A DNA stretch of 64,000 nucleotides, from contig JAFSUN010000011.1 in NCBI GenBank assembly GCA_017445225.1, positions 62,001 to 126,000 on the forward strand, written 5' to 3'. The position numbers and the translations under genes were made by a program. Positions 1 to 64,000 of this stretch are shown here, one piece after another. The number at the start of each line of letters is the position of its first letter. Within the stretch, counting starts at the first letter, position 1. The DNA comes from Erysipelotrichaceae bacterium. Lineage in GTDB: Bacteria > Bacillota_I > Bacilli_A > Erysipelotrichales > Erysipelotrichaceae. The notes under the pieces were generated by a model. The model made no database searches, was not told the DNA's origin, and was given only the letters and a program-made list of their open reading frames with translations.

Positions 1-758
1 CCATCAAACTTGGTGACGATCAGACCGGTGATGTCCAGCAGTTCATCAAAGGTTCGGGCCACGTTGACGATGTCCTGACCGGTCATGGAATCGACCGTCA
101 GTAAAATCTCATCGGGATGGAATTTCTTCTTCAGAACATCCAGTTCCTTCATCAGATCGTCATCGATGTGCAGACGGCCGGCCGTATCGATCAGTACGGT
201 ATCATAGCCATTCTGTTGGGCATGATTAAGACCGGCTTTTACGGTATCGACCGCTGGGGTTTTCGGCCCCAGAGTGAAGACTTCGACACCGATCTGCTCA
301 CCCAGGGTCTGTAACTGTTCAATGGCGGCCGGACGGATGATGTCACCGGCAATGATCAGGGGCTTGCGGCTCTGCTTGTCCCTGATGAGCTTGGCGATCT
401 TGGCCACGGAAGTGGTTTTACCGGTACCCTGGAGACCTACGACCATGATCGTGGTGATGCCGGCGGTCCGGTAGTTGATACCCGCTTCATTCTGTCCCAG
501 GAGATTGATGATCTCCTGATTGACGATCTTATATACCTGCTGATCAGGATTCAGTGCCTGGGATACCTGGACCCCAATCATCTGTTCCCTGATGCTGTTG
601 ATGAATTTCTTGACGACTCCGTAGTTGACGTCAGCTTCCAGTAAGGCGATCCTGACTTCTCTCAGCATTGCCTCCATGTTCTTTTCATTCAGCTGATCTT
701 TTCCTGCAATATGTTTGAAGGCCGCAGTCAGTCTGTTGCTTAATGACTCAAATGCCAT
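1..758 (-). CDS. ffh: Signal recognition particle protein Ffh (3' end cut by window)
   Basis: GTPase subunit of the signal recognition particle, which binds SRP RNA and delivers signal-sequence-bearing ribosomes to FtsY at the membrane. About 252 N-terminal residues are visible and the C-terminal M domain lies outside the window. The N domain starts MAFESLSNRL. The G domain shows GLQGTGKTT (G1), DIIRPAAIEQL, DTAGRLHID (G3) and the start of the TKFDG motif at the window edge. Translation starts at ATG 758 with an AGGAGGTG ribosome site just upstream. A TGCTACAAT extended -10 lies at 782-790 on the minus strand. The gene is divergent from the superoxide reductase gene. Identification is secure; the DIIRP in place of the usual DxxRPAA is a minor variant. 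Confidence 0.96.
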   Translation of the reverse strand, partial: MAFESLSNRLTAAFKHIAGKDQLNEKNMEAMLREVRIALLEADVNYGVVKKFINSIREQMIGVQVSQALNPDQQVYKIVNQEIINLLGQNEAGINYRTAGITTIMVVGLQGTGKTTSVAKIAKLIRDKQSRKPLIIAGDIIRPAAIEQLQTLGEQIGVEVFTLGPKTPAVDTVKAGLNHAQQNGYDTVLIDTAGRLHIDDDLMKELDVLKKKFHPDEILLTVDSMTGQDIVNVARTFDELLDITGLIVTKFD

Positions 759-816
759 GCCAAACACCTCCTAACCATCTTATTGTAGCACAACTGTTCT
801 TTCTTTTTCATAAGTA

Positions 817-845
817 TTGCCAGCATTCCCAAATTACAATAAAAT
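817..845 (+). promoter_or_regulatory. Promoter of the superoxide reductase gene
   Basis: A TTGCCA -35 (817-822) and a TAAAAT -10 (840-845) are separated by 17 bp. Transcription would begin about 20 nt before the ribosome site AAGGAG that precedes ATG 874. Confidence 0.6.
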
Positions 846-873
846 AGGGTTAGAAACAAGGAGATAAAAATAA

Positions 874-1248
874 ATGGTAAGATTCTTTAAATGTCCGGTT
901 TGCGGAAAGATCCTGATGGAAATCGAAAAGAGGCCCTGCCCGACCATGTGCTGCGGCAAGCCGATGGAAGAAATGACTCTGAACACCAGCGACGGTGCTT
1001 TTGAGAAGCACGTTCCGGTTGTTGAACAGGACGGCAACAAGGTCACCGTCAAGGTCGGAAGCGTTGCTCATCCGATGCTGGCAGCTCACTATATCACCTT
1101 CATCGCCCTGGAAACCAATAAGGGACTGACGATCAGAAACCTGAACCCCGGTGAAGAGCCGAAGGCTGAATTCATTCTGGCTGATGACGAAAAGGTCATC
1201 ATGGCTTATGAATACTGCAACCTGCACGGCCTGTGGGGCGGCAACTAA
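874..1248 (+). CDS. dfx: Superoxide reductase (desulfoferrodoxin)
   Basis: Reduces superoxide to hydrogen peroxide in the cytoplasm without making oxygen, the usual anaerobe defence. At 124 aa it has the full two-domain (2Fe) architecture. An N-terminal desulforedoxin knuckle has C7, C10, C26 and C27 for the FeS4 centre. The catalytic domain has E44-K45-H46, then VGSVAHPM..HY (H66, H72) and CNLHGLW (C115, H118), giving the His4Cys iron site. Ribosome site AAGGAG lies upstream of ATG 874. It is a single gene with its own promoter and a terminator at 1265-1305, and is divergent from ffh. All expected ligands are present, so it should be active. Confidence 0.96.
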   Translation: MVRFFKCPVCGKILMEIEKRPCPTMCCGKPMEEMTLNTSDGAFEKHVPVVEQDGNKVTVKVGSVAHPMLAAHYITFIALETNKGLTIRNLNPGEEPKAEFILADDEKVIMAYEYCNLHGLWGGN

Positions 1249-1264
1249 TCCTTGATCATCTGTT

Positions 1265-1305
1265 AAGGGGTGAATACTCTTAAGGCAGTATTACCCCTTT
1301 TCTTT
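1265..1305 (+). terminator. Intrinsic terminator after superoxide reductase
   Basis: AAGGGGT and AATACT pair with AGTATT and ACCCCTT across a short loop (one bulged G), followed by a T-rich tract. Confidence 0.85.
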
Positions 1306-1328
1306 TAATTATCTTTACAGGAGGTTTT

Positions 1329-2108
1329 ATGAAAGATACAAGAAGAATCATCACAGCCCTCGTCATTCTGGCTGCCAGCCTGCTGTTGGGCCAGCTTACC
1401 GGCTTGAAACTCGGTGAATTCCTGGGCAATGTCCGCTTTGACATCAATTCCCTGCTGAAGGTCATCGCCATCGTCGCTACCCTGATGGTGATCAAATACC
1501 TGCTGAAGCTGATATTGGCCAGCATCAAGGTCAACAACACCTTCATCACCCTGATCCGAAGCCTCATCGACTACGTCGCCGTCATTCTGGCCGTCGTCTG
1601 GTCCTTAAGGATCCTGGGTGCTGACATCAACGGCATCATTGCCGGCTTGGGAATCTTAGGACTGATCATCGGCATGAGCGCTCAGGACATCATCAATGAC
1701 CTGATGACCGGCATTTTCATGCTGTTTGAGCAGGAATACAAGGTCGGTGACATTATTGAAGTCAACGGCTTCACCGGGGAAGTAACCGAGATCGGCGTAA
1801 GAACAACGACCCTTACCGATAATGGCGGCAATGAAAAGATCTTCAACAACTCCGCCATGAAGAACATTCTGAACAAGTCATCCAACCGCAGCATCGCCGT
1901 TGTTGACATCACTCTGCCCAAGAGCGTCGATGTCAAGTCGGTAATTGAGGCGGATTACGGCGACATCATGTGCCTGGGTCTGCAGGAGATCGGCAGCGGA
2001 CTCACCTTCCGCTTCATTAAGGACTGTGATGAAGGCAGCGTCTATGATGTGCGCCGCCAGATGAATCTGGAGATACTGGACGTTCTCAACAGGCTGGGAG
2101 TCATGTAG
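1329..2108 (+). CDS. MscS-family mechanosensitive channel
   Basis: Small-conductance mechanosensitive channel that opens under membrane tension to release solutes during osmotic downshock. At 259 aa it has three predicted membrane helices: an N-terminal segment LVILAASLLLGQLTG, a second near residues 40-60 and a pore helix with GIIAGLGILGLIIGMSAQDIIND. The MscS beta-domain signature follows (FMLFEQEYKVGDIIEVNGFTG). An AGGAGG ribosome site directly precedes ATG 1329. The stop codon is separated by one base from the next gene, suggesting translational coupling. It is unlike the second MscS at 49.4-50.2 kb, so the window carries two divergent paralogues. Assignment to the family is sure; gating properties cannot be inferred. 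Confidence 0.92.
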   Translation: MKDTRRIITALVILAASLLLGQLTGLKLGEFLGNVRFDINSLLKVIAIVATLMVIKYLLKLILASIKVNNTFITLIRSLIDYVAVILAVVWSLRILGADINGIIAGLGILGLIIGMSAQDIINDLMTGIFMLFEQEYKVGDIIEVNGFTGEVTEIGVRTTTLTDNGGNEKIFNNSAMKNILNKSSNRSIAVVDITLPKSVDVKSVIEADYGDIMCLGLQEIGSGLTFRFIKDCDEGSVYDVRRQMNLEILDVLNRLGVM

Positions 2109-2109
2109 C

Positions 2110-3078
2110 ATGGAATTCCGCCAATCCCCGGAATATCCGGGACTTCCCGATGAATTCAACCGGGATTACCGGGAAACACCCGTGAGTGAAAAGAAGAACA
2201 ACAACCTGCTGAAGCTGCTGCTGGCCTTTGTCACGCTGACCTCAGTGGTCTTTCCTCTGACTGTCACTCACGGCCATTCCCACTCTCATCCGGAGATTCC
2301 CGATATACCTGACATACCCGATGTGCCAATCTGGGTCGATCCTGATCCGGAACCGCAGATTGTCGAATACAGCCTCATCGGAAGATGGGAACTCGGAAAT
2401 GAGTTTTATGAATTCTTTGAGGACGGAACCGGCTACTGGACCAATGGTAAGACCTTCATCCTGCTGGACTGGGTCAGGGAAGACAATGATTACCGCATCA
2501 GGGGTGAAGGCATCAGCGAATACGAACTGGGCAAATCGATGACCATTCAGAGACTTGATTTCCGGACGAGCTACGATGACGGTCTTAATCTGATGATGGT
2601 CTTCTACAGCTACTTCGAGGAAAGCGGTAACTACATTGGCAAGTTTGCCGAAAGCCCCCGGAGCTATGATCTGGATAACATCACTCCGTTACGTGGCAAG
2701 ACCATTTCCGATATTCTTCCGGGTTTCTGGGAAACCATGGATTATGCCGAGAAAGTTGATGATGGCGGCTTTTACTACCTGTCATACATGGACTTCTCAG
2801 GAAGTAAGGCAACCTTTGATTTCGCCAGTCTGATCAGCGATCAGTATAAGCACTTTGAGGTTGGTTATGCTACCAGCAGCGACTATCCGAATGTAGAGGT
2901 GACCGTTGGTGAGGGAACCGAAATATTCATCCAGTTCACAGCTGGCAATCATTCCTACAGTACCCTGACCGAAAATGGTTTCCCCGTTTATTACTTCATT
3001 GACGAGGAAGGAGCCGGACTACTGGTACATGCGGTAACCAGCTGGGCCATCATGAGAAAAATGCAGGGAGCCGGCTAG
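2110..3078 (+). CDS. Membrane-anchored protein of unknown function with His-rich and Pro-Asp linker
   Basis: 322 aa, not recognised as a named family. Residues 1-35 are charged and cytoplasmic. A single membrane segment follows (LLKLLLAFVTLTSVVFPLTV), then a short His cluster (HGHSHSH) and a PEIPDIPDIPDVP repeat linker, then an acidic, aromatic-rich ectodomain. The ectodomain contains two segments resembling lipocalin-like 'GxWE...YEFxEDGTGxW' repeats (LIGRWELGNEFYEFFEDGTGYW near residue 95 and ILPGFWETMDYAEK near 200), so a calycin-type fold is possible. It lies one base after the MscS stop, with GGGAG inside the mscS end as the likely ribosome site, so the two are co-transcribed. Function unknown; a link to the channel or to metal binding is inference only. 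Confidence 0.75.
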   Translation: MEFRQSPEYPGLPDEFNRDYRETPVSEKKNNNLLKLLLAFVTLTSVVFPLTVTHGHSHSHPEIPDIPDIPDVPIWVDPDPEPQIVEYSLIGRWELGNEFYEFFEDGTGYWTNGKTFILLDWVREDNDYRIRGEGISEYELGKSMTIQRLDFRTSYDDGLNLMMVFYSYFEESGNYIGKFAESPRSYDLDNITPLRGKTISDILPGFWETMDYAEKVDDGGFYYLSYMDFSGSKATFDFASLISDQYKHFEVGYATSSDYPNVEVTVGEGTEIFIQFTAGNHSYSTLTENGFPVYYFIDEEGAGLLVHAVTSWAIMRKMQGAG

Positions 3079-3088
3079 AAGACAGATT

Positions 3089-3136
3089 AAAGGCGTGAGC
3101 TGATATCCATTGGGGTATCTGGCTTCACGCCTTTTT
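3089..3136. terminator. Terminator between convergent genes
   Basis: AAAGGCGTGA pairs with TCACGCCTTT, followed by TTTTTCTTTT on the plus strand. It ends the mscS transcript and, more weakly, the thiI operon from the other side. Confidence 0.8.
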
Positions 3137-3142
3137 CTTTTA

Positions 3143-4348
3143 TCAGAATAATTCCTCTTCTTCCAGTACCGTGGTCGGATAGATCACGGTCGTTTCAGTA
3201 TTCTCCACGGCCTTATCCAGCAACGGCTGCCAGTCAAAGAAGGATTCCTGCTTTTCCACCTTGTAGGGATGCGGCTTGGTTACCGGATTCTTCGGGGTAA
3301 AGATCGTGCAGCAGTCTTCATAGGGAAGAATTGACGTCTCATAGGTCCCGATCTTCTCAGCCAGGGCAATGATCTCCAGCTTGTCATAGGTGACTACCGG
3401 TCTTAATACCGGGTATTCGCTGACGGCGTTGATCACCGCCATGGATTCCAGGGTCTGAGAGGCGACCTGTCCGACGCTTTCGCCGTTAACGATGGCCAGA
3501 CACTTGTTCTTCTCGGCGATCTTGTTGGCGATGCGGTACATCATCCTCCGCATGATGGTAATGGCGTATTCCTCATCGCAGTTCTTATAGATGGCCAGCT
3601 GCGTTTCGGTAAACGGTACGACATGCAGCTTGATCCTGCCCTGATAGACGGAAATGATCCGGGTCAGTTCCTTTACTTTGTTAAGGGCTTCCTGGGAAGT
3701 ATAGGGCATGGAGGCATAGTGGATGCACTCGATCTCCACCCCCCTCTTCATGGTCAGATAACCGGCCACCGGGGAATCGATGCCGCCGGACATCATCAGT
3801 AACGCCTTTCCGCCGACACCCACCGGATAGCCACCGGCCCCTAACAGGGTCTCAGCCATGACATAGGTAGCTTCCTCCCGGATCTCTACGATCAGCTGAT
3901 AGTCAGGATCATGGACATCTACCTTCAGATACTGCGGCCCGTAGTTTCTTAACACTTCCGAGGCTACGGCCCGGTTGATCTCATCGGAATGGACCGGGAA
4001 CTTCTTGTTGGCTCGCTTGGTGATGACCTTGAAGGTGCCCTGACGCCCTTCCATGATCTGCCGGCCGGCCTTGACGATCTCGTTAAGATCATTACTGACC
4101 TTCAGGGTCGGAGAGATGGCCCGGATGCCGAAGACCTTAACCAGGATCTGGGCTACCGGACGGTAGTCCTGACCATGGAGATGGACGTAAATGTGATCTC
4201 TTGTCCGCTCAAAAGTCAGCTGGGGGTAATCCTGCAGGGCTCTCTGCATGTTGACGGCCAGCCTCTTGATGAAGTCCTTCTTGTTCTTTCCCTTGGTGCT
4301 CAGTTCGCCGAAGCGCACCAGGATGTATTCATACTGTAAATCAGCCAT
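3143..4348 (-). CDS. thiI: tRNA 4-thiouridine synthase ThiI
   Basis: Adenylates U8 of tRNA and transfers sulfur to make 4-thiouridine, a near-UV sensor. It may also feed thiamine synthesis. At 401 aa it contains an N-terminal ferredoxin-like/THUMP region (about residues 60-170) and a PP-loop ATPase domain with SGGIDSPVA at 187-195. The C-terminal rhodanese domain of the E. coli enzyme is absent, as in Bacillus, where a dedicated cysteine desulfurase supplies sulfur directly. That fits the NifS-type gene immediately upstream, which overlaps the start by 8 bp. The order ezrA-nifS-thiI matches Bacillus ezrA-nifZ-thiI. High confidence. Confidence 0.96.
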   Translation of the reverse strand: MADLQYEYILVRFGELSTKGKNKKDFIKRLAVNMQRALQDYPQLTFERTRDHIYVHLHGQDYRPVAQILVKVFGIRAISPTLKVSNDLNEIVKAGRQIMEGRQGTFKVITKRANKKFPVHSDEINRAVASEVLRNYGPQYLKVDVHDPDYQLIVEIREEATYVMAETLLGAGGYPVGVGGKALLMMSGGIDSPVAGYLTMKRGVEIECIHYASMPYTSQEALNKVKELTRIISVYQGRIKLHVVPFTETQLAIYKNCDEEYAITIMRRMMYRIANKIAEKNKCLAIVNGESVGQVASQTLESMAVINAVSEYPVLRPVVTYDKLEIIALAEKIGTYETSILPYEDCCTIFTPKNPVTKPHPYKVEKQESFFDWQPLLDKAVENTETTVIYPTTVLEEEELF

Positions 4349-5462
4349 ATTTTTCCACGATCTCCTTTAAGTCCTGCACAAAGCCCCTGATGTCATCCCA
4401 ACTTTGATGATGGGAGAACGAGACTCTGATGATCCCCTTCAGCCGGGTATGGTTTCGGAACATCTGCGCCATCACCGCCGAGTAATTCTGCCCGGATTCG
4501 CAGGTGCTCTGGGCACTGACGCAATAGTCTCTTAAAGACAGGGCATTCATCATTACTTCACTCGGGATGCTCAGACAGGAAAAGTTGAGCACATATGGGG
4601 AAGCGTCCTGGGGCGAATTGATCACGATGTCCTTCATTTCCTGCAGATTTCTGCGGACGTAGTCGTTGTACTGCCCAACCAGCTTACGGTTATCCTCGAG
4701 GTTTTCCAGGGCCAGCCGCAGGGTCTTGCCCCAGACGATGTTGGCCGGGGAATTGGCAGTACCGCCTCGCAGATGATATTCCTGCTGTCCGCCGGAGATC
4801 AGCGGAACCATCACCACATTGTTCTTCTTCATCAGGATGCCGCTGCCCTTTAGGCCGTAGATCTTGTGGGCCGAGAAACTGGCCAGATCAATGCCGTCAA
4901 GATCCAGCGGGATCTTACCGACGGCCTGGACGCAGTCAACGTGCAGATAACAGTTCTTATGGCGGGCAACGATCTTCTTTACCTCTTCGATCGGTTCGAT
5001 GGTTCCCGATTCGTTATTGACCCACATGATGGAAACCAGTACGGTATCCTCCCGGATGCTTCTTTTCAGTTCCTCGGGATCGATCTTTCCTTCCTCATTG
5101 ACGGAAAGATAGGTAGCTTCGTAGCCTTCGTTTTCCACCAGCCACCTGACGCTGTTGGCGACGCTGGAATGCTCGATGAAGGTAGTGATGATGTGTCTGC
5201 CCTTCTCTCTTCGCGCCAGACAGGTGCCCTTGATGGCCATGTTGGAGGCTTCGCTGGCTCCGGAGGTGAAGATGATCTCATTGGGCTGCACACGCAATAA
5301 ATCCGCCACTTGCTGGCGGGATTTATTCATCAATTTATTAACTTCCAAGCCGCTTGGATAGATGGATTCGGAGTTAACGAAGTATTTTTTCAATACGTGG
5401 ATATATGTCTCCAGAACTCTATCGTCAAGGGGAGTAGTAGAGGCATAATCAAAATACTTCAT
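4341..5462 (-). CDS. Cysteine desulfurase (NifS/IscS family, NifZ-like partner of ThiI)
   Basis: PLP enzyme that removes sulfur from cysteine as a persulfide; by context the sulfur donor for ThiI. At 373 aa it has the aminotransferase class V fold, with FTSGASEASNMAIKG (PLP phosphate region), FIEHSS, the PLP lysine in SAHK (K200) and the catalytic loop cysteine in STCESG (C321). The start ATG overlaps the ezrA stop by 4 bp (ATGA) and the end overlaps thiI by 8 bp, indicating tight coupling. No Fe-S scaffold gene is adjacent, supporting a role in tRNA thiolation rather than general cluster assembly. Confidence 0.93.
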   Translation of the reverse strand: MKYFDYASTTPLDDRVLETYIHVLKKYFVNSESIYPSGLEVNKLMNKSRQQVADLLRVQPNEIIFTSGASEASNMAIKGTCLARREKGRHIITTFIEHSSVANSVRWLVENEGYEATYLSVNEEGKIDPEELKRSIREDTVLVSIMWVNNESGTIEPIEEVKKIVARHKNCYLHVDCVQAVGKIPLDLDGIDLASFSAHKIYGLKGSGILMKKNNVVMVPLISGGQQEYHLRGGTANSPANIVWGKTLRLALENLEDNRKLVGQYNDYVRRNLQEMKDIVINSPQDASPYVLNFSCLSIPSEVMMNALSLRDYCVSAQSTCESGQNYSAVMAQMFRNHTRLKGIIRVSFSHHQSWDDIRGFVQDLKEIVEKYG

Positions 5463-7210
5463 GCATTTACTACCTTTTTGTTGGAGTCGACGAGTTTGTT
5501 TACGGTTTCCGGATGGACGCGGCGCAGGGTATTCAGGGCAATGGTCAGAGCCTGAGTGTATTCCCCATTGCGGTAAGCCAGTTCGCTTCTGGTCAGTTCG
5601 CTGTCAATGTCCGGATCGGTTGAACGGTACATGTTGCCGATGACAATGGCGTTTTCGGCCATGATGGCGGTGCCGAGGATGCGGTTGACGCTTTCATATA
5701 ACTGATAGATCAGATCGACGGCACTGGTCTTCAGGGTGTTGACCAGGGTAACATTGATCGGGGTAACGGCCAGCTGGCCTTCCAGTCTGGTCAGATAGTC
5801 TTCAGCCTTGGCCAGGTCATCGCTGTACTGATCGGAGATGTTCGGAATGCGGCTGTTTCTGATCTTGGCCTGTACTTCATTCAGAACGATGGAGAGCTTG
5901 CCGAGCTGTTCTCTGGCATCGGCTTCATCGTTGCTGGCGGTATTGACGGTATCAGCCATCTTGTTGACGTTGTTCATGGCAACCACCACTTCGGTGTTCA
6001 GCTTGGACAGTGACAGTAACTGGTTGCTGGCCGGAATGTTGTTTTCATGAATGCTGTTCATGACGATGTGACCCTGATCGTTCAGGTTCTTGACCTTGTT
6101 GGTGGCATCAGCCAGCGTACCGCTGTAGTCGCTTAAGCCGTATCTGGTGGTCATCTCATCGTAGTTGCCGTTGAGGCGGTCGACCGTCGCATTTAACTTG
6201 GAGAGATTTCTGGTGGTCTCTTCCTTGAGGTTCATCAGTTCATCGTAGGAATTCTTTTCCTTTTCGATCTGCTGCTTGAGCTGGTTCAGGCTCTTTTCGC
6301 ATTCCAGCAAATGTTCATTGACACCGGCGACATCGCACTGCTTGATCTTGCGGAGATCTTCCTGCAGAGATTCGTTGATCAGATCCAGATTGTTCTTCAC
6401 ATCCAGATGATCGAGGTAGGCGCCCTGCTTCAGAACGTTGTTATAGGAGTTGTTGACATCTTCGATCATGATTGGGATCTCACCCTTGGAAACGTTGATG
6501 AGGTCCGGAATCGATTCGACGACATCGTTCAGTTCATCGATGGAATCTCTGATCTCTTCGATCTTGTCAGCAGCCTTGTCGAAGGCGCTGGCCGCCATGA
6601 TGGTTTCGAATTCAGAGAACTTGTGTTCGATGACGTTGATTTTCTGATCGAGAGCTTCCCAGCAATAGAGATACTTGTCGGGATTCTCGTTGATCTTCAG
6701 CTTAACGGAGCGGAAACCTTCCTTGAGATCAAGGATCTTCTGACGCTGGACATTTTCCTTGTCAAGAATGGTGTTCAGGATGCCGTCAAGTTCACTGACG
6801 GTAGCCTCGGTGGAATCCAGCAGAGTTTCGATCTCTTCGTTATTGGTCCTGGCAGCACTGTACTTGCGCAGCTGCATGAACTCATCGGAATCGTTGATCA
6901 TTTCCTGGAGTTTCTTGAAGTTGGTCTGCACGGTATCAAAGTCACTGCTGCAGGTCTTGACGGTCTCATCGATGTCCCTGTTTACCCGGGCCAGGGCCAG
7001 AGCTCTGGACACCTTGAAAGGAAGCGGAACGCTTCTGAGCGAGTTCAGCTTGATCTGACTGTCTTCGATCTGCTGCTGCAGACGGTTCTTGCGGCTTCTG
7101 GATGCGAAATAAATGATGATAAGTATCAGAATTAAGACGATAGCCACGTAAAGATACGGTGACTGTAAGAAACTATTTATGTTAAAACTCTTCTGTTCAT
7201 TTGTTTCCAT
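5459..7210 (-). CDS. ezrA: Septation ring formation regulator EzrA
   Basis: Membrane-bound negative regulator of FtsZ ring formation that also links the divisome to cell wall synthesis. At 583 aa from the chosen start it has an N-terminal membrane segment (LYVAIVLILILIIIYFAS, about residues 18-36) followed by some 540 residues of heptad-rich coiled coil, the family architecture. ATG 7210 is preferred over the upstream in-frame ATG 7270 because GAGGTA precedes it and because a TGCTACAAT extended -10 (minus strand, 7232-7240) lies between the two. First gene of the ezrA-nifS-thiI operon. Conserved operon order supports the call. Confidence 0.93.
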   Translation of the reverse strand: METNEQKSFNINSFLQSPYLYVAIVLILILIIIYFASRSRKNRLQQQIEDSQIKLNSLRSVPLPFKVSRALALARVNRDIDETVKTCSSDFDTVQTNFKKLQEMINDSDEFMQLRKYSAARTNNEEIETLLDSTEATVSELDGILNTILDKENVQRQKILDLKEGFRSVKLKINENPDKYLYCWEALDQKINVIEHKFSEFETIMAASAFDKAADKIEEIRDSIDELNDVVESIPDLINVSKGEIPIMIEDVNNSYNNVLKQGAYLDHLDVKNNLDLINESLQEDLRKIKQCDVAGVNEHLLECEKSLNQLKQQIEKEKNSYDELMNLKEETTRNLSKLNATVDRLNGNYDEMTTRYGLSDYSGTLADATNKVKNLNDQGHIVMNSIHENNIPASNQLLSLSKLNTEVVVAMNNVNKMADTVNTASNDEADAREQLGKLSIVLNEVQAKIRNSRIPNISDQYSDDLAKAEDYLTRLEGQLAVTPINVTLVNTLKTSAVDLIYQLYESVNRILGTAIMAENAIVIGNMYRSTDPDIDSELTRSELAYRNGEYTQALTIALNTLRRVHPETVNKLVDSNKKVVNA

Positions 7211-7317
7211 AGTAAAATACCTCTTGTTACTATTGTAGCATAAAAGCCTTTTCCTTAGCAGAAAAAACATATATATTTTACCTTCTATTTACCTCTCTTC
7301 ATTGCTGTGAAAGCTGA

Positions 7318-7345
7318 TTGACTATGAGAGCAGTTATGGTAAAAT
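7318..7345 (+). promoter_or_regulatory. Promoter of the tyrS leader
   Basis: TTGACT (7318-7323) and TAAAAT (7340-7345) with a 16-bp spacer; predicted start about 7352, only some 150 nt before the tyrS start codon. Confidence 0.7.
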
Positions 7346-7486
7346 TAAAGAGCTGATGAAGATGGAATTTACGACTCCGGAGTCAGATCGTAGCTCGCGT
7401 TAAGAGAATGAGGGTGTGAAGCAATTCATGAACTGAGGTGGTACCGCTGCTGCAAGGCAGTCCTCAGATTATGGATTTTTTATTTG
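7346..7486 (+). promoter_or_regulatory. Short T-box riboswitch upstream of tyrS
   Basis: The conserved T-box antiterminator sequence (CTGAGGTGGTACCGCTG, 7433-7449) precedes a CTGAGG/CCTCAG pairing and a T-rich tract at 7475-7481. A TAC tyrosine codon at 7370-7372, in a GGAATTTACGAC context, is the plausible specifier. The leader is much shorter than the trpS and alaS leaders in this window and lacks an obvious full-length stem I with AG bulge and GGTG loop; a GACTCCGGAGTC palindrome follows the specifier instead. By family rule, uncharged tRNA-Tyr binding would promote read-through into tyrS. Confidence 0.75.
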
Positions 7487-7500
7487 AGGAGAGTGATACC

Positions 7501-8739
7501 ATGAGTGAAAAAATGACTTTTTTTGAAGAACTGCAGTGGCGCGGACTGGTACAGGACATTTCCAGTCCGGAACTGATCGACAAGCTTAATGAAGGCGGCC
7601 TGACCTTCTACATCGGAACCGACCCGACCGCCGATTCCATGCACATCGGCCATTATTCATCATTCCTGATCTCCAAGCGTCTGGCTCAGCATGGCCATCA
7701 TCCCCTGCTGCTGGTCGGCGGCGCCACCGGTCTGATCGGTGACCCGAAACCGGATGCCGAAAGACCGATGATCACCTATGAGCAGGTTGCCCATAACATC
7801 GCCGGACTGAAGAAGCAGGCTGAGGACATCTTCGGCTTTGAAGTAGTCAACAACTATGACTGGACCAAGGACATCAACGTCATCGATTTCCTGCGGGACT
7901 ACGGCAAGTACTTCAATGTCAACTACATGCTGGCCAAGGACAAGGTCAAGAGCAGAATGGATTCCGGCATTACCTACGCCGAATTCAGCTACATGATCCT
8001 GCAGGCTCTGGACTTCCTGTATCTCTATGAGAAACGCAACTGCACCCTGCAGGTAGCCGGCAGCGACCAGTGGGGCAACATCACCTCCGGCATCGAACTC
8101 ATCCGCAAGAAGCTGGATAAGACGGCCTACGGCATGGTCATGCCGTTAGTTACCGATTCCACCGGCAAGAAGTTCGGCAAGACCGAAGGCAACGCCTTAT
8201 GGCTGGATAAGAACAAGACCTCCAGCTACGAGATGTATCAGTACCTGATCAATCTGGAAGATTCCATGATCATCGACTACCTGAAGAAACTCACCTTCCT
8301 GACCCCTGAGGAGATCATGGAAATTGAGAAACAGCACAACGAAGCCCCGCATCTGCGCATCGCCCACAAGGCTCTGGCCCGGGACATCATCGTTGGACTG
8401 CACGGTGAGGAAGAATACAACAAGGCCGTCAAGATCTCCCAGGCGCTGTTCGGCGGCGATCTGGAAGGCTTAAGTGCCGAAGACATACTGCAGGCCGGCA
8501 AACAAGTACCGTCCATCGAGGTTGCCCCCGGCGATAAGCTCATCGATCTGCTGGTCAATTCCAAGATCTGTTCCAGCCGCCGGGAAGCCAGAGAGATGCT
8601 GGCCAGCGGTGCCATTTCCATCAATAACGTCCGTCACAGCGACGAAAACGAGATCATTGATGAGAATTGTGCCATTGACGGCAAGGTCATGATCATCCGC
8701 AAGGGCAAGAAAAAGCAGTTCATCGGCATCATGAAATAA
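7501..8739 (+). CDS. tyrS: Tyrosyl-tRNA synthetase
   Basis: Charges tRNA-Tyr with tyrosine in the cytoplasm. At 412 aa it is the bacterial TyrRS type, with class I signature HIGH (SMHIGHYSSF), tyrosine pocket DQWGNI, KFGKT as the KMSKS equivalent and a C-terminal S4 RNA-binding domain (about residues 350-410). The start at 7501 is preferred over an in-frame codon at 7438 because 7438 lies inside the T-box sequence and GAGGAG precedes 7501. Regulated by the T-box leader; a terminator follows at 8744. Confidence 0.97.
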   Translation: MSEKMTFFEELQWRGLVQDISSPELIDKLNEGGLTFYIGTDPTADSMHIGHYSSFLISKRLAQHGHHPLLLVGGATGLIGDPKPDAERPMITYEQVAHNIAGLKKQAEDIFGFEVVNNYDWTKDINVIDFLRDYGKYFNVNYMLAKDKVKSRMDSGITYAEFSYMILQALDFLYLYEKRNCTLQVAGSDQWGNITSGIELIRKKLDKTAYGMVMPLVTDSTGKKFGKTEGNALWLDKNKTSSYEMYQYLINLEDSMIIDYLKKLTFLTPEEIMEIEKQHNEAPHLRIAHKALARDIIVGLHGEEEYNKAVKISQALFGGDLEGLSAEDILQAGKQVPSIEVAPGDKLIDLLVNSKICSSRREAREMLASGAISINNVRHSDENEIIDENCAIDGKVMIIRKGKKKQFIGIMK

Positions 8740-8743
8740 ACAT

Positions 8744-8767
8744 GACGGGCTGTAATGGCCCGTTTTG
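8744..8767 (+). terminator. Terminator after tyrS
   Basis: ACGGGC/GCCCGT hairpin followed by TTTTGT. Confidence 0.8.
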
Positions 8768-8788
8768 TGCTTAATGGAAAGGTTATTA

Positions 8789-8818
8789 TTGACATGATGG
8801 CGGGAAAAATGGTATATT
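8789..8818 (+). promoter_or_regulatory. Promoter of rpsD
   Basis: A consensus TTGACA (8789-8794) and TATATT (8813-8818) with an 18-bp spacer; strong, as expected for a ribosomal protein gene. Confidence 0.75.
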
Positions 8819-8824
8819 AATCGG

Positions 8825-8979
8825 GCCGAAATTAGCAGCATGCAAAGACTGTTAAAAAGCGTCGGTCAGAAAATATTGCGCAGAGTAGCTTGCTGTTAAA
8901 GTGAAAAACGCCACGGACCGACACCCCGACAGCTGATTTGCACCTGTTGATGGCATTGTCATCAAGGAGGAAATATTAC
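8825..8979 (+). promoter_or_regulatory. Long 5' leader of rpsD, probable S4 autoregulatory RNA
   Basis: About 155 nt separate the predicted transcription start from the rpsD start codon. The leader contains a pairing GTCGGTC (8870-8876) with GACCGAC (8916-8922) that closes a complex stem region. Firmicutes S4 is known to repress its own mRNA through a structured leader in this position. The call rests on position, length and pairing; a covariance-model search was not possible. Confidence 0.5.
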
Positions 8980-9588
8980 ATGGCAAGAATGACAGGTCCC
9001 GTCTGGAAGCAGTCAAGAAGATTAAGCTTCTCAGTATTGGAAACCGGTGAAGAACTCACCAAAAGATCTTACATCCCAGGACAGCATGGTCCTACCAAGA
9101 GAGTAAAGCTCTCCCCTTACGGACAGCAGTTAGCTGAAAAGCAGAAGATCCGTTACATGTACGGATTAAACGAAAAGCAGTTCGCCAACACCTTCTTCAA
9201 GGCTGTTAAGGCCAAGGGTGTTACCGGCACCGTATTCCTGCAGCTGCTGGAATCACGTCTGGACAACGTCGTCTACCGCATGGGCTTAGCCAGAACCAGA
9301 AGAGGCGCCAGACAGTTAGTCAACCACGGACATATCCTGGTCAACGGAAAGAAAGTTGACATTCCGTCATACCAGTGCAAGCCTGGTTCAATCATCGAGG
9401 TTAAGGACAGAATGAAGAACGCTGCCGCCATCAAGGACGCTCTGGATGCTACCCTGAACACCGTTGATTACGTAACCTTCGATCCTCAGACCATGAAGGG
9501 CGAATTCGTAAGATTACCTGAAAGAAAAGAACTCAATTCAGAGATCAACGAACTGTTGGTTGTTGAATACTACAACAGAAAGATGTAA
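8980..9588 (+). CDS. rpsD: 30S ribosomal protein S4
   Basis: Primary 16S rRNA-binding protein that nucleates 30S assembly. At 202 aa it has the N-terminal S4 region ([19 protein letters not shown]...) and the S4 RNA-binding domain ([35 protein letters not shown]). The start ATG 8980 has AAGGAGG at 8964-8970; the longer in-frame start at 8938 lies in the leader and lacks a ribosome site. No zinc-binding cysteines are seen near the N-terminus, so it is the C-minus form. Transcribed alone, with terminator at 9597-9626. Confidence 0.97.
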
Positions 9589-9596
9589 TCATGTTA

Positions 9597-9626
9597 AAAG
9601 CCAATCTGCTGATTGGCTTTTTTCAT
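9597..9626. terminator. Bidirectional terminator between rpsD and exoA
   Basis: AAAAGCCAATC/GATTGGCTTTTTT is a symmetrical hairpin with T-tracts on both strands, between convergent genes. Confidence 0.9.
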
Positions 9627-10375
9627 GCGATGATTATTTCGATCGGACAGTGGTCGCTGCCCATTATTTCGGTGTGATGGATGACATCCTGGATCCGCTC
9701 ACTGAAGTCCTCGGAAACCAGGAAGTAATCGATGCGCCAGCCGATGTTGCGGGCCCGGACGTTTCCCAGATAGCTCCACCAGGTGTAGCTGTCTTTTTTA
9801 TCAGGATACTTATGACGGAAGGCATCGACCAGGCCGCTGGCCAGCATCTCCGTCATCTTTCCCCTTTCTTCCCAGGTGAATCCGGCATTGCCGATGTTGG
9901 CTTTGGCATTCTTAATGTCGATCTCCTGATGAGCGACATTCATGTCCCCGCAGCAGACCACCGGTTTTCTTTCCCGAAGGTTCTTCAGATAGGCGCGGAA
10001 GTCATCTTCCCACTGCATGAGGTAGTCCAGTCTGGTCAGTTCCCTCTTCACATTGGGCACATAGACGTTTACCAGATAGAAGTCGGCAAACTCCATCGTG
10101 ATGACTCTTCCCTCGTGGTCGTGTTCCTCGATCCCGATGCCGTAGCTGACGGATAAGGGTTCGATCCGGGTATAGATTGCCGTTCCGGAATACCCCTTCT
10201 TTTCGGCGGGATTGACATACAGCTGATAGCCCTCGGGATGGAAGGTTATCTGTTCCGGCAGGGCCTTCACTTCCTGCAGGCAGAAGACGTCAGCATTGTT
10301 TCCGCTGAAGAATTCCTCAAAGCCCTTTTTCAGCACGGCCCTGAAGCCGGCGACGTTCCATGATACGATTCTCAT
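9623..10375 (-). CDS. exoA: Exodeoxyribonuclease III / AP endonuclease
   Basis: Class II apurinic/apyrimidinic endonuclease and 3'-5' exonuclease in base excision repair. At 250 aa it is an EEP-fold protein with all motifs: RIVSWNVAGFRA, FCLQEVKA, GDMNVAHQEIDI, RNIGWRIDYFLV and GSDHCPI. ATG 10375 gives the family N-terminus; the AGG of the preceding gene's last codon may act as ribosome site, so it is translationally linked to the flippase gene that ends 7 nt upstream. A longer in-frame start at 10477 lies within the neighbour and is rejected. Confidence 0.95.
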   Translation of the reverse strand: MRIVSWNVAGFRAVLKKGFEEFFSGNNADVFCLQEVKALPEQITFHPEGYQLYVNPAEKKGYSGTAIYTRIEPLSVSYGIGIEEHDHEGRVITMEFADFYLVNVYVPNVKRELTRLDYLMQWEDDFRAYLKNLRERKPVVCCGDMNVAHQEIDIKNAKANIGNAGFTWEERGKMTEMLASGLVDAFRHKYPDKKDSYTWWSYLGNVRARNIGWRIDYFLVSEDFSERIQDVIHHTEIMGSDHCPIEIIIA

Positions 10376-10382
10376 AAGACTT

Positions 10383-12020
10383 TTACCTGAATGATGACAG
10401 GAAATTGCGGAGACCATCTTTCGTAAATTCCAGTCCCAGCAGTTCCTTTGGCTGATTGAATACCCGGGCGGAAACATAGAGATAGGATGCCATGCACAGG
10501 ATGCCGTTAAACAGGCAGTAAAGCAGGCTTCTCACCCGACTGGCATGATAGGGATTGAAACCCAGCAGCTTGGCTGCGATGCCGATCACCAGTATCGGCA
10601 GGCAGCTTAGCACGATCTTGACCAGCTGGCTTTCCATGTATTTCATGTTCAGACGGCAGGCGTCATGGATCAGACGGATGCTGGGAACGATGATGATGGT
10701 GAACTCGATGATCTTGCAGAAGAAGTAGCCCTTGATGCCGAAACGGGTGAGGAACGGCTTGAAGAACAGCAGTACAAACAGCAGCCTGACGGCTTCCATG
10801 ATCAGGTACTGCTTTCTCTTTCGCAGGGTGATCAGGGTGGAGGCCAAAACGCAGGAAGGAATGTATAGATACTGGATCGCCAGCATTCTTCTCAAAATGT
10901 AGTCAGCCTCTTCCAGGTTGAGACTTCCCAACAGGAAGTGATAGATCGGCTTGGAGAAGATGATCATGAAGGTCAGCAGCGGGATGGCCAGGTAGTTCAC
11001 GGTCAGGATGACCTTGTGGATGACATCCCGTACCTCCCTGACGTTTTCCCGGGCCATGGCGCTGGCCAGATGCGGTACCAGGGAAGCCTGGAACGCCAGC
11101 AAGAGGATCTGCGGAATGGCGACGATCTTTTCGGTATTCAGGGTGATCATGGTCTGGTAGATCTTGATCTTCTCCCCATCCACGCCCCCGGCCTGCAGTC
11201 CGTCCTTGAACATTAACAGGATGAACATGTTGCTGGCATTGGCGATGACGGCGCTTAGCAGATAGGGAACCGCAAAACCGAGGGTCTCCAGCAGGATGTC
11301 CCGGCCGCTGTAGCGGGATGCCGCCTTATGATCGTAGTCGATCTGCGACATGTATTCCCGGTCGTATTTCAGGAAGTAGATGATGCAGCCGATGGCTGAC
11401 AGCGAGGTGGAAACCACGGCCATGTAGACCGCCCAGATCCGCGCCAGTTTCATGATGTAGACGCAGATGGCACCGGCTCCTAACAGGAAGCCGACTCTGA
11501 TCAGCTGCTCCAGAACCTGGGTAAAGGAATAGATCTTCATCTCCTTCATGCCCTGATAGAAGCCGCGGTAGTAACTTAGTACCGGAACAAAGATCAGCGC
11601 GAAGGAAACGATGCGGACTGTGGTCTGGGTATAGGAAAAGTCCAGGGGATCACTGCCGGCCGGCACGATGCGGTTGCTTAAGACGCCGGCCCCCAGGAAA
11701 ACGACCAGAAAACTCAGAATTCCGAGAACGGAAAGCAGTCTTCTGGCGATTTTTCTTACCAGCATGATGGTCGGATAGTCATCCCGGGCTGCATATTTGG
11801 CTACCACCGTGGCGATGGCAAACGGCAGACCGGCCTGACAGATGTTCAGGGCATAGTTATAGATCTGGTAGGCATTCCCATAGAAATAGGAATCACCCTG
11901 CGCCATTTCATTGAACGGTACCAGATACAGCAGCCCGAGGAATTTCGTAATGAAAATACCGGCACTGCCGGTCAGAGCACCAATGATTACGTTTTGCTTA
12001 TTAACAGTCTTTCTGGTCAT
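10383..12020 (-). CDS. MurJ/SpoVB-type polysaccharide or lipid II flippase
   Basis: Multi-pass transporter of the MOP (MviN/MATE/Wzx) superfamily, 545 aa with about 14 membrane helices. The N-terminus GALTGSAGIFITKFLGLLYLVPF is typical of the Firmicutes SpoVB/YtgP group. YtgP (MurJ) flips lipid II across the membrane for peptidoglycan synthesis, whereas SpoVB relatives act in sporulation; no sporulation genes lie nearby, so the MurJ-type role is more likely. It follows the lipoprotein gene by 6 nt and precedes exoA by 7 nt, so all three form one minus-strand operon. Substrate is inferred from the family. Confidence 0.85.
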   Translation of the reverse strand: MTRKTVNKQNVIIGALTGSAGIFITKFLGLLYLVPFNEMAQGDSYFYGNAYQIYNYALNICQAGLPFAIATVVAKYAARDDYPTIMLVRKIARRLLSVLGILSFLVVFLGAGVLSNRIVPAGSDPLDFSYTQTTVRIVSFALIFVPVLSYYRGFYQGMKEMKIYSFTQVLEQLIRVGFLLGAGAICVYIMKLARIWAVYMAVVSTSLSAIGCIIYFLKYDREYMSQIDYDHKAASRYSGRDILLETLGFAVPYLLSAVIANASNMFILLMFKDGLQAGGVDGEKIKIYQTMITLNTEKIVAIPQILLLAFQASLVPHLASAMARENVREVRDVIHKVILTVNYLAIPLLTFMIIFSKPIYHFLLGSLNLEEADYILRRMLAIQYLYIPSCVLASTLITLRKRKQYLIMEAVRLLFVLLFFKPFLTRFGIKGYFFCKIIEFTIIIVPSIRLIHDACRLNMKYMESQLVKIVLSCLPILVIGIAAKLLGFNPYHASRVRSLLYCLFNGILCMASYLYVSARVFNQPKELLGLEFTKDGLRNFLSSFR

Positions 12021-12026
12021 AACCGG

Positions 12027-12545
12027 CTAATTCTCACTCGGCACGGCAGCTACCAGAGAAAAGTATTCCCGGTATGAGTTGTTCTTATTCTTATCCTTCC
12101 AGGCAACCATGACGGCCACGTGGATCGGTGATTCATCGGATACCAGCGACAGGTCAAAACCGGAAACATAATTCTTCTCATAGTCGACCTGATAAGGGAT
12201 CATGTTGTATTCCACATCGGAGAAAATTCCTTCTGACGGCATCATGACATCCTTGTTGATGACCCCGGCTACGTTTTCGGCTACCATCAGTACCTGGACG
12301 TCGTACATGGCGATCTTGGGATCGTTGATGATGACGTCATAGCGGTAGCGGTTTTCGCCCAGAGTATTGCATACGAGTTCAATGTTATAGTACCTTGAGG
12401 TCTCAAGTTTGTTTTCGTAGTCCAAAAGAGCCTGATAATATGTCAGATAAGCGTTATATTTTTCTTCATCGATCATTCTGGTATCCTTCTTGCAGCCGGC
12501 AAGCATCACCAGAACCATCATGATAACCAATAACTTCTTAGCCAT
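12027..12545 (-). CDS. Lipoprotein of unknown function
   Basis: 172 aa with a signal peptide and lipobox (MVLVMLAGCKK; Cys at about residue 18), so it should be exported and lipid-anchored. The rest is a soluble alpha/beta-like domain with no family I recognise. ATG 12545 is chosen over an in-frame GTG at 12554 because GAGGTG, which would overlap the GTG, sits 6 nt before the ATG. A TGCTATAAT extended -10 lies at 12566-12574 on the minus strand. First gene of the lipoprotein-flippase-exoA operon; a cell envelope role is inference from this neighbourhood. Confidence 0.8.
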   Translation of the reverse strand: MAKKLLVIMMVLVMLAGCKKDTRMIDEEKYNAYLTYYQALLDYENKLETSRYYNIELVCNTLGENRYRYDVIINDPKIAMYDVQVLMVAENVAGVINKDVMMPSEGIFSDVEYNMIPYQVDYEKNYVSGFDLSLVSDESPIHVAVMVAWKDKNKNNSYREYFSLVAAVPSEN

Positions 12546-12655
12546 ATCTTTCACCTCTGTTTTTTATTATAGCACACTGAAATGGCAATAAGCGAACTAA
12601 TCTCGCTCCTCTTGGCATCACCGACAGCTATAATGACCTGAAGATTATCATGGCC

Positions 12656-12706
12656 GGTAAAAATAGCCAACCTTTGGTAGTTTATTTGGCGTTTTACCAG
12701 TATAAT
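12656..12706 (+). promoter_or_regulatory. Probable promoter/operator of the sucrose operon
   Basis: A TATAAT -10 (12701-12706) has no good -35. Directly upstream lies an inverted repeat, GGTAAAA..GCCAA / TTGGC.TTTTACC (12656-12698), whose right arm ends 2 nt before the -10. The position suits a repressor or activator site. No candidate regulator gene adjoins the operon. Confidence 0.45.
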
Positions 12707-12756
12707 TAAAGTGAATAAGGGGTAACATTTCTATAATGAAAAATGGAGTCACAAAA

Positions 12757-13731
12757 ATGAAGAAAAACTTTGACGTAGTCGCCCTCGGCGAACTTCTTAT
12801 TGACTTTACTCAGCACGGCATCTCCGAACAGGGCAATCCCCTCTTCGAGGCAAACCCGGGTGGAGCACCCGCCAATGTTCTTTCCATGTTGGAAAAACTG
12901 GGCCGTAAGACCGCTTTTGTCGGAAAAGTGGGTGATGATGGCTTTGGCAACCAGCTTGACGATGCTCTGAAGGAACAGAACATCGATACCAGGTGGCTGT
13001 ACCGGGACAAGGTCGTGCATACCACTCTGGCTCTGGTCCATAAGCTGCCAAACGGTGACCGCGACTTCTCCTTCTACCGCAAGCCGGGAGCCGACGTAAT
13101 GTTAACGGCAGATGAGATCGGTGAAGAGATGTTCGCCAGTACCCGCATCTTCCATCTGGGATCACTCTCCCTGACCGAAGAACCGGTAAAGATTGCCACC
13201 ATTAAGGCCCTGGAACTGGCTAAGCAGCACGGATGCATCATCACCTTTGACCCGAACCTCAGGCCGCCGCTGTGGGACAGTCTGGAAACAGCTAAAAAGG
13301 AAATTGCCTATGTCATGGAGCGCTGCGATGTACTGAAGATCTCCGACAATGAGATCACCTGGTTTACCGGTGAGGATGATTACGATGCCGGTGTCAGCTG
13401 GCTGTTTGCCCATTATCCGAACATCCGTCTCCTCACTCTTTCGATGGGGCCGGATGGTTCGAGAGCCTATTGCCACGGCGTCAAGGTGGAAGAACCGGCC
13501 TTCCTGAGCGATAAGACCGTCGAGACGACCGGGGCCGGCGATACCTTCTGCGCCTGCCTGCTGAACTTTGTTCTGGAGCATGGGCTTGAAGACATCAGCG
13601 CGACTGATTTGCAGGAAATGCTGAAGTTCGGAAACGCTGCGGCCTCGCTGATCACCATGAAGAAAGGCGCTTTAAGGGTAATGCCTGAGCGTAAGGATGT
13701 GGAAAACTACATCCGGGAGTGCGGAAGATGA
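12757..13731 (+). CDS. scrK: Fructokinase (PfkB/ribokinase family)
   Basis: Phosphorylates the fructose released from sucrose to fructose 6-phosphate. At 324 aa it has the PfkB signatures: N-terminal GELLIDF and NPGGAPANV, and the C-terminal ATP/anion-hole motif TTGAGDTF with catalytic Asp. ATG 12757 is preferred because GGAG lies 8 nt upstream; ATG 12736, seven codons earlier, has a poor site. It is the first gene of a five-gene unit and overlaps the next start by ATGA. The sucrose PTS downstream supports fructose as substrate. Confidence 0.9.
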   Translation: MKKNFDVVALGELLIDFTQHGISEQGNPLFEANPGGAPANVLSMLEKLGRKTAFVGKVGDDGFGNQLDDALKEQNIDTRWLYRDKVVHTTLALVHKLPNGDRDFSFYRKPGADVMLTADEIGEEMFASTRIFHLGSLSLTEEPVKIATIKALELAKQHGCIITFDPNLRPPLWDSLETAKKEIAYVMERCDVLKISDNEITWFTGEDDYDAGVSWLFAHYPNIRLLTLSMGPDGSRAYCHGVKVEEPAFLSDKTVETTGAGDTFCACLLNFVLEHGLEDISATDLQEMLKFGNAAASLITMKKGALRVMPERKDVENYIRECGR

Positions 13732-15575
13732 GCGAAAACAATCTCTTCCAGCTGCGGCTGGACCATCACCGCGATGAACTGAGAAAGCTGTATCTCGGCC
13801 TGTATCATGATGAGAAGGCCTTTGAATATTTCCTTTCCATGCTGGAAAGAATGTACCGTGAGAGAAGTTTGGAACTGAGGCAATGGGACCATAAACGCGG
13901 AAGTGACCCCAACTGGTACCGGCGCAATGACATCCTGGGAACGCTGATGTATGTTGACTGTTTCAAGGACAATCTGAGGGGGATCATCGATAATCTTGAT
14001 TACCTGGAGGAGACCGGAATCAATTATCTCCATATGATGCCCCTGCTCACTTCCCCTGAAGGGAAAAATGACGGCGGCTATGCGGTAAGTGATTTCCGCA
14101 CTGTTGATCCCCGTTTGGGCAGCATGGATGATCTGAGTGAACTGGCATCAAAATGTCATGAAAACAATATCTCACTGTGTCTGGATTTTGTCATGAACCA
14201 TACTTCCGACGAGCATGAATGGGCCCGCAAGGCCTGATCCGGTGAGAAGGAATATCAGGACCGCTACTTCTTCTTTGATGACTGGGACATCCCGGAGCAG
14301 TACGAAAAGACGGTACCGCAGGTCTTCCCGACTACAGCGCCCGGCAACTTCACCTATTGCAAGGAAGCTGGCAAAGTCGTCATGACGACCTTCTACCCCT
14401 ACCAATGGGATCTGAACTACGGCAATCCGAAGGTCTTCAATGACATGACGGAAAACATGCTGTATCTGTGCAATAAGGGCATCGACATCATCCGACTCGA
14501 TGCGACGCCGTACATCTGGAAGGAACTTGGTACCTCCTGCCGCAACCTGCCGCAGGTCCATCAGCTGGTCAGGATCATGCACATCGCCGCCCAGATCGTC
14601 TGCCCGAGCGTCTTACTGCTTGGGGAAGTGGTCATGGAACCCAGCAAGGTCGTTCCCTATTTCGGAACAGTTGAAAAGCCGGAATGCCACCTGTTATACA
14701 ATGTCACCACCATGGCCACGATGTGGCATACCGTCGCTACCAAGGATGTAAGACTGCTGAGACATCAGCTGGAAGCCGTTTACCGGCTGCCCAAGCAGTA
14801 TGTCTTCCTGAATTATCTGCGCTGTCATGATGACATCGGCTGGGGCCTGGACTATGAATATCTGGAACAGTTCGGCATCACCGAAGCCCTGCATAAGGAA
14901 TATCTGAATGACTATCTTACCGGTCATTACCATAACTCCGACAGCCGCGGCGAGCTCTATAACAATGATCCAAAGTTAAGAGATGCCCGTCTGTGCGGAA
15001 CCACCGCCTCCCTGTGCGGTCTGGAGGCTGCTGAGCAGCAGTTCTCCCCTTACATGACCAACAGAGCCGTAAACCTGGATCTGATGCTGCACGCCTTCCT
15101 GTTATCGCAGAGCGGCATTCCGGTACTCTACAGCGGAGATGAGGTCGGGCAGTTGAATGACTACTCCTATCATCTGGATCCCAAGAAGGCAGATGATTCC
15201 CGTTATGTCCACCGGGGAAAGATGAGATGGGATCTGGTGGAGCAGCGTCATGACTATACGACACCGGCCGGAAGGATCTATCAGGGCATTCAGACGCTGA
15301 GAAAGATCCGCAATGAGCATCCTCTGTTCATGTCACCGGCTGATACCTGGATCCTGGAACCGTTCAATGATCACGTTCTGGCCATCGGACGCTACTATCA
15401 GGATGAAAAACTGATCGCCCTGTTCAATTTCTCGGAGATGGAAGAGACCGCCTGGATCAATGAGCCGGAGTACTACACCAATCTGCTCACCGGCGAGGTC
15501 TCCCAGGCCCTGTCCGTCAACATTCCGGCCTGTGACTTCGTCTGGCTGTACCACAGCTATAAGGAGGAACAATGA
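13728..15575 (+). pseudogene. Amylosucrase-like GH13 enzyme interrupted by one in-frame TGA
   Basis: A GH13 (amylosucrase subfamily) alpha-glucan/sucrose enzyme of about 614 aa. Codon 170 (14235-14237) is TGA, while the reading frame continues intact on both sides. Region I (LDFVMNHTSDEHEW) precedes the stop. The nucleophile region (IIRLDATPYIWK), acid/base (LLGEV) and HDDIGW motifs follow it and are all conserved, so the first fragment alone cannot be active. No good restart is visible before ATG 14382. The family transfers glucose from sucrose to glucan and frees fructose, matching the fructokinase upstream. A C-to-T change in a CGA codon would explain the stop; sequencing error or read-through are alternatives. 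Flanking overlaps (ATGA at both ends) are intact. Confidence 0.88.
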
Positions 15576-16393
15576 AACTGATCTTTCTGGACATTGACGG
15601 AACCCTGGTTCCGGCCGGAACCAATGTGATACCGGAATCAGCCCGAGAGGCGATTCGGAAAGCTCAGGCCAACGGTCACAAGGTCTTCCTGTGTACCGGC
15701 CGTAACGTCGGCATGGCCAAGCCGGTCTATGATTTCGGCTTTGACGGCATCATTGCCCTGGCCGGTGCCTATGTAAAGGTCGGTGATGAGATCATCTATG
15801 ATCAGCCGATGCCTGAAGAGGATGTGACCGATCTGCTGGACATACTTCATCGCAACGGCGTCTTCTGTACCATTGAAGGTGAAACGGAAACCTTCGGCGA
15901 TGAAAACCTGGGTGAATTCCTGGAAAATGCCGATGGCGACAACTCAGAGATCGAGCGCTGGCGCCAGGCTCTCAAGGGTGAGCTGGGCATCAAGCCGATG
16001 CAGGAGTATAAGGAAGGTGCGATCTACAAGATCGTCATCATGTGCCCTTCCAGCCATCAATTGGATGAGGCCCGCAGAAAATATGAAGACCGCTATGAGT
16101 TCGCCATGCAGGAAGTAAAGGAACATGGCAACTGCATTAACGGCGAACTGATCTTAAGGCAGTTTGACAAAGGCCTGGCTATCGAACGGGTCTGTAACCA
16201 TTACGGTCTGACCGTCGCTGATACCATCGGCTTTGGCGATTCCATGAACGATCTGCCGATGATAAAAAAAGTAGGTGTTTCCCTGGTAATGGCCAACGGT
16301 TCACCGACATTGATGTCCATGAGCAATTACACTGTCCCCTCCGTTGAAGATGACGGACTGAAGGCAGGGTTTGAATTGCTGGGTATAATTTAG
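15572..16393 (+). CDS. HAD-superfamily (Cof-type) sugar phosphatase
   Basis: Cof/YidA-type phosphohydrolase, 273 aa. Motif I is FLDIDGTLV (nucleophile Asp near residue 7), motif II FLCTGRN, a C2-type cap domain spans about residues 80-190, and motif IV GFGDSMNDLPM is near the end. Its start overlaps the amylosucrase-like gene by ATGA and the PTS gene follows after 21 nt. It is plausibly a sugar-phosphate phosphatase that removes phosphate from an intermediate of this pathway; if it acted on sucrose 6-phosphate it would supply free sucrose to the amylosucrase, but that is inference. Confidence 0.9.
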   Translation: MKLIFLDIDGTLVPAGTNVIPESAREAIRKAQANGHKVFLCTGRNVGMAKPVYDFGFDGIIALAGAYVKVGDEIIYDQPMPEEDVTDLLDILHRNGVFCTIEGETETFGDENLGEFLENADGDNSEIERWRQALKGELGIKPMQEYKEGAIYKIVIMCPSSHQLDEARRKYEDRYEFAMQEVKEHGNCINGELILRQFDKGLAIERVCNHYGLTVADTIGFGDSMNDLPMIKKVGVSLVMANGSPTLMSMSNYTVPSVEDDGLKAGFELLGII

Positions 16394-16414
16394 TGTAGAA
16401 AGGAAATAGATAAC

Positions 16415-18331
16415 ATGGCACTGGATTACCGTAAATGTGCTGAAGAGATCTTTGCGACCCTGGGTGGCAAGGACAACATCATCAGCGCAGCACACTGTGC
16501 AACCCGACTGCGTCTGGTCATCGCCGACAACAGCAAGGTTGACATTCCTACTCTGGAAAACGTTGAAGGAGTACAGGGACTGTTCGATTCCAACGGACAG
16601 CTGCAGATCATCATCGGAACCGGAACCGTAAACAAGGTTTACGATGAATTCATCGCCGTCAGTGGCGTCACCGCTGCCACCAAGGAGGAGGTCAAGGCAG
16701 CCGCCGCAGCCAAGATGCCTTTATGGAAACAGCTCATCAAGGCCCTGGGCGACGTCTTTGTCCCGATCTTGCCGGCCATCGTGGCCAGCGGCCTGATGAT
16801 GGGACTGGTTGAGGCCCTCGGCAAGGCCGTCCCAACCTTTGCTTCCACCGGCTGGTATGGTTTCCTGGATACCGTTGCCAATACGGCCTTCGCCTATCTG
16901 CCGGTATTAATCGCCATCTCCGCCGCCAGAGTCTTTAACGGAAACATCTTCCTGGGCGCCGTCATCGGCTTACTGATGATCCATGGCAACTTCCTTAATG
17001 CCTGGAACGCCGGCAGCCCGGAAGCCATCGCCAAGTTCTTCAACATACCGATCAACGGCGTCTCCCCCTATTTGGTAACCGACTGGAGCAATGTCGTGCT
17101 CGACATTCCGAAATGGAGCCTGGTAGGATCCCTGATCGCCATCACCCGTGTGGGTTATCAGGGCCACGTCATTCCGGTCATCATCTCCGTCTGGCTGATG
17201 TGCCAGATCGAAAAGTATCTGCATAAGCATGTACCGGAGGTCATCGACCTCTTCGTTACCCCGTTGACTACCGTCTTACTGACGGGCTTGCTGACGCTGG
17301 TCATCATCGGGCCGATCTTCTCAACGGCCGAAACCATCGTTCTTAACTTTGCCAAGTGGCTGATCACCGTCGGCTACGGTATCGGGGCTCTGGCCATGGG
17401 TGCCATTTATCCGACTACCGTCGTCATGGGTCTGCACCACATGTATAACATCATCGAAGCCGGTCTGTTGTCAGCAGCTCCGGGAACGGCTGCCAACATC
17501 TGGATGCCGATCGCCTCCGCTGCCAACTTCGCTCAGTTCGGTGCCTGTCTGGCCGTCGGCTTGAAGACCAGAAATGCCAAGACCAAGGCCATCGCCATTC
17601 CTTCATCATTATCAGCCGCTCTCGGCATTACCGAGCCGGCCATCTTCGGCGTCAACCTGCGCTTAATGAAGCCCTTCATCTTCGGCATGGTCGGCGGTGC
17701 CATCGGTGCCATGCTGGGCAGCTGGCTGGGCATTGGGGCTACCTCCTACGGCGTCACCGGTATTCCGGGCTTCCTGATCGTCAACAAGCCTCTGCAGTAT
17801 GTGATTCTGCTGGCCGTCTCCGGCGGTATTGCCTTTGTACTTACCTACATGTTCTGGCATGAAGATGAGGAAAAGAAAGCTGAAGCGGCTGCTCCTCAGG
17901 AAATCGCCCTCTCTACCGAAGCCGGTGATGTCAAGGCTCCGGTCAAGGGAAAGATCATCGCCGCTAAGGATATTCCGGACGAAGCCTTTGCCGGCGAAAT
18001 GATGGGACCGTCCGTTGGCATTGAACCGACTGAAGGTGTCGTCTATGCCCCGTTCGACGGTGAAGTTCTGATGCTGTTCCCGACCGCCCACGCCGTCGGC
18101 GTCAAGTCCGATTCCGGCATGGAAGTACTGATCCACGTCGGTGTCGATACCGTCAACATGAACGGTGAGGGGTTCAAGGCTCTGGTTGCTCAGGGAGATA
18201 AGATCAAGGCCGGCGATAAGCTGTTGACCTTTGACCGCAAGAAGATCAAGGCGGCCGGTCATCCTGATACCGTCATCGTCGCTCTAACCAATGCCTTCAA
18301 CTACGAAAATGTCAAACGGGCCGTTGAATAA
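16415..18331 (+). CDS. scrA: Sucrose-type PTS transporter, EIIBCA
   Basis: Imports and phosphorylates sucrose (family inference) using PEP-derived phosphate. At 638 aa it has three domains: EIIB (residues 1-90) with phosphocysteine in AAHCATRLRL; EIIC with about ten membrane segments (about 105-480) including GLHHMYNIIE and ITEPAIFGVNL; and EIIA of the glucose type (about 500-638) with HAVGVKS and the phospho-His in LIHVGVDTV. The EIIB opening (DYRKCAEEI...GGKDN) and domain order resemble streptococcal ScrA; beta-glucoside and trehalose PTS proteins are the alternatives. AAAGGA precedes ATG 16415. Fructokinase and amylosucrase neighbours favour sucrose. Confidence 0.88.
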   Translation: MALDYRKCAEEIFATLGGKDNIISAAHCATRLRLVIADNSKVDIPTLENVEGVQGLFDSNGQLQIIIGTGTVNKVYDEFIAVSGVTAATKEEVKAAAAAKMPLWKQLIKALGDVFVPILPAIVASGLMMGLVEALGKAVPTFASTGWYGFLDTVANTAFAYLPVLIAISAARVFNGNIFLGAVIGLLMIHGNFLNAWNAGSPEAIAKFFNIPINGVSPYLVTDWSNVVLDIPKWSLVGSLIAITRVGYQGHVIPVIISVWLMCQIEKYLHKHVPEVIDLFVTPLTTVLLTGLLTLVIIGPIFSTAETIVLNFAKWLITVGYGIGALAMGAIYPTTVVMGLHHMYNIIEAGLLSAAPGTAANIWMPIASAANFAQFGACLAVGLKTRNAKTKAIAIPSSLSAALGITEPAIFGVNLRLMKPFIFGMVGGAIGAMLGSWLGIGATSYGVTGIPGFLIVNKPLQYVILLAVSGGIAFVLTYMFWHEDEEKKAEAAAPQEIALSTEAGDVKAPVKGKIIAAKDIPDEAFAGEMMGPSVGIEPTEGVVYAPFDGEVLMLFPTAHAVGVKSDSGMEVLIHVGVDTVNMNGEGFKALVAQGDKIKAGDKLLTFDRKKIKAAGHPDTVIVALTNAFNYENVKRAVE

Positions 18332-18650
18332 CTTCGATCAGGTTCTGGAAGTCATAAGGAATTTTACAGAGGAGCGGGACTGGGATCAGTTCCACTCCCC
18401 TTCCAATCTCAGCAAGTCGATCGTCATCGAAGCCTGCGAACTGCTGGAATGCTTCCAGTGGGGAGATGATTATAACCGGGAAGATGTCTGCGATGAACTG
18501 GCCGATGTCATGGTCTACTGTCTGAACATGGCCGATAAGCTGGGCGTCCGGATGGAGGACATCATCCTGGCCAAGATGGAAAAGAACCGCAAAAAATACC
18601 CCGTGGAAAAAGCCAGGGGTAATTCTCTCAAATACGATCAGTATGACTGA
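18309..18650 (+). CDS. MazG-like nucleotide pyrophosphohydrolase
   Basis: 113 aa, all-alpha NTP-PPase fold with the metal-binding EACELLE (ExxxE) and DELADVMVYCL (ExxD) helices. Members of this family hydrolyse (d)NTPs such as dCTP or modified nucleotides. The chosen ATG 18309 overlaps the end of the PTS gene by 23 nt and has no clear ribosome site; an in-frame TTG at 18324 is possible. It ends one base before the convergent thyA stop. A role in nucleotide pool sanitation or dTMP metabolism is suggested by thyA, though it is transcribed with the sugar operon. Confidence 0.82.
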   Translation: MSNGPLNNFDQVLEVIRNFTEERDWDQFHSPSNLSKSIVIEACELLECFQWGDDYNREDVCDELADVMVYCLNMADKLGVRMEDIILAKMEKNRKKYPVEKARGNSLKYDQYD

Positions 18651-19499
18651 TCACACGGCAATCGGGATGTTTCTTACCTGTTCGCCATGCTGGTAGTTCT
18701 CCACATGGAGATCATCGGTGGTAAACTGGTAGAAATCCTTGATTTCCGGATTAAGCCAAACCTTGGGAGCTGGATACTCAGGACGGGTAATCAGCTCTTT
18801 TATGATGTCTACGTGACGGTCATAGATGTGGGCATCGGCAATGACGTGAACCAGTTCGCCGGCAATCATGCCGGAAACCTGGGCTACCATCATTAACAGC
18901 AGCGAATACTGGACGACGTTCCAGTTATTGGCAGCCAGGATGTCCTGGGAACGCTGATTGAGGACAGCGTTAAGCACTTTGTTGCCATTGGCATCCTTGG
19001 TCACGTTATAGGTCATCGAATAGGCACAGGGTTCCAGATGTCCGCCATGCAGATACTGGGGGATGAACATGTTGGTGATGATGCGGCGGGAATAGGGATT
19101 CTTCTTTATTTCACTCAGAATGAAATCCATCTGGTCCATCATGACACCGTTGCGGTTGTCCTTCTGGCCGATGACATAGCCATAGCAGGTACCGATGGAA
19201 CCTTCCTCATCAGCCCAGGCATCCCAGATGTGGGGCTTGAGATCGTGAATGTTGTTGCTCTTGCGCTGATAGATCCACAGCACTTCGTCCATGGCGCTCT
19301 TCAGGGCCGTTCTTCTTAACGTCAGAGCCGGGAATTCTTCCCGCAGGTCGTAACGGTTGACGACACCGAACTTCTTGATCGTATAGGCCTTTTCCCCGGT
19401 ATCTTCCCAGGTCGGCCTGGCGTTGCCGTCGGATGTATCGATGCCGTTTTCCAGAATGTCCTGGCACATTTTCTTAAACAGTATGTCAGCCTTGCTCAT
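18651..19499 (-). CDS. thyA: Thymidylate synthase
   Basis: Methylates dUMP to dTMP with methylenetetrahydrofolate. 282 aa. The catalytic cysteine sits in LEPCAYSM, where the common PCH triad is PCA; this occurs in a Firmicutes subgroup as far as I recall. NQRSQDILAANNWN (dUMP binding) and ADAHIYDRHVD motifs are present. A TGCTATAAT extended -10 lies at 19551-19559 on the minus strand. It stands alone, convergent with the MazG-like gene with no clear terminator between. Confidence 0.93.
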   Translation of the reverse strand: MSKADILFKKMCQDILENGIDTSDGNARPTWEDTGEKAYTIKKFGVVNRYDLREEFPALTLRRTALKSAMDEVLWIYQRKSNNIHDLKPHIWDAWADEEGSIGTCYGYVIGQKDNRNGVMMDQMDFILSEIKKNPYSRRIITNMFIPQYLHGGHLEPCAYSMTYNVTKDANGNKVLNAVLNQRSQDILAANNWNVVQYSLLLMMVAQVSGMIAGELVHVIADAHIYDRHVDIIKELITRPEYPAPKVWLNPEIKDFYQFTTDDLHVENYQHGEQVRNIPIAV

Positions 19500-19570
19500 G
19501 TTTATACCTCTTCAAATTCATTCGTTTTTACATTTATATAATTATAGCATATAGCTTCTTGTGAAGGCAC

Positions 19571-19600
19571 AATAAAGTCCCGCGCCTGCGGGACTTGTTT
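19571..19600 (-). terminator. Terminator after psuG
   Basis: AAGTCCCGC/GCGGGACTT hairpin followed on the minus strand by TTTATT. Confidence 0.85.
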
Positions 19601-19605
19601 TCTGA

Positions 19606-20526
19606 CTATCTGATCTTGCTCAGTTCAACAGCGATCTGGCTGGCCAGTCTGGCGTTGTTATAGGCCAGCTGGAGATTGCTGGCAAAGGATTCGCCACCGG
19701 TCATGTCCTTGATGTGGGCCAGCAGATAAGGAGTAATGAACTTGCCCCTTACCTTGGCCGCCTTGGCATCTTCCAGCGCCTTGGCGATGACCTTTTCCAT
19801 TTCGTTGAAGTCGAGAGCGTATTCTTCCGGAATCGGATTACCGATGATGACGCCGCCCTTCAGACCCAGGTTCCACTTGGTATAGATGATGTCAGCGATT
19901 TCCTTCGGGCTGTTGCACTGGCGGTCCAGCTTGAAGCCGCTGGAACGGCAGTAGAAAGCCGGGAATTCATCGGTCTTATAACCCAGAACCGGGACGCCGA
20001 AGGTTTCCAGGTACTCCAGGGTCAGACCCAGATCCAGGATCTGCTTGGCGCCGGCACAGACGACGGCTACTCTGGTATTGGCCAGCTCCTGCAGGTCAGC
20101 GGAGATGTCCATGGTCTCCTGAGCACCTCTGTGAACACCGCCGATGCCGCCGGTAGCGAATACCTTGATGCCGGCCATCTCAGCGATCATCATCGTTGTG
20201 GCAACAGTGGTGGCACCGGTCTGTCCGGTTGCCAGATATACGGGAATGTCTCTTCTGGAGACCTTACCGACGTTTTCTGCCCGGCACATCAGATCCAGTT
20301 CTTCGCTGGTCAGTCCGACCTTGAGCTTGCCGCCAATGACGGCAGCCGTGGCGGGAATGGCGCCTTCGGCCCTGACGATCTCTTCAACCTTATGGGCAAA
20401 TTCAACATTTTCCGGGAAAGGCATTCCATGGGAAAGAATGGTGCTCTCCAGGGCAACGACCGGTTTTCCTTCATCCAATGCCTGCTGGATCTCCGGGGTA
20501 ATTGATAAGTAATCCTTTACTGACAT
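19606..20526 (-). CDS. psuG: Pseudouridine-5'-phosphate glycosidase
   Basis: Splits pseudouridine 5'-phosphate into uracil and ribose 5-phosphate, cleaving the C-C glycosidic bond. 306 aa with the hallmark family stretches ALESTILSHGMPFPEN, GATTVATTM, FATGGIGGVHRGAQ and KQILDLGLTLEYLET. The start overlaps the kinase gene by 10 bp, forming a kinase-glycosidase pair as in known pseudouridine catabolism operons. No pseudouridine transporter gene adjoins. Confidence 0.96.
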   Translation of the reverse strand: MSVKDYLSITPEIQQALDEGKPVVALESTILSHGMPFPENVEFAHKVEEIVRAEGAIPATAAVIGGKLKVGLTSEELDLMCRAENVGKVSRRDIPVYLATGQTGATTVATTMMIAEMAGIKVFATGGIGGVHRGAQETMDISADLQELANTRVAVVCAGAKQILDLGLTLEYLETFGVPVLGYKTDEFPAFYCRSSGFKLDRQCNSPKEIADIIYTKWNLGLKGGVIIGNPIPEEYALDFNEMEKVIAKALEDAKAAKVRGKFITPYLLAHIKDMTGGESFASNLQLAYNNARLASQIAVELSKIR

Positions 20527-21464
20527 GATTTGTACTCCTTTATAATTCTGCAGATATGCTCGACATCGAGTTCTCTGTTTACGGTATCCTGACTCTGAAT
20601 GGCCATGATGCCGGCGGCTGAAGCAAACTCCAGGCTTTCGGTAATCGGCAGTTCATTCAGCCAGCCATAGATGATTCCGGCCATGAAGGCATCTCCGGCG
20701 CCGGTGGCGTTCTTCAGGTTCTCTACCCTTCCCAGACAGCAGCGGCTAACATTGCCTTGCTGATCCTGATACCAGCAGCCATCCTTCCCCAGGGAAATGA
20801 TGACCCGCTGCACACCCTTCTCCAGCAGTCGGCGGCAAGCCGTCTCCAGGTCCTGTTCCGTTTCTATGGCAATATCGGCCAGCAGTCCGGCTTCCAGACG
20901 GTTGGGCTTGATGGTATGGAAATATCCTGTTTTTTCCTTGATCACCTTCGAATAGCCGATGGAAACCGGATCAAGAAATACCGGTATCCGATGGCTGTAG
21001 GTCCTTAGCAGATGATCCATGACCTGGGGAGGTACGGAAGGATCGGTAACGATCGCCCGGGCCCCGGAAATCAGTTTATCATTTTCCTGCAGATATTCAA
21101 CCGTCATTTCCTTCATGATGGTCATGTCGGACAAGGCCAGAGCCATGTTGCCATCGCAATCACAGATCGACATGTAGGTACTGGAAACATGGTTGTCAAC
21201 GACTCTGACATGATCCATGTTGATTCCGGCAGATCGGCTGTGTTCCAGGATCTTATGGCCATAGAGATCACTGCCGACGACCCCCAGCAGATAACAGCTG
21301 ACGCCCAGCCGGCTCAGGTTTTCCAGAATGTTTCTGCTCACTCCCCCTACCGACATGTTCATCCTTCCGGGGTTGGAATCGTGGATGATGACACGGTCAA
21401 AACTGCGACCGTTGATGTCGATGTTGGCTGCCCCGATTCCCACTACATATCCATTGTCCTTCAT
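20517..21464 (-). CDS. psuK: Pseudouridine kinase (PfkB family)
   Basis: Phosphorylates pseudouridine to the substrate of PsuG. 315 aa from ATG 21464 with the ribokinase fold: N-terminal VGIGAANIDING, MSVGGVSRNI, and C-terminal NATGAGDAFMAGI with catalytic Asp. ATG 21464 has GGTGAG close upstream; an in-frame ATG 21476 lies only 6 nt after a TAAAAT -10-like box and would be nearly leaderless. Function rests on overlap with psuG; the family alone would also allow other carbohydrate or nucleoside substrates. Confidence 0.9.
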   Translation of the reverse strand: MKDNGYVVGIGAANIDINGRSFDRVIIHDSNPGRMNMSVGGVSRNILENLSRLGVSCYLLGVVGSDLYGHKILEHSRSAGINMDHVRVVDNHVSSTYMSICDCDGNMALALSDMTIMKEMTVEYLQENDKLISGARAIVTDPSVPPQVMDHLLRTYSHRIPVFLDPVSIGYSKVIKEKTGYFHTIKPNRLEAGLLADIAIETEQDLETACRRLLEKGVQRVIISLGKDGCWYQDQQGNVSRCCLGRVENLKNATGAGDAFMAGIIYGWLNELPITESLEFASAAGIMAIQSQDTVNRELDVEHICRIIKEYKSCQ

Positions 21465-21521
21465 GTCTCTCACCATCTCTATTTTAGCAGAACCCTCTCG
21501 GGTATTCCATTACCCGGCCAA

Positions 21522-21546
21522 GGAAAAACCGGATCTGCGTCCGGTT
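21522..21546 (-). terminator. Terminator after ccpA
   Basis: AAACCGGA/TCCGGTTT hairpin followed on the minus strand by TTTTTCC; separates ccpA from psuK. Confidence 0.85.
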
Positions 21547-21565
21547 TCAGTTTAACTATCTTCCG

Positions 21566-22579
21566 TTATTTTGTGGTGCTTCTCGGCTTATATAAGGTGT
21601 TCAGTTCGAACTCCTTATCGGTGATCTTGTCACCGTTCAGCATCTTGGTCATGATTCTCATGGCCAAAGCTCCGGCATCATAACTTGGTGTAACAAAAGA
21701 TGAGATCTGCGGTCTGACCATTTCCGTGTATCGAGAATCCTTTACACATACTAATTCTGTCTCTTCCGGGATCTTGATGCCGTTCTCACTGCAGGTATTC
21801 AGTACGGCAATGGCCTGTGAATCACGATAGGTGATGATCAGCTGATGCTTGTGGCTTGAGAAATACCTGGTGAGAAAATCATAGGAACTGTGATAGCTGT
21901 CAGGAATTCTGATCAGACCATCAAAAGTCTTTCCCTGCTCTTTGAAGGCATCTTCCGTCGCCTTGACCATCTGTTCAACACTGCTGGGATTCTTGCGGTC
22001 ATCGATGATGACGATGTCCTCAATTCCCCGGTTCAGATAATCAGCGACCATGTCATGTACCGGTTCATAGTAATTGATGAAGACGGAACAGATCATGTCG
22101 TTGGAGAATCTGGTCCCGAGATAAACCATCGGAATGTGATAATCACTCAGTGTCTGCAGTTCCTGCGGGGAAAAGGCATCATTGTACAGAATTAATCCAT
22201 CGGCGCGGTTCTTGATAACGTTGTCAATGATTTCATGCATCTCATTGACACCTGAGGTTGATGTATGCAAGGTAATGTTGTACTTGTAGATCTTGGCAAC
22301 ATCCAGCAGGCCGTTAATGACTTTGCCGATATAAGTAAAACTGCTGTCGGGAATTACTAAAGAGATCGAAGTTGTTTTCTTCAGAGCCAGTCCCTGAGCG
22401 ACGGCATTGGGCTTATATCCCAGTTTGATGATCGCTTCCTGAACTTTCTTCTTGGTATCTTCCCTGACAACATCGGAATCGTTGATAACACGAGATACGG
22501 TGGCTAGTGAAACGCCCGCTTCCTTGGCTACATTGTAAATAGTAACTCTTTTTTTCTCGTCATTTACCAACGTTCTCAT
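21566..22579 (-). CDS. ccpA: Catabolite control protein A (LacI family)
   Basis: LacI-family repressor/activator that, with HPr-Ser-P, mediates carbon catabolite control at cre sites. 337 aa. The N-terminal helix-turn-helix VTIYNVAKEAGVSLATVSRV and hinge KPNAVAQGLALKKT closely resemble CcpA. The C-terminal segment MVRPQISSFVTPSYDAGALAMR and the ending RSTTK also match CcpA as I recall it. Synteny murC-ytxG-ytxH-ccpA is as in Bacillus (aroA missing). It starts 3 bp after the YtxH-position gene, so is co-transcribed with it from the promoter at 23740-23768, which contains a cre-like site. The effector domain is divergent in the middle, so a LacI paralogue remains possible. Confidence 0.8.
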   Translation of the reverse strand: MRTLVNDEKKRVTIYNVAKEAGVSLATVSRVINDSDVVREDTKKKVQEAIIKLGYKPNAVAQGLALKKTTSISLVIPDSSFTYIGKVINGLLDVAKIYKYNITLHTSTSGVNEMHEIIDNVIKNRADGLILYNDAFSPQELQTLSDYHIPMVYLGTRFSNDMICSVFINYYEPVHDMVADYLNRGIEDIVIIDDRKNPSSVEQMVKATEDAFKEQGKTFDGLIRIPDSYHSSYDFLTRYFSSHKHQLIITYRDSQAIAVLNTCSENGIKIPEETELVCVKDSRYTEMVRPQISSFVTPSYDAGALAMRIMTKMLNGDKITDKEFELNTLYKPRSTTK

Positions 22580-22582
22580 TTA

Positions 22583-23308
22583 CTATTCCTCTTCTGCGTT
22601 TTCTTCCGGGGTCTCCTCAGCTGGTTCATTCTTGCCTTCGAGAGCATCCTTGACTTTTCCGGCTAAGCCGACAACGAAGTCTCTGGCGGTTCTGACAGTC
22701 TTTCTGACGTTTTCATCATGGATGAATTCCTGATACTTGTCAGAAGCATATTCACCGGCGACCTTGGCCTTTTCGGTGATGGTATCGGCCATCTTCTTAA
22801 CTTCTTCGTTGAAGTTGATCTCTTCAACCGGAGCAGCCTCTTCGGCATTGACCGGTTCTTCAGCTGCTTCCTTCTTTTCTTCGCAGCAGCATTCTTCACA
22901 TGGTTCTTCGCAGCAAGGCTCTTCCTGCTTCTTGAAGCTGTTGACAACACCCTTTACCTTGTTGGAAACGGTGCTGGTGACATTATTGAAGGTTTCCTTG
23001 GCCTTATCAATGGTTTCTCCGGTCTTCGGATCTTCCTTGACTTCGTTGATCTTTTCAGCTGCGGTATTGACTACATCCTTGGCAGCCTTTCCCAGTTCCT
23101 CAACGCGATTGCCGATGGTCTTGCCGTCCTTGTCCAGGTCGATGGCAGCTACCTTGTCAATGAAACTCTTAAAGCCGGCCTTGGCCTGAGCAAATACATC
23201 CTTGGTTTCTTCGGCAGCTTCAGCAACATCTTCCTTTACTTCTTCAACTGCTTCAGCAACGTCTTCCTTGACTTCTTCTACGATTTCTTCAACTTTGTTT
23301 TCTTCCAT
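22583..23308 (-). CDS. Acidic, Lys/Glu-rich protein with cysteine cluster (YtxH position)
   Basis: 241 aa of low complexity, dominated by A, E, K, V and D. The N-terminus carries imperfect 11-mers (VEEVKEDVAEA twice, then EETKDVFAQA). Two amphipathic segments follow (AGFKSFIDKVAAI; TAEKINEV...), like LEA/YtxH-type stress proteins. Around residues 132-142 it has CCEEPCEECCC, six cysteines in an acidic context. No signal peptide or clear membrane helix is seen, unlike typical YtxH. The place between the DUF948 gene and ccpA corresponds to ytxH of Bacillus. Function unknown; possible soluble metal- or redox-responsive stress protein. Confidence 0.75.
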   Translation of the reverse strand: MEENKVEEIVEEVKEDVAEAVEEVKEDVAEAAEETKDVFAQAKAGFKSFIDKVAAIDLDKDGKTIGNRVEELGKAAKDVVNTAAEKINEVKEDPKTGETIDKAKETFNNVTSTVSNKVKGVVNSFKKQEEPCCEEPCEECCCEEKKEAAEEPVNAEEAAPVEEINFNEEVKKMADTITEKAKVAGEYASDKYQEFIHDENVRKTVRTARDFVVGLAGKVKDALEGKNEPAEETPEENAEEE

Positions 23309-23325
23309 TTTTCTTTACCTTCCTT

Positions 23326-23721
23326 CTATAATGTGTTTTCCTGTTTTTCCTTGTCCTTCTTCGGCAGTTTCTCTTCCAGGAACGCGGTGACCCAGCCCTT
23401 GACCTGCTCATATTCCTTATTCCAGGTCTTGGCGGTCTTCTTCACCGCTCTTTCAGTGGTAGCTCTGACTGCTTCAACAGACATGGCCATGTTATTCACG
23501 GCCTTAACAGTAACATTCATGTCCTTCAGATAATTGTTAGTAATACCTACGGCTTCGTTAACTCCATCCATAGTGGTATTGGTCTTGGTAACGATAACTG
23601 TTAAATTCTTTACTACGTTAATTACTCTTATCAGCAATACTACCAGGGCAGCCAGAGCTATAACTGCCGCTACAGGTAAAATGTACTGAAAAAACTGACT
23701 AATTTTTGCTAGTGTATCCAT
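23326..23721 (-). CDS. ytxG: YtxG-like DUF948 membrane protein
   Basis: 131 aa with one N-terminal membrane helix (ILPAVAVIALAALVVLLIRVI region, about residues 14-34) followed by a coiled-coil-like segment of hydroxyl-rich heptads (NLTVIVTKTNTTMDGVNEAV...) and a basic tail. This is the DUF948 layout. In Bacillus the equivalent gene ytxG lies between murC and ytxH, as here. GAGGTG precedes ATG 23721. First gene of the ytxG-ytxH-position-ccpA transcript. Role unknown, linked in Bacillus to general stress. Confidence 0.85.
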   Translation of the reverse strand: MDTLAKISQFFQYILPVAAVIALAALVVLLIRVINVVKNLTVIVTKTNTTMDGVNEAVGITNNYLKDMNVTVKAVNNMAMSVEAVRATTERAVKKTAKTWNKEYEQVKGWVTAFLEEKLPKKDKEKQENTL

Positions 23722-23739
23722 AAATTCACCTCTAGGATA

Positions 23740-23768
23740 ATCATACTATTTTATGAAAACATTTTCAA
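23740..23768 (-). promoter_or_regulatory. Promoter of the ytxG-ccpA operon with cre-like site
   Basis: On the minus strand TTGAAA (23763-23768) and TATGAT (23740-23745) are 17 bp apart. The plus-strand sequence TGAAAACATTTTCA at 23754-23767 covers the -35 and spacer and differs from the cre consensus TGWAANCGNTNWCA only at the central G. CcpA binding here would block RNA polymerase and give negative autoregulation. Confidence 0.6.
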
Positions 23769-23822
23769 CAACTCTGTAACCGCTTAATCCATCAATTATC
23801 CACTTTTTAATTATCATTTTTG

Positions 23823-23858
23823 AAAAAACCGGCAGATGACGGCCTGGCAGCCGGTTTT
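23823..23858 (-). terminator. Second terminator downstream of murC
   Basis: AAAACCGGC/GCCGGTTTTTT hairpin with a T-tract on the minus strand. Confidence 0.85.
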
Positions 23859-23863
23859 GACTA

Positions 23864-23897
23864 TGATAAAAGCTCCGGCAACAATTCCCGGAGCTTT
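23864..23897 (-). terminator. First terminator downstream of murC
   Basis: AAAGCTCCGG/CCGGAGCTTTT hairpin followed by TTTTATC on the minus strand. It is in tandem with the hairpin at 23823-23858, insulating the ccpA operon promoter from murC read-through. Confidence 0.85.
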
Positions 23898-23904
23898 CTG
23901 CTGT

Positions 23905-25218
23905 TTAATTCTGACCGTACTGCAGCTTCTTCAGCTTTTCCTTGAAGGGATAGATGTCCTTGCTGCTCATGAAGACATAGACAGCCGGAGCCATGGCAGC
24001 CAGGACTCTGGCATCCTCGTCAGTCTCATGGAAGACGTGGCTGCCCGGTATTTCCTTAGCCAGGAAGGTGATGTCAATATCAGCGCCGTTATCGTAGTCA
24101 TCGATGCTGGTAAACTCACAGACGCCGACCTCATCGGCAATCATCAGCGCTTCGGCAAATTCCCTGACGAAGTGGTAGACCCGGCCGGTACGGTGCGGCT
24201 TGAAGACGGCAACGATCTTACGGTCGGGATATCTCAGACGCGCCGCCTGCAGGGTGATCTTTACTTCGGTGGGATGATGGGCATAGTCATCGATATAGAT
24301 GTTGTCACCCATGTCTTCGATCTTGAATCTTCTCTTGACACCCTGGAAACTGCTAAGCCCCTCTTCTACTTCCCGGGCGCTCATGCCCTTCAGGTAGCCG
24401 ACCATGATGACGGAAAGGGAATTCAGCAGGAGATGATGTCCGACAAACGGCAGGTCAAAATGACCGTACTTCTCACCCCTGACAATTACGTCGAAGTGCA
24501 TTCCCTGCGGGGTCTCCTCAACATTGACAGCCTGAACATCGTCATTGTCCTCGGTACCATAATAATAGATCGGCACCCTTGCCTTTAAACCCCGGGTATA
24601 AGGATCCTCACCCCAGGCGATGATGGCCTTGCGGGTGCGTTCAGCGAACTGCTGATAGGCATAGATGTAGTCTTCGTTGGTCTTGTAATAGTCGACATGA
24701 TCCCAGTCCATGTTGGTGATGACGGCATAGTCCGGATCATAGGCCAGGAAATGCCTTCTGAACTCATCGGCTTCCAGCACGAAGTCAGTAGCCTGATCGC
24801 TGAGATAGCCGGTACCGTCCCCGATGAGATAGCCGATCTTATGGGTATGGCCCAGCATGGCAGCACACATGCCGGTGGTCGTGGTCTTGCCATGGGAACC
24901 GGCAATGCAGATGCTATGATACTTCTTCAGATAGTAACCCAGGAATTCATGATAGCGCCAGCATTTGCAGGTGGGATTTTCTCTGGCAGCCTTGACTTCC
25001 GGGAAGTCCTCGCCAAAGGCGTTGCCGATGATCACGTTCATGTTGTCTCTGATGTTGGCCGGATCAAAGTCGTAGATTTTGATCTTTCTGTCATCCAGCG
25101 GCTGCTGAGTGAAGAAGTGCTTGGGAAGATCACTGCCTTCTACCACGTTGCCTTCATCGTGGAGGATACTGGCCAGGGCAGCCATTCCGGTACCCTTTAT
25201 GCCAATGAAGTAATACAT
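23905..25218 (-). CDS. murC: UDP-N-acetylmuramate-L-alanine ligase
   Basis: Adds L-alanine to UDP-MurNAc, the first peptide step of cytoplasmic peptidoglycan precursor synthesis. 437 aa with the Mur ligase N-terminal domain (YYFIGIKGTGMAALA), ATP-binding GSHGKTTTTGM, central EADEFRRHFLAYDPDYAVITNMDWDH-type region and DDYAHHPTEVK motif of the C-terminal domain. It begins 2 nt after the stop of the upstream disordered-protein gene and ends the trmB operon before two terminators. Confidence 0.95.
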   Translation of the reverse strand: MYYFIGIKGTGMAALASILHDEGNVVEGSDLPKHFFTQQPLDDRKIKIYDFDPANIRDNMNVIIGNAFGEDFPEVKAARENPTCKCWRYHEFLGYYLKKYHSICIAGSHGKTTTTGMCAAMLGHTHKIGYLIGDGTGYLSDQATDFVLEADEFRRHFLAYDPDYAVITNMDWDHVDYYKTNEDYIYAYQQFAERTRKAIIAWGEDPYTRGLKARVPIYYYGTEDNDDVQAVNVEETPQGMHFDVIVRGEKYGHFDLPFVGHHLLLNSLSVIMVGYLKGMSAREVEEGLSSFQGVKRRFKIEDMGDNIYIDDYAHHPTEVKITLQAARLRYPDRKIVAVFKPHRTGRVYHFVREFAEALMIADEVGVCEFTSIDDYDNGADIDITFLAKEIPGSHVFHETDEDARVLAAMAPAVYVFMSSKDIYPFKEKLKKLQYGQN

Positions 25219-25220
25219 TC

Positions 25221-26288
25221 TTATTCTTCCTCCATGTCAAAGAGGCTCATGTTCTCATAAAGCTGTTCGTCGGAGATCACCGCGTCTTCAGTCTTCTCCG
25301 CCGGTTTTTCCTTCTTGGCGGTGGCAGTTACGGTTTCCTTCCAGGCGTCATGAATGCTGACGCGGGTGTTGACCTGTTCTTCGGTCTCCTTTTTCAGTCC
25401 GCCGGTTCCAAACGGGGTTACGTCGATTCCGGACAGCTTGCTGGAGGATTTCTTGCCGACGTTGACAAACGGACTCTTCTTGGTCTCCTTGCCGGTTTCC
25501 GGTTTCTTGGTTTCGATTGGATTGCCGAAAACGGAAAGGGTCGGCTTGATGTTCGGATTGTCTTCCTTTTTCTCAGCCGGCTTGGTGTCCCTGGCGGCCG
25601 ATTTCTTCTCGGCCGGCTGCTTGCGGTCAGCTATGATGTCCTTGACACTCATCTTGGCAACCTTGGGATCGACCTTGTCATCGGGCTGCTTACCCTCTTC
25701 ATCCGGAGAGCCGTAAAGCGGTGAGAATACGGTGCCCAGTACGGAGCTGTTCTCAAAGTTCAGGTCAGCCAGATCGGGAGTGACTGTCGGTTTCTTCTTA
25801 ACGTTCTTCTGCTTGCCCTTAGCCTCATTATTCTGTACGCCGAACATCGGTGAGATGACAGTACTGGGGATGTAATCCTCTCTCTTGATCTCCTTGGATT
25901 CCGGCTTGACGATTTCTTCCGGCTTGTCTTCTTCGATGAAGGTTTCTTCTTCCGGCTGTACTTCTTCAACAGCGGGTTCTTCCCTCTTCGGACGGTTCAG
26001 GTTGATGAAGGTCGGTACTCTCGGATCCTTCTCCTTCTCCGGTTCGGGAGTCAGGGTCTTGGGCTTGACCGGATCCTGCACCATCAGGGTAACCGGTTCA
26101 TCTGTTCCGGTTTTTTCGGTTTCCGATGAAAGATCCTGGATGGTCACGAAAGGAGTTTCCTTTCTGACCTCTTTTACGCCCTTCTGAGCAGGCTTGACCT
26201 TGGCATCGATCACTTCATCTTTTTCTTCCTTGGTTTCCTCGTCATCAACGTAGATAATGTGTTCGAAAAAGTCCTTTAGTTTCTTCAT
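25221..26288 (-). CDS. Disordered, repeat-motif protein of unknown function
   Basis: 355 aa, mostly low-complexity K/E/P/T/D and predicted disordered. The N-terminus (MKKLKDFFEHIIYVDDEE) could form an amphipathic helix followed by an acidic stretch, reminiscent of the SepF membrane-targeting start. Four short hydrophobic-aromatic motifs recur at spaced intervals: VISPMFG, VFSPLYG, LSVFGNP and VTPFGTG. AAGGAGTG precedes ATG 26288. It sits between a lipoprotein gene and murC. I know no assigned function; the pattern suggests a membrane-associated scaffold that docks partners through the SPxFG-like motifs, possibly in cell envelope or division work (inference). Confidence 0.75.
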   Translation of the reverse strand: MKKLKDFFEHIIYVDDEETKEEKDEVIDAKVKPAQKGVKEVRKETPFVTIQDLSSETEKTGTDEPVTLMVQDPVKPKTLTPEPEKEKDPRVPTFINLNRPKREEPAVEEVQPEEETFIEEDKPEEIVKPESKEIKREDYIPSTVISPMFGVQNNEAKGKQKNVKKKPTVTPDLADLNFENSSVLGTVFSPLYGSPDEEGKQPDDKVDPKVAKMSVKDIIADRKQPAEKKSAARDTKPAEKKEDNPNIKPTLSVFGNPIETKKPETGKETKKSPFVNVGKKSSSKLSGIDVTPFGTGGLKKETEEQVNTRVSIHDAWKETVTATAKKEKPAEKTEDAVISDEQLYENMSLFDMEEE

Positions 26289-26326
26289 TCTATAATCACT
26301 CCTTATCTTTCTGAGTTATTCTCAGT

Positions 26327-27208
26327 TTAGTTATCGTTTCCCTGTTCGCCCGTGCCTTCTCCAGAGGGATCGGGTTCCGGATTCTCTTCACCGCCCGGTT
26401 CGATTTCGGGATTCTCATCATCACCGGTATCGGCTCCCGGGATCTCGCCTTCATCATCCTCATTTTCCTCAATGTCGGATTCGCTGGGCTTGTCAGATTC
26501 CTTGTCGGTGGTATCGATCAGCACGAAGGCCGGATCGTTCTTCCAGTCGTCCAGGTAGTCAGAAACCTTTCCGCTTTCCGGAAGGATCTCCCTGAACAGT
26601 GAAATGGTCCTGGTGGTATAGTGCGTCGGATCGACGTTTGAATAATCGTCGATGACGGTCTTGACATTGGGACTGCAGCTTCTGATGATCTTCATCATGT
26701 CCTGTACCATTTCATCGCTCTCTACCTTCCGGCAGACCGCTACGAAGATGAAGTCAACGGTCTGGATCAGGACGTAGCAGTCGCTGTCATTGATCGAGGC
26801 GATGGAAACGGAATACCTGATCTCCCTGCCGCTGGAGTTGAGACAGGTACCGGTTCGGTTGTATTCCGGGGCCGCCAGCATGTCGATGTCGCGCAGTTCC
26901 TCTTCCTGACCGGTCCCGTAATAGGTGCTTGACAGGATACCGGCCACGTCCAGATTCAGGATTGCCTTGTTCCCATACAGGGAGAACAGATTGCTGGTAG
27001 CGTCACGGTCGTGATTTCCGGCACCTTTGGGAAGATAATAACTGTAGTATTTCTTGCGGGCATTGTTGGCAAGAGCTTCCGGCAGTTCCACTTCACAGGC
27101 AGCTGTGATGACCTTCTCAAGCTTGTCGGTATTGATCTGCTGCGGTTTACTGCTGCAACCGGTGAGCAGTATGGCCGCAGCGATAATTATCATGATGGTT
27201 TTCTTCAT
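26327..27208 (-). CDS. Lipoprotein with acidic Pro/Gly-rich tail
   Basis: 293 aa. Signal peptide with lipobox (AAAILLTGCSS) indicates a lipid-anchored surface protein. A globular part of about 200 residues follows, with several cysteines, then a tail of about 60 residues rich in E, D, P, G and N (EIEPGGEENPEPDPSGEG). ATG 27208 overlaps the trmB stop (TAATG) and ATGGAGG lies upstream; the in-frame ATG 27220 lies within that site. I do not recognise the globular domain. Confidence 0.8.
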   Translation of the reverse strand: MKKTIMIIIAAAILLTGCSSKPQQINTDKLEKVITAACEVELPEALANNARKKYYSYYLPKGAGNHDRDATSNLFSLYGNKAILNLDVAGILSSTYYGTGQEEELRDIDMLAAPEYNRTGTCLNSSGREIRYSVSIASINDSDCYVLIQTVDFIFVAVCRKVESDEMVQDMMKIIRSCSPNVKTVIDDYSNVDPTHYTTRTISLFREILPESGKVSDYLDDWKNDPAFVLIDTTDKESDKPSESDIEENEDDEGEIPGADTGDDENPEIEPGGEENPEPDPSGEGTGEQGNDN

Positions 27209-27840
27209 TAAGGCCTCCATACAGCTCGGTAAATGGGCTGGGCAAGTTCCATGAAATTGCGCTCATACTCGGTGATCGCATCTTCAGGATGTTCATTACG
27301 GCGCCAGTCCACGCTTACTTCCGCGAGTTTCCAGCCGTTTTCCTCAAAGGAAAGCAGTGAAAACTCAAAAAGACTGGCGTTATCGGTTTTCATGATCAGT
27401 TTTCCATCTTCCTTCAGGATCCGGCGATACTGTTCCAGGAAGGTACCGTAGGTCAGACGCCTCTTGGTATGGGACTTCTTGGGCCAGGGATCGGAGAAAT
27501 TGAGATGGATCACATCTATTTCGTTTTCAGCGAACCACTGTTCAATGTTGGCAGCATCATTGATGATGAGCTTCATGTTGTCCAGGGTGTTATCGAGGGA
27601 TTTCTTCAGAGCAATGGCTGCACAGTCAACACTTTTCTCGATGGCTATCCAGGCACATTCCGGATAAAGGTGGGCCATGGAGATCCAGTAGTCCCCTTTT
27701 CCGCTGCCGATTTCCACCCGGACTTCGCCGTTTTGGGAATATTCATTCCATCTTCCCCGCAGGCTCTCCGGCTGCTCCACGACACAGTCCGTGCGGGAAG
27801 CGATCATCTCCTTGGCCCAGGGTTTTTTACGCATTCTCAT
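27208..27840 (-). CDS. trmB: tRNA (guanine-N7)-methyltransferase
   Basis: Methylates G46 in the tRNA variable loop using S-adenosylmethionine. 210 aa, Rossmann-like class I methyltransferase with SAM motif VEIGSGKGDYW and the family hallmark NFSDPWPKKSHTKRRL, and the C-terminal TEYERNF motif. GAGGGTGATC precedes ATG 27840. First gene of trmB-lipoprotein-disordered protein-murC. Confidence 0.96.
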   Translation of the reverse strand: MRMRKKPWAKEMIASRTDCVVEQPESLRGRWNEYSQNGEVRVEIGSGKGDYWISMAHLYPECAWIAIEKSVDCAAIALKKSLDNTLDNMKLIINDAANIEQWFAENEIDVIHLNFSDPWPKKSHTKRRLTYGTFLEQYRRILKEDGKLIMKTDNASLFEFSLLSFEENGWKLAEVSVDWRRNEHPEDAITEYERNFMELAQPIYRAVWRP

Positions 27841-27944
27841 CTTCTGATCACCCTCACTTTATTTTACCATATTTGGATTTTTCTTTATACCAATTATCAC
27901 AAAAAGTGCCATTCCGCTTGGATTTCCAACTAATGTCCGGCACC

Positions 27945-27976
27945 CGGAAAAAAAGAACGGCTTTTCGGCCGTTCTC
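27945..27976 (-). terminator. Terminator after pnp
   Basis: AGAACGGCC/GCCGTTCT hairpin followed by a run of T on the minus strand. Confidence 0.9.
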
Positions 27977-27982
27977 TCGGTT

Positions 27983-30181
27983 TTAGTCTTTCTTCTTTGG
28001 CTTTCTGCTGCCGCGCTCTGATGATCCGCCGAACAGTTTCTTACGGCTGTAATCCTTGACAGGTTCGCTGTAAGATTCCGGTTTCTCCATCAAAGCCTTC
28101 ATGGAAGCATTTACTCTGCCCTTTTCATCGATTTCAATGACCTGGCAGTCTACGTAGTCGCCCAGTCTGACGATGTCGCTTGGCTTAGCTACTCTTTCCC
28201 ATTTCATGTCGGAAACATGGATCATGGCATCAGTACCCGGGAACAGTTCGACGAAGGCACCATAGCTTTCCAATCTGACGACCTTGGCATGGTAGATTTC
28301 GCCGATCTTGGCGGTTCTGGTCAGGTTCTCGATCATGGCCTTGGCGATGTCGATGGATTCCTGATCCTGATGGTAGATGAGTACGCGGCCTTCATCGGAG
28401 ATGTCGATCTTGACATCGTTGGCAGCTTCAATGATCTGGTTGATGGTCTTGCCACCGGTACCGATGACGTCTCTGATCTTGTCGACCGGGATCATCATCT
28501 TGCAGATCTTCGGAGCATACTTGCTGACGTTGGTTCTCGGTTCCTTAATGCAGGCTTCGAGAACATCAAGGATCTGCATTCTGGCTCTCTTGGCCTGTTC
28601 CATGGCTTCGGCCAGTACCTGGCTGCTTAAGCCCTGGACCTTGATGTCCATCTGTAAGGCGGTAATGCCTTCTCTGGTTCCGGCAACCTTGAAGTCCATA
28701 TCGCCGAAGTGGTCTTCCATGCCCTGGATGTCGGTCAGGATGGTGTAGTTGCCGCCGTCTTCAATCAGGCCCATGGCGATACCGGCTACCGGAGCCTTGA
28801 TCGGAACACCGGCTGCCATTAATGACAGGGTGCCGGCACAGATGGAAGCCTGAGAACTGGATCCGTTGGATTCCAGAACTTCGGCAACGGTTCTGATGGC
28901 ATACGGGAATTCATCTTCTGACGGCAGTACCTGCTTTAAGGCTCTTTCACCTAAGGCACCGTGTCCGATCTCTCTTCTGCCTGGAGAACCCATTCTTCCG
29001 GTCTCACCTACGCAGTAAGGCGGGAAGTTATAGTGATGCATGAATCTCTTTTCCTCGACTTCGGTCAGGTCATCGATGATCTGGTTATCGCCTAAGGCGC
29101 CTAAGGTCGTGGCGGAGAGAACCTGGGTCTGGCCTCTGGTAAATAAGCCGGAACCGTGTACTCTCGGCAGGAGGTCGATCTGGGCATCCAGCGGTCTGAT
29201 TTCATCAACGGCTCTGCCATCCGGTCTGATCTTGTCTTCAACGATGAGTCTTCTGACTTCGTCGGCAACGATCTTGGTGCAGACTTCATTGACCATCTTC
29301 AGAGCCTTGGCCTTGGCAGCTTCTGACTCGTACTCTTTTCCTTCAAAGAACTCTACGGTTTCCTTGGTCAGAGCATCGATGGTGTTGTTGCACTCGAGCT
29401 TGTCCTTGATGGAAACGGCAGCCTTCAGTCTGTCATATACGTAGTCGTATACAGCGTTCTTTAATTCAGCCGGTACTTCGTAGAGTACGACTTCCATCTT
29501 TTCCTTGCCGCAGGCGGCGATGATCTGCTCTTCAAACTCGCACAGGATTCTGATGTACTTCTGGCCGAATTCCAGAGCCTTGATCATGGTCTCCTCGGAA
29601 ACTTCCTTGGCACCGGCCTCAACCATCATGATGGCATCCTTGGTGCCGGCGATGGTGAGAGACAGTTCACTGATCTCGCTCTGTTCAACCGTTGGGTTGA
29701 TGATGTAATTACCGTCGATCAGGCCAACCTGAACGCCGGCGATTGGTCCGTTAAACGGAATGCTGGAAATGCATAATGCCAGGGACGCGCCTAACATGGC
29801 GGCCATTTCACTGGAATTATCCTGATCCACTGATAATACGGTGTTGACGACCTGAACTTCATTACGGAAGCCGTCGGCGAATAACGGACGGATCGGTCTG
29901 TCAATTAAGCGGGCCGTCAGAGTGGCGTGCTCGCTGGGTCTACCTTCTCTTCTTAAAAATCCACCGGGAATCTTTCCAACTGAGTATAACTTTTCCTCAA
30001 AGCTGACAGTCAATGGGAAGAAATCTGTATCCTTCGCAACATTGCTGGCACAGGCAGTTGATATCGTAACGGTATCGCCGTATCTTACTAAGACAGCACC
30101 GTCTGCCTGCTTGGCTAATTCCCCTGTTTCGATGGATAAAGGTCTTCCATCGAAATCCATGCTAAATACTTGCTTAGCCAT
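27983..30181 (-). CDS. pnp: Polyribonucleotide nucleotidyltransferase (PNPase)
   Basis: 3'-5' phosphorolytic exoribonuclease and polymerase in mRNA turnover. 732 aa with two RNase PH domains (residues 1-230 and 310-540), the all-alpha linker between, then KH ([16 protein letters not shown]) and S1 ([23 protein letters not shown]) domains and a short basic tail. The RNase PH core signatures [11 protein letters not shown] and [11 protein letters not shown] are present. It follows rpsO, with a terminator at 30243-30270 between, the common rpsO-pnp arrangement. Confidence 0.97.
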
Positions 30182-30242
30182 TTCTTTACCTCTCTTTATT
30201 TAACCTCAATATAATAACACAAATAAAACAAATATGATACCA

Positions 30243-30270
30243 AGAAAAAACAGCTTGCAAAGCTGTTTCC
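30243..30270 (-). terminator. Terminator between rpsO and pnp
   Basis: AAACAGCTT/AAGCTGTTTTTT hairpin and T-tract on the minus strand. Confidence 0.85.
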
Positions 30271-30283
30271 ATCATCACTCGTA

Positions 30284-30550
30284 TTACTTACGTAAGCCAA
30301 GCTTTTCGATCAGAACACGGTAACGGTTGATATCTTCATTACGGAGATAAGTCAGCAGGTTACGTCTGCGGCCTACCATCTTCATCAAACCACGATATGA
30401 ATGGTAGTCATGCTTGTGTTCCTTTAAGTGTGCATTTAAGCGGTTGATCGTGCTGGTTAAGACAGCGATCTGAACCTCAGGTGAACCTGTATCACCTTCA
30501 TGAATGGCATACTCTTTAATGATGGCGTTCTTTTCTTCCTTTGTTAACAT
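30284..30550 (-). CDS. rpsO: 30S ribosomal protein S15
   Basis: Binds 16S rRNA helices in the central domain of the 30S subunit. 88 aa, all helical, with the conserved [23 protein letters not shown] segment ([19 protein letters not shown]), [19 protein letters not shown] and ending [16 protein letters not shown] precedes ATG 30550. The 5' leader of about 80 nt could hold an S15 autoregulatory structure, but no clear pairing was identified. Confidence 0.97.
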
Positions 30551-30643
30551 ATTACTCCTCCACTAAGAACATTGACCTTTTAGACCAAGTATAACGCTGA
30601 GGAACGATAAACCTAGTCTGAAAGCCTTATTATGTTATCATAA

Positions 30644-31729
30644 TCAATTCATGAAATCAATTAAAATATCATTCAAAACGTAAATTCCCTGACCGGTCAC
30701 TTTCCGGCGGTCTTCCGTCAGGGTCAGAAGTCCCCTCTCCGTGTTTTCAGCAATGGCCTGACGGTATTTACTCACCAGATCGCAGGCAAACCGCCGGTTG
30801 AAATCGGCGATGTCGATACCCTCGATGACTCTTAAGCCCATCATTACTGCTTCAAAGATGAGATCATCATGACTCAGGGTAATCTGCTCACCCCGCCAGC
30901 TGCCCTTCAGATATTCAGCGAAGTTGTGGGTGTTTTCATAGCGGATGTTACCGGTTTTCCCGCAGGCGGCCAGTCCGGCCCCCTGATAGTCCCGGTATTG
31001 CCAATAGGTCAGGTTATGTCTTGAGCGATATCCGGCCTTCGCAAAATTGCTGATCTCATACTGTTGGAAACCGTGACTGTTCAGGTAATCAATAATAGTC
31101 TGATACATCAGAAAATCCGTTTCCTCATCGGCCTTGGTATAGCCCTTACGGCCCAGACTGGTGCTCTCGTGAACCTCCAGGTCATAGATGGAGACATGGG
31201 TGATGTCCATTGAAACGGCCGTTTCCAGGTCTTTCAGAACATCCTCCACGCTCTGAGAATGAAAGCCGTAGATCAGATCGATCGACCGGTTGGTGATGCC
31301 GGCCTGATCCAGGTATCGGAAGGTATTGGTAATGTCCCGGGCATCATGCTGTCTTTCCATCTCCTGCAGCAGTCTTTCATTGAATGACTGAATGCCGATG
31401 CTCACGCGGTTAATTCCATGTTTTTTCATTAAGAGGGCTTTGCCTTCGCTGAGCGATTCGGGATTGACCTCCATCGTATATTCTTCTGATATTGGAAAAC
31501 GACTGAGCATCTGCAGCAGTCTTTCCAGCTGTTTCTCACTTAAGGCGCTGGGGGTCCCTCCGCCGATGTAGACCGTTTTGAAAGCTGTCTCCGGCAGAGA
31601 CAGCAGTTCCTTTTCCAATTCATCTAAATACCTTTCCGCCAGCGTCTCGCTGTAGCGGGCCTTGGCAAAGTCGCAATAGCCGCAGACCTGCCGGCAGAAA
31701 GGAATGTGTACGTACAGAGAATCAGCCAT
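30644..31729 (-). CDS. hemW: HemW-type radical SAM protein
   Basis: Radical SAM protein of the HemN/HemW group, 361 aa. It has the cluster motif CRQVCGYCDF near residue 12-20, the GGGTPS motif and the C-terminal HemN-like domain. At this length and without HemN's N-terminal extension it belongs with HemW, thought to be a heme chaperone rather than a coproporphyrinogen oxidase. It overlaps the MazG-like gene by 8 nt; the lepA-hemW order matches Bacillus. Confidence 0.9.
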   Translation of the reverse strand: MADSLYVHIPFCRQVCGYCDFAKARYSETLAERYLDELEKELLSLPETAFKTVYIGGGTPSALSEKQLERLLQMLSRFPISEEYTMEVNPESLSEGKALLMKKHGINRVSIGIQSFNERLLQEMERQHDARDITNTFRYLDQAGITNRSIDLIYGFHSQSVEDVLKDLETAVSMDITHVSIYDLEVHESTSLGRKGYTKADEETDFLMYQTIIDYLNSHGFQQYEISNFAKAGYRSRHNLTYWQYRDYQGAGLAACGKTGNIRYENTHNFAEYLKGSWRGEQITLSHDDLIFEAVMMGLRVIEGIDIADFNRRFACDLVSKYRQAIAENTERGLLTLTEDRRKVTGQGIYVLNDILIDFMN

Positions 31730-32012
31730 TTTTCACTTCCGGATAACGGCGGTAGACGTCTTCAATCTTGGTCTTGACGACTTCCAGCGGATCCCAGCCT
31801 TCAACGGTGCAGATGGTCAGGGCATACATCAGAACATCGGCCAGTTCGCCTTTGACGGCCTGACGGTCGATCTTTTCTTCGTCCCACTGGATCAGTTCCA
31901 GCAGTTCGCCGGCCTCCACCGCAACGCTCTTGATCAGGATCGGCAGATTATCGCTCTTATCCCAGCCTCTGCTTTTTCTCATTTCCTCAATGGCAGTCAT
32001 TAATTCATCCAT
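31722..32012 (-). CDS. Second MazG-like nucleotide pyrophosphohydrolase
   Basis: 96 aa, MazG-type all-alpha NTP pyrophosphohydrolase with metal-binding EAGELLELIQW and ELADVLMYALTIC helices. It lies between lepA (3 nt) and hemW (8-nt overlap). It is only distantly similar to the family member at 18309-18650, so the two probably act on different nucleotides. Confidence 0.85.
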   Translation of the reverse strand: MDELMTAIEEMRKSRGWDKSDNLPILIKSVAVEAGELLELIQWDEEKIDRQAVKGELADVLMYALTICTVEGWDPLEVVKTKIEDVYRRYPEVKNG

Positions 32013-32015
32013 AAA

Positions 32016-33818
32016 TCATTCCTCATCCATGCTCAGAACCGCCATGAAGGCTTCCTGCGGTATGTCTACCGAGCCGACGGCCTTCATGCGCTTCTTGCCT
32101 TCCTTCTGCTGTTCCAGCAGCTTCTTCTTACGGGAAACGTCACCGCCATAGCACTTGGCCAGGACGTTCTTGCGATAGGCCTTGATGTTGGTACGGGCAA
32201 TTACCTTACCGCTCAGGGCCGCCTGAACCGGTATTTCAAACTGCTGCTTGGGGATGATGTCCTTCAGCTTTCGGGTAATGGCGCTGCCGCGCTGATAGGC
32301 AAACTGGGTATGCACGATGCAGGCCAGGGCATCGATCGGTTCCCCGTTGATCAGAATGTCCATCTTGGACAGTTCGCTCTTGCGGTAGCCGATCAGTTCA
32401 TAGTCCAGGGAAGCATAGCCCCTGGTACAGGATTTCAGCTTATCAAAGAAGTCGAAGATGATCTCGCTTAACGGCAGTTCATATACTACCTGTACACGGG
32501 TATCATCCATGTAGATGATGTCCTGGTAGATGCCGCGCTTGTTCTGGCACAGTTCCATGATCGGGCCGATGTAATCGCTTGGTGACATGATCGCCGCCTT
32601 GACGTAAGGCTCGGCGATGTATTCGATCATCTGGTTGGGCGGTAAGACGGCCGGGTTATCGACCATTCTAACTTCTCCGTTCACCATGTGCACTTCGTAA
32701 ATGACGCTGGGTGCCGTGGCGATCAGGTCCAGATTGTATTCTCTTTCCAGTCTCTCCTGGACGACGTCCATGTGCAGCAGCCCCAGAAAGCCGCAGCGGA
32801 AGCCAAATCCCAGGGCCTGAGAGGTTTCAGCCTCAAATTTCAGGGAAGCATCGTTGAGTTGGAGCTTCTCTAAGGCGTCTCTGAGGTCGTTGTATCGGGC
32901 GTTATCGGTCGGGTAGAGGCCGCAGTAAACCATCGACTGCATCTCCCGGTAGCCCGGTAACGGCTCCCTGCATGGTCTTTCGGCGCCAGTAACGGTATCG
33001 CCGACCCGGACGTCCTTGACGCTCTTGATGGAGGCGGCAAACCAGCCGACCTCACCGCATTCCAGTTTCGGCTTGTTGATTTCCTTGGGGCTGCGGATGC
33101 CGGCTTCGGTGACCTGATAGCTGAGGCCGTTGCTCATGAATTTGATGGTATCACCGACCTTCAGTTCACCGTTCTTGATCCGGACAAAGACGATGACACC
33201 CCGATAAGGATCATAGTAGGAGTCAAAGATCAGGGCCTGCAGCGGGGCCTTGGGATCGCCATCCGGAGCCGGGATCTCCCGGACGATGTTTTCCAGCACC
33301 TGATGGACGTTCAGACCGGTCTTGGCGCTGATCAGCGGTGCGTCGGAGGCATCGAGACCGATGTCATGTTCGATCTCCTCTCGTACCTGTTCCGGCATGG
33401 CGCTGGGCAGATCGACCTTGTTGATGACCGGTATGACCATCAGGTTGTTGTCAATGGCGAGATAGACGTTGGCCAGGGTCTGAGCTTCAACTCCCTGAGT
33501 AGCGTCAACCACCAGCACAGCGCCTTCACAGGCCGCCAGAGAGCGGGAGACTTCATAGGAAAAGTCCACGTGCCCGGGGGTATCGATCAGATGAAAGAGA
33601 TAGTCATGTCCGTCATCGGCCTTGTAGATCAGGCTGACGGCGTTCAGCTTGATGGTTATTCCCCTTTCTCTCTCCAGGTCCATGTCGTCAAGTATCTGAC
33701 TTACCATGTCTCTCTGTTCAACCGTATTGGTCAGTTCCAGGATGCGGTCGGCCAGAGTGCTCTTGCCATGGTCGATATGGGCGATGATCGAAAAGTTACG
33801 GATGTATTTCTGTTCCAT
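32016..33818 (-). CDS. lepA: Elongation factor 4 (LepA)
   Basis: Ribosome-bound translational GTPase that back-translocates or aids initiation under stress. 600 aa with G1 [10 protein letters not shown]2 RERGITI, G3 DTPGHVDF, G4 NKVDLP, EF-G-like domains II, III and V, and the LepA-specific C-terminal domain ([17 protein letters not shown]). ATG 33818 is preferred over an in-frame GTG at 33824 because AAGGAG precedes it at the right spacing. Confidence 0.97.
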
Positions 33819-33831
33819 ATTCACATCTCCT

Positions 33832-34299
33832 TCATTTTCTGCTCAGTCTGTTAAGCAGGATCCTTATCAGACTGCTTACCGCAAAGGCGGCAGCCGCCTG
33901 AACCATATTAAGTATCAGGCTGGGTTCCAGGACGTCCGGGCCAAACACGAGGGCGGAGGTTATTCCATATCCGCCGACCATGACGGCCAGGGCCAGTAAG
34001 GACAGCCCGTTGTAGTTTGTTTTTCTTCTTTTGCCCTGACAGATGAGCCAGCCTTCCACTCCCTTGATCAGAAAGGTGGCAAAACTGTAGTACTCATACG
34101 ACAGGGTGATGTCGGCAGCGGCACACGCGCTTCCGGCGATCAGCAGTCCGATGATCGGTTCCTCCGCCAGCAGAGCAATGATGAAGGCATCGGAAAGATT
34201 GAGATAGCCAAGGTATCCGATCCGGTATTTCACCAGTACGGCTGAAAGGTAGATCAGAAGCCAGGTTAAGGCATTCTGCAGCAGTCTGTTCTGTTTCAT
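33832..34299 (-). CDS. ECF-transporter S-component-like membrane protein
   Basis: 155 aa with five or six membrane helices. The segment [31 protein letters not shown] followed by [16 protein letters not shown] matches the general layout of ECF transporter S components, which bind a vitamin or cofactor precursor and use a shared EcfAA'T module. No ECF module genes are in this window and substrate cannot be told. ATGA overlap with fmt. Insertion of fmt and this gene next to lepA differs from the Bacillus order. Confidence 0.65.
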
Positions 34300-35228
34300 T
34301 CAGCGATCATCCCGTTTATGCCGCGTCCGGCCCCGTTGAGGTAGTCGGCGGCATTCATCCGGCTCTTGCCCTCGGGCTGAAGGCTGTCGATCCACAGGAT
34401 CCTCTCATCGACGACGAGGCCCAGCTGTTTCTTTACCGCGATGATGGTTCCGGTAACCATGTCAGCGGCAGATTCACCCTTCCGTACTTCCCAGATCTTC
34501 AGTTTCTTTCCCTGGACGATCAGATAGCCGCAGGGAGCCGGGATCAGACCTCTGATCTGATCGTAAACGCCCTCATAGCCCCGGCTAAGGTCGATGTGTT
34601 CTTCTTCCTTGCGGATGTTAAAGCCGAAGGTGACCTTTTCCTCATCCTGAGGGATCGGCTGATAGGTCCGGTTAACGATCACCGGCAGGGTTTCATGGAG
34701 CAGTTTGGTCGCGACAGTGATCAGACGGTCGTGCAGCGAGCCGTAGGTATCGGTTTCTTCGATCGGACAGTTCTGCTGGGAGATGATGGCTCCGGCATCC
34801 ATCTTCTTATCCATCTCCATGATGGTGATGCCGGTCTCTTCGTACCCGTCAATGATGGCGTGCTGGATCGGCGCGCCGCCTCTTAAGGCCGGAAGCAGGG
34901 AAGCATGGACATTGACGCAGCCTAACGGCGGACAGTTGAGCAGTTCCTCGGGTATGATCTGGCCATAGGCGCAGGTGACGATCAGATCCGGCTGCAGATC
35001 CAGAATCTCCTGGTATTCGCTTCTGATTCTGATCGGTTGCAAGACGCTTATGCCGTTTTCCAGCGCGAACTGTTTGACGGGAGAATAGACGATCTGCTGC
35101 TTTCTTCCCACCAGCTTATCGGGCTGGGTCACGGCGGCGATGACCTCAAGGTCATCTTCATTTATCAAGGTTTCCAGGATCGCCCTGCCGAATTCGGGGG
35201 TCCCCATGAATACTGTTCTTGTTTTCAT
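34296..35228 (-). CDS. fmt: Methionyl-tRNA formyltransferase
   Basis: Formylates initiator Met-tRNA using 10-formyltetrahydrofolate. 310 aa with N-terminal formyltransferase domain (TVFMGTPEFG; catalytic NVHASLLPALRGGAPIQHAI) and C-terminal OB-like domain. ATG 35228 is preferred because AAGG lies 9 nt before it and gives the common MKTRTVFMGTPEF start; in-frame ATGs up to 35246 exist. First gene of fmt-ECF-lepA-MazG-hemW. Confidence 0.95.
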   Translation of the reverse strand: MKTRTVFMGTPEFGRAILETLINEDDLEVIAAVTQPDKLVGRKQQIVYSPVKQFALENGISVLQPIRIRSEYQEILDLQPDLIVTCAYGQIIPEELLNCPPLGCVNVHASLLPALRGGAPIQHAIIDGYEETGITIMEMDKKMDAGAIISQQNCPIEETDTYGSLHDRLITVATKLLHETLPVIVNRTYQPIPQDEEKVTFGFNIRKEEEHIDLSRGYEGVYDQIRGLIPAPCGYLIVQGKKLKIWEVRKGESAADMVTGTIIAVKKQLGLVVDERILWIDSLQPEGKSRMNAADYLNGAGRGINGMIAE

Positions 35229-35406
35229 TTTCATCATCCTTATCATCTGCGTGTTAACTGAGTTGACGCTGATATTATAGCAGAAACAGGCTCATTAACC
35301 TATAAAATCATATCTGAGAATTAACCGTCAGGGCCTTACGGGCTTTCCTTTTATTATATATGCTGGTAAATATCCCTAAATACGCAAAAGGTGTGTCCGT
35401 TATGTG

Positions 35407-35435
35407 TTGCATTTTGAAATTTGTTTTGCTAAAAT
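35407..35435 (+). promoter_or_regulatory. Promoter of rpsT
   Basis: TTGCAT (35407-35412) and TAAAAT (35430-35435) with a 17-bp spacer; AAGGAGG follows before ATG 35466. The rest of the 237-bp gap to fmt is AT-rich, with no other feature identified. Confidence 0.65.
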
Positions 35436-35465
35436 AGACTAGCATTTATTCGAAGGAGGTAACAC

Positions 35466-35729
35466 ATGCCTAATATTAAGTCTCAGAAGAAACGTGCAAT
35501 CACCAACTTAAAGGAAAACGCCGCTCACAAGGCTCAGAAGAGTGCCTTAAAGACTTCCATGAAAAAGGTTCTGACCGCTGTCAGCGCCAAGGATGTTGAA
35601 GCTGCTGAAAAGAATCTTCCTGCTGCACTTTCCATGATAGATAAAGCTGTGACCAATGGTACTCATCATAAGAACTGGGCTGCCCGTCAGAAGTCACGTT
35701 TAACAAAAGCAGTCAATTCTGTGAAGTAA
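35466..35729 (+). CDS. rpsT: 30S ribosomal protein S20
   Basis: Small-subunit assembly protein binding the 5' domain of 16S rRNA. 87 aa, basic and helical, with the family start MPNIKSQKKRAITNLKEN and ending NWAARQKSRLTKAVNSV. GAAGGAGG precedes the start. It is a lone plus-strand gene within a long minus-strand block, between holA and fmt; in Bacillus rpsT also lies beside holA. Confidence 0.97.
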   Translation: MPNIKSQKKRAITNLKENAAHKAQKSALKTSMKKVLTAVSAKDVEAAEKNLPAALSMIDKAVTNGTHHKNWAARQKSRLTKAVNSVK

Positions 35730-35750
35730 TCCTGATCGATTAGAAACAAT

Positions 35751-35781
35751 AACAGTGGATCGTTTGATCCACTGTTTTTTT
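35751..35781. terminator. Bidirectional terminator between rpsT and holA
   Basis: AACAGTGGATC/GATCCACTGTT hairpin followed by seven T on the plus strand; convergent genes. Confidence 0.9.
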
Positions 35782-35783
35782 GC

Positions 35784-36731
35784 TTATCGGTTGCAGGCTC
35801 TGATGATGAACAGTTCCAGTCCCAGGGTGGGATTGATCTGCCCGGTTTTAATCTGCTGATCCAGATTGGAGAGGTCATCGAGGATGGCCAGCAGCTGTTT
35901 GCTGTTGAGACCGGCACACCCCTGCAGGGTTTTCTTGATGCGGTAGTCAACGGTATTATAGCGCTTGGCAATGTCAGGAATGGCCATGCCGCTTTCATTG
36001 AGATTTCTGACCTGTGACATGAAGCGGAACTGATATGCCAGTAAGCCGATCAGGGCTGACTGGTTATCCCGGCTGAAGACATTCAGATCATGATAGACGC
36101 TGATGGCCCGGGAAACGTTGCGGTTGACGACGGCATTGGACAGTTCGAAGACGTTATCTTCCAGGGGCCGGCAGACGAGTTTTCTGACAACGGTTTCATC
36201 AATTTCTCCCGGATAGCAGCTGAGCTTGGCGGCTTCCTTCTCCCAGTTTTCCAGATCATAGGGCAGCCGCTGCAGCAGTTCATTCATCCCCTTTTCGGTT
36301 ATTCTGATCTGCTTTTTTTCGACATCGTATCTTACCTGCCGGAAGAATTCATCCTTGCTGACAGTTTCATACTGCTCACTCTCCATCAGCTTGATGAGCT
36401 TACGGAAGACCTTCTTCCTGTCGAACGGCTTATCGCAGTAAATGATTACCGTAGTCATTTCATCGGGCTTGCTGAGGTATTCTATCAGTTTGTTTTCATC
36501 GGTTCCCTTGGGATCGTCGGAGGAGATGATCTCCGGGTTTTCCAGGATCACGATTTTTCCGGCCGCCAGAAAAGGAACCATCAGGCAGTCAGCGATAACC
36601 TCATCGATGGTATATTCGTCACCACGGTAAACGTGCAGATTGATCTCGTCATCACCGAGAATGTCGGTGACGATCTGTTCTCTGCGCTTTCTGAGTTTGA
36701 AGCTTTCACTGCCGTACAGAAGATAATTCAT
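35784..36731 (-). CDS. holA: DNA polymerase III delta subunit
   Basis: Clamp-loader subunit that opens the beta sliding clamp. 315 aa, divergent like most HolA proteins. N-terminal YLLYGSESFKLRKRREQIV, a central region with KGMNELLQRLPYDLENWEKEAAKLSCY and the C-terminal collar domain (ALIGLLAYQFRFMSQVRNL...). The comEC-holA-rpsT order as in Bacillus supports the call. Confidence 0.93.
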   Translation of the reverse strand: MNYLLYGSESFKLRKRREQIVTDILGDDEINLHVYRGDEYTIDEVIADCLMVPFLAAGKIVILENPEIISSDDPKGTDENKLIEYLSKPDEMTTVIIYCDKPFDRKKVFRKLIKLMESEQYETVSKDEFFRQVRYDVEKKQIRITEKGMNELLQRLPYDLENWEKEAAKLSCYPGEIDETVVRKLVCRPLEDNVFELSNAVVNRNVSRAISVYHDLNVFSRDNQSALIGLLAYQFRFMSQVRNLNESGMAIPDIAKRYNTVDYRIKKTLQGCAGLNSKQLLAILDDLSNLDQQIKTGQINPTLGLELFIIRACNR

Positions 36732-36772
36732 GGTTCATTTCTCCCCGATCATTATAGCATAGTTTCCCTTTT

Positions 36773-38701
36773 CTATCTGCGTAATACGCCCCAATAGCCC
36801 CCGACCGTATGGTAGATCAGAAGATTACGATAGATCCTGAACTCAATGGCGTGCTGATATTTAGTGCAGAGCACCTTGATTCGGTTGCTTAAGAGTTTCT
36901 CTAATATGGCAAAATTAGGGTGGCCGTAACGGTTTCCCCGGCCGGCTGAGATCACGGCAACGGGAAATCTGAAGGTGTTCAGCAACCGTTCACTGGTAGC
37001 GGTATAGGATCCATGGTGGGCCAGCTTGCAGACGGTAACCGGCAGATCACCGTATCTAAAGCACAGTTCTTCTTCAACGGCTGATGAGATGTCACCAAGG
37101 AAAAGAAAGCCGAAACCACCCAGATCTGCGTAGTTGATTTGGGAATTTTCATTGATGTCGATGTATTCTTCATCGTACAGAGGATTGATGATCGTGAGAC
37201 CATGAGTTCTGATCTCCTTCTGTTTTGTATCATATACCCTGCTGATGTAGTTGTTTTCCCGTAATGATTCCAGGCCGCCGGCATGATCATAATCGCTGTG
37301 AGAGAGGATCACTTCTGTTTTTCGGATGCCTTTGGCCCTCAGAAGAGGTATTACTATGTCGTTTCCAACATCCTTATAGTAACTCCCACCCGTGTCAATT
37401 AGCAGGCTTTCACAGCTGTATGGAAAGGTTATCAGAGCACAGTCACCCTGGCCCACATCCAGAAAAGTCACCGTGTAGCCGGGCTGTAAAACGGCCTGGT
37501 AATTATTTGCCAGCAGTATGAGGATAACGATGACAAGGAACTTTTTCTTCCTGTTAAGTGAGTAATCCCACAGCATCTTTACAGCCAGAGCCAGGACAGG
37601 CAGACTGATCCGGCCGTTGAGGATGATCGGTTTCAGATTACTGCCGGCACTCGCCAGCTGATAGATCTCCTGCGGGATGGGGATGGAAACGGACAGGAGA
37701 CTGACCATGATGCTTAACAGAAACAGAAGACCGCTCAGATGTCTTTGAATTCCGAATAACAGTATTCCTGAAAGGTCACAGTAACCATAAAAGTACAGCT
37801 GTACCATGATGATGAACAGCCGGCCGGTCAGCTGACTGCGCCGGGGAGAAAAGGCATTGAGGATCTTGATACCCATGGGCAGCAGGAAGGAAACGGACTT
37901 TATCATATAGGGAAATAACAATGACAGTACCGTGATCTGCCAGCCATATCTATCCCGTTTGTCTTCAAACAGCAGTTCAGCAACATAACCTGTCAATACC
38001 CGGACAGTTGCAAAGGGAAAGTGCAGGAACCAGGCCAGCATGAACAGCAGATTAACGGTCAGTTTCAGGGTCCTCACCGGATAATAATGCCGTCCCAGTC
38101 TTTTTCTGATCCAGGAAGCCAGCAGGGAAAGATGCATCCCGCTGGCCGTGAACAGTGATTTCAGATCATTAGTCAGTTCACTTCCCGAGCCAAACAGCAT
38201 CTGATTAGCCCAGTCATTTCCCCTTCTCCGGTTTTCGCTGTAGACTGCCTTACGCAGGCTGAGTTCCTTCTTAACGATGCTGTATTTCTCCAGGCTGCCG
38301 TACCAGCAGATGTTCTGGCCCCTTGCCCAGCTTTGAAAGGTCGATGGGTCAAAATTATCATAGCTGTTGATTCTCCGGTATCGGATATCAAAACTGACCA
38401 GATCATCCAGCTCGACCGCCTCATCATCACTGTAGATCAGAATGTTAACGAAACCGTTTCTGATGATCTGATAGCCGTTTTTCACGGCAATGACCCGGCC
38501 GCTGTTTATTCTGGCCAACAGAGGCAGGCTGAGAGCGGTCATCAACAGAATAATCAGGGTGATCTTACCATGGGCCTTTCGGTTCAGAGAGTGCCTGACG
38601 GTCAGTATCCAGACAACAGCCAGGATCACCCGGGCAGGAAAGCTGTCGGCCAGGCCGATGGTAAACAGGATGATGCCCGCATAGATCCAGTAACCATTCA
38701 T
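36773..38701 (-). CDS. comEC: ComEC/Rec2 DNA-uptake channel
   Basis: Membrane channel that passes single-stranded DNA into the cell during transformation. 642 aa, somewhat short for the family. It has N-terminal membrane helices and OB-like extracytoplasmic region, the Competence domain with many helices (about residues 190-400), and a C-terminal metallo-beta-lactamase-like domain with VTFLDVGQGDCALI, SHSDYDHAGG and LAHHGS. Its start overlaps comEA by ATGA. An intact gene suggests natural competence or its recent ancestry; comEB is absent, as in many genomes. Confidence 0.92.
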   Translation of the reverse strand: MNGYWIYAGIILFTIGLADSFPARVILAVVWILTVRHSLNRKAHGKITLIILLMTALSLPLLARINSGRVIAVKNGYQIIRNGFVNILIYSDDEAVELDDLVSFDIRYRRINSYDNFDPSTFQSWARGQNICWYGSLEKYSIVKKELSLRKAVYSENRRRGNDWANQMLFGSGSELTNDLKSLFTASGMHLSLLASWIRKRLGRHYYPVRTLKLTVNLLFMLAWFLHFPFATVRVLTGYVAELLFEDKRDRYGWQITVLSLLFPYMIKSVSFLLPMGIKILNAFSPRRSQLTGRLFIIMVQLYFYGYCDLSGILLFGIQRHLSGLLFLLSIMVSLLSVSIPIPQEIYQLASAGSNLKPIILNGRISLPVLALAVKMLWDYSLNRKKKFLVIVILILLANNYQAVLQPGYTVTFLDVGQGDCALITFPYSCESLLIDTGGSYYKDVGNDIVIPLLRAKGIRKTEVILSHSDYDHAGGLESLRENNYISRVYDTKQKEIRTHGLTIINPLYDEEYIDINENSQINYADLGGFGFLFLGDISSAVEEELCFRYGDLPVTVCKLAHHGSYTATSERLLNTFRFPVAVISAGRGNRYGHPNFAILEKLLSNRIKVLCTKYQHAIEFRIYRNLLIYHTVGGYWGVLRR

Positions 38702-39177
38702 AGTGTCAGGTATTCCCTTATCCTGTTCAGAGTCTTAATGCCGATGCCATTGGCTCTGACCAGATCATCAACGGTTTGAAAATAGCCGTTTTTCTCCCGG
38801 TAATCGATGATGTTCTGAGCGGTCTTACGGCCAATGCCCGGCACCAGCATCAGCTGTTCCAGCGTGCCGTGATTAACTGACACCTTAAGAACACTGTCCC
38901 TTTTCTTCGGCACCACCAGGACATCTCCATCTTTAAGAATGATATTGCCGTTTATCAACTCCAGGTCCGCCGTACTCTTTATCTCCAGCTGACTTAACAG
39001 GATCTCCGTAGAACTGAAGGCCGGCAGAACATACAGGCCGGGATTTCTTATTTCCCCTCTCGCCTGAACGGTTATGAATTTGGTTTCAAAGTTCTCCAGA
39101 TCACTTATGCGGCAAGCCGGTTTTACCAGTAAGCCCAGCAACAAAAAAAGAGCTAAGTATCGCATGTGTATGTTCAT
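38698..39177 (-). CDS. comEA: ComEA-type competence DNA receptor
   Basis: Membrane-anchored double-stranded DNA receptor for transformation. 159 aa with an N-terminal hydrophobic segment (MRYLALFLLLGLLVKPAC), a SLBB-like region (ARGEIRNPGLYVL...LKDGDVLVVP) and a C-terminal helix-hairpin-helix pair (LMLVPGIGRKTAQNIIDYREKNG; VRANGIGIKTLNRIREYL). The start could be 39177 or the ATG at 39165; neither has a strong ribosome site. It lies 31 nt after greA. Confidence 0.93.
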   Translation of the reverse strand: MNIHMRYLALFLLLGLLVKPACRISDLENFETKFITVQARGEIRNPGLYVLPAFSSTEILLSQLEIKSTADLELINGNIILKDGDVLVVPKKRDSVLKVSVNHGTLEQLMLVPGIGRKTAQNIIDYREKNGYFQTVDDLVRANGIGIKTLNRIREYLTL

Positions 39178-39208
39178 ACAGATAATTAGTTCTTCTGATG
39201 GATTTTTC

Positions 39209-39679
39209 CTATTTGATTTCCAGAATCCTTACTTCATAGGACGGTGATACCAGTACCGGTACGACATCATTTACCTTGTGATCCATGATGGCGATGGCCA
39301 GAGGTGTTTCATTGGAGATCTTATGATCGAACGGATCAGCCTCAACAGTTCCGACGATGTTGAAGGTTTCCCTTTCCTGAGTATCGAGATACTCGATCGT
39401 CACGGTTGAGCCAAGTCTGACTACGCTCTTTCTGGTCTTCTTTTCTTCGATGATCTCTACATTAGCCAGCAGAGTATCCAGTTCCTTGATACGGGCTTCT
39501 ACCCGGGCCTGATGATCTCTGGCAGCGTCGTAGTCGGCGTTTTCCGATAAGTCACCCTGTGCTCTGGCAGCTCTTAATTCTTCAATTACCTGCGGTCTTT
39601 CAACCTGTATTAAGTATTCATGTTCCTTTTCCAGTTTTTCCAAACCTTCTCTGGTTACAACTGTCTTCTTACCTTCCAT
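39209..39679 (-). CDS. greA: Transcription elongation factor GreA
   Basis: Rescues backtracked RNA polymerase by stimulating transcript cleavage. 156 aa with N-terminal coiled coil (EHEYLIQVERPQVIEELRAARAQGDLSENADYDAARD, tip acidic residues D and E conserved) and C-terminal FKBP-like domain (VRLGSTVTI; ISNETPLAIAIMDHKV). AAGGAG precedes ATG 39679. udk-greA adjacency as in Bacillus. Confidence 0.96.
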   Translation of the reverse strand: MEGKKTVVTREGLEKLEKEHEYLIQVERPQVIEELRAARAQGDLSENADYDAARDHQARVEARIKELDTLLANVEIIEEKKTRKSVVRLGSTVTIEYLDTQERETFNIVGTVEADPFDHKISNETPLAIAIMDHKVNDVVPVLVSPSYEVRILEIK

Positions 39680-39728
39680 GTGCTATCAACTCCTTGCCGC
39701 AATATTTTCCCACAATAACCTTCAAATG

Positions 39729-40367
39729 TCAATTGCCGTTCTTATGTTCAATAATGATACTGTTGATCTTGGTCAGCAGCAGGTCCATGGCTACTTCATT
39801 ATGTGAGCCTTCCGGAATGATGATGTCAGCCTTGCGCTTGCTGGGTTCAACAAATGCTTCCTGCATTACTCTGACGGTGGTCATGTACTGATCACAGACG
39901 GACTCGATGGTCCTTCCGCGGTCTCTGACGTCTCTCTTCAGCCTTCTGATGAAACGGATGTCAGCATCGGTATCAATGTACAGCTTCATGTCCAGTCTCT
40001 TGCGGATCTCTTCGTTCTCCAGAACGAACAGGCCTTCGAGCAGCAGAACATCACAGGGCTTTACGATCTCCGTGATGGCGCTTCTGGTGTGATTGACAAA
40101 GTCATAGGTCGGCTTTTCAATCTCGTGTCCGGCCAGCAGTTCATCAATGTGCCGAATCATCAGTTCATTGTCAAAAGCATCCGGATGGTCATAGTTGGTC
40201 TTCAGTCTTTCCTGGAAAGGCATGTGACTCTGATCCTTATAGTAGTCGTCCTGTCTGATGATGGTTACGGTATTGGTTTCCCGATAGGCTGACTGCAGTT
40301 TCTGCGCTACTGATGTCTTGCCGGAAGCACTTCCTCCGGCGATGCCGATGACAATTGTCTTTTTCAT
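39729..40367 (-). CDS. udk: Uridine kinase
   Basis: Phosphorylates uridine and cytidine in pyrimidine salvage. 212 aa, P-loop kinase with GIAGGSASGKTSVA, RQDDYYKDQ, NYDHPDAFD and EGLFVLENEEIR. Within the mltG-udk-greA run (16 nt after mltG). Confidence 0.96.
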   Translation of the reverse strand: MKKTIVIGIAGGSASGKTSVAQKLQSAYRETNTVTIIRQDDYYKDQSHMPFQERLKTNYDHPDAFDNELMIRHIDELLAGHEIEKPTYDFVNHTRSAITEIVKPCDVLLLEGLFVLENEEIRKRLDMKLYIDTDADIRFIRRLKRDVRDRGRTIESVCDQYMTTVRVMQEAFVEPSKRKADIIIPEGSHNEVAMDLLLTKINSIIIEHKNGN

Positions 40368-40383
40368 GTTCTGTATTCGCTCC

Positions 40384-41454
40384 TTAATTGTACATGTATT
40401 TCTTTATGTTATCCAGGTGCTCTTCATAAGTCCTGGCATAGTACATCTTTCCCGTTTTGATACTGCTCATGAAGTAGTAATAGTCGTTCGCAATCGGATC
40501 AACGGCTGCACTTATGGCCTTGTCACAGGGGTTGCAGATAGGCCCGACCGGTAATCCCTTATGAAGATAGGTGTTGTACTTTGAGTCGATGTCAGGATTC
40601 CTTTCGCAATCCTGCCAGGTGTGGAAATCGTCATACAGGGCGTAGCATACGGTGACGCTGGAGCCCATCTTCATTCCCTTGGCGAAACGGTTGGCGAAGA
40701 CCCCGGATACCATCCGCATGTCTTCTTCGGTATTAGCCTCAAAGTTGATTACCGAGGCCAGCGTAATGATCTCAAAATATGAGTGCCCGCTGGCTGCGAT
40801 CTTATCCTTGTAGCGTTCATAGATCTCCTTACTTCTGCTCAGAATCTTTTCCGTTACCTGTTCAACGGTCGTATTCTTGTAGAAGTAGTAGGTGTCCGGA
40901 TACAGGAACCCTTCCAGATAGCAGTGTTCTGAGGCCAGAATATCATCGCTGAGGAATTCGTACTGTTTGATCAGTTCACCTACATAGCTGATGTCATTCC
41001 ACTTATTCATGATCTCTTCCGCACTTAGATTGGTAGCTTCGCCGATGGCCCTGGCAGCGTCCCTGGCCCAGTCACCGTCGATGATCGTTACCTTGACTTC
41101 ATCGATGATGGCATTTTTCTCATTGGACAGGATGTCGAGCAGCTGCTGGACGGACATGTTGCTTCTTAACAGGAAGTTGCCGGCATAGACGGTATTCTTC
41201 TTGTTCAGCTTGGCCCACAGTCTGGCGGTGGTCTTGTTGCGGATCAGTCCGGCATCGTACAGCCTCTCGATGACAGAGATCACCGTACTGCCCTTGGGAA
41301 CTTCAAAGGCTATTTGTTCATCGCTGGTATTGGGTGACAGCAGACTGTCCTGATATTGCTTATAAGCAAAGAAACCGCCCCCGCAAACCAGAATGGTCAG
41401 GACCAGGATGATCGTCAGGGCCTTTCTGGATTTGGCCACTGAAGACCCGGTCAT
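40384..41454 (-). CDS. mltG: Endolytic murein transglycosylase MltG
   Basis: Membrane-anchored YceG-like enzyme that cleaves nascent glycan and helps end chain growth. 356 aa: one N-terminal membrane helix (about 11-31), a LysM-like region (FEVPKGSTVISVIERLYDAGLI) and the YceG domain with LEGFLYPDTYYF. The usual ASIxEKE active-site motif reads ASVINFEAN here, so the first Glu is Asn while the second is kept; see findings. It follows yrzB directly, in Bacillus order. Confidence 0.93.
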   Translation of the reverse strand: MTGSSVAKSRKALTIILVLTILVCGGGFFAYKQYQDSLLSPNTSDEQIAFEVPKGSTVISVIERLYDAGLIRNKTTARLWAKLNKKNTVYAGNFLLRSNMSVQQLLDILSNEKNAIIDEVKVTIIDGDWARDAARAIGEATNLSAEEIMNKWNDISYVGELIKQYEFLSDDILASEHCYLEGFLYPDTYYFYKNTTVEQVTEKILSRSKEIYERYKDKIAASGHSYFEIITLASVINFEANTEEDMRMVSGVFANRFAKGMKMGSSVTVCYALYDDFHTWQDCERNPDIDSKYNTYLHKGLPVGPICNPCDKAISAAVDPIANDYYYFMSSIKTGKMYYARTYEEHLDNIKKYMYN

Positions 41455-41697
41455 TTATTCTTCCTCCTGAAAGGTCGCAAATACCTCTTCGATCATTTCC
41501 CACTCTGCTTCGGTTTCCACTTCATAGAGGTTGCCGGCCTCATCATAGGACATGGTATATACCGTTCCTTCTTTATCCTTTGGATTGGTGAAGAGGACAT
41601 ATGATTTTTTAAATTCATCGCTGTCAAAAGTGAAGAGAACCTCCATGGCGATCTCTTCACCGTTTTCGGCAGTAATGTAGATTACGTTAGAATCCAT
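41455..41697 (-). CDS. yrzB: DUF1292 protein (YrzB-like)
   Basis: 80 aa acidic protein of unknown function. Segment EVLFTFDSDEFKKSYVLFTN and the DEAGNLYEVETEAEWEMIEEVFATF ending are typical of DUF1292. Conserved position ruvX-yrzB-mltG as in Bacillus. Confidence 0.93.
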   Translation of the reverse strand: MDSNVIYITAENGEEIAMEVLFTFDSDEFKKSYVLFTNPKDKEGTVYTMSYDEAGNLYEVETEAEWEMIEEVFATFQEEE

Positions 41698-41706
41698 AGT
41701 AACTCC

Positions 41707-42126
41707 TTAACTGACTGAATCAAGATAGCTCTGCAATATGATGACGGCAGCCATGGTATCGACCATTTGCTTTCTCTTTTTCCGGTTCATGTTGCTGGCA
41801 ATCATGCTTCTCTGAGCAGATACGGTTGTCAGTCTTTCATCCCACAGGATTACTTCGACATCACGGTTTTCCTGGATCATGTCCTTGAATTTCAGGGAGA
41901 TCTCTCCCCGGATCCCGACATCCCCATTCATGTGTTTCGGCAGTCCCAGCACGACTTTTCTGGCCTTGTACTCATCTATCAGGGCACACACTTCCGCACA
42001 GGCCGTTTCATAATCGTCCGCTTCAAAGCGGATCGTCTTGACCGGCGATGCTATGATGCCCATGATGTCACTGGCAGCGACGCCACAGGTCTTGCTGCCG
42101 AGGTCCAAGCCTAAGATCTTATTCAT
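41707..42126 (-). CDS. ruvX: RuvX/YqgF-type RNase H-fold nuclease
   Basis: 139 aa Holliday-junction-resolvase-like/16S rRNA maturation nuclease. Motifs ILGLDLGSKTCGVA, VLGLPKHMNGDVG, LWDERLTT and the C-terminal VDTMAAVIILQSYLD (catalytic Asp residues retained). Lies between ireB and yrzB, 1 nt after the former. Confidence 0.95.
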   Translation of the reverse strand: MNKILGLDLGSKTCGVAASDIMGIIASPVKTIRFEADDYETACAEVCALIDEYKARKVVLGLPKHMNGDVGIRGEISLKFKDMIQENRDVEVILWDERLTTVSAQRSMIASNMNRKKRKQMVDTMAAVIILQSYLDSVS

Positions 42127-42127
42127 C

Positions 42128-42379
42128 TTACTTCAGGTACGAACGCACCAGTTCCTTCAGAAGATCATCTCTGTCGATGGTCTGAATGAGCGTTCTTGCT
42201 CCTTTATAGCTGGAAATGTAGGCTGGATCGTTGGTTACGAGGTAGCCGACGATCTGAGTGATGGGATTGTATCCGCGTTCTTTAAGTGCTTCGTAAACCG
42301 CACGTAAAACCAGGCGGATGTTTTCCTGCTGGAATTCTTCACTGCTGAAAAGACGTGTTCTGGAATTGTTATCTACCAT
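42128..42379 (-). CDS. ireB: IreB family protein (DUF965)
   Basis: 83 aa regulatory phosphoprotein; in Enterococcus IreB is phosphorylated by the PASTA kinase IreK and restrains cephalosporin resistance. Conserved core [37 protein letters not shown]. Between alaS and ruvX as in Bacillus (yrzL). Confidence 0.95.
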
Positions 42380-42424
42380 AAACCATACCCCCTCAGGTTA
42401 ATTCTACTTTAATATCGCTGAAAA

Positions 42425-45043
42425 TTAAAGGCCTAAAGACTGTTCAACTTTCCTAATTGCTTCATCAACCTTGCTGGCATCACGGCCGCCGGCGCTGGCC
42501 ATGTCATTACGGCCGCCGCCATTGCCGCCACAGACCTGAGCTGCCATCTTGACCAGTGAGCTGGCAGTGACGCCCTGTTCAATGGCCTGCTTGCTGCAGG
42601 ATGCTACGAAGATGACCTTGCCGTCGGTAACGGAACTTAACAGAACGACACCGTTGCTGAGTTTGCCAATGAGGCTTTCAGCCAGGTTCTTGACTTCATT
42701 GTTGGCAACATTGACCTTCTTGATGAGAATATTGAGGCCGTTGACGTTTCTGGCTTCTCTGACCATGTCAGATGCCTGAGCAGCTGCCAGCTGTCCTTTT
42801 AACTGTCCAAGGGTTCTGGAGAGCTCGCCGTTTTCCTGAACATACTGATTGACCTTGGCATAAACGGACCCGATCGAGGTTACCTTGGTCAGTTTGGCCA
42901 GATCTTCCAGGATCCTCTGCTGACTTTCATATTCCTTATAGGCTTCATAACCGGTCTTGACGGTTATACGCCTGATGCCGGAACCGATGCTTTCCTCGGA
43001 AACGATCTTGAAAATGCCGATGTCAGCGGTATTGGCCACATGGGTGCCGCCGCAGAATTCCTTGCTGGGGCCCATGGTAACGACTCTGACCATGTCATCG
43101 TATTTCTCATCAAACAGAGCGATGGCGCCGGTCTTCTTGGCGGATTCGATGTCCATTACCTCGGTAACTACCGGATAGCCGGCCGAGATTTCCTGGTTGA
43201 TCAGTTCTTCGATCTGCTTGAGCTGCTCTTCCTTGACTTTCTCATAGTGGGTGAAGTCAAATCTGCCGTATTCAGCGCAGACAAAGGAACCGGCCTGGTG
43301 AACATGATCGCCGATGATCTCTCTTAAGGCGCTGTCCAGCAGATGCAGGCTGGAGTGGTTGGCCATGGTCTTTCTTCTGGCCACCTTGTCGATTTCCAAC
43401 TGGAATTCATCGCCGAGGGAAACCATTCCCTCCTTAACGGTTACATGGTGCAGAGGCTGCTTCAGAGGAGCCTTGATGACCTTGGTAACTGCCAGTTTGG
43501 TATTATCGTTCTCTGCCGTGCCGCAGTCCCAGATCTGGCCGCCGCTTTCAGCATAGAAGCAGGTCTTATCGAAGATGACATCGCCTTCATCGCTGAGGCT
43601 GTCAACGGTCTTGCCGTCCTTGAACAGGCCGATGACCTTGCCGGTGTTGCTGGTCTGGGTATAGCCAACGAATTCGGATGGTTCGGTGAAGTTCATCAGG
43701 TCTTCCGACTGTGAACCCATGCTCTGCTCGTCACTTCTGGCTTCCTTGGCTCTCTTTCTCTGCTGAGCCATCAGTTCGTCGAAGCCCTTCTGGTCGATTT
43801 CAAAGCCGCGCTCTTCAGCAATCTCCCTGGTCAGTTCCAGCGGGAAGCCAAAGGTATCGTAGAGTTTGAAGACGACATCGCCCGGCAGCATCTTCTCCTT
43901 ACTGCTGTTGAGAACGTCGTTGAGGATCTTCTCACCCTCGTTAAGAGTGGTCTGGAATCTCTCCTCTTCAGCCTTGACGAGTTTCTGAATGTATTCAACC
44001 TTTCCCTGCAGATAAGGATAGAAATCCTTCATGTTATCGGCCACGATCGGTACCAGCTTATACATGTATGAGCCCTTGATGTCGAGGCTCTTGCCGTATC
44101 TTACCGCCCTTCTGAGTACTCTTCTTAAGATGTAGCCGCGGCCTTCATTGGAGAAATTGGCACCGTCAGCCAGGGCAAAGGTGATGGTACGGATGTGGTC
44201 GGCGATGACGCGGTAGGCCATCTTGTACTGACCTTCGTATTTCTTGTCGGTATATGTTTCCACTTCTCTGATGACCGGCAGGAAGAGATCGGTATCAAAG
44301 TTGGTTTCGCCGCCCTGAACGATGCAGACAAGTCTTTCCAGACCCATGCCGGTATCGATGTTCTTCTGCGGCAGTTCCTTGTAGTCTTTTCTGTCAACGC
44401 CTTCTTCGCTGTTGAACTGGGAGAAGACGACGTTCCAGATTTCGATGTATCTATCGTTTTCCAGTTCCTTGAAGAACAGTTCTTCGCCGCGTCCTTCCGG
44501 ATCAAAGGCCGGGCCTCTATCATAATACATTTCAGTATCCGGTCCGCACGGTCCGTTGCCGATTTCCCAGAAGTTATCGGCACTGCGCAGAATATGCTTG
44601 GGATCCAGTCCGCAGTCATTTACCCAGATGTCATAAGCTTCCTGGTCATCGGTATATACCGTTACATAGATTCTGTCCTTGTCAAAGGCCATCCATTCCG
44701 GATCAGTCAGGAAATGCCAGGCAAAAGGAATGGCTTCCTTCTTGAAGTAATCGCCGATGGAGAAATTGCCGAGCATCTCAAAGAACGTATGGTGACGGGC
44801 AGTCTTGCCGACGTTTTCGATGTCGTTGGTTCTGATTGATTTCTGAGCATTGGTGATGCGCTTGCTCTTGGGCTTTTCCGTGCCGTCGAAGTACTTCTTC
44901 AGAGCGGCAACGCCGGCATTGATCCACAGTAAGGTCGGATCATTGTGGGGTACCAGGGAAGCACCCGGTTCTACCATGTGCCCGCGCTGGGCAAAATAGT
45001 CCAAAAACATTCTTCTGATCTGGTCGCTGGTTAACTGTTTCAT
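42425..45043 (-). CDS. alaS: Alanyl-tRNA synthetase
   Basis: Charges tRNA-Ala and edits mischarged Ser/Gly. 872 aa. Class II core (LTSDQIRRMFLDYFAQRGH, HHTFFEMLGNFS, GMGLERLVCIVQG), editing domain with HSSLHLL and CGGTHVANTADIGIF zinc-site motifs, and C-terminal DHHA1 domain with GGNGGGRNDMASAGG. ATG 45043 is the family start with GGAGGAG upstream; an in-frame extension to 45136 runs through the T-box leader and is rejected. Confidence 0.97.
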   Translation of the reverse strand: MKQLTSDQIRRMFLDYFAQRGHMVEPGASLVPHNDPTLLWINAGVAALKKYFDGTEKPKSKRITNAQKSIRTNDIENVGKTARHHTFFEMLGNFSIGDYFKKEAIPFAWHFLTDPEWMAFDKDRIYVTVYTDDQEAYDIWVNDCGLDPKHILRSADNFWEIGNGPCGPDTEMYYDRGPAFDPEGRGEELFFKELENDRYIEIWNVVFSQFNSEEGVDRKDYKELPQKNIDTGMGLERLVCIVQGGETNFDTDLFLPVIREVETYTDKKYEGQYKMAYRVIADHIRTITFALADGANFSNEGRGYILRRVLRRAVRYGKSLDIKGSYMYKLVPIVADNMKDFYPYLQGKVEYIQKLVKAEEERFQTTLNEGEKILNDVLNSSKEKMLPGDVVFKLYDTFGFPLELTREIAEERGFEIDQKGFDELMAQQRKRAKEARSDEQSMGSQSEDLMNFTEPSEFVGYTQTSNTGKVIGLFKDGKTVDSLSDEGDVIFDKTCFYAESGGQIWDCGTAENDNTKLAVTKVIKAPLKQPLHHVTVKEGMVSLGDEFQLEIDKVARRKTMANHSSLHLLDSALREIIGDHVHQAGSFVCAEYGRFDFTHYEKVKEEQLKQIEELINQEISAGYPVVTEVMDIESAKKTGAIALFDEKYDDMVRVVTMGPSKEFCGGTHVANTADIGIFKIVSEESIGSGIRRITVKTGYEAYKEYESQQRILEDLAKLTKVTSIGSVYAKVNQYVQENGELSRTLGQLKGQLAAAQASDMVREARNVNGLNILIKKVNVANNEVKNLAESLIGKLSNGVVLLSSVTDGKVIFVASCSKQAIEQGVTASSLVKMAAQVCGGNGGGRNDMASAGGRDASKVDEAIRKVEQSLGL

Positions 45044-45056
45044 AAATACTCTCCTC

Positions 45057-45276
45057 CATAAAAAAGTCCCCGTAAAAATACAGGAACGAAAAATCGCGGT
45101 ACCATCCTGATTCACACCAAAAGGTGTGCACCTCAATTAGCTTTTAACGCAAGCTTACGTCAATGTTTTCATTGCACTCGTCAGTGAGCTTCAGCAGTTT
45201 CTCACGGTAATTCGCACCATCCATTACCTCTCTTAAGTGCCTTCCCTGCTTACTGGTACTGAGTCTACGCTTTACT
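45057..45276 (-). promoter_or_regulatory. T-box riboswitch upstream of alaS
   Basis: Minus strand. The T-box sequence AGGATGGTACCGCG lies at 45095-45108; downstream a G-U rich hairpin GTTCCTGTA/TACGGGGAC with six T (45062-45088) is the terminator. Upstream, GAGAGGTAATGGATGGTGCGA is not fully resolved, but a GCT codon in GAAACTGCTGAAG (45192-45204) is the likely alanine specifier. A TATAAT -10 (45282-45287) precedes it. Confidence 0.85.
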
Positions 45277-45321
45277 GAAGTATTATACCACATTAGCCGG
45301 GTTTTCAATATTCAAGTTTCT

Positions 45322-47484
45322 TTATTTCCACCAATTCTCCGCCAGAAGCTTGTCCTTAAGGGTGGTTTTTCTTTCGTAATGGGTGATCCTGTGAATGCCC
45401 CGGAAGAAAGCCTCCTTCTGGCCGATTATTATCAGGTTGACGTTGGCTCTGGTAACGGCCGTATAGATGAGCCGTTTCTGCAGCATGATTCCGTATTCGT
45501 TGACGATTGGCATTATGACGATCGGGTATTCACTGCCCTGAGCCTTGTGAACGCTGATGCAGTAGGCATGGGTGATGTTGATGAATGTATCAGACGTATA
45601 TTCAACGATGATGCCGTCAAAATTGACGATGATGCGGTTCTGATTGTTGATGTCCTCGCGGGCATAGATTATCTCTTCCAGGATGCCAATGTCGCCATTG
45701 AAGACATCATCATCCGGCTGATTCTTCAACTGCAGGATCTTGTCCCCTTCCCGGAAGGTCCGGTAGCCGACCTGCAGTTCCCGCTTGTTTTTGGCAGGAG
45801 GATTGAATTCCTTCTGCAGGGCATTGTTCAGGGAGTGAATGCCGTTTACACCCTGATATTTGGGAGCCAGGACCTGAACCTTCATGAAGCCCTCTTCCAG
45901 AGTTTCATACTTGTTCAGGGCGGCATTGACGACCTGCAGGGTCAGGTTTCTGACATTGGCCGGATCGCATTCCAGAAAGCGGATGTCGTGGAGGACATTG
46001 ACCTCGGTACACTGGTCATTTCTGATGTCATGGGCAAGTTCGATAATGTCACTGCCTTCCCGCTGCCGATATATCTTCTCCAGGCGGACGACCTTGAAAA
46101 GCTCGCTGTCGAGCAGGTCCTTCAGTACACTGCCGATGCCGACGCTGGGCAGCTGATCCTGGTCACCTATGAGGATGAGCTTCCGGATGTTGGCTCCTGC
46201 CAAAAGCAGATTGTAGAACAGCCACTGATCGACCATTGAGAACTCGTCGATGATCAGCAGTTCCACGTTCAGAGGATCCTCTTCATTCTTGGCAAACTTG
46301 CCGGTTTCCTTATCCCATCTTAACAGTGAGTGAATGGTGGAAGCTTCCGATTCCGTCAGTTCGGCCAGGCGCTTGCTGCTGCGGCCGGTTGGGGCACAGA
46401 GGGTGACGTGATATTGCGGATAGAGATACTGACAGAGCTTTACCATGCCTCTGACGATGGTTGTCTTGCCGGTTCCGGGACCGCCGGTCAGGATCATGAT
46501 GTCGTTTTCAAAGAAGGCCTCGATGGCTTCCTTCTGTTTATCCTGGTATTCGATGCCGAATTCCTTTTCGATTTCCCTTATCTGCTGGTGGATCCGGTCG
46601 CTGTCCACCTCTTCAAAGGGAACGGCCGGGAACAGTGAAAGATAGCTGGCAATGTAGTTTTCAGCCATGGACTGGGTTATGTGATAGACCTTGCCGTCAT
46701 CGATGGCGATGCGGTTGTCCCGGAACAGTTCGCTGATCACCTGATCGATGTCGATCAGGGAGACGTCTTCGTTTCTTTCCAGCAGTTCATAGTATTCCTG
46801 GTATTCAAGATAGCTGTCTCCCCTCTTGATGCATTCCTCCAGCAGGATGTTTTCCGCCAGGGCAGCCAGTCTGTTAACGTCATCCAGGGGGATACCGATG
46901 CTCTGGGCGAACTTGTCGGCCGTTGCGAAGCCGATGCCGTCCACATCCCTTACCATCTGATAGGGATTTTCCCTGATGATCTTCATCATGTTGGTCCCGT
47001 AATAGTTCTCCAGGCGCATGATGTTCTTCATGCTGAGATGATTGCTGGTAAGGAAGTAATACTTCTCTTCTCTGTCCTGCTGCAGGCCGGCGATGATGGC
47101 ATCCTTCTTACGGGGTGTAAAGCCCTTTATCTCATCCAGAATGGCCGGATCTTCCTTGATCAGGCTGATGGCCTCGGGCCCCAGAGCCTTTACCAGGGTT
47201 TCGGCATTTTTCGGGCCGATGCCCTTGAACTCCGGGCCGGAAAAATACTTTATCAGTTTATCGGTATCGGTGATCTGGATCTTCTCAAAGGCTTCGATGT
47301 TGAACTGCATGCCGTAGCGGTAGTGTTCAACGTATTCTCCCGTCAGCCGGTATTCATTGTCGGGGTTCATCTCCGGCAGATAGCCGGTGACGGTCACCTC
47401 ATCGTCTTCCATTTCAAAAACAGCTACGGTATAGCTGTTATTTCCCCGATAGATGATTTTGGCAAAGCGTCCTCTGATCTCCAT
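45322..47484 (-). CDS. recD2: RecD2 ATP-dependent DNA helicase
   Basis: 5'-3' superfamily 1B helicase without RecBC partners, involved in replication fork and mismatch repair processes. 720 aa: N-terminal OB-like and HhH region (FKGIGPKNAETLVKALG), Walker A GGPGTGKTTIVRG, Walker B LLIIDEFSMVD, GDQDQLPSVGIGSVL and C-terminal ISVHKAQGSEYP (SH3/2B). ATG 47484, 2 nt after the mnmA stop with AAGGGT upstream, is chosen over the extension to 47571, which overlaps mnmA. Confidence 0.95.
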   Translation of the reverse strand: MEIRGRFAKIIYRGNNSYTVAVFEMEDDEVTVTGYLPEMNPDNEYRLTGEYVEHYRYGMQFNIEAFEKIQITDTDKLIKYFSGPEFKGIGPKNAETLVKALGPEAISLIKEDPAILDEIKGFTPRKKDAIIAGLQQDREEKYYFLTSNHLSMKNIMRLENYYGTNMMKIIRENPYQMVRDVDGIGFATADKFAQSIGIPLDDVNRLAALAENILLEECIKRGDSYLEYQEYYELLERNEDVSLIDIDQVISELFRDNRIAIDDGKVYHITQSMAENYIASYLSLFPAVPFEEVDSDRIHQQIREIEKEFGIEYQDKQKEAIEAFFENDIMILTGGPGTGKTTIVRGMVKLCQYLYPQYHVTLCAPTGRSSKRLAELTESEASTIHSLLRWDKETGKFAKNEEDPLNVELLIIDEFSMVDQWLFYNLLLAGANIRKLILIGDQDQLPSVGIGSVLKDLLDSELFKVVRLEKIYRQREGSDIIELAHDIRNDQCTEVNVLHDIRFLECDPANVRNLTLQVVNAALNKYETLEEGFMKVQVLAPKYQGVNGIHSLNNALQKEFNPPAKNKRELQVGYRTFREGDKILQLKNQPDDDVFNGDIGILEEIIYAREDINNQNRIIVNFDGIIVEYTSDTFINITHAYCISVHKAQGSEYPIVIMPIVNEYGIMLQKRLIYTAVTRANVNLIIIGQKEAFFRGIHRITHYERKTTLKDKLLAENWWK

Positions 47485-47486
47485 GT

Positions 47487-48626
47487 CTACCCTTTCTGAC
47501 CTTTCAGGATCATTTCCTGATTGTCGATCCCATTCAGGAAGGTCTGCTCGATCACACCGCCGCCCAGACACTTGTCGCCGTCATAGAAAACGGCCTGCTG
47601 TCCGGGGGTGACGGATTCAACTCTCTGCGGATATCTGACCAGGAAGAGCTGATCATCATAGGGTTCGATGATGACGGGATTGTCCTTCTGGCGATATCGG
47701 AACTTGGCATTGGCCGCATACGGGAAGTCGATGTCGGCCAGCCAGTTAAGGTTGCTGACAAGGCAGCTGTCGCTCTGCAGCCAGTGGCGGTTTTCATTGT
47801 TGGCTACGTAAAGGATGTTGTTTTCAACGTCCTTACCGACGACAAACCATCTGCCGTGGTCGCCGCCGATACCCAGGCCCTTTCTCTGGCCAATCGTATA
47901 GTAAAGCACGCCGACATGGCGGCCAACGGTCTCCCGGGTCACGACATCGACGATGTCGCCGTCATGAGCGGGCAGGTAGTTGTTGAGGAACTGCCGGAAA
48001 TTGCGTTCGCCGATGAAGCAGATGCCGGTGGAGTCCTTCTTGTCAGCGACTGACAGATTCAGTTGGGATGCGATCCTTCTTACCTCATGCTTGTCGATTT
48101 CTCCCAGCGGGAAATAGGTGGTATTGAAGGCTTCGCGTCTAACCTGAGACAGGAAATAGGTCTGATCCTTGTTGAGGTCGCCGGCCTTGTAAAGGTAGCT
48201 GCCGTCAGCTTCATGAGTGACCTTGGCATAGTGGCCAGTTGCGACGTTTTCAAATCCCTGTCTGCGGGCAAATTCAAAGAAGGCATCAAATTTGATGTAC
48301 TTATTGCACAGGATATCGGGATTGGGGGTCCTTCCCTTCTTGTATTCACTGATGAAGTTGGTAAAGACGTCATCCCAGTATTCCTTGATGAAATCTATTC
48401 TCAATAGCGGTATATCCAGGCTGTTGGCTACGGCCTGGGCATCGTGGTAATCCTCTTCCTGCGGACAGATGTCGTTGTTCAGCGTGGGGTTGCCCAGCAC
48501 ATCATTGTTGGCGGCCGAATCCCAGTTGCGCATGAAAGCCCCAGCCACCTCGTGGCCCTGCTGTTTCAGAAGATATGCGGCAACGGCGCTGTCAACGCCG
48601 CCGGAAAGTCCAACCAGTATTTTCAT
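47487..48626 (-). CDS. mnmA: tRNA-specific 2-thiouridylase MnmA
   Basis: Makes the 2-thio group of U34 in tRNA-Lys, -Glu and -Gln. 379 aa with PP-loop GLSGGVDSAVAAYLL, first catalytic Cys in NPDILCNKYIKF, second in DSTGICFIGER, and a C-terminal beta-barrel. Sulfur may come from the NifS-type enzyme at 4341-5462 or another desulfurase. mnmA-recD2-alaS order is as in Bacillus (yrrB missing). Confidence 0.97.
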   Translation of the reverse strand: MKILVGLSGGVDSAVAAYLLKQQGHEVAGAFMRNWDSAANNDVLGNPTLNNDICPQEEDYHDAQAVANSLDIPLLRIDFIKEYWDDVFTNFISEYKKGRTPNPDILCNKYIKFDAFFEFARRQGFENVATGHYAKVTHEADGSYLYKAGDLNKDQTYFLSQVRREAFNTTYFPLGEIDKHEVRRIASQLNLSVADKKDSTGICFIGERNFRQFLNNYLPAHDGDIVDVVTRETVGRHVGVLYYTIGQRKGLGIGGDHGRWFVVGKDVENNILYVANNENRHWLQSDSCLVSNLNWLADIDFPYAANAKFRYRQKDNPVIIEPYDDQLFLVRYPQRVESVTPGQQAVFYDGDKCLGGGVIEQTFLNGIDNQEMILKGQKG

Positions 48627-48660
48627 AACCTAAGTATATCATAAAGCAAAAGAAAAGAGA

Positions 48661-49089
48661 CTATGAGGTCTCCTTCACTTTCGAACAGGTATCACATTCA
48701 GTACATTCATCGCACCAGGTATTGAAGATGGAGTTCAGGGTTGCCGGGGCAAACATGTCGATCTCTTCGGAGTCATAACCGACCATCATGCGTTTTTCGT
48801 CGATCACGATCGGTCTCTTCAGGACTGATGGATTATTCTGGATGAATCTGATGAGTTCGTTTACGCTCATGCTGTCGATGTCGATGTTCGATTCCTTGAT
48901 GATCTTGGCCCGCTTGGAGATGATGTCATCGGTACCGTTCTCACTTCTGGCCAGCAGAAAACGGATTTCCTTTTCATTCAGTACGGTCGAGAAGATATTC
49001 TTCTCGGTAAAGGGAACCTTTCTTTCCTTGAGCCATGCCTTGGCTTTGCGGCATGATGCACATCCTGGTGAAGTATAAATAACTAACAT
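48661..49089 (-). CDS. Spx-family regulator with C-terminal CxxCxxCxxC tail
   Basis: 142 aa ArsC/Spx-fold protein. Redox disulfide motif CASC in TSPGCASCRKAKAWL (C10 and C13), and the Spx hallmark RPIVIDEKRMMVGYDSEEI. Spx binds the RNA polymerase alpha C-terminal domain to reprogram transcription under thiol stress. ATG 49089 with GAGGAG upstream is chosen over 49098. The C-terminus ends CDECTECDTC followed by a short charged tail, four cysteines spaced CxxCxxCxxC that Bacillus Spx lacks. An arsenate-reductase-like protein is the less likely alternative. Confidence 0.88.
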   Translation of the reverse strand: MLVIYTSPGCASCRKAKAWLKERKVPFTEKNIFSTVLNEKEIRFLLARSENGTDDIISKRAKIIKESNIDIDSMSVNELIRFIQNNPSVLKRPIVIDEKRMMVGYDSEEIDMFAPATLNSIFNTWCDECTECDTCSKVKETS

Positions 49090-49116
49090 ACTGATCACTC
49101 CTCTGCTATGTATATT

Positions 49117-49159
49117 CGGTCAAAAGGTCGAACTGCTCTGTTTGAATCTGGGTGCGCCA
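49117..49159 (+). repeat. Degenerate inverted copy of the tRNA-Arg 3' half
   Basis: Plus-strand blocks TCAAAAGGTCGA (49120-49131) and CTGGGTGCGCCA (49148-49159) match the anticodon-arm/variable and acceptor-CCA segments of the neighbouring minus-strand tRNA-Arg (12/12 and 11/12); the T-arm between is scrambled. The two copies lie 60 nt apart in opposite orientation. It overlaps the spx upstream region. Confidence 0.6.
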
Positions 49160-49187
49160 GGCCAAAATCAGATCAGCGACATGTCCA

Positions 49188-49211
49188 GCAAAAAACCACC
49201 CCCGGTGGTTT
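49188..49211 (-). terminator. Terminator of the tRNA-Arg transcript
   Basis: AAACCACC/GGTGGTTT hairpin followed by a T-run on the minus strand, directly 3' of the tRNA. Confidence 0.9.
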
Positions 49212-49219
49212 CTCGTAAT

Positions 49220-49296
49220 TGGCGCGCCCAGAAGAATTCGAATCCTCGACCTTTTGATCCGTAGTCAAACGCTCTATCCAACTGAGCTATGGGCGC
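49220..49296 (-). tRNA. tRNA-Arg (ACG anticodon)
   Basis: Minus strand, 77 nt with encoded CCA. Acceptor GCGCCCA/TGGGCGC, D-arm GCTCAGTTGGATAGAGC, anticodon stem TTTGA/TCAAA with loop CTACGGA (anticodon ACG, read as ICG), T-arm GAGGA/TCTTC around TTCGAAT (one G-U pair), discriminator G. Confidence 0.95.
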
Positions 49297-49365
49297 AATG
49301 CCCTATTATAATAGCATTCATCCCTTACAAATTCAAGCAGATTTTTAATGAGTTAAGCTCCATGA

Positions 49366-49402
49366 TAAAAGAAAGAGGATGTATCGTGTACCTCCTCTTT
49401 TG
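49366..49402 (-). terminator. Terminator after mscS (second copy)
   Basis: AAAGAGGA/TCCTCTTT hairpin with loop, then TCTTTTAT on the minus strand. Confidence 0.75.
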
Positions 49403-49406
49403 ATGG

Positions 49407-50213
49407 CTATTTGTCGGTGATGACTCTGACGGCCGGGGCCTTGACACCGATGCCGCCAAAGGCTCTGGTAATGCCCTCGGTTACTTCCGCATTAGCTGCG
49501 AAGTAGTCGGCAGGAACGACCCAGCTGCGGGCGGTAATGATCATGCCCTCATTGCTTCCACCGGAGACAAAGGCTACCGGATTGAACTCTTCACCCTTCA
49601 AAGTGAGTTTGGCATTCTTCATGACTTCAACCATTACTTCCTCGACTCTGTCAATGTCGGAATCCTTAGCGATTGAGAAAGCAATGTCCATACGTCTGTT
49701 ATCCTTGGCGGTATAGTTGGTGATGTTAGCGTTCATCAGAGTGCCGTTGGGAATGGTAATGGCCAGATTGTCGTAGGTGAGCAGCTTGGTGTAGAACAGT
49801 GTGATGTCCTGTACGGTACCTTCGACACCGGCAGCGTTAATGGTATCTCCGACATTAAACGGTCTGAAGATTACCAGCATGATGCCACCGGCCAGATTGC
49901 TGAGGCCGCCCTGTAAGGCCAGACCGACAGCCATGCCGGCTGAAGCGATAACGGCAATGACAGATGCCATTGGTACACCAAGAATGCTGATGACGGCTAC
50001 TACCAGAATGGTATACAGCAGGCCGGTTATGATGCTGATGAGGAACGAAGTGACCGTGATGTCCAGAGCTTCAAATCTCTTGGTTTTCCTGATGATGGCC
50101 ACAATCTTCTTGATGACGATTCTTCCGATGATCCATACCAGTAAGGCATAGATGATGTCGAGACCGGCACCTGCAATGATAGTACTCAATACTTTATCCC
50201 AAATTTCTTTCAT
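49407..50213 (-). CDS. mscS: MscS-family mechanosensitive channel
   Basis: 268 aa, close to the canonical E. coli-type MscS layout: three membrane helices (about 18-40, 60-85, 88-115), the TM3 pore helix ASAGMAVGLALQGGLSNLAGGI with Gly/Ala packing, then the beta domain FRPFNVGDTINAAGVEGTVQ and IPNGTLMNANITNYT. ATG 50213 follows AAAGGAGATG; ATG 50222 lies inside that site. It follows the phosphodiesterase gene by 32 nt, probably co-transcribed. Terminator at 49366-49402. Confidence 0.95.
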   Translation of the reverse strand: MKEIWDKVLSTIIAGAGLDIIYALLVWIIGRIVIKKIVAIIRKTKRFEALDITVTSFLISIITGLLYTILVVAVISILGVPMASVIAVIASAGMAVGLALQGGLSNLAGGIMLVIFRPFNVGDTINAAGVEGTVQDITLFYTKLLTYDNLAITIPNGTLMNANITNYTAKDNRRMDIAFSIAKDSDIDRVEEVMVEVMKNAKLTLKGEEFNPVAFVSGGSNEGMIITARSWVVPADYFAANAEVTEGITRAFGGIGVKAPAVRVITDK

Positions 50214-50245
50214 AAGATTCATCTCCTTTCAGTATCATCATACTA

Positions 50246-50998
50246 TTAATTATTTCTGTATTTCTTTACGATGGACAGTGCCTTGTCAGGGTAATTGGTA
50301 ATGATCCCTGTCAGCTGCTGTTGACAGCAGCCTTCCATGTACTGTTCATCGTTTACGGTCCAGGTATTGATTTCCAGGCCGAGTTCCCTGGCCTTGATGA
50401 TGGTTTCCGGATCCTGAAGCAGATAGAAGGCCGGATGCAGAGCATTGCCGCCGTGCTCCTTGACATACTCCGGCACATTCAGGAATCCATCTTCATAAAG
50501 GAAACCCACATAGGCCTTGGGATCGATCTCATGAATGCGCAGACAGCTCTTATGATTGAATGATGAATAGATGACCTGATCTTCCATCTCCAGTCTTCTG
50601 ACGAGCTCGATGACTTTTTTCTCCAGACCCGGATAGTCAAAGATTCCGTTCTTCAGTTCAATGTTGACGATCATTCCCGCCTCTTTTATCAGCTTAAGAA
50701 CTTCTTCAAGAGTCGGAATGTCAGCCCACGGATATTCCGGATGGGTTCGGTTGAAGTTAAGCTGACGGAGCTGTTGAAAGGTATGATCCTTGACAAAACC
50801 GTGGCCATTGCTGGTTCTGTCGACTGATTCATCATGAATGACTACCAGTTCACCGTCTTTGGACATCTGAACGTCCAACTCGACACCATCAGCTCCCAGA
50901 TCCCGGGCTTTCTCAAAAGCGATCATGGTGTTTTCCGGGCAGTAGCCGCTGGCGCCTCGATGACCGTATACTAGTGGATAATTTCTGTTGGTTTTCAT
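50246..50998 (-). CDS. Glycerophosphodiester phosphodiesterase
   Basis: Hydrolyses glycerophosphodiesters to glycerol 3-phosphate and an alcohol. 250 aa GDPD/PI-PLC-type TIM barrel with GHRGASGYCPENT, ELDVQMSKDGELVVIHDESVDRTSNG and NIELKNG metal/catalytic motifs, and TWTVNDEQYM near the end. No signal peptide, so cytoplasmic. ATG 50998 has GGGAG upstream; ATG 51013 overlaps that site. First gene of a two-gene unit with mscS. Confidence 0.94.
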   Translation of the reverse strand: MKTNRNYPLVYGHRGASGYCPENTMIAFEKARDLGADGVELDVQMSKDGELVVIHDESVDRTSNGHGFVKDHTFQQLRQLNFNRTHPEYPWADIPTLEEVLKLIKEAGMIVNIELKNGIFDYPGLEKKVIELVRRLEMEDQVIYSSFNHKSCLRIHEIDPKAYVGFLYEDGFLNVPEYVKEHGGNALHPAFYLLQDPETIIKARELGLEINTWTVNDEQYMEGCCQQQLTGIITNYPDKALSIVKKYRNN

Positions 50999-51044
50999 TA
51001 TTAATGCTCCCATTCTTACAGGAACATTATACTACAAAAAAGTA

Positions 51045-51072
51045 TTGATATATGGAACTGTAATGGTAAAAT
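51045..51072 (+). promoter_or_regulatory. Promoter of the trpS leader
   Basis: TTGATA (51045-51050) and TAAAAT (51067-51072), 16-bp spacer. Confidence 0.65.
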
Positions 51073-51078
51073 AAACGT

Positions 51079-51290
51079 AAAGACGTTGAAGATGGTTGAG
51101 TAGCTTCTTCTTTCAGAAATCCAGAGAGTCATCGATGGTGGAAGATGGCCTGAGAACTGAAGCGAAATGGAACATCGGAGTTGTTCATACCGGCAGCACC
51201 GTTATCGCAGAGTGACCGTTAGATCAGTAACGGTAATTTGGGTGGTACCACGCCACAGCGTCCCAGAAGGATGCTTTTTTATTGGAGGTA
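51079..51290 (+). promoter_or_regulatory. T-box riboswitch upstream of trpS
   Basis: Canonical leader of about 215 nt. AG-bulge region CAGAGAG and GGTGG loop sequence (51122-51141), a TGG specifier at 51168-51170 (GCGAAATGGAACATC), T-box sequence GGGTGGTACCACGCC (51240-51254) and a GCGTCC/GGATGC terminator with six T (51258-51280). Confidence 0.95.
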
Positions 51291-51295
51291 GAGTT

Positions 51296-52285
51296 ATGAA
51301 GAGAATGCTTAGTGGAATTAAGCCGACAGGCGAGTTGACCTTGGGAAACTATATCGGAGCCCTGAGAAACTTTGTCAAGTATCAGGACAGTTATGAACTG
51401 TATGTTTTCGTTGCGAATCTGCATTGTGTAACCGTATATCAGGAGCCAAAGGAACTGAGAAAGAACCTGAAGGACGCCATTGCCCTTTATCTGGCCTGCG
51501 GCCTTGATCCGGAAAAATGTACGATTTTCCTGCAGTCAGATGTCCTTGAACACGCTCAGCTCGGTTGGCTGATGACCTGCATGACCTACATGGGTGAACT
51601 GGGAAGAATGACCCAGTACAAGGAAAAGACCAAGGGTGCCAAGGATGAAAGCATCAGTGCCGGTCTGTTTGTCTACCCTTCCCTGATGGCTGCTGACATT
51701 CTCCTTTATGACGCCGACTATGTTCCGGTTGGCGAAGACCAGAAGCAGCATGTTGAGATCACCCGTGACCTCGCTCAGAGATTCAATAACCGCTATTCGG
51801 AAACCTTTACCCTTCCGGAACCGCTGATTCCTCAGGTTGGTGCCAGGATCATGTCCCTTACCGATCCGACCAAGAAGATGAGCAAGTCAGAAGAATCCAA
51901 TAAGGGATGTATCTATCTGACTGATGATCCGGCAGTTGCCAGAAAGAAGATCATGGGCGCCGTAACTGATAACTATGCTCATGTCAACTATGACAAGGAA
52001 AATCAGCCCGGTGTCAGCAACCTTCTGGAGATCCTGTCTTCCCTGACCGGTGAGGCGATCGACAGCATCGTTGCCCGATATGAAGGCAAGGGCTACGGCG
52101 ATTTCAAGAAGGAAGTCGGCGATGCCGTAGCTAATGAGCTCACCATGATCCAGAATCGCTATAACGACATTCTCAAGAGCGGAATGATTGAGACGGTCCT
52201 GAAGGAAGGCGCCGAAAAGGCCCATCGCATTGCCTTCAGGAAGCTCAAGAAAGTCCAGAAGAAGATGGGAATTGACATTTTCTAA
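51296..52285 (+). CDS. trpS: Tryptophanyl-tRNA synthetase
   Basis: Charges tRNA-Trp. 329 aa class I enzyme with PTGELTLGNYIGAL (HIGH region), tryptophan-pocket GEDQKQHVEI and KKMSKSEES. ATG 51296 follows GGAGG; an in-frame extension to 51167 runs through the T-box and is rejected. Regulated by the T-box with a TGG specifier. Confidence 0.97.
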   Translation: MKRMLSGIKPTGELTLGNYIGALRNFVKYQDSYELYVFVANLHCVTVYQEPKELRKNLKDAIALYLACGLDPEKCTIFLQSDVLEHAQLGWLMTCMTYMGELGRMTQYKEKTKGAKDESISAGLFVYPSLMAADILLYDADYVPVGEDQKQHVEITRDLAQRFNNRYSETFTLPEPLIPQVGARIMSLTDPTKKMSKSEESNKGCIYLTDDPAVARKKIMGAVTDNYAHVNYDKENQPGVSNLLEILSSLTGEAIDSIVARYEGKGYGDFKKEVGDAVANELTMIQNRYNDILKSGMIETVLKEGAEKAHRIAFRKLKKVQKKMGIDIF

Positions 52286-52292
52286 AAAGCAT

Positions 52293-52318
52293 AAGCAGCC
52301 ATTCCGGCTGCTTTCCTT
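52293..52318 (+). terminator. Terminator after trpS
   Basis: AAGCAGCC/GGCTGCTT hairpin followed by TCCTTCC. Confidence 0.75.
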
Positions 52319-52356
52319 CCACATTACAATTAAACAGAATTGATGATTACTTAATC

Positions 52357-52385
52357 TTGAAAAACATTTAATTTATTCCTATTAT
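52357..52385 (+). promoter_or_regulatory. Promoter of the arsR-type gene
   Basis: TTGAAA (52357-52362) and TATTAT (52380-52385) with 17 bp. GATTACTTAATC (52345-52356) abuts the -35, and the half-site GATTAAACA (52398-52406), identical to one arm of the palindrome at 56302, abuts the start codon, hinting at autoregulation. Confidence 0.6.
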
Positions 52386-52405
52386 GATAGTGGTGGTGAT
52401 TAAAC

Positions 52406-52738
52406 ATGAAGGAAATTGAAAAGAAGACGATCGGCAGCATGCCTGATGACTATACCATCCAGACGGTAGCTGAAGCCATGAAACAGCTGGGAGATGCCAG
52501 CAGACTCCGCATATTCTGGCTTTTGTGTCACTTCGAAGAGTGTGTCAGCGGAATAGCGGAGATCACAGGCATGACCTCCCCGGCTGTCAGCCATCATCTC
52601 CGGCTTCTGAAGTCGTCCGGTCTGATAGTAAGTAAAAGAAGCGGCAAGGAAATGTACTATAAGGCGGCTGACAATGAACTGGTGGATTTTCTCCATCATG
52701 CCATTGAAAAGGTTGCCAACATCACCTGTCCTCAATGA
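52406..52738 (+). CDS. ArsR/SmtB-family metal-responsive repressor
   Basis: 110 aa winged-helix repressor. DNA-recognition helix VSGIAEITGMTSPAVSHHLRLLKSSGL and wing VSKRSGKEMYYKAADNEL. Candidate metal ligands are the cysteines in LLCHFEECVS (alpha-3 region) and His-His at LHHAIEKV plus C-terminal Cys in NITCPQ. Family members release DNA when zinc, cadmium or lead binds. The P1B ATPase 1.4 kb away, separated by a TnpB insertion, is the probable target; ligand type is inference. Start follows GGTGGTG. Confidence 0.9.
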   Translation: MKEIEKKTIGSMPDDYTIQTVAEAMKQLGDASRLRIFWLLCHFEECVSGIAEITGMTSPAVSHHLRLLKSSGLIVSKRSGKEMYYKAADNELVDFLHHAIEKVANITCPQ

Positions 52739-52747
52739 TGAGTATAA

Positions 52748-52777
52748 GGTTCTCCTAAAGCAGAGAGCCTTTTTTTC
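52748..52777 (+). terminator. Terminator of the arsR-type gene, built from the TnpB-element inverted repeat
   Basis: GGTTCTC/GAGAGCC hairpin with loop CTAAAGCA followed by seven T. The same loop and stem recur inverted at 52850-52870 inside the tnpB end. Confidence 0.8.
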
Positions 52778-52867
52778 GGCCTTTTCCAGCAGTGTGCCCG
52801 TAGAATCCTCGACCTTGTGACAGTCCACCACGTGGGTGGAATAGTTCCTGCTCTCTGCTTTAGGAGA
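52751..52867. repeat. 18-bp perfect inverted repeat
   Basis: TCTCCTAAAGCAGAGAGC at 52751-52768 and its exact reverse complement at 52850-52867; extends to 21 bp with one mismatch (52748-52768/52850-52870). The arms are also self-complementary, so each can fold alone or with the other. Confidence 0.95.
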
Positions 52868-54089
52868 GCCGGCCTTTTGAACTTCCCGCCTGCCCCGACG
52901 GTAGTGTTTCATATCTGCAGGATCGGAGTCCTTCCCTCAGAATGTTTCTGGCAGCGTTAACATCTCTGTCATGTTTCATTCCGCATTGGGGACAGACCCA
53001 TTCCCTGTAGTCAAGATTTTTGATCAGCCGGTTGCGGTAGCCGCAGCGGCTGCAGAGCTGGGAACTGGGGAAATACCGGTTGACCTTAATTACCTTCCGG
53101 CCATACCAGTTCGCCTTGTATTCCAGCATGCTGATGAAGTGATACCAGGAAGCATCCGCCAGGGCATAGGCGACATTGCGTTTCTGCTTAAGAACCCCGA
53201 TCGGCAGATCTTCAACGCAGATGACATCATAGTTTCTGATCAGATAGGTGGAAAGCTTCTGTTCGAAGTCCCTTCGGCTGTCTGCTACCCTTTCTTCAAC
53301 GTCAGCGGCTTTGATCCGCTGCTTCTGGTAATTCCGGCATTCGGTCAGCGGCCGTCGGTAAACAGCGGTCCGGATCAGCTTGCCGTCTTTACTGGTTTCT
53401 TCATAGTGATCGATGTTATTATTCTCCAACTGCGAAAGCCGTCTTCGTTCCCGGCTCAGTTTCTTTCGCAGAACCCGGCCATAACAGGGATTGCGAAACT
53501 TGCGGCCATCGGACATGACGACCAGATCCTTAAGTCCCAGATCCAGTCCGATCGCCTTCCCGGTCGGCTCCAGCGGAGTTGCCGTGGCATAACAGGTCAG
53601 CGACAGATAGAATTTTCCATCCGGTCGGCCGGTTACGATTATCTCGGCCAGCCTCCCTTCCCGTTGCCGGGAATTGACATATTTCATCTTTCCAATGATT
53701 GGCAGACTGATATGGTCGTTATCCAGGCTGACCAGGAATTTCTCATAGTTCTTTCCATAATGCAGCGAGCAGGCGTAGCCCGGTGTTTTTTCCCGGATGA
53801 CAGCCTTTCGGTTTCTGGACGCTTTCTGAAAGATTTTTTCCAGTTCGTAGTACTGATTCTGGAGCAGACCGTAGTCGATGTTTCTGTTCTCGAATTTCTG
53901 TCTGTAGATCAGCTGAAGCTGCCTGGTAAAGTAATGAAATGACAGTCCCAGGCCTGCTGTCTCTCTTGATCTCTGCCATTCCTTAAGAAAATGGTTATAT
54001 ACCCTTCTTGCGGCCTCGGCATTTTCTCTTATAATCTGTGTCTGTTCTTTGTTAGGCAATAGCCTGTATCTGAATGTTTTAGTGATCAT
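52860..54089 (-). CDS. tnpB: TnpB RNA-guided nuclease / IS605-family accessory transposase
   Basis: 409 aa. N-terminal helix-turn-helix region (FRYRLLPNKEQTQIIRENAEAARRVYNHFL), then a split RuvC-like nuclease with GLDLG (D183), VEDLP (E293) and DRDVNAARN (D374/D376), and a zinc knuckle CSRCG..CPQCG (C346, C349, C366, C369). All catalytic residues are present, so it should be active as a nuclease. No tnpA is adjacent. The tail GLRSCRYETLPSGQAGSSKGRLS is short and the stop codon lies in the loop of an inverted-repeat hairpin. A roughly 20-residue acidic insertion lies near residues 221-245. Inserted between a metal repressor and its presumed ATPase target. Confidence 0.93.
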   Translation of the reverse strand: MITKTFRYRLLPNKEQTQIIRENAEAARRVYNHFLKEWQRSRETAGLGLSFHYFTRQLQLIYRQKFENRNIDYGLLQNQYYELEKIFQKASRNRKAVIREKTPGYACSLHYGKNYEKFLVSLDNDHISLPIIGKMKYVNSRQREGRLAEIIVTGRPDGKFYLSLTCYATATPLEPTGKAIGLDLGLKDLVVMSDGRKFRNPCYGRVLRKKLSRERRRLSQLENNNIDHYEETSKDGKLIRTAVYRRPLTECRNYQKQRIKAADVEERVADSRRDFEQKLSTYLIRNYDVICVEDLPIGVLKQKRNVAYALADASWYHFISMLEYKANWYGRKVIKVNRYFPSSQLCSRCGYRNRLIKNLDYREWVCPQCGMKHDRDVNAARNILREGLRSCRYETLPSGQAGSSKGRLS

Positions 54090-54136
54090 GTTTCCTTTCC
54101 TCTGCTTACTAATAGAAGCAGGGAAAAAGGTTCCCT

Positions 54137-54165
54137 AAAAAAAACTCCGTTTCCGGAGTTTTTTT
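54137..54165 (-). terminator. Terminator after the P1B ATPase gene
   Basis: AACTCCG/CGGAGTT hairpin with T-runs on both strands; overlaps the end of the ATPase coding region. Confidence 0.9.
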
Positions 54166-56048
54166 CATACATTTTTAACATTCAGGGCTCTTACGGCATT
54201 AAGGACGGCGATCACCATGACTCCGACATCAGCAAAGATGGCCCACCACATGTTGGCATAGCCGATGGCACTGAACAGCAGACACAGCAGCTTGACGCCG
54301 ATGGCGAAATAGATGTTCTCGTAGACGATTCGTAAGCTCTTTCTGGCTATTCTGATGGCCTTGGCAATGCTCTGCGGATTGTCATCCATCAGGACGATAT
54401 CGGCCGCCTCGATGGCTGCATCGCTTCCCAGAGCCCCCATGGCGATGCCAATGTCAGCTCGGGCCAGAACGGGAGCATCATTGATGCCGTCACCGACAAA
54501 GGCGATGACATCGGCGGCATTCTTCTTCTGGGTAAGTTTTTTCTCAACGATTTCCACCTTGTCAGCCGGCAGCAGTTCTGAATGGACTTCCTTGATTCCG
54601 ATCTCTCCGGCGATGTGTTCGGCGATCTCCTTCTTGTCACCTGTCAGCATGACCTTATCGGTAATGCCGGCTTCGGTCAGCTGCTTCATGGCGTCAGCCG
54701 TGGTTTCCTTGATGACATCGGCAATGACGATGTGACCGACGTATTGACCGTCAATGGCAGCGTGAACGATGGTACCTACCTTGGTACAGGGTTCAAGGGC
54801 AATCCCGTTTTCTCTCATGAGCTTTTCGTTGCCGACCAGAACCGTTTTATTGTTGATGACGGCCTTTACACCGCGCCCGGAGATCTCTTCACTGCTGTCG
54901 ATCTGGCAGTCATCGTGTTCTTCGCCATAGGCTTTCTTGAGGCTGATGGCGATCGGATGGTTGGAATATCTTTCCGCATGAGCTACGTAGTGCAGCAGTT
55001 CTCTTTCTTCAATCCCTTCAGGATGGATGGATACCACTTCAAAGACGCCTTTGGTCAGGGTGCCCGTCTTGTCAAACATGACGGTTTTGGTCTTACTGAG
55101 GGCTTCCAGATAGTTGGAGCCCTTGACCAGAACACCGGCATTGCTGGCTCCGCCGATACCGGCGAAGAAGGTTAAGGGAATGCTGATGACCAAGGCACAG
55201 GGGCAGCTGATTACTAAGAATGTCAGAGCCCGGTAGATCCAGGTTGACCACAGTGGATCGCGGCCGGAAATCATTAGAAACAGCGGTGGCAGAAAAGCCA
55301 GAGCAATGGCGCTGTATACAACAGCCGGAGTATAAACGCGGGCGAAGCGGGAGATGAAGTTCTCCTGGTTGGATTTTCTGGAGGTGGCATTTTCCACCAG
55401 ATCCAGGATCTTGGAGACGGTCGACTCTCCGAATTCCCTGGTCGTTTCTATTCTTAACAGGCCGGAATTGTTTATGCAGCCGGAGATCACATCATCCCCA
55501 GGTCCTACCTGACGGTAGACGCTTTCACCGGTCAGGGCACTGGTATCCAGGAAGGAAGTACCTTCAATGACCCTGCCGTCGATTGGGATCTTTTCGCCCG
55601 GCTGGACGACGATGATGGTGCCGATCTCGACATCATCGGGATCGACCTGTTCCAGGCCGTCCTCCCCTTCGATGTTGGCATAGTCCGGTCGGATGTCCAT
55701 CAGTTCATTGATGTTCTTGCGGCTCTTGCCGACGGCATAGCTCTGGAACCATTCACCGATCTGATAGAACAGCATGACCGCTACAGCTTCCACATAGTCG
55801 CCGGTACTGGTAAGGCCCAACACGATGGCACCGATGGTCGCAAAGGCCATCAGAAAACACTCATCAAACGGCTGTCTGTTCTTAAGTCCCTTTAATGCTT
55901 TCAATAATATGTCATACCCTACGATCAGGTAAGGTATCATGTATAATACAAACCTTGTAATTCTCTGGGATGGGATGAATCGCAGAACTATCAGAAGTGC
56001 GGCTGCTGCCAGGATCCGCAGCAGGTTGTTCTTCTGTTTTTTGGTCAT
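54165..56048 (-). CDS. Zn/Cd/Pb-type P1B-ATPase
   Basis: Metal efflux pump, 627 aa, without an N-terminal HMA domain. Membrane helices frame an actuator domain (DTSALTGES), the metal-site CPC in SCPCALVISIP, phosphorylation motif DKTGTLT, HP of nucleotide domain (YSNHPIA) and GDGINDAPVLARADIGIAMG. The final helix has ADVGVMVIAVLNAVR, with the Asp typical of ZntA/CadA-type (P1B-2) pumps. The HMA domain is encoded separately 13 nt upstream. Likely controlled by the ArsR-type repressor at 52406. Confidence 0.92.
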   Translation of the reverse strand: MTKKQKNNLLRILAAAALLIVLRFIPSQRITRFVLYMIPYLIVGYDILLKALKGLKNRQPFDECFLMAFATIGAIVLGLTSTGDYVEAVAVMLFYQIGEWFQSYAVGKSRKNINELMDIRPDYANIEGEDGLEQVDPDDVEIGTIIVVQPGEKIPIDGRVIEGTSFLDTSALTGESVYRQVGPGDDVISGCINNSGLLRIETTREFGESTVSKILDLVENATSRKSNQENFISRFARVYTPAVVYSAIALAFLPPLFLMISGRDPLWSTWIYRALTFLVISCPCALVISIPLTFFAGIGGASNAGVLVKGSNYLEALSKTKTVMFDKTGTLTKGVFEVVSIHPEGIEERELLHYVAHAERYSNHPIAISLKKAYGEEHDDCQIDSSEEISGRGVKAVINNKTVLVGNEKLMRENGIALEPCTKVGTIVHAAIDGQYVGHIVIADVIKETTADAMKQLTEAGITDKVMLTGDKKEIAEHIAGEIGIKEVHSELLPADKVEIVEKKLTQKKNAADVIAFVGDGINDAPVLARADIGIAMGALGSDAAIEAADIVLMDDNPQSIAKAIRIARKSLRIVYENIYFAIGVKLLCLLFSAIGYANMWWAIFADVGVMVIAVLNAVRALNVKNV

Positions 56049-56061
56049 GTTATCTGACCTT

Positions 56062-56283
56062 TTACTTCAGGAAGATCTCACAGTCAGATTCCACCTTCTT
56101 GCAGTTTTCTCTGACTGTCTTCATGACTTCCTTATGATCGGCTCCCTCTTCAAATTCCACATTCATCTTCAAGGTCATGAAATTGACAACACAGTCTTTG
56201 ACACCCGGGGTGTTCTTGGCTGCCACTTCCATTTTGTTCGCACAGTTTGCACAGTCTACATCAATCTTGTAAGTCTTTTTCAT
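56062..56283 (-). CDS. Stand-alone heavy-metal-associated (HMA) domain protein
   Basis: 73 aa ferredoxin-like HMA domain with DCANCANKME metal motif, as in the N-terminus of CadA/ZntA pumps rather than the copper motif. It directly precedes the ATPase, which lacks its own HMA, so it is either a split-off domain or a metal chaperone for the pump. A GGAGGATC ribosome site precedes ATG 56283; strong promoter with palindromic operator just upstream. Confidence 0.9.
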   Translation of the reverse strand: MKKTYKIDVDCANCANKMEVAAKNTPGVKDCVVNFMTLKMNVEFEEGADHKEVMKTVRENCKKVESDCEIFLK

Positions 56284-56301
56284 AGTTGATCCTCCGTAAA
56301 C

Positions 56302-56356
56302 GATTAAACAATTGTTTAATCATCTATAGTATAATCCCCTGACTGAAGACTGTCAA
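56302..56356 (-). promoter_or_regulatory. Promoter and palindromic operator of the HMA-ATPase operon
   Basis: On the minus strand TTGACA (56351-56356) and TATACT (56328-56333) are 17 bp apart. Just downstream lies the perfect 20-bp palindrome GATTAAACAATTGTTTAATC (56302-56321) covering the predicted start, in the size and symmetry range of ArsR/SmtB operators. Confidence 0.8.
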
Positions 56357-56366
56357 CCAAAGACCT

Positions 56367-56399
56367 GAAAAAAAGATCATTCTCTTTGGAAAATGATCT
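56367..56399 (-). terminator. Terminator before the metal operon promoter
   Basis: AGATCATT/AATGATCT hairpin followed by seven T on the minus strand; ends the flavoprotein transcript. Confidence 0.88.
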
Positions 56400-56409
56400 G
56401 TCTTTCTGT

Positions 56410-56784
56410 CTACAATACCTTTTCTTCAACTGTCGGCCTGTCCGCGCTGATGAGCAGTTCCTGTACATGCTGACGGAAGGTCTTTCTGGTCAGCGGCAAA
56501 ATGAACTCCATAGTCTCCCGGTTACCGGCGATCTTTTCCAGCAGAATGGCATCTACCGTTGCCTGCAGTTCAGGACTGCCGCCCTTATAGAGTTCATCCA
56601 GCAGTTTCATGAAGTTTCTGGCGAATTCTTCATCACTGGCGAAGTCATAGTAAAGACCGGTTCTGACCTTTTCCAGCAGCGTTAAAGCTGTCTGGGGATT
56701 TTCATTCAGTACCTGTTCTATGTAAACCGGCATCAGTTCCGGAAACAGTTTCAGTATTTTCTTAGCAGCTTGCTTGTCATTCAT
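56410..56784 (-). CDS. Small helical protein of unknown function
   Basis: 124 aa, mostly helical by composition (KQAAKKILKLFPELMPVYIEQVL..., LLEKVRTGLYYDF). No motif or membrane segment recognised. ATG 56784 follows AAAGGAG at suitable spacing and lies 14 nt past the end of the flavoprotein gene, so it is co-transcribed with it. An in-frame start at 56802 exists. Confidence 0.7.
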   Translation of the reverse strand: MNDKQAAKKILKLFPELMPVYIEQVLNENPQTALTLLEKVRTGLYYDFASDEEFARNFMKLLDELYKGGSPELQATVDAILLEKIAGNRETMEFILPLTRKTFRQHVQELLISADRPTVEEKVL

Positions 56785-56798
56785 CTGCCCTTCTCCTT

Positions 56799-58355
56799 TC
56801 ATTCTGATTCAATGATGCTGATGGCTACCTTGATGCCATCAACGGCAGCCGAGGTAATGCCGCCGGCATATCCGGCCCCTTCCCCGCAGGGATAGATTCC
56901 CGGGATGCTGGCCTGCATTCTTTCATCCCTGATGATGGTTACCGGGGATGAGGTTCTCGTCTCCAGACCGGTTAAAACGGCGTCAGGATCATCAAATCCT
57001 CTGATCTTTCCGCCGAAATAGCTTATGCCCTTCTTCAGGGTTGCGGATACATAGTCCGGCAGGATCTCATTGAGGTTGCTCAGACGGTATCCCGGTTTAT
57101 ATGAGGGAATTACCTTTCCCAATTCCGTGCTTGGACGGTTTTCCTTAAAGTCCTCATAGCGCTGAACGGGAGCATGGCCATTCTGGCCGCCCAGCTGCCA
57201 GGCTCTTCTTTCCAGTTCCTTCTGGAAGTAAATGCCTTCCAGGGGGCTGTCTCCGGCCAGATCATCAGCTGTAACGTTCACCAGCAAAGCGGCATTGGCA
57301 TTGCGGCCATCTCGGGCAAAGTTGCTCATGCCGTTGGTTACGATGCCGTCCGGATCACTGCTGCTTGCTATGACTTCGCCGCCCGGGCACATGCAGAAAC
57401 TGTAACAGGCCCTTCCGGTCTCCTGATCGTGATAGGACAGTTTGTACTCAGCTGCCGGCAGTTTAAGCCTGGTGTATTCACCATACTGAGCTCTGTTGAT
57501 GTCTTCCTGCAGGTGCTCGATTCTGACTCCGACGGAGAAATCCTTTCTCTTCATGGCAATTCTGTTGCGGTACAGCATCTCGAAGGTGTCACGGGCACTG
57601 TGGCCGATGGCCAGTACCACACAGTCAGTCTCCATCACTGTTTCTCCAAGGTCAAGTTTGAGAAGGTCTCCTTCCCTGCTGATGTTGGCAAGTCTGGTGT
57701 CAAACAGATAGGTGCCGCCCTGATCCTCGATGTGCTTTCGGATGTTAACCAGGATCTTCTGAAGGTTATCGGTGCCGATGTGCGGGTGGGCCAGATAGGT
57801 AACCTCTTCCGGGGCTCCAAACTCATGGAAGGTCTTAAGGACCTTGGAGATATGCGGAGAGTTAATGCCGGTAGTGAGCTTGCCGTCACTGAAAGTTCCG
57901 GCTCCCCCTTCTCCGAACTGGACATTGCAGGCGGGATTGAGAATGCCTGTCTGACGGTATTCTTCGACATATTTGCGGCGGGCTTCCACATTGCTGCCGC
58001 GCTCAATGATGATCGGCTTATATCCATATTCAATTAGGGTCAGAGCACAGAACAGGCCGGCCGGACCGGCGCCGACGATGACGGGACGGTATCTGGAGAT
58101 TCTTCTCTTATTGATAAACAGTTCCGGCTGCGGAAGGCTTTTCCTGATGGATGGATATTTCTCCTCGTCAGTCACCTCAACATCAAAGGCGTACAGGTAA
58201 TGCACGTTTTTCTTATCTCTGGCATCGATTGATTTTTTTGCGATGCAGCTATTAACAACATCCGATGGTCTGATACGGTATTTTTTTAACGCTTTTTTCA
58301 GTATCTCTTCATCAGACATGTTTTCAAATACTTTGATGTTTTCCAGTCTGAGCAT
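56799..58355 (-). CDS. COG2509-type FAD-dependent dehydrogenase
   Basis: 518 aa oxidoreductase, function unassigned. N-terminal segment MLRLENIKV..., then FAD-binding VIVGAGPAGLFCALTLIEYG, GEGGAGTFSDGKLTTGINSPH, and a C-terminal YPCGEGAGYAGGITSAAVDGI. This is the architecture of an uncharacterised FAD dehydrogenase family (COG2509). Start choice is uncertain: ATG 58355 gives the family N-terminus but has no ribosome site; ATG 58385 also lacks one. Followed by the 124-aa protein gene. Confidence 0.85.
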   Translation of the reverse strand: MLRLENIKVFENMSDEEILKKALKKYRIRPSDVVNSCIAKKSIDARDKKNVHYLYAFDVEVTDEEKYPSIRKSLPQPELFINKRRISRYRPVIVGAGPAGLFCALTLIEYGYKPIIIERGSNVEARRKYVEEYRQTGILNPACNVQFGEGGAGTFSDGKLTTGINSPHISKVLKTFHEFGAPEEVTYLAHPHIGTDNLQKILVNIRKHIEDQGGTYLFDTRLANISREGDLLKLDLGETVMETDCVVLAIGHSARDTFEMLYRNRIAMKRKDFSVGVRIEHLQEDINRAQYGEYTRLKLPAAEYKLSYHDQETGRACYSFCMCPGGEVIASSSDPDGIVTNGMSNFARDGRNANAALLVNVTADDLAGDSPLEGIYFQKELERRAWQLGGQNGHAPVQRYEDFKENRPSTELGKVIPSYKPGYRLSNLNEILPDYVSATLKKGISYFGGKIRGFDDPDAVLTGLETRTSSPVTIIRDERMQASIPGIYPCGEGAGYAGGITSAAVDGIKVAISIIESE

Positions 58356-58457
58356 AGACTTATGATAGCATAATCCCCTCTCCATTTACAGATTTCCGTT
58401 TGTATATGCTCGGCAAATAAAGTAAAATAATCGTGAATAGTGGAGGTAGCCGCTTTT

Positions 58458-58670
58458 ATGATACGTGACATCATTATGTTTATAAGTGCTTTTTCGGGAA
58501 TAGGAGCCATGGCTTATCTGAGAATAAAGTATACCCAGAGGACCGCCAATCATCCCGAGCAGCCGACCGAATATTCTAAGGAAGAACTGAAGATCCGGAA
58601 GATTGCCTTCATACTGATAGGTATCGGCATAGCTCTGGCCTGCATACCGGCAAAATATATCTATAAGTAA
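58458..58670 (+). CDS. Small two-helix membrane protein
   Basis: 70 aa with two predicted membrane helices (DIIMFISAFSGIGAMAYL and IAFILIGIGIALACIPA) joined by a charged loop. TGGAGG lies 10 nt before ATG 58458; an in-frame GTG at 58440 is less likely. Not recognised. Single gene with terminator at 58671-58688. Confidence 0.6.
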   Translation: MIRDIIMFISAFSGIGAMAYLRIKYTQRTANHPEQPTEYSKEELKIRKIAFILIGIGIALACIPAKYIYK

Positions 58671-58688
58671 GGCTTCGGCCTTTTTTTG
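58671..58688 (+). terminator. Short terminator
   Basis: AAGGC-TTC-GGCC hairpin and seven T. Confidence 0.65.
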
Positions 58689-58713
58689 ATGTCTATCAAA
58701 CCTCGTCTGATTG

Positions 58714-58746
58714 TTTACACTTTTAGTTAATAGCTATATACTATAA
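58714..58746 (+). promoter_or_regulatory. Promoter of the lysR-type gene with dyad operator
   Basis: TTTACA (58714-58719) and TATACT (58737-58742), 17 bp. A near-perfect 20-bp dyad centred on ATAGCTAT (58726-58745) covers the -10, consistent with LysR-type autoregulation. Confidence 0.6.
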
Positions 58747-58767
58747 GTGAATACGGGGGGTAAAACA

Positions 58768-59607
58768 ATGAATACCGATCAACTGAAATACTTTGTGGCC
58801 TTATCAGAGTCCCGGAGTTTTAACAAAGCCGCCTCTAAATTTGAGATGACCACCAGCAATCTCAAGAGGCGCTTTGACCTCTTAGAAGATGAGCTGAACG
58901 TCAAATTGTTCAACAGATCAAATCAGGGCCTCACCCTCACACCTGAGGGTGAGATCATGCTTGAAAAAGCAAAGAACGTATTGGCTCTTATTGATGACAT
59001 GCTTCTAACCTATAAGGAATCAAATGAATTCATACTTGGATGTGACAGTTTTTATGTTCCTGATTTAGTTGAAGACTACTTTGAGGATTTCTGCAGAGAA
59101 AAAGGATTCACCCCAAAACTGTTCGCTGAATACCGTTATACCGAAATGCAGAAAAGACTTCTGCATGGTGACATGGAAGCATTTATTGCTTTGGAGGAAG
59201 AGCTTCCAGAGGGAATTCATTTCAAAAAAATCAGAGCAGATAAGTGCTTTGTTGTATCTGCGCCTGATATGTTCAATTCAAACACAATAACTATTGGCGA
59301 TTTAAATAATAGGACTATTTTCCTTGATGATAAAAAACTGCTGAAACATAAGGTGCTGTTTGATCTCTTTTCTGAAAATGGTGTCAGCTGCAATATAATA
59401 GAAGGAGCTCCCCAGGCAGAAGCAATGCGTGCAGTCAGAAATGGAGAAGGCCTCATTATCGTTCAGGAGTCATTTATCCGTTATTTTTCCAGAGACCTTC
59501 AGTTTGCAGAAATAAAGGGGTATACTGTGAACTCCGGTTTGTATTACAAGACGCTTACCGGAAAACTACTGGATTTTATAGATTTCATAAAGAAAGGAAT
59601 AGAATAA
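58768..59607 (+). CDS. LysR-family transcriptional regulator
   Basis: 279 aa. N-terminal winged helix LKYFVALSESRSFNKAASKFEMTTSNLKRRFDLLEDEL and FNRSNQGLTLTPEGE, then a periplasmic-binding-like effector domain (residues 90-279). ATG 58768 follows GGGGGG. Codon use is more AT-rich than the housekeeping genes here, suggesting transfer. It is transcribed towards the secreted-protein gene and shares the ATAGCTAT dyad with it. Confidence 0.9.
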   Translation: MNTDQLKYFVALSESRSFNKAASKFEMTTSNLKRRFDLLEDELNVKLFNRSNQGLTLTPEGEIMLEKAKNVLALIDDMLLTYKESNEFILGCDSFYVPDLVEDYFEDFCREKGFTPKLFAEYRYTEMQKRLLHGDMEAFIALEEELPEGIHFKKIRADKCFVVSAPDMFNSNTITIGDLNNRTIFLDDKKLLKHKVLFDLFSENGVSCNIIEGAPQAEAMRAVRNGEGLIIVQESFIRYFSRDLQFAEIKGYTVNSGLYYKTLTGKLLDFIDFIKKGIE

Positions 59608-59634
59608 TACCCTAATACTCCTCCTAGATAGACA

Positions 59635-59675
59635 ACAAACCTGTAAATGCATTAAGTGTCATTTACGGGTTTTGT
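59635..59675 (+). terminator. Terminator after the lysR-type gene
   Basis: AACCTGTAAATG/CATTTACGGGTT hairpin followed by TTGTTT. Confidence 0.85.
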
Positions 59676-59700
59676 TTACTTTTGGTACATAGCTATACAT
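59672..59700 (+). promoter_or_regulatory. Promoter with ATAGCTAT dyad ahead of the secreted-protein gene
   Basis: TTGTTT (59672-59677) and TATACA (59694-59699) with 16 bp. The block TTGGTACATAGCTATACATTG (split by the -10) repeats the dyad of 58726-58745 with its ATAGCTAT core (59689-59696). A leader of about 220 nt follows before ATG 59924, AT-rich with no other feature identified. Confidence 0.5.
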
Positions 59701-59923
59701 TGAAAGAGCATACGCTTCTATGAAAAGGCTATATCTTATTTGAGTATTCTTCCAACATGTAATTGTGGATATGTTAATAGTGTAAGCATTCGAATGTATT
59801 CAGAAAGAATCATCTTTCCAGAGGGAAACAGGCAAAACAGAAAACGAAATAAATGCATTATTATCAGACACTATTTAACTTATCGTTATATGAAGTATTA
59901 TCTATCAGACAAGAAAGGAAAAA

Positions 59924-61123
59924 ATGAAAAAAATACTAATAATCTTTTTATCAGCACTATTGTTGTGTTTCAACACTGAAACATACGCCTTCGCTAAGTC
60001 AGAAGCCAACCGTTATGGAAACAGAAATAGTTATTCTAACTGCCTTGCAGCAAACAAAGATATGTTTGTGATTCATTACAACAGATCACTTGAAAGCATT
60101 AACATAGTTAACTTTGATATAGATTGTAAAAGTCAAAAACTAAATGTGCAAATTGACATTGAAGGGACAGTATTCAATGGCAGTCTGGAAAGCGATTCAA
60201 TTGAAGACTTCTCCAGGGGTACTTATCCATTCGATGGTTATTTACACTCAGAAACGAAAACATACAGGGTATCTGCCGATTTGGTTTTAGCGGCTAATGA
60301 CGAAAAACTCCTTACACTGACGGTCTACGACGAGAAAGAGAACTACGACATTCTGGTATTTGGTGAGTATACCGATTCTGTAAAAAGCGAAATAGATGCC
60401 TTCCGAGAGAAGCTTTTTACATTTGAAGACAGTAAAGATGGATATGATTTACCATCCAGAGACAGTTCTACTGTCTTCAAAGGACAAATCAATGTCTGGA
60501 TGGGGACTCAGATCGTAGGTCATCTGTACCTTTTTCATGCTAACCAGATGACCAGCACAAATACTGTATTAATGAAAGCCAATACAACTCAAGCCAATGC
60601 TCGCACTTATATCACCAACAATCTGGGTAATAGTTATGAAATTATCGATGTTACGGCAGATCAGCTGACAGTTTTAGGAAGGTCAAACAACGGTGATGTT
60701 GTTCTTATCACAAATGCATACACCCCTCAAAGCAGTCAGACAAATGCCACATTCAGTGTTCCCTATCTGACTCCAACAGGACAATTAGCTTTTTTCAGTA
60801 CTACATTTGTAACATCATCAATCACAACGACCCTTTCAAAATATGATGGAGCTACAATAAATAATTCTGTTAAATGGGTGATTTACAATGGAAATGGATG
60901 GTATAACGGCAAACTTGATGGTGATGAACATTCTACCAAAGGTTATCCGTTCGAAATGACCTTCCATTATCAGGGCTCTGCGACAACAAATCAGACAAGA
61001 TTCTTCTACTTTACAATGAAACTTCGGTATTATTATTCCTATGAATACTGTGGTGTAGTTAATAATGCTCACTTTACAACATCTACCTACAGCAAGCAGA
61101 CCTCTTATACATATATACCGTGA
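59924..61123 (+). CDS. Secreted protein of unknown function
   Basis: 399 aa with a Sec signal peptide (MKKILIIFLSALLLCFNTETYAFAKS) and no membrane anchor or sorting motif. It looks like two extracellular beta-rich halves: residues 40-170 and a Thr/Ser/Asn/Tyr-rich second half (YLFHANQMTST..., YYYSYEYCGVV). No known domain recognised. AAAGGA precedes the start. AT-rich, unlike its neighbours, and probably acquired with the LysR-type gene. Confidence 0.8.
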   Translation: MKKILIIFLSALLLCFNTETYAFAKSEANRYGNRNSYSNCLAANKDMFVIHYNRSLESINIVNFDIDCKSQKLNVQIDIEGTVFNGSLESDSIEDFSRGTYPFDGYLHSETKTYRVSADLVLAANDEKLLTLTVYDEKENYDILVFGEYTDSVKSEIDAFREKLFTFEDSKDGYDLPSRDSSTVFKGQINVWMGTQIVGHLYLFHANQMTSTNTVLMKANTTQANARTYITNNLGNSYEIIDVTADQLTVLGRSNNGDVVLITNAYTPQSSQTNATFSVPYLTPTGQLAFFSTTFVTSSITTTLSKYDGATINNSVKWVIYNGNGWYNGKLDGDEHSTKGYPFEMTFHYQGSATTNQTRFFYFTMKLRYYYSYEYCGVVNNAHFTTSTYSKQTSYTYIP

Positions 61124-61252
61124 TAGTTTCAAATCATTATTTTCAAAAATAACAAACACATGTACTCAAAATGAGAATACCCAGAAGCAACTGTAATAGA
61201 GTATAATGCTCTTAGGTGATACTATTCATCCATTGCTTAGGGAGGGGTACGA

Positions 61253-61798
61253 ATGAAAAAGAAATATCTAATTATATTAGCTGTTGTAATCATACTGGGA
61301 ACAGTCATAGTACTTTTCAATAATGAAAAGAAAAAAGAAGACACCGTGTTTAAGTCATCTCTGATTCCGACAACGTGCTATCTGACAGTCGAATCCGTGG
61401 ATGGGAGGAAAGGTTTATCAAAAGATCTGGGGCCTTATAGTTCCCTTATCACGACGGAAATCAGCATGGACAGTAATAATCATGCATCAAGAGTATTTCC
61501 AGAAAGTACGCTTGATAACAGTTTCCCTGGAAAGGCGATAAAGAAGCTGGTTCATACCGTTGTTTCTGATCCGGGACCATGGAAATATAAGCTGATCTTC
61601 AGCAAGTTACAGTCAGGCAAGCCCTCTGAAGCGGATATCCAGATGGTTTGTTACGATGGAGGATTATTCAGTTTAAGCACCGTAATTCATGATGAAAAAG
61701 GTCAGGCAAGGACAGTTGAAGAGTATTACATGTCAAAGTCGGGGAACACGTTGGCAGATTATGCTGAAGAGTGTCTGAAGCAATTTGGAAAGCAATGA
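61253..61798 (+). CDS. Membrane-anchored protein of unknown function
   Basis: 181 aa with an N-terminal membrane anchor (YLIILAVVIILGTVIVLF) and an extracytoplasmic domain with two cysteines in TTCYLTV and MVCYDGG, possibly a disulfide. GGGAGGGG precedes ATG 61253 and a TATAAT lies at 61202-61207. Not recognised; in series with the secreted protein and zinc-ribbon genes. Confidence 0.75.
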   Translation: MKKKYLIILAVVIILGTVIVLFNNEKKKEDTVFKSSLIPTTCYLTVESVDGRKGLSKDLGPYSSLITTEISMDSNNHASRVFPESTLDNSFPGKAIKKLVHTVVSDPGPWKYKLIFSKLQSGKPSEADIQMVCYDGGLFSLSTVIHDEKGQARTVEEYYMSKSGNTLADYAEECLKQFGKQ

Positions 61799-61819
61799 TA
61801 ATTGGGAGGATTACTGATA

Positions 61820-62035
61820 ATGCGGAAGTGTTTGAGATGCGGAACAGAAATGGTTGAAGGTGGTCAGATTACCATCAGCGGAACCAGAGGTGGCTCTATG
61901 GTCTACAACAAATCCAAACAGCCCAGGTTGCCCTTTGGAGGAAGTCAGCCCTATGTTGCGGTATGTCCGAAGTGCGGAGAGATCTCTCTGTATCTGATCA
62001 ATCCTGAAAAACTGTTTGAGGAAGAAAAGAAATAA
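61820..62035 (+). CDS. Small zinc-ribbon protein
   Basis: 71 aa with two CxxC knuckles (CLRCG near the N-terminus and CPKCG near residue 51), the pattern of a treble-clef/zinc ribbon, with VYNKSKQPRLPFGG between. ATG 61820 has GGGAGG upstream; TTG 61802 is possible. Role unknown. Terminator at 62044-62072. Confidence 0.75.
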   Translation: MRKCLRCGTEMVEGGQITISGTRGGSMVYNKSKQPRLPFGGSQPYVAVCPKCGEISLYLINPEKLFEEEKK

Positions 62036-62043
62036 GACCAACG

Positions 62044-62072
62044 TAAAACAGTGGCTGAACCACTGTTTTTAT
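62044..62072. terminator. Bidirectional terminator between convergent genes
   Basis: AAACAGTGG/CCACTGTTTTT hairpin with T-tract on the plus strand and A-rich complement for the minus strand. Confidence 0.85.
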
Positions 62073-62078
62073 GTGCTG

Positions 62079-63143
62079 TCATCCTTTATAGTCTTCCAGG
62101 TAATCGATTGCTTCTCTGAGCATTTCCTTAGTTACCTTGTATGGTACGTGATAGAGTTCGGGATTGATTACCGTTGCGTCCAGCACATCATCCAGAGGAT
62201 CATCCATGGTGAGGTCAAGATCCTTCAGGCATACCGGCAAGCCGACAGACTTATTGAATTCGTAAGTCTGTTTGAGCTTGTCCCACTGCTTGTCGACGAT
62301 CAGCTGAATGAGAGTACCGTATGATACGATCTCACCGTGGAGGTGCTTTCTTTCCATCCATTCCCTCACCGTTAAACCATAATACAGTGCATGAGCTACG
62401 GCACTGTTGTAATCGGGATTTACGGCCAGGGATACTGATCCGGTAGCGACGATGATGCTGAGGATGATTTCCTCCACATCCTCACTGTATTCACCCTTGA
62501 TGATGCTGTTGTAGGCTGCTGCCCCCTTTTCAATCATCGGGTAATAGCATAATGATGAAATGGTCCGGCCATATTCACTGGCAAAGTCCAGTACATCGTT
62601 TTTGGCTGAGAATACGCACTCGATGTGCTTGGCCATCGTATCACCCATGCCGGCCCAGAAATACTGCCTGGGAGCCCGGAAAATGATCTCAGTGTCAATG
62701 AAGCAGTGGACGGGCGGTTCTTTCAGACGGAACACTTCCTTAAAGGAGCCGTCATTGTTGTGGATGATGCTGATCTTGGTGACGGAAGCGCAGGTTGAGG
62801 CTATCGTTGCCACAGTGAATACCGGTTTCTTCAGCTGGTCCCCTGCTGTCTTGACAACGTCCAGGCACTTGCCGCCGCCGATGCCGATCAGAACATCGGC
62901 CTGTCTTACGGTTTCATCGGCTACCAGCTTATTGATGTTGTCCCAGCTGGCCTCCTTGCCATACATGATCATTCCGCTGATGTCAAAGCCTTTCAGGGCC
63001 GCCAGGACCTTGTCCCCGGCGGCTTTCCAGGCCTTTTCGCCATAAATCAGAACCACTCTTTTCCCATACGGTTCGATGATGGGTTTCATCGAATCAAGTG
63101 CATCCTTACCTATCGTATATCTCGGCAGAAATAACTGCTGCAT
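62079..63143 (-). CDS. Glycerol-dehydrogenase-like iron-containing alcohol dehydrogenase
   Basis: 354 aa NAD-dependent polyol dehydrogenase of the GldA/iron-ADH family. GIGGGKCLDVVK (NAD binding), STCASVTKISII, and metal ligands in GMGDTMAKHIE, NSAVAHALYYGL and KHLHGEIVSYGT. Substrate unknown; glycerol, other polyols or sugar phosphates are possible. ATG 63143 follows AAGGGTGAG. Linked to the isomerase gene with a hairpin between (63159-63183). Confidence 0.88.
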   Translation of the reverse strand: MQQLFLPRYTIGKDALDSMKPIIEPYGKRVVLIYGEKAWKAAGDKVLAALKGFDISGMIMYGKEASWDNINKLVADETVRQADVLIGIGGGKCLDVVKTAGDQLKKPVFTVATIASTCASVTKISIIHNNDGSFKEVFRLKEPPVHCFIDTEIIFRAPRQYFWAGMGDTMAKHIECVFSAKNDVLDFASEYGRTISSLCYYPMIEKGAAAYNSIIKGEYSEDVEEIILSIIVATGSVSLAVNPDYNSAVAHALYYGLTVREWMERKHLHGEIVSYGTLIQLIVDKQWDKLKQTYEFNKSVGLPVCLKDLDLTMDDPLDDVLDATVINPELYHVPYKVTKEMLREAIDYLEDYKG

Positions 63144-63158
63144 GTTTCTCACCCTTTC

Positions 63159-63183
63159 CAAAAAGATGCCCGAAGGCATCTGA
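63159..63183 (-). terminator. Intergenic hairpin between isomerase and dehydrogenase genes
   Basis: AGATGCC/GGCATCT stem with TTCG-type tetraloop and five T on the minus strand; may attenuate the downstream gene. Confidence 0.7.
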
Positions 63184-63185
63184 AA

Positions 63186-63839
63186 TTAAGCAACTAAGCT
63201 TTCTACGTATTCTCTTAAGCTGTCGTCCTGGCAACCGGCACGGAAGCATTCCAGGAAACGAGGAGTAAGAGACTTTCTTACCAGATCCTGATCCAGGCTC
63301 TTCAAGGCCTCCAGAACCGGCTTGGCAATCTGTTCCTTGACTGTGAACAGCATGGCAGCGTTTCTGTTCTGGGATTCCTTGCGTTCAGCCGGATAGCCCA
63401 TTCCCTTTGGTGAACCGAAGGCCGTCTGGAAGACAATCTTCAGGTTGACATCAGCACCCCAGCCGAAGCCCTTGGCATATGGCAGTGCCAGAGCGTTGCC
63501 GTTGTTGATCTGTAAGAACAGGTAGGCATCTGACGGGTCGATGCAGTATCCGCAGACGACACCAGGCATCATATTGCAGGCCATTAAGGCTCCCTGGCCG
63601 GTACCGCAGCCGGTTACGACGAAGTCAACAGCCTTGGAATTGAGCAGTAAAGCGGCCTGAACGCCTATATTCAAATATGTTAAATAGCCTGGTTCACCCA
63701 GCTGCAGAGGAGCTTCTTCGGTATTCATGCCGGTATTATATACGGTATGACCCATTGGTTCAACGACGCCCTTTAAGCAGTCGAGTACGATTGAATTCTT
63801 TGCGGACTGTGAGAATTCATTTATTAAAGCGATTTTCAT
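63186..63839 (-). CDS. RpiB/LacA/LacB-family sugar-phosphate isomerase
   Basis: 217 aa, longer than RpiB (about 150 aa). Family core with VTGCGTGQGALMACNMMPGV and HTVYNTG; a C-terminal extension of about 60 residues (VKEQIAKPVLEALKSLDQDL...) is typical of a separate subgroup acting on tetrose or other sugar phosphates. Adjacent to the dehydrogenase, so part of a polyol or sugar catabolic route; exact substrate unknown. Confidence 0.88.
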   Translation of the reverse strand: MKIALINEFSQSAKNSIVLDCLKGVVEPMGHTVYNTGMNTEEAPLQLGEPGYLTYLNIGVQAALLLNSKAVDFVVTGCGTGQGALMACNMMPGVVCGYCIDPSDAYLFLQINNGNALALPYAKGFGWGADVNLKIVFQTAFGSPKGMGYPAERKESQNRNAAMLFTVKEQIAKPVLEALKSLDQDLVRKSLTPRFLECFRAGCQDDSLREYVESLVA

Positions 63840-63867
63840 ATTAATTGTCTCCTTTTCATTAAAGCAA

Positions 63868-63895
63868 CAGGGTGGAAGAAGTCTTCCACCCTGCT
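63868..63895 (-). terminator. Hairpin upstream of the isomerase gene
   Basis: CAGGGTGGAAGA/TCTTCCACCCTG is a strong hairpin; the following T content is low on the minus strand, so it may be an attenuator or stability element. Confidence 0.7.
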
Positions 63896-63902
63896 TTCTT
63901 TT

Positions 63903-64000
63903 TTACTCCTTACTGCCGTTGTCAGCAGCTTCGAAAGTATAACGATCGTTGGATCCGATGAGCAGAATGTAGTCTTTGACAAACTTCTTAATAGCTGCTT
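63903..64000 (-). CDS. C-terminal end of an unidentified gene (5' cut by window)
   Basis: The last 31 residues read FVKDYILLIGSNDRYTFEAADNGSKE after a lysine-rich start, on the minus strand, ending at TAA 63903-63905. Its orientation and 63-nt spacing from the isomerase gene suggest the same catabolic operon; too short to identify. Confidence 0.5.
   Translation of the reverse strand, partial: AAIKKFVKDYILLIGSNDRYTFEAADNGSKE

What the first reader, a model, noticed from the sequence alone, without database searches (positions are those of the whole stretch)
52739..52870. Shared inverted repeat acts as arsR terminator and as tnpB 3' hairpin
An 18-bp perfect inverted repeat (52751-52768/52850-52867) places one arm as the T-tailed terminator of the arsR-type gene and the other arm over the tnpB stop codon. 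Each arm folds alone and the two pair together, so convergent transcripts would be complementary. Either the element brought a terminator with it or its right end captured one; both arms could shape an omega RNA.
Basis: partly seen in the sequence, partly recalled or inferred. Interest (0 to 1): 0.6.

Follow-up and report, generated by a model that had tools for sequence, protein, structure and literature searches.

The report
Duplicated hairpin beside a tnpB gene
An 18-base hairpin that ends the arsR transcript occurs a second time, inverted, across the stop codon of a neighbouring transposon-nuclease gene (tnpB); it is most likely a small copying accident rather than a regulatory device, so it is real but fairly ordinary.

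Summary
Arms 52751-52768 and 52850-52867 are a perfect 18-bp inverted repeat with an 81-nt spacer. It is the longest spaced inverted repeat in 325 kb of this genome, and no other genome searched has the sequence. The arsR-side arm is a convincing intrinsic terminator (9-bp stem, T7). The other arm spans the tnpB stop codon.

Arm 1 on the arsR strand and arm 2 on the tnpB strand read the same sequence. The two transcripts' own 3' hairpins are therefore identical, not complementary; only one transcript spanning both arms could pair them.

An omegaRNA-like layout fits 52817-52901 (minus strand) by structure: hairpin, outer stem, inner hairpin (= arm 2), terminal hairpin, TCAC. A sequence-plus-structure model that finds many relatives' omegaRNAs does not find this one. 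On that layout the element ends at about 52817 and arm 1 lies about 48 nt outside it.

Best reading: a short-range template switch copied one hairpin onto the other, more likely terminator into omegaRNA region, with no shown regulatory role.

The parts
52406..52738 (+). arsR-family regulator gene (SmtB/ArsR type)
   Evidence: Pfam HTH_5, 4e-12; relatives 47-67% identical in other genera, mostly divergent from HMA/ATPase genes there
52746..52776 (+). arsR intrinsic terminator: AAGGTTCTC-CTAAAGCA-GAGAGCCTT plus T7; contains repeat arm 1 (52751-52768)
   Evidence: no U-run on the minus strand, so not a tnpB terminator
52751..52768 (+). inverted repeat arm 1
52850..52867 (-). inverted repeat arm 2; within the 6-bp hairpin GCTCTC-CTAAAGCA-GAGAGC; tnpB stop codon in its loop
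52817..52901 (-). candidate omegaRNA scaffold and right end: hairpin 1 (from 52901), outer stem AGTTC/GAACT, inner hairpin = arm 2, terminal hairpin CCACC/GGTGG, ACTGTCAC end
   Evidence: Only full match to the structural layout in 64 kb, both strands; 0 of 4000 shuffles; NOT detected by sequence-structure model R1. Inferred.
52797..52816 (-). position of a 20-nt guide if the right end is 52817
   Evidence: inference from the general TnpB layout (PMC10278001)
52877..52891 (-). alternative right-end tag GGGAAGTTCAA; if real, the omegaRNA core is deleted and both arms are flanking DNA
   Evidence: weak model matches, 5.9 and 10 bits
52860..54089 (-). tnpB, full length, RuvC acidic residues and zinc finger present, single copy; no tnpA among the neighbouring ORFs
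54138..54165 (+). terminator-like hairpin between tnpB and the metal-ATPase gene

Best explanation
The repeat is a short local inverted duplication made by DNA-polymerase template switching (the quasi-palindrome mutation mechanism) between two hairpins that already lay about 100 bp apart: the arsR intrinsic terminator and a hairpin at the 3' end of the tnpB element, probably the inner stem of its omegaRNA. One hairpin was copied onto the other, more likely the terminator onto the omegaRNA region, making the arms identical over 18 bp. Arm 1 then works only as the arsR terminator. Arm 2 works at most as an omegaRNA stem. The pairing between arms has no shown function. Shown: repeat, terminator-like hairpin, uniqueness. 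Inferred: omegaRNA role of arm 2, copying mechanism, direction.
For: An 18-bp spaced perfect repeat is far outside the local background and unique to this genome, so it is probably recent and local. Arm 1 is a complete terminator whose stem continues beyond the repeat (AAGG/CCTT). Arm 2 sits where relatives have the inner omegaRNA hairpin; the whole layout matches once in 64 kb, 0 of 4000 shuffles. None of 31 related elements has such a repeat across its right end (longest 10 bp). Relatives' inner hairpins have 7-bp stems and 4-nt loops in the consensus; arm 2 has 6 bp and the 8-nt loop of the terminator, which favours copying from terminator to omegaRNA. Template switching turns imperfect inverted repeats into perfect ones in E. 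coli (PMC7202029) and can create and rewrite RNA hairpins (PMC8794818).
Against: No pre-event sequence exists in the data, so neither mechanism nor direction is observed. The omegaRNA assignment fails the sequence-structure model, the region folds no better than shuffles (z 0.20), and the layout test was written after seeing this locus. A different right end (52877) is possible.
Confidence: 0.5

Rival explanations
1. Both arms are host DNA: the tnpB right end is at 52877 (GGGAAGTTCAA), the omegaRNA core was deleted, and the inverted repeat belonged to the arsR 3' region before or independently of the element.
For: Best right-end model match in the 2 kb around tnpB ends at 52877 (10 bits); model R1 aligns only this tag; the canonical omegaRNA found in several near relatives is not detected here.
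Against: The score is not significant over 64 kb (E 7.6). The ordered stems between 52817 and 52901 would then be coincidence.
Confidence: 0.2
2. The element donated the hairpin: an omegaRNA stem was copied outward and became, with a T-tract, the arsR terminator.
For: The 18-mer fits the place of the inner omegaRNA stem; same template-switch mechanism, opposite direction. arsR relatives share no conserved terminator here.
Against: The core is absent from all related tnpB loci fetched; the 8-nt loop is unlike relatives' 4-nt loops; the terminator stem extends beyond the repeat.
Confidence: 0.15
3. The repeat is a selected RNA device: a tnpB read-through transcript pairs the two arms and so disrupts the omegaRNA stem, or it blocks arsR expression.
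For: On one minus-strand RNA the arms pair in preference to their own hairpins (-58.4 kcal/mol, z -3.3); no U-run stops the minus-strand transcript at arm 1.
Against: Separate arsR and tnpB transcripts carry identical, not complementary, hairpins; no second example in related elements and no conservation.
Confidence: 0.07
4. Chance similarity of two independent hairpins.
For: Hairpins share constraints; stems of 5-6 bp are easy to match.
Against: The 8-nt loops also match in inverted orientation; about 1e-6 by my estimate; nothing similar in 325 kb.
Confidence: 0.03

Closest known systems
Quasi-palindrome / template-switch mutations (E. coli lacZ reporters, PMC7202029; rRNA hairpins, PMC8794818)
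   Same: Short blocks become exactly complementary to a nearby inverted copy; hairpin-prone sites; the E. coli reporters are built on an 18-bp quasi-palindrome.
   Different: Here no ancestral sequence is available, so the event is inferred from its product; the arms are 81 nt apart.
TnpB omegaRNA right end of IS200/IS605 elements (PMC10278001)
   Same: tnpB followed by hairpins, subterminal hairpin within 10 nt of a TCAC end, guide outside the element; TnpB with RuvC-III DRDxN.
   Different: Scaffold sequence too diverged for a model that finds many relatives; tnpB stop lies in the inner hairpin loop; no canonical left end or tnpA seen.
Intrinsic (rho-independent) terminator
   Same: 9-bp stem and T7 right after arsR.
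   Different: 8-nt loop; shares its hairpin with a nearby inverted copy.

Membership tests
Intrinsic terminator (arm 1) | G+C-containing stem followed by a T-run on the sense strand | tested here: met
   9 pairs, T7; z -3.5
Intrinsic terminator (arm 1) | transcript ends there in vivo | not testable with these tools
   needs 3'-end RNA mapping
Typical TnpB | OrfB/Cas12f-like domains, RuvC acidic residues (RuvC-III DRDxN), zinc finger | tested here: met
omegaRNA scaffold at 52817-52901 | match to a covariance model of relatives' omegaRNAs | tested here: not met
   (no full match, filters off) although many relatives not in the model are found
omegaRNA scaffold at 52817-52901 | same order of stems and terminal TCAA/TCAC behind tnpB | tested here: inconclusive
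   the layout is present and specific, but it was defined after seeing the locus and recovers only 6 of 17 listed relatives
omegaRNA scaffold at 52817-52901 | RNA bound and processed by TnpB | not testable with these tools
   needs RNA sequencing
Template-switch (quasi-palindrome) product | near-perfect spaced inverted repeat well above background | tested here: met
Template-switch (quasi-palindrome) product | ancestral sequence with an imperfect repeat | tested here: inconclusive
   no relative examined keeps the locus

The most novel reading that the evidence does not exclude
An omegaRNA stem was rewritten in one step by copying a neighbouring host terminator, so that a TnpB guide-RNA scaffold evolves by template switching with flanking host hairpins, and the resulting arm pairing may let read-through transcripts inactivate the scaffold.
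Probability: 0.12. Interest if true: 0.45.

Novelty: new member of a known kind. Interest (0 to 1): 0.2.

Why it matters
If correct, it is a clean natural example of template switching spreading a hairpin between a host terminator and a transposon RNA, a plausible route by which omegaRNA stems diversify while TnpB stays conserved. It has no demonstrated regulatory consequence.

Tried and rejected
1) Antisense pairing of convergent transcripts: rejected, arms read identically on the two sense strands. 2) The arsR-side copy as a decayed tandem copy of the omegaRNA in direct orientation (shared CGGCCTTTT): the alignment was no better than shuffles (944 of 5000 reach it). 3) Canonical omegaRNA by model R1: negative. 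My first by-eye assignment was withdrawn after this and then partly restored by the layout test. 4) Right-end model R2: best local match at 52877 but not significant over the window. 5) A plus-strand right-end remnant at 52802-52849: 2 bits only with R1, nothing with R2. 6) The 18-mer as a dispersed element: absent elsewhere. 7) Plasmid search with the locus DNA: no match. 8) Uninserted locus in the genus: gene order differs in the relatives examined.

Full report
Observation. The repeat is exactly as described: 52751-52768 and 52850-52867 are perfectly complementary over 18 bp with an 81-nt spacer, 21 nt with one mismatch. It is the longest perfect inverted repeat with a 20-300 nt spacer in the window (next 13 bp) and in 261 kb more of the same genome (next 15 bp). 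The random expectation for such a repeat in 64 kb is about 3e-4 (my estimate). The 16-nt core occurs only at these two places in the genome and in none of 8 congeners. The 18-mer with up to one mismatch is in none of 272 other genomes of the family, and the exact 18-mer is not in viral contigs. So it is real, local and probably recent.

Arm 1. The arsR gene (52406-52738) is followed at 52746-52776 by AAGGTTCTC-CTAAAGCA-GAGAGCCTT and T7, a good intrinsic terminator (-11.8 kcal/mol, z -3.5). It has no U-run on the minus strand, so it is not a terminator for tnpB.

Arm 2. tnpB (52860-54089, minus) is full length. It matches solved TnpB structures (E 4e-59), and its RuvC acidic residues and zinc finger are in place. 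It is single copy. Its stop codon lies in the loop of arm 2. To see what arm 2 could be, I compared the 3' ends of many related tnpB loci. They share a scaffold with strong covariation: hairpin 1, an outer stem, an inner hairpin of variable sequence, then GAATC, a terminal hairpin and TCAA/TCAC. A covariance model of it (R1) finds many related loci that were not used to build it: 11 of the 18 loci and 6 of the 19 at E of 1e-5 or better. It does not find a full match here even with filters off. By structure alone, however, the minus strand from 52901 to 52817 has the same order of parts: CCGTC/GGCGG, AGTTC/GAACT enclosing arm 2, CCACC/GGTGG, then ACTGTCAC. This layout occurs once in the 64 kb, both strands, precisely behind tnpB, in 0 of 4000 shuffles, and in only a handful of places away from tnpB 3' ends in 915 kb of other loci. 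The layout was written with this locus in view and recovers only 6 of 17 listed relatives, so I treat it as likely, not shown. The terminal hairpin ends 8 nt before the proposed guide, as described for TnpB right ends (PMC10278001). A competing right end at 52877 has the best score of a right-end model in the neighbourhood (10 bits) but is not significant over the window.

What follows. If the right end is 52817, arm 2 is the inner omegaRNA stem and arm 1 starts about 48 nt outside the element, beyond a 20-nt guide. Arm 1 then cannot be part of the mature omegaRNA. Because arm 1 on the plus strand and arm 2 on the minus strand are the same sequence, the separate arsR and tnpB transcripts do not pair through the repeat. 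Only a single transcript that spans both arms can pair them, and then it does so strongly (-58.4 kcal/mol in 150 nt).

Origin. Two independent hairpins would hardly share an 8-nt loop in inverted orientation by chance. No related tnpB element has a comparable repeat across its right end (longest 10 bp in 31 loci), and the core is absent from the related loci. Short-range template switching makes imperfect inverted repeats perfect in E. coli (PMC7202029) and can create and rewrite RNA hairpins (PMC8794818), and fits this product. Direction is uncertain. In the consensus, relatives' inner hairpins have 7-bp stems and 4-nt loops, whereas arm 2 has a 6-bp stem and the terminator's 8-nt loop. The terminator stem also continues beyond the repeat. 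Both favour copying from the terminator into the element.

Uninserted sites. In four congeners the metal-ATPase genes have a different, co-directional arsR with other terminators. The window's arsR is only 38-45% identical to those, while they are 76-100% identical to each other. Its closer relatives (47-67%) in other genera are mostly encoded divergently from the HMA and ATPase genes, so here arsR sits on the other side of the ATPase, with tnpB at the new junction. I saw no remnant that dates this rearrangement relative to the repeat.

Verdict. A real, unusual but explicable local duplication: ordinary parts (terminator, tnpB) and a known mutational mechanism, with no shown regulatory function.

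Noticed in passing
window 52406-56283: arsR lies on the ATPase side, convergent, whereas its relatives in other genera are mostly divergent from HMA-ATPase; tnpB sits at the rearranged junction.
   Followed up: partly
window 51077-51268: T-box leader (104.5 bits) upstream of trpS at 51296-52285.
   Followed up: no
window 54090-54137: No recognisable left-end hairpin or tnpA next to tnpB; the ATPase terminator lies directly upstream, so the element may be immobile.
   Followed up: partly
window 52746-52759 and 54127-54140: AAGGTTCTCCTAAA recurs as AAGGTTCCCTAAA at the far side of tnpB, in direct orientation; possibly chance.
   Followed up: no
window 8593-8609 and 9834-9850: A 17-bp perfect inverted repeat with a 1.2-kb spacer.
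   Followed up: no
L203:10-109 (start of contig C7 of the window's genome): A 15-bp inverted repeat with a 70-nt spacer at the very start of the contig.
   Followed up: no
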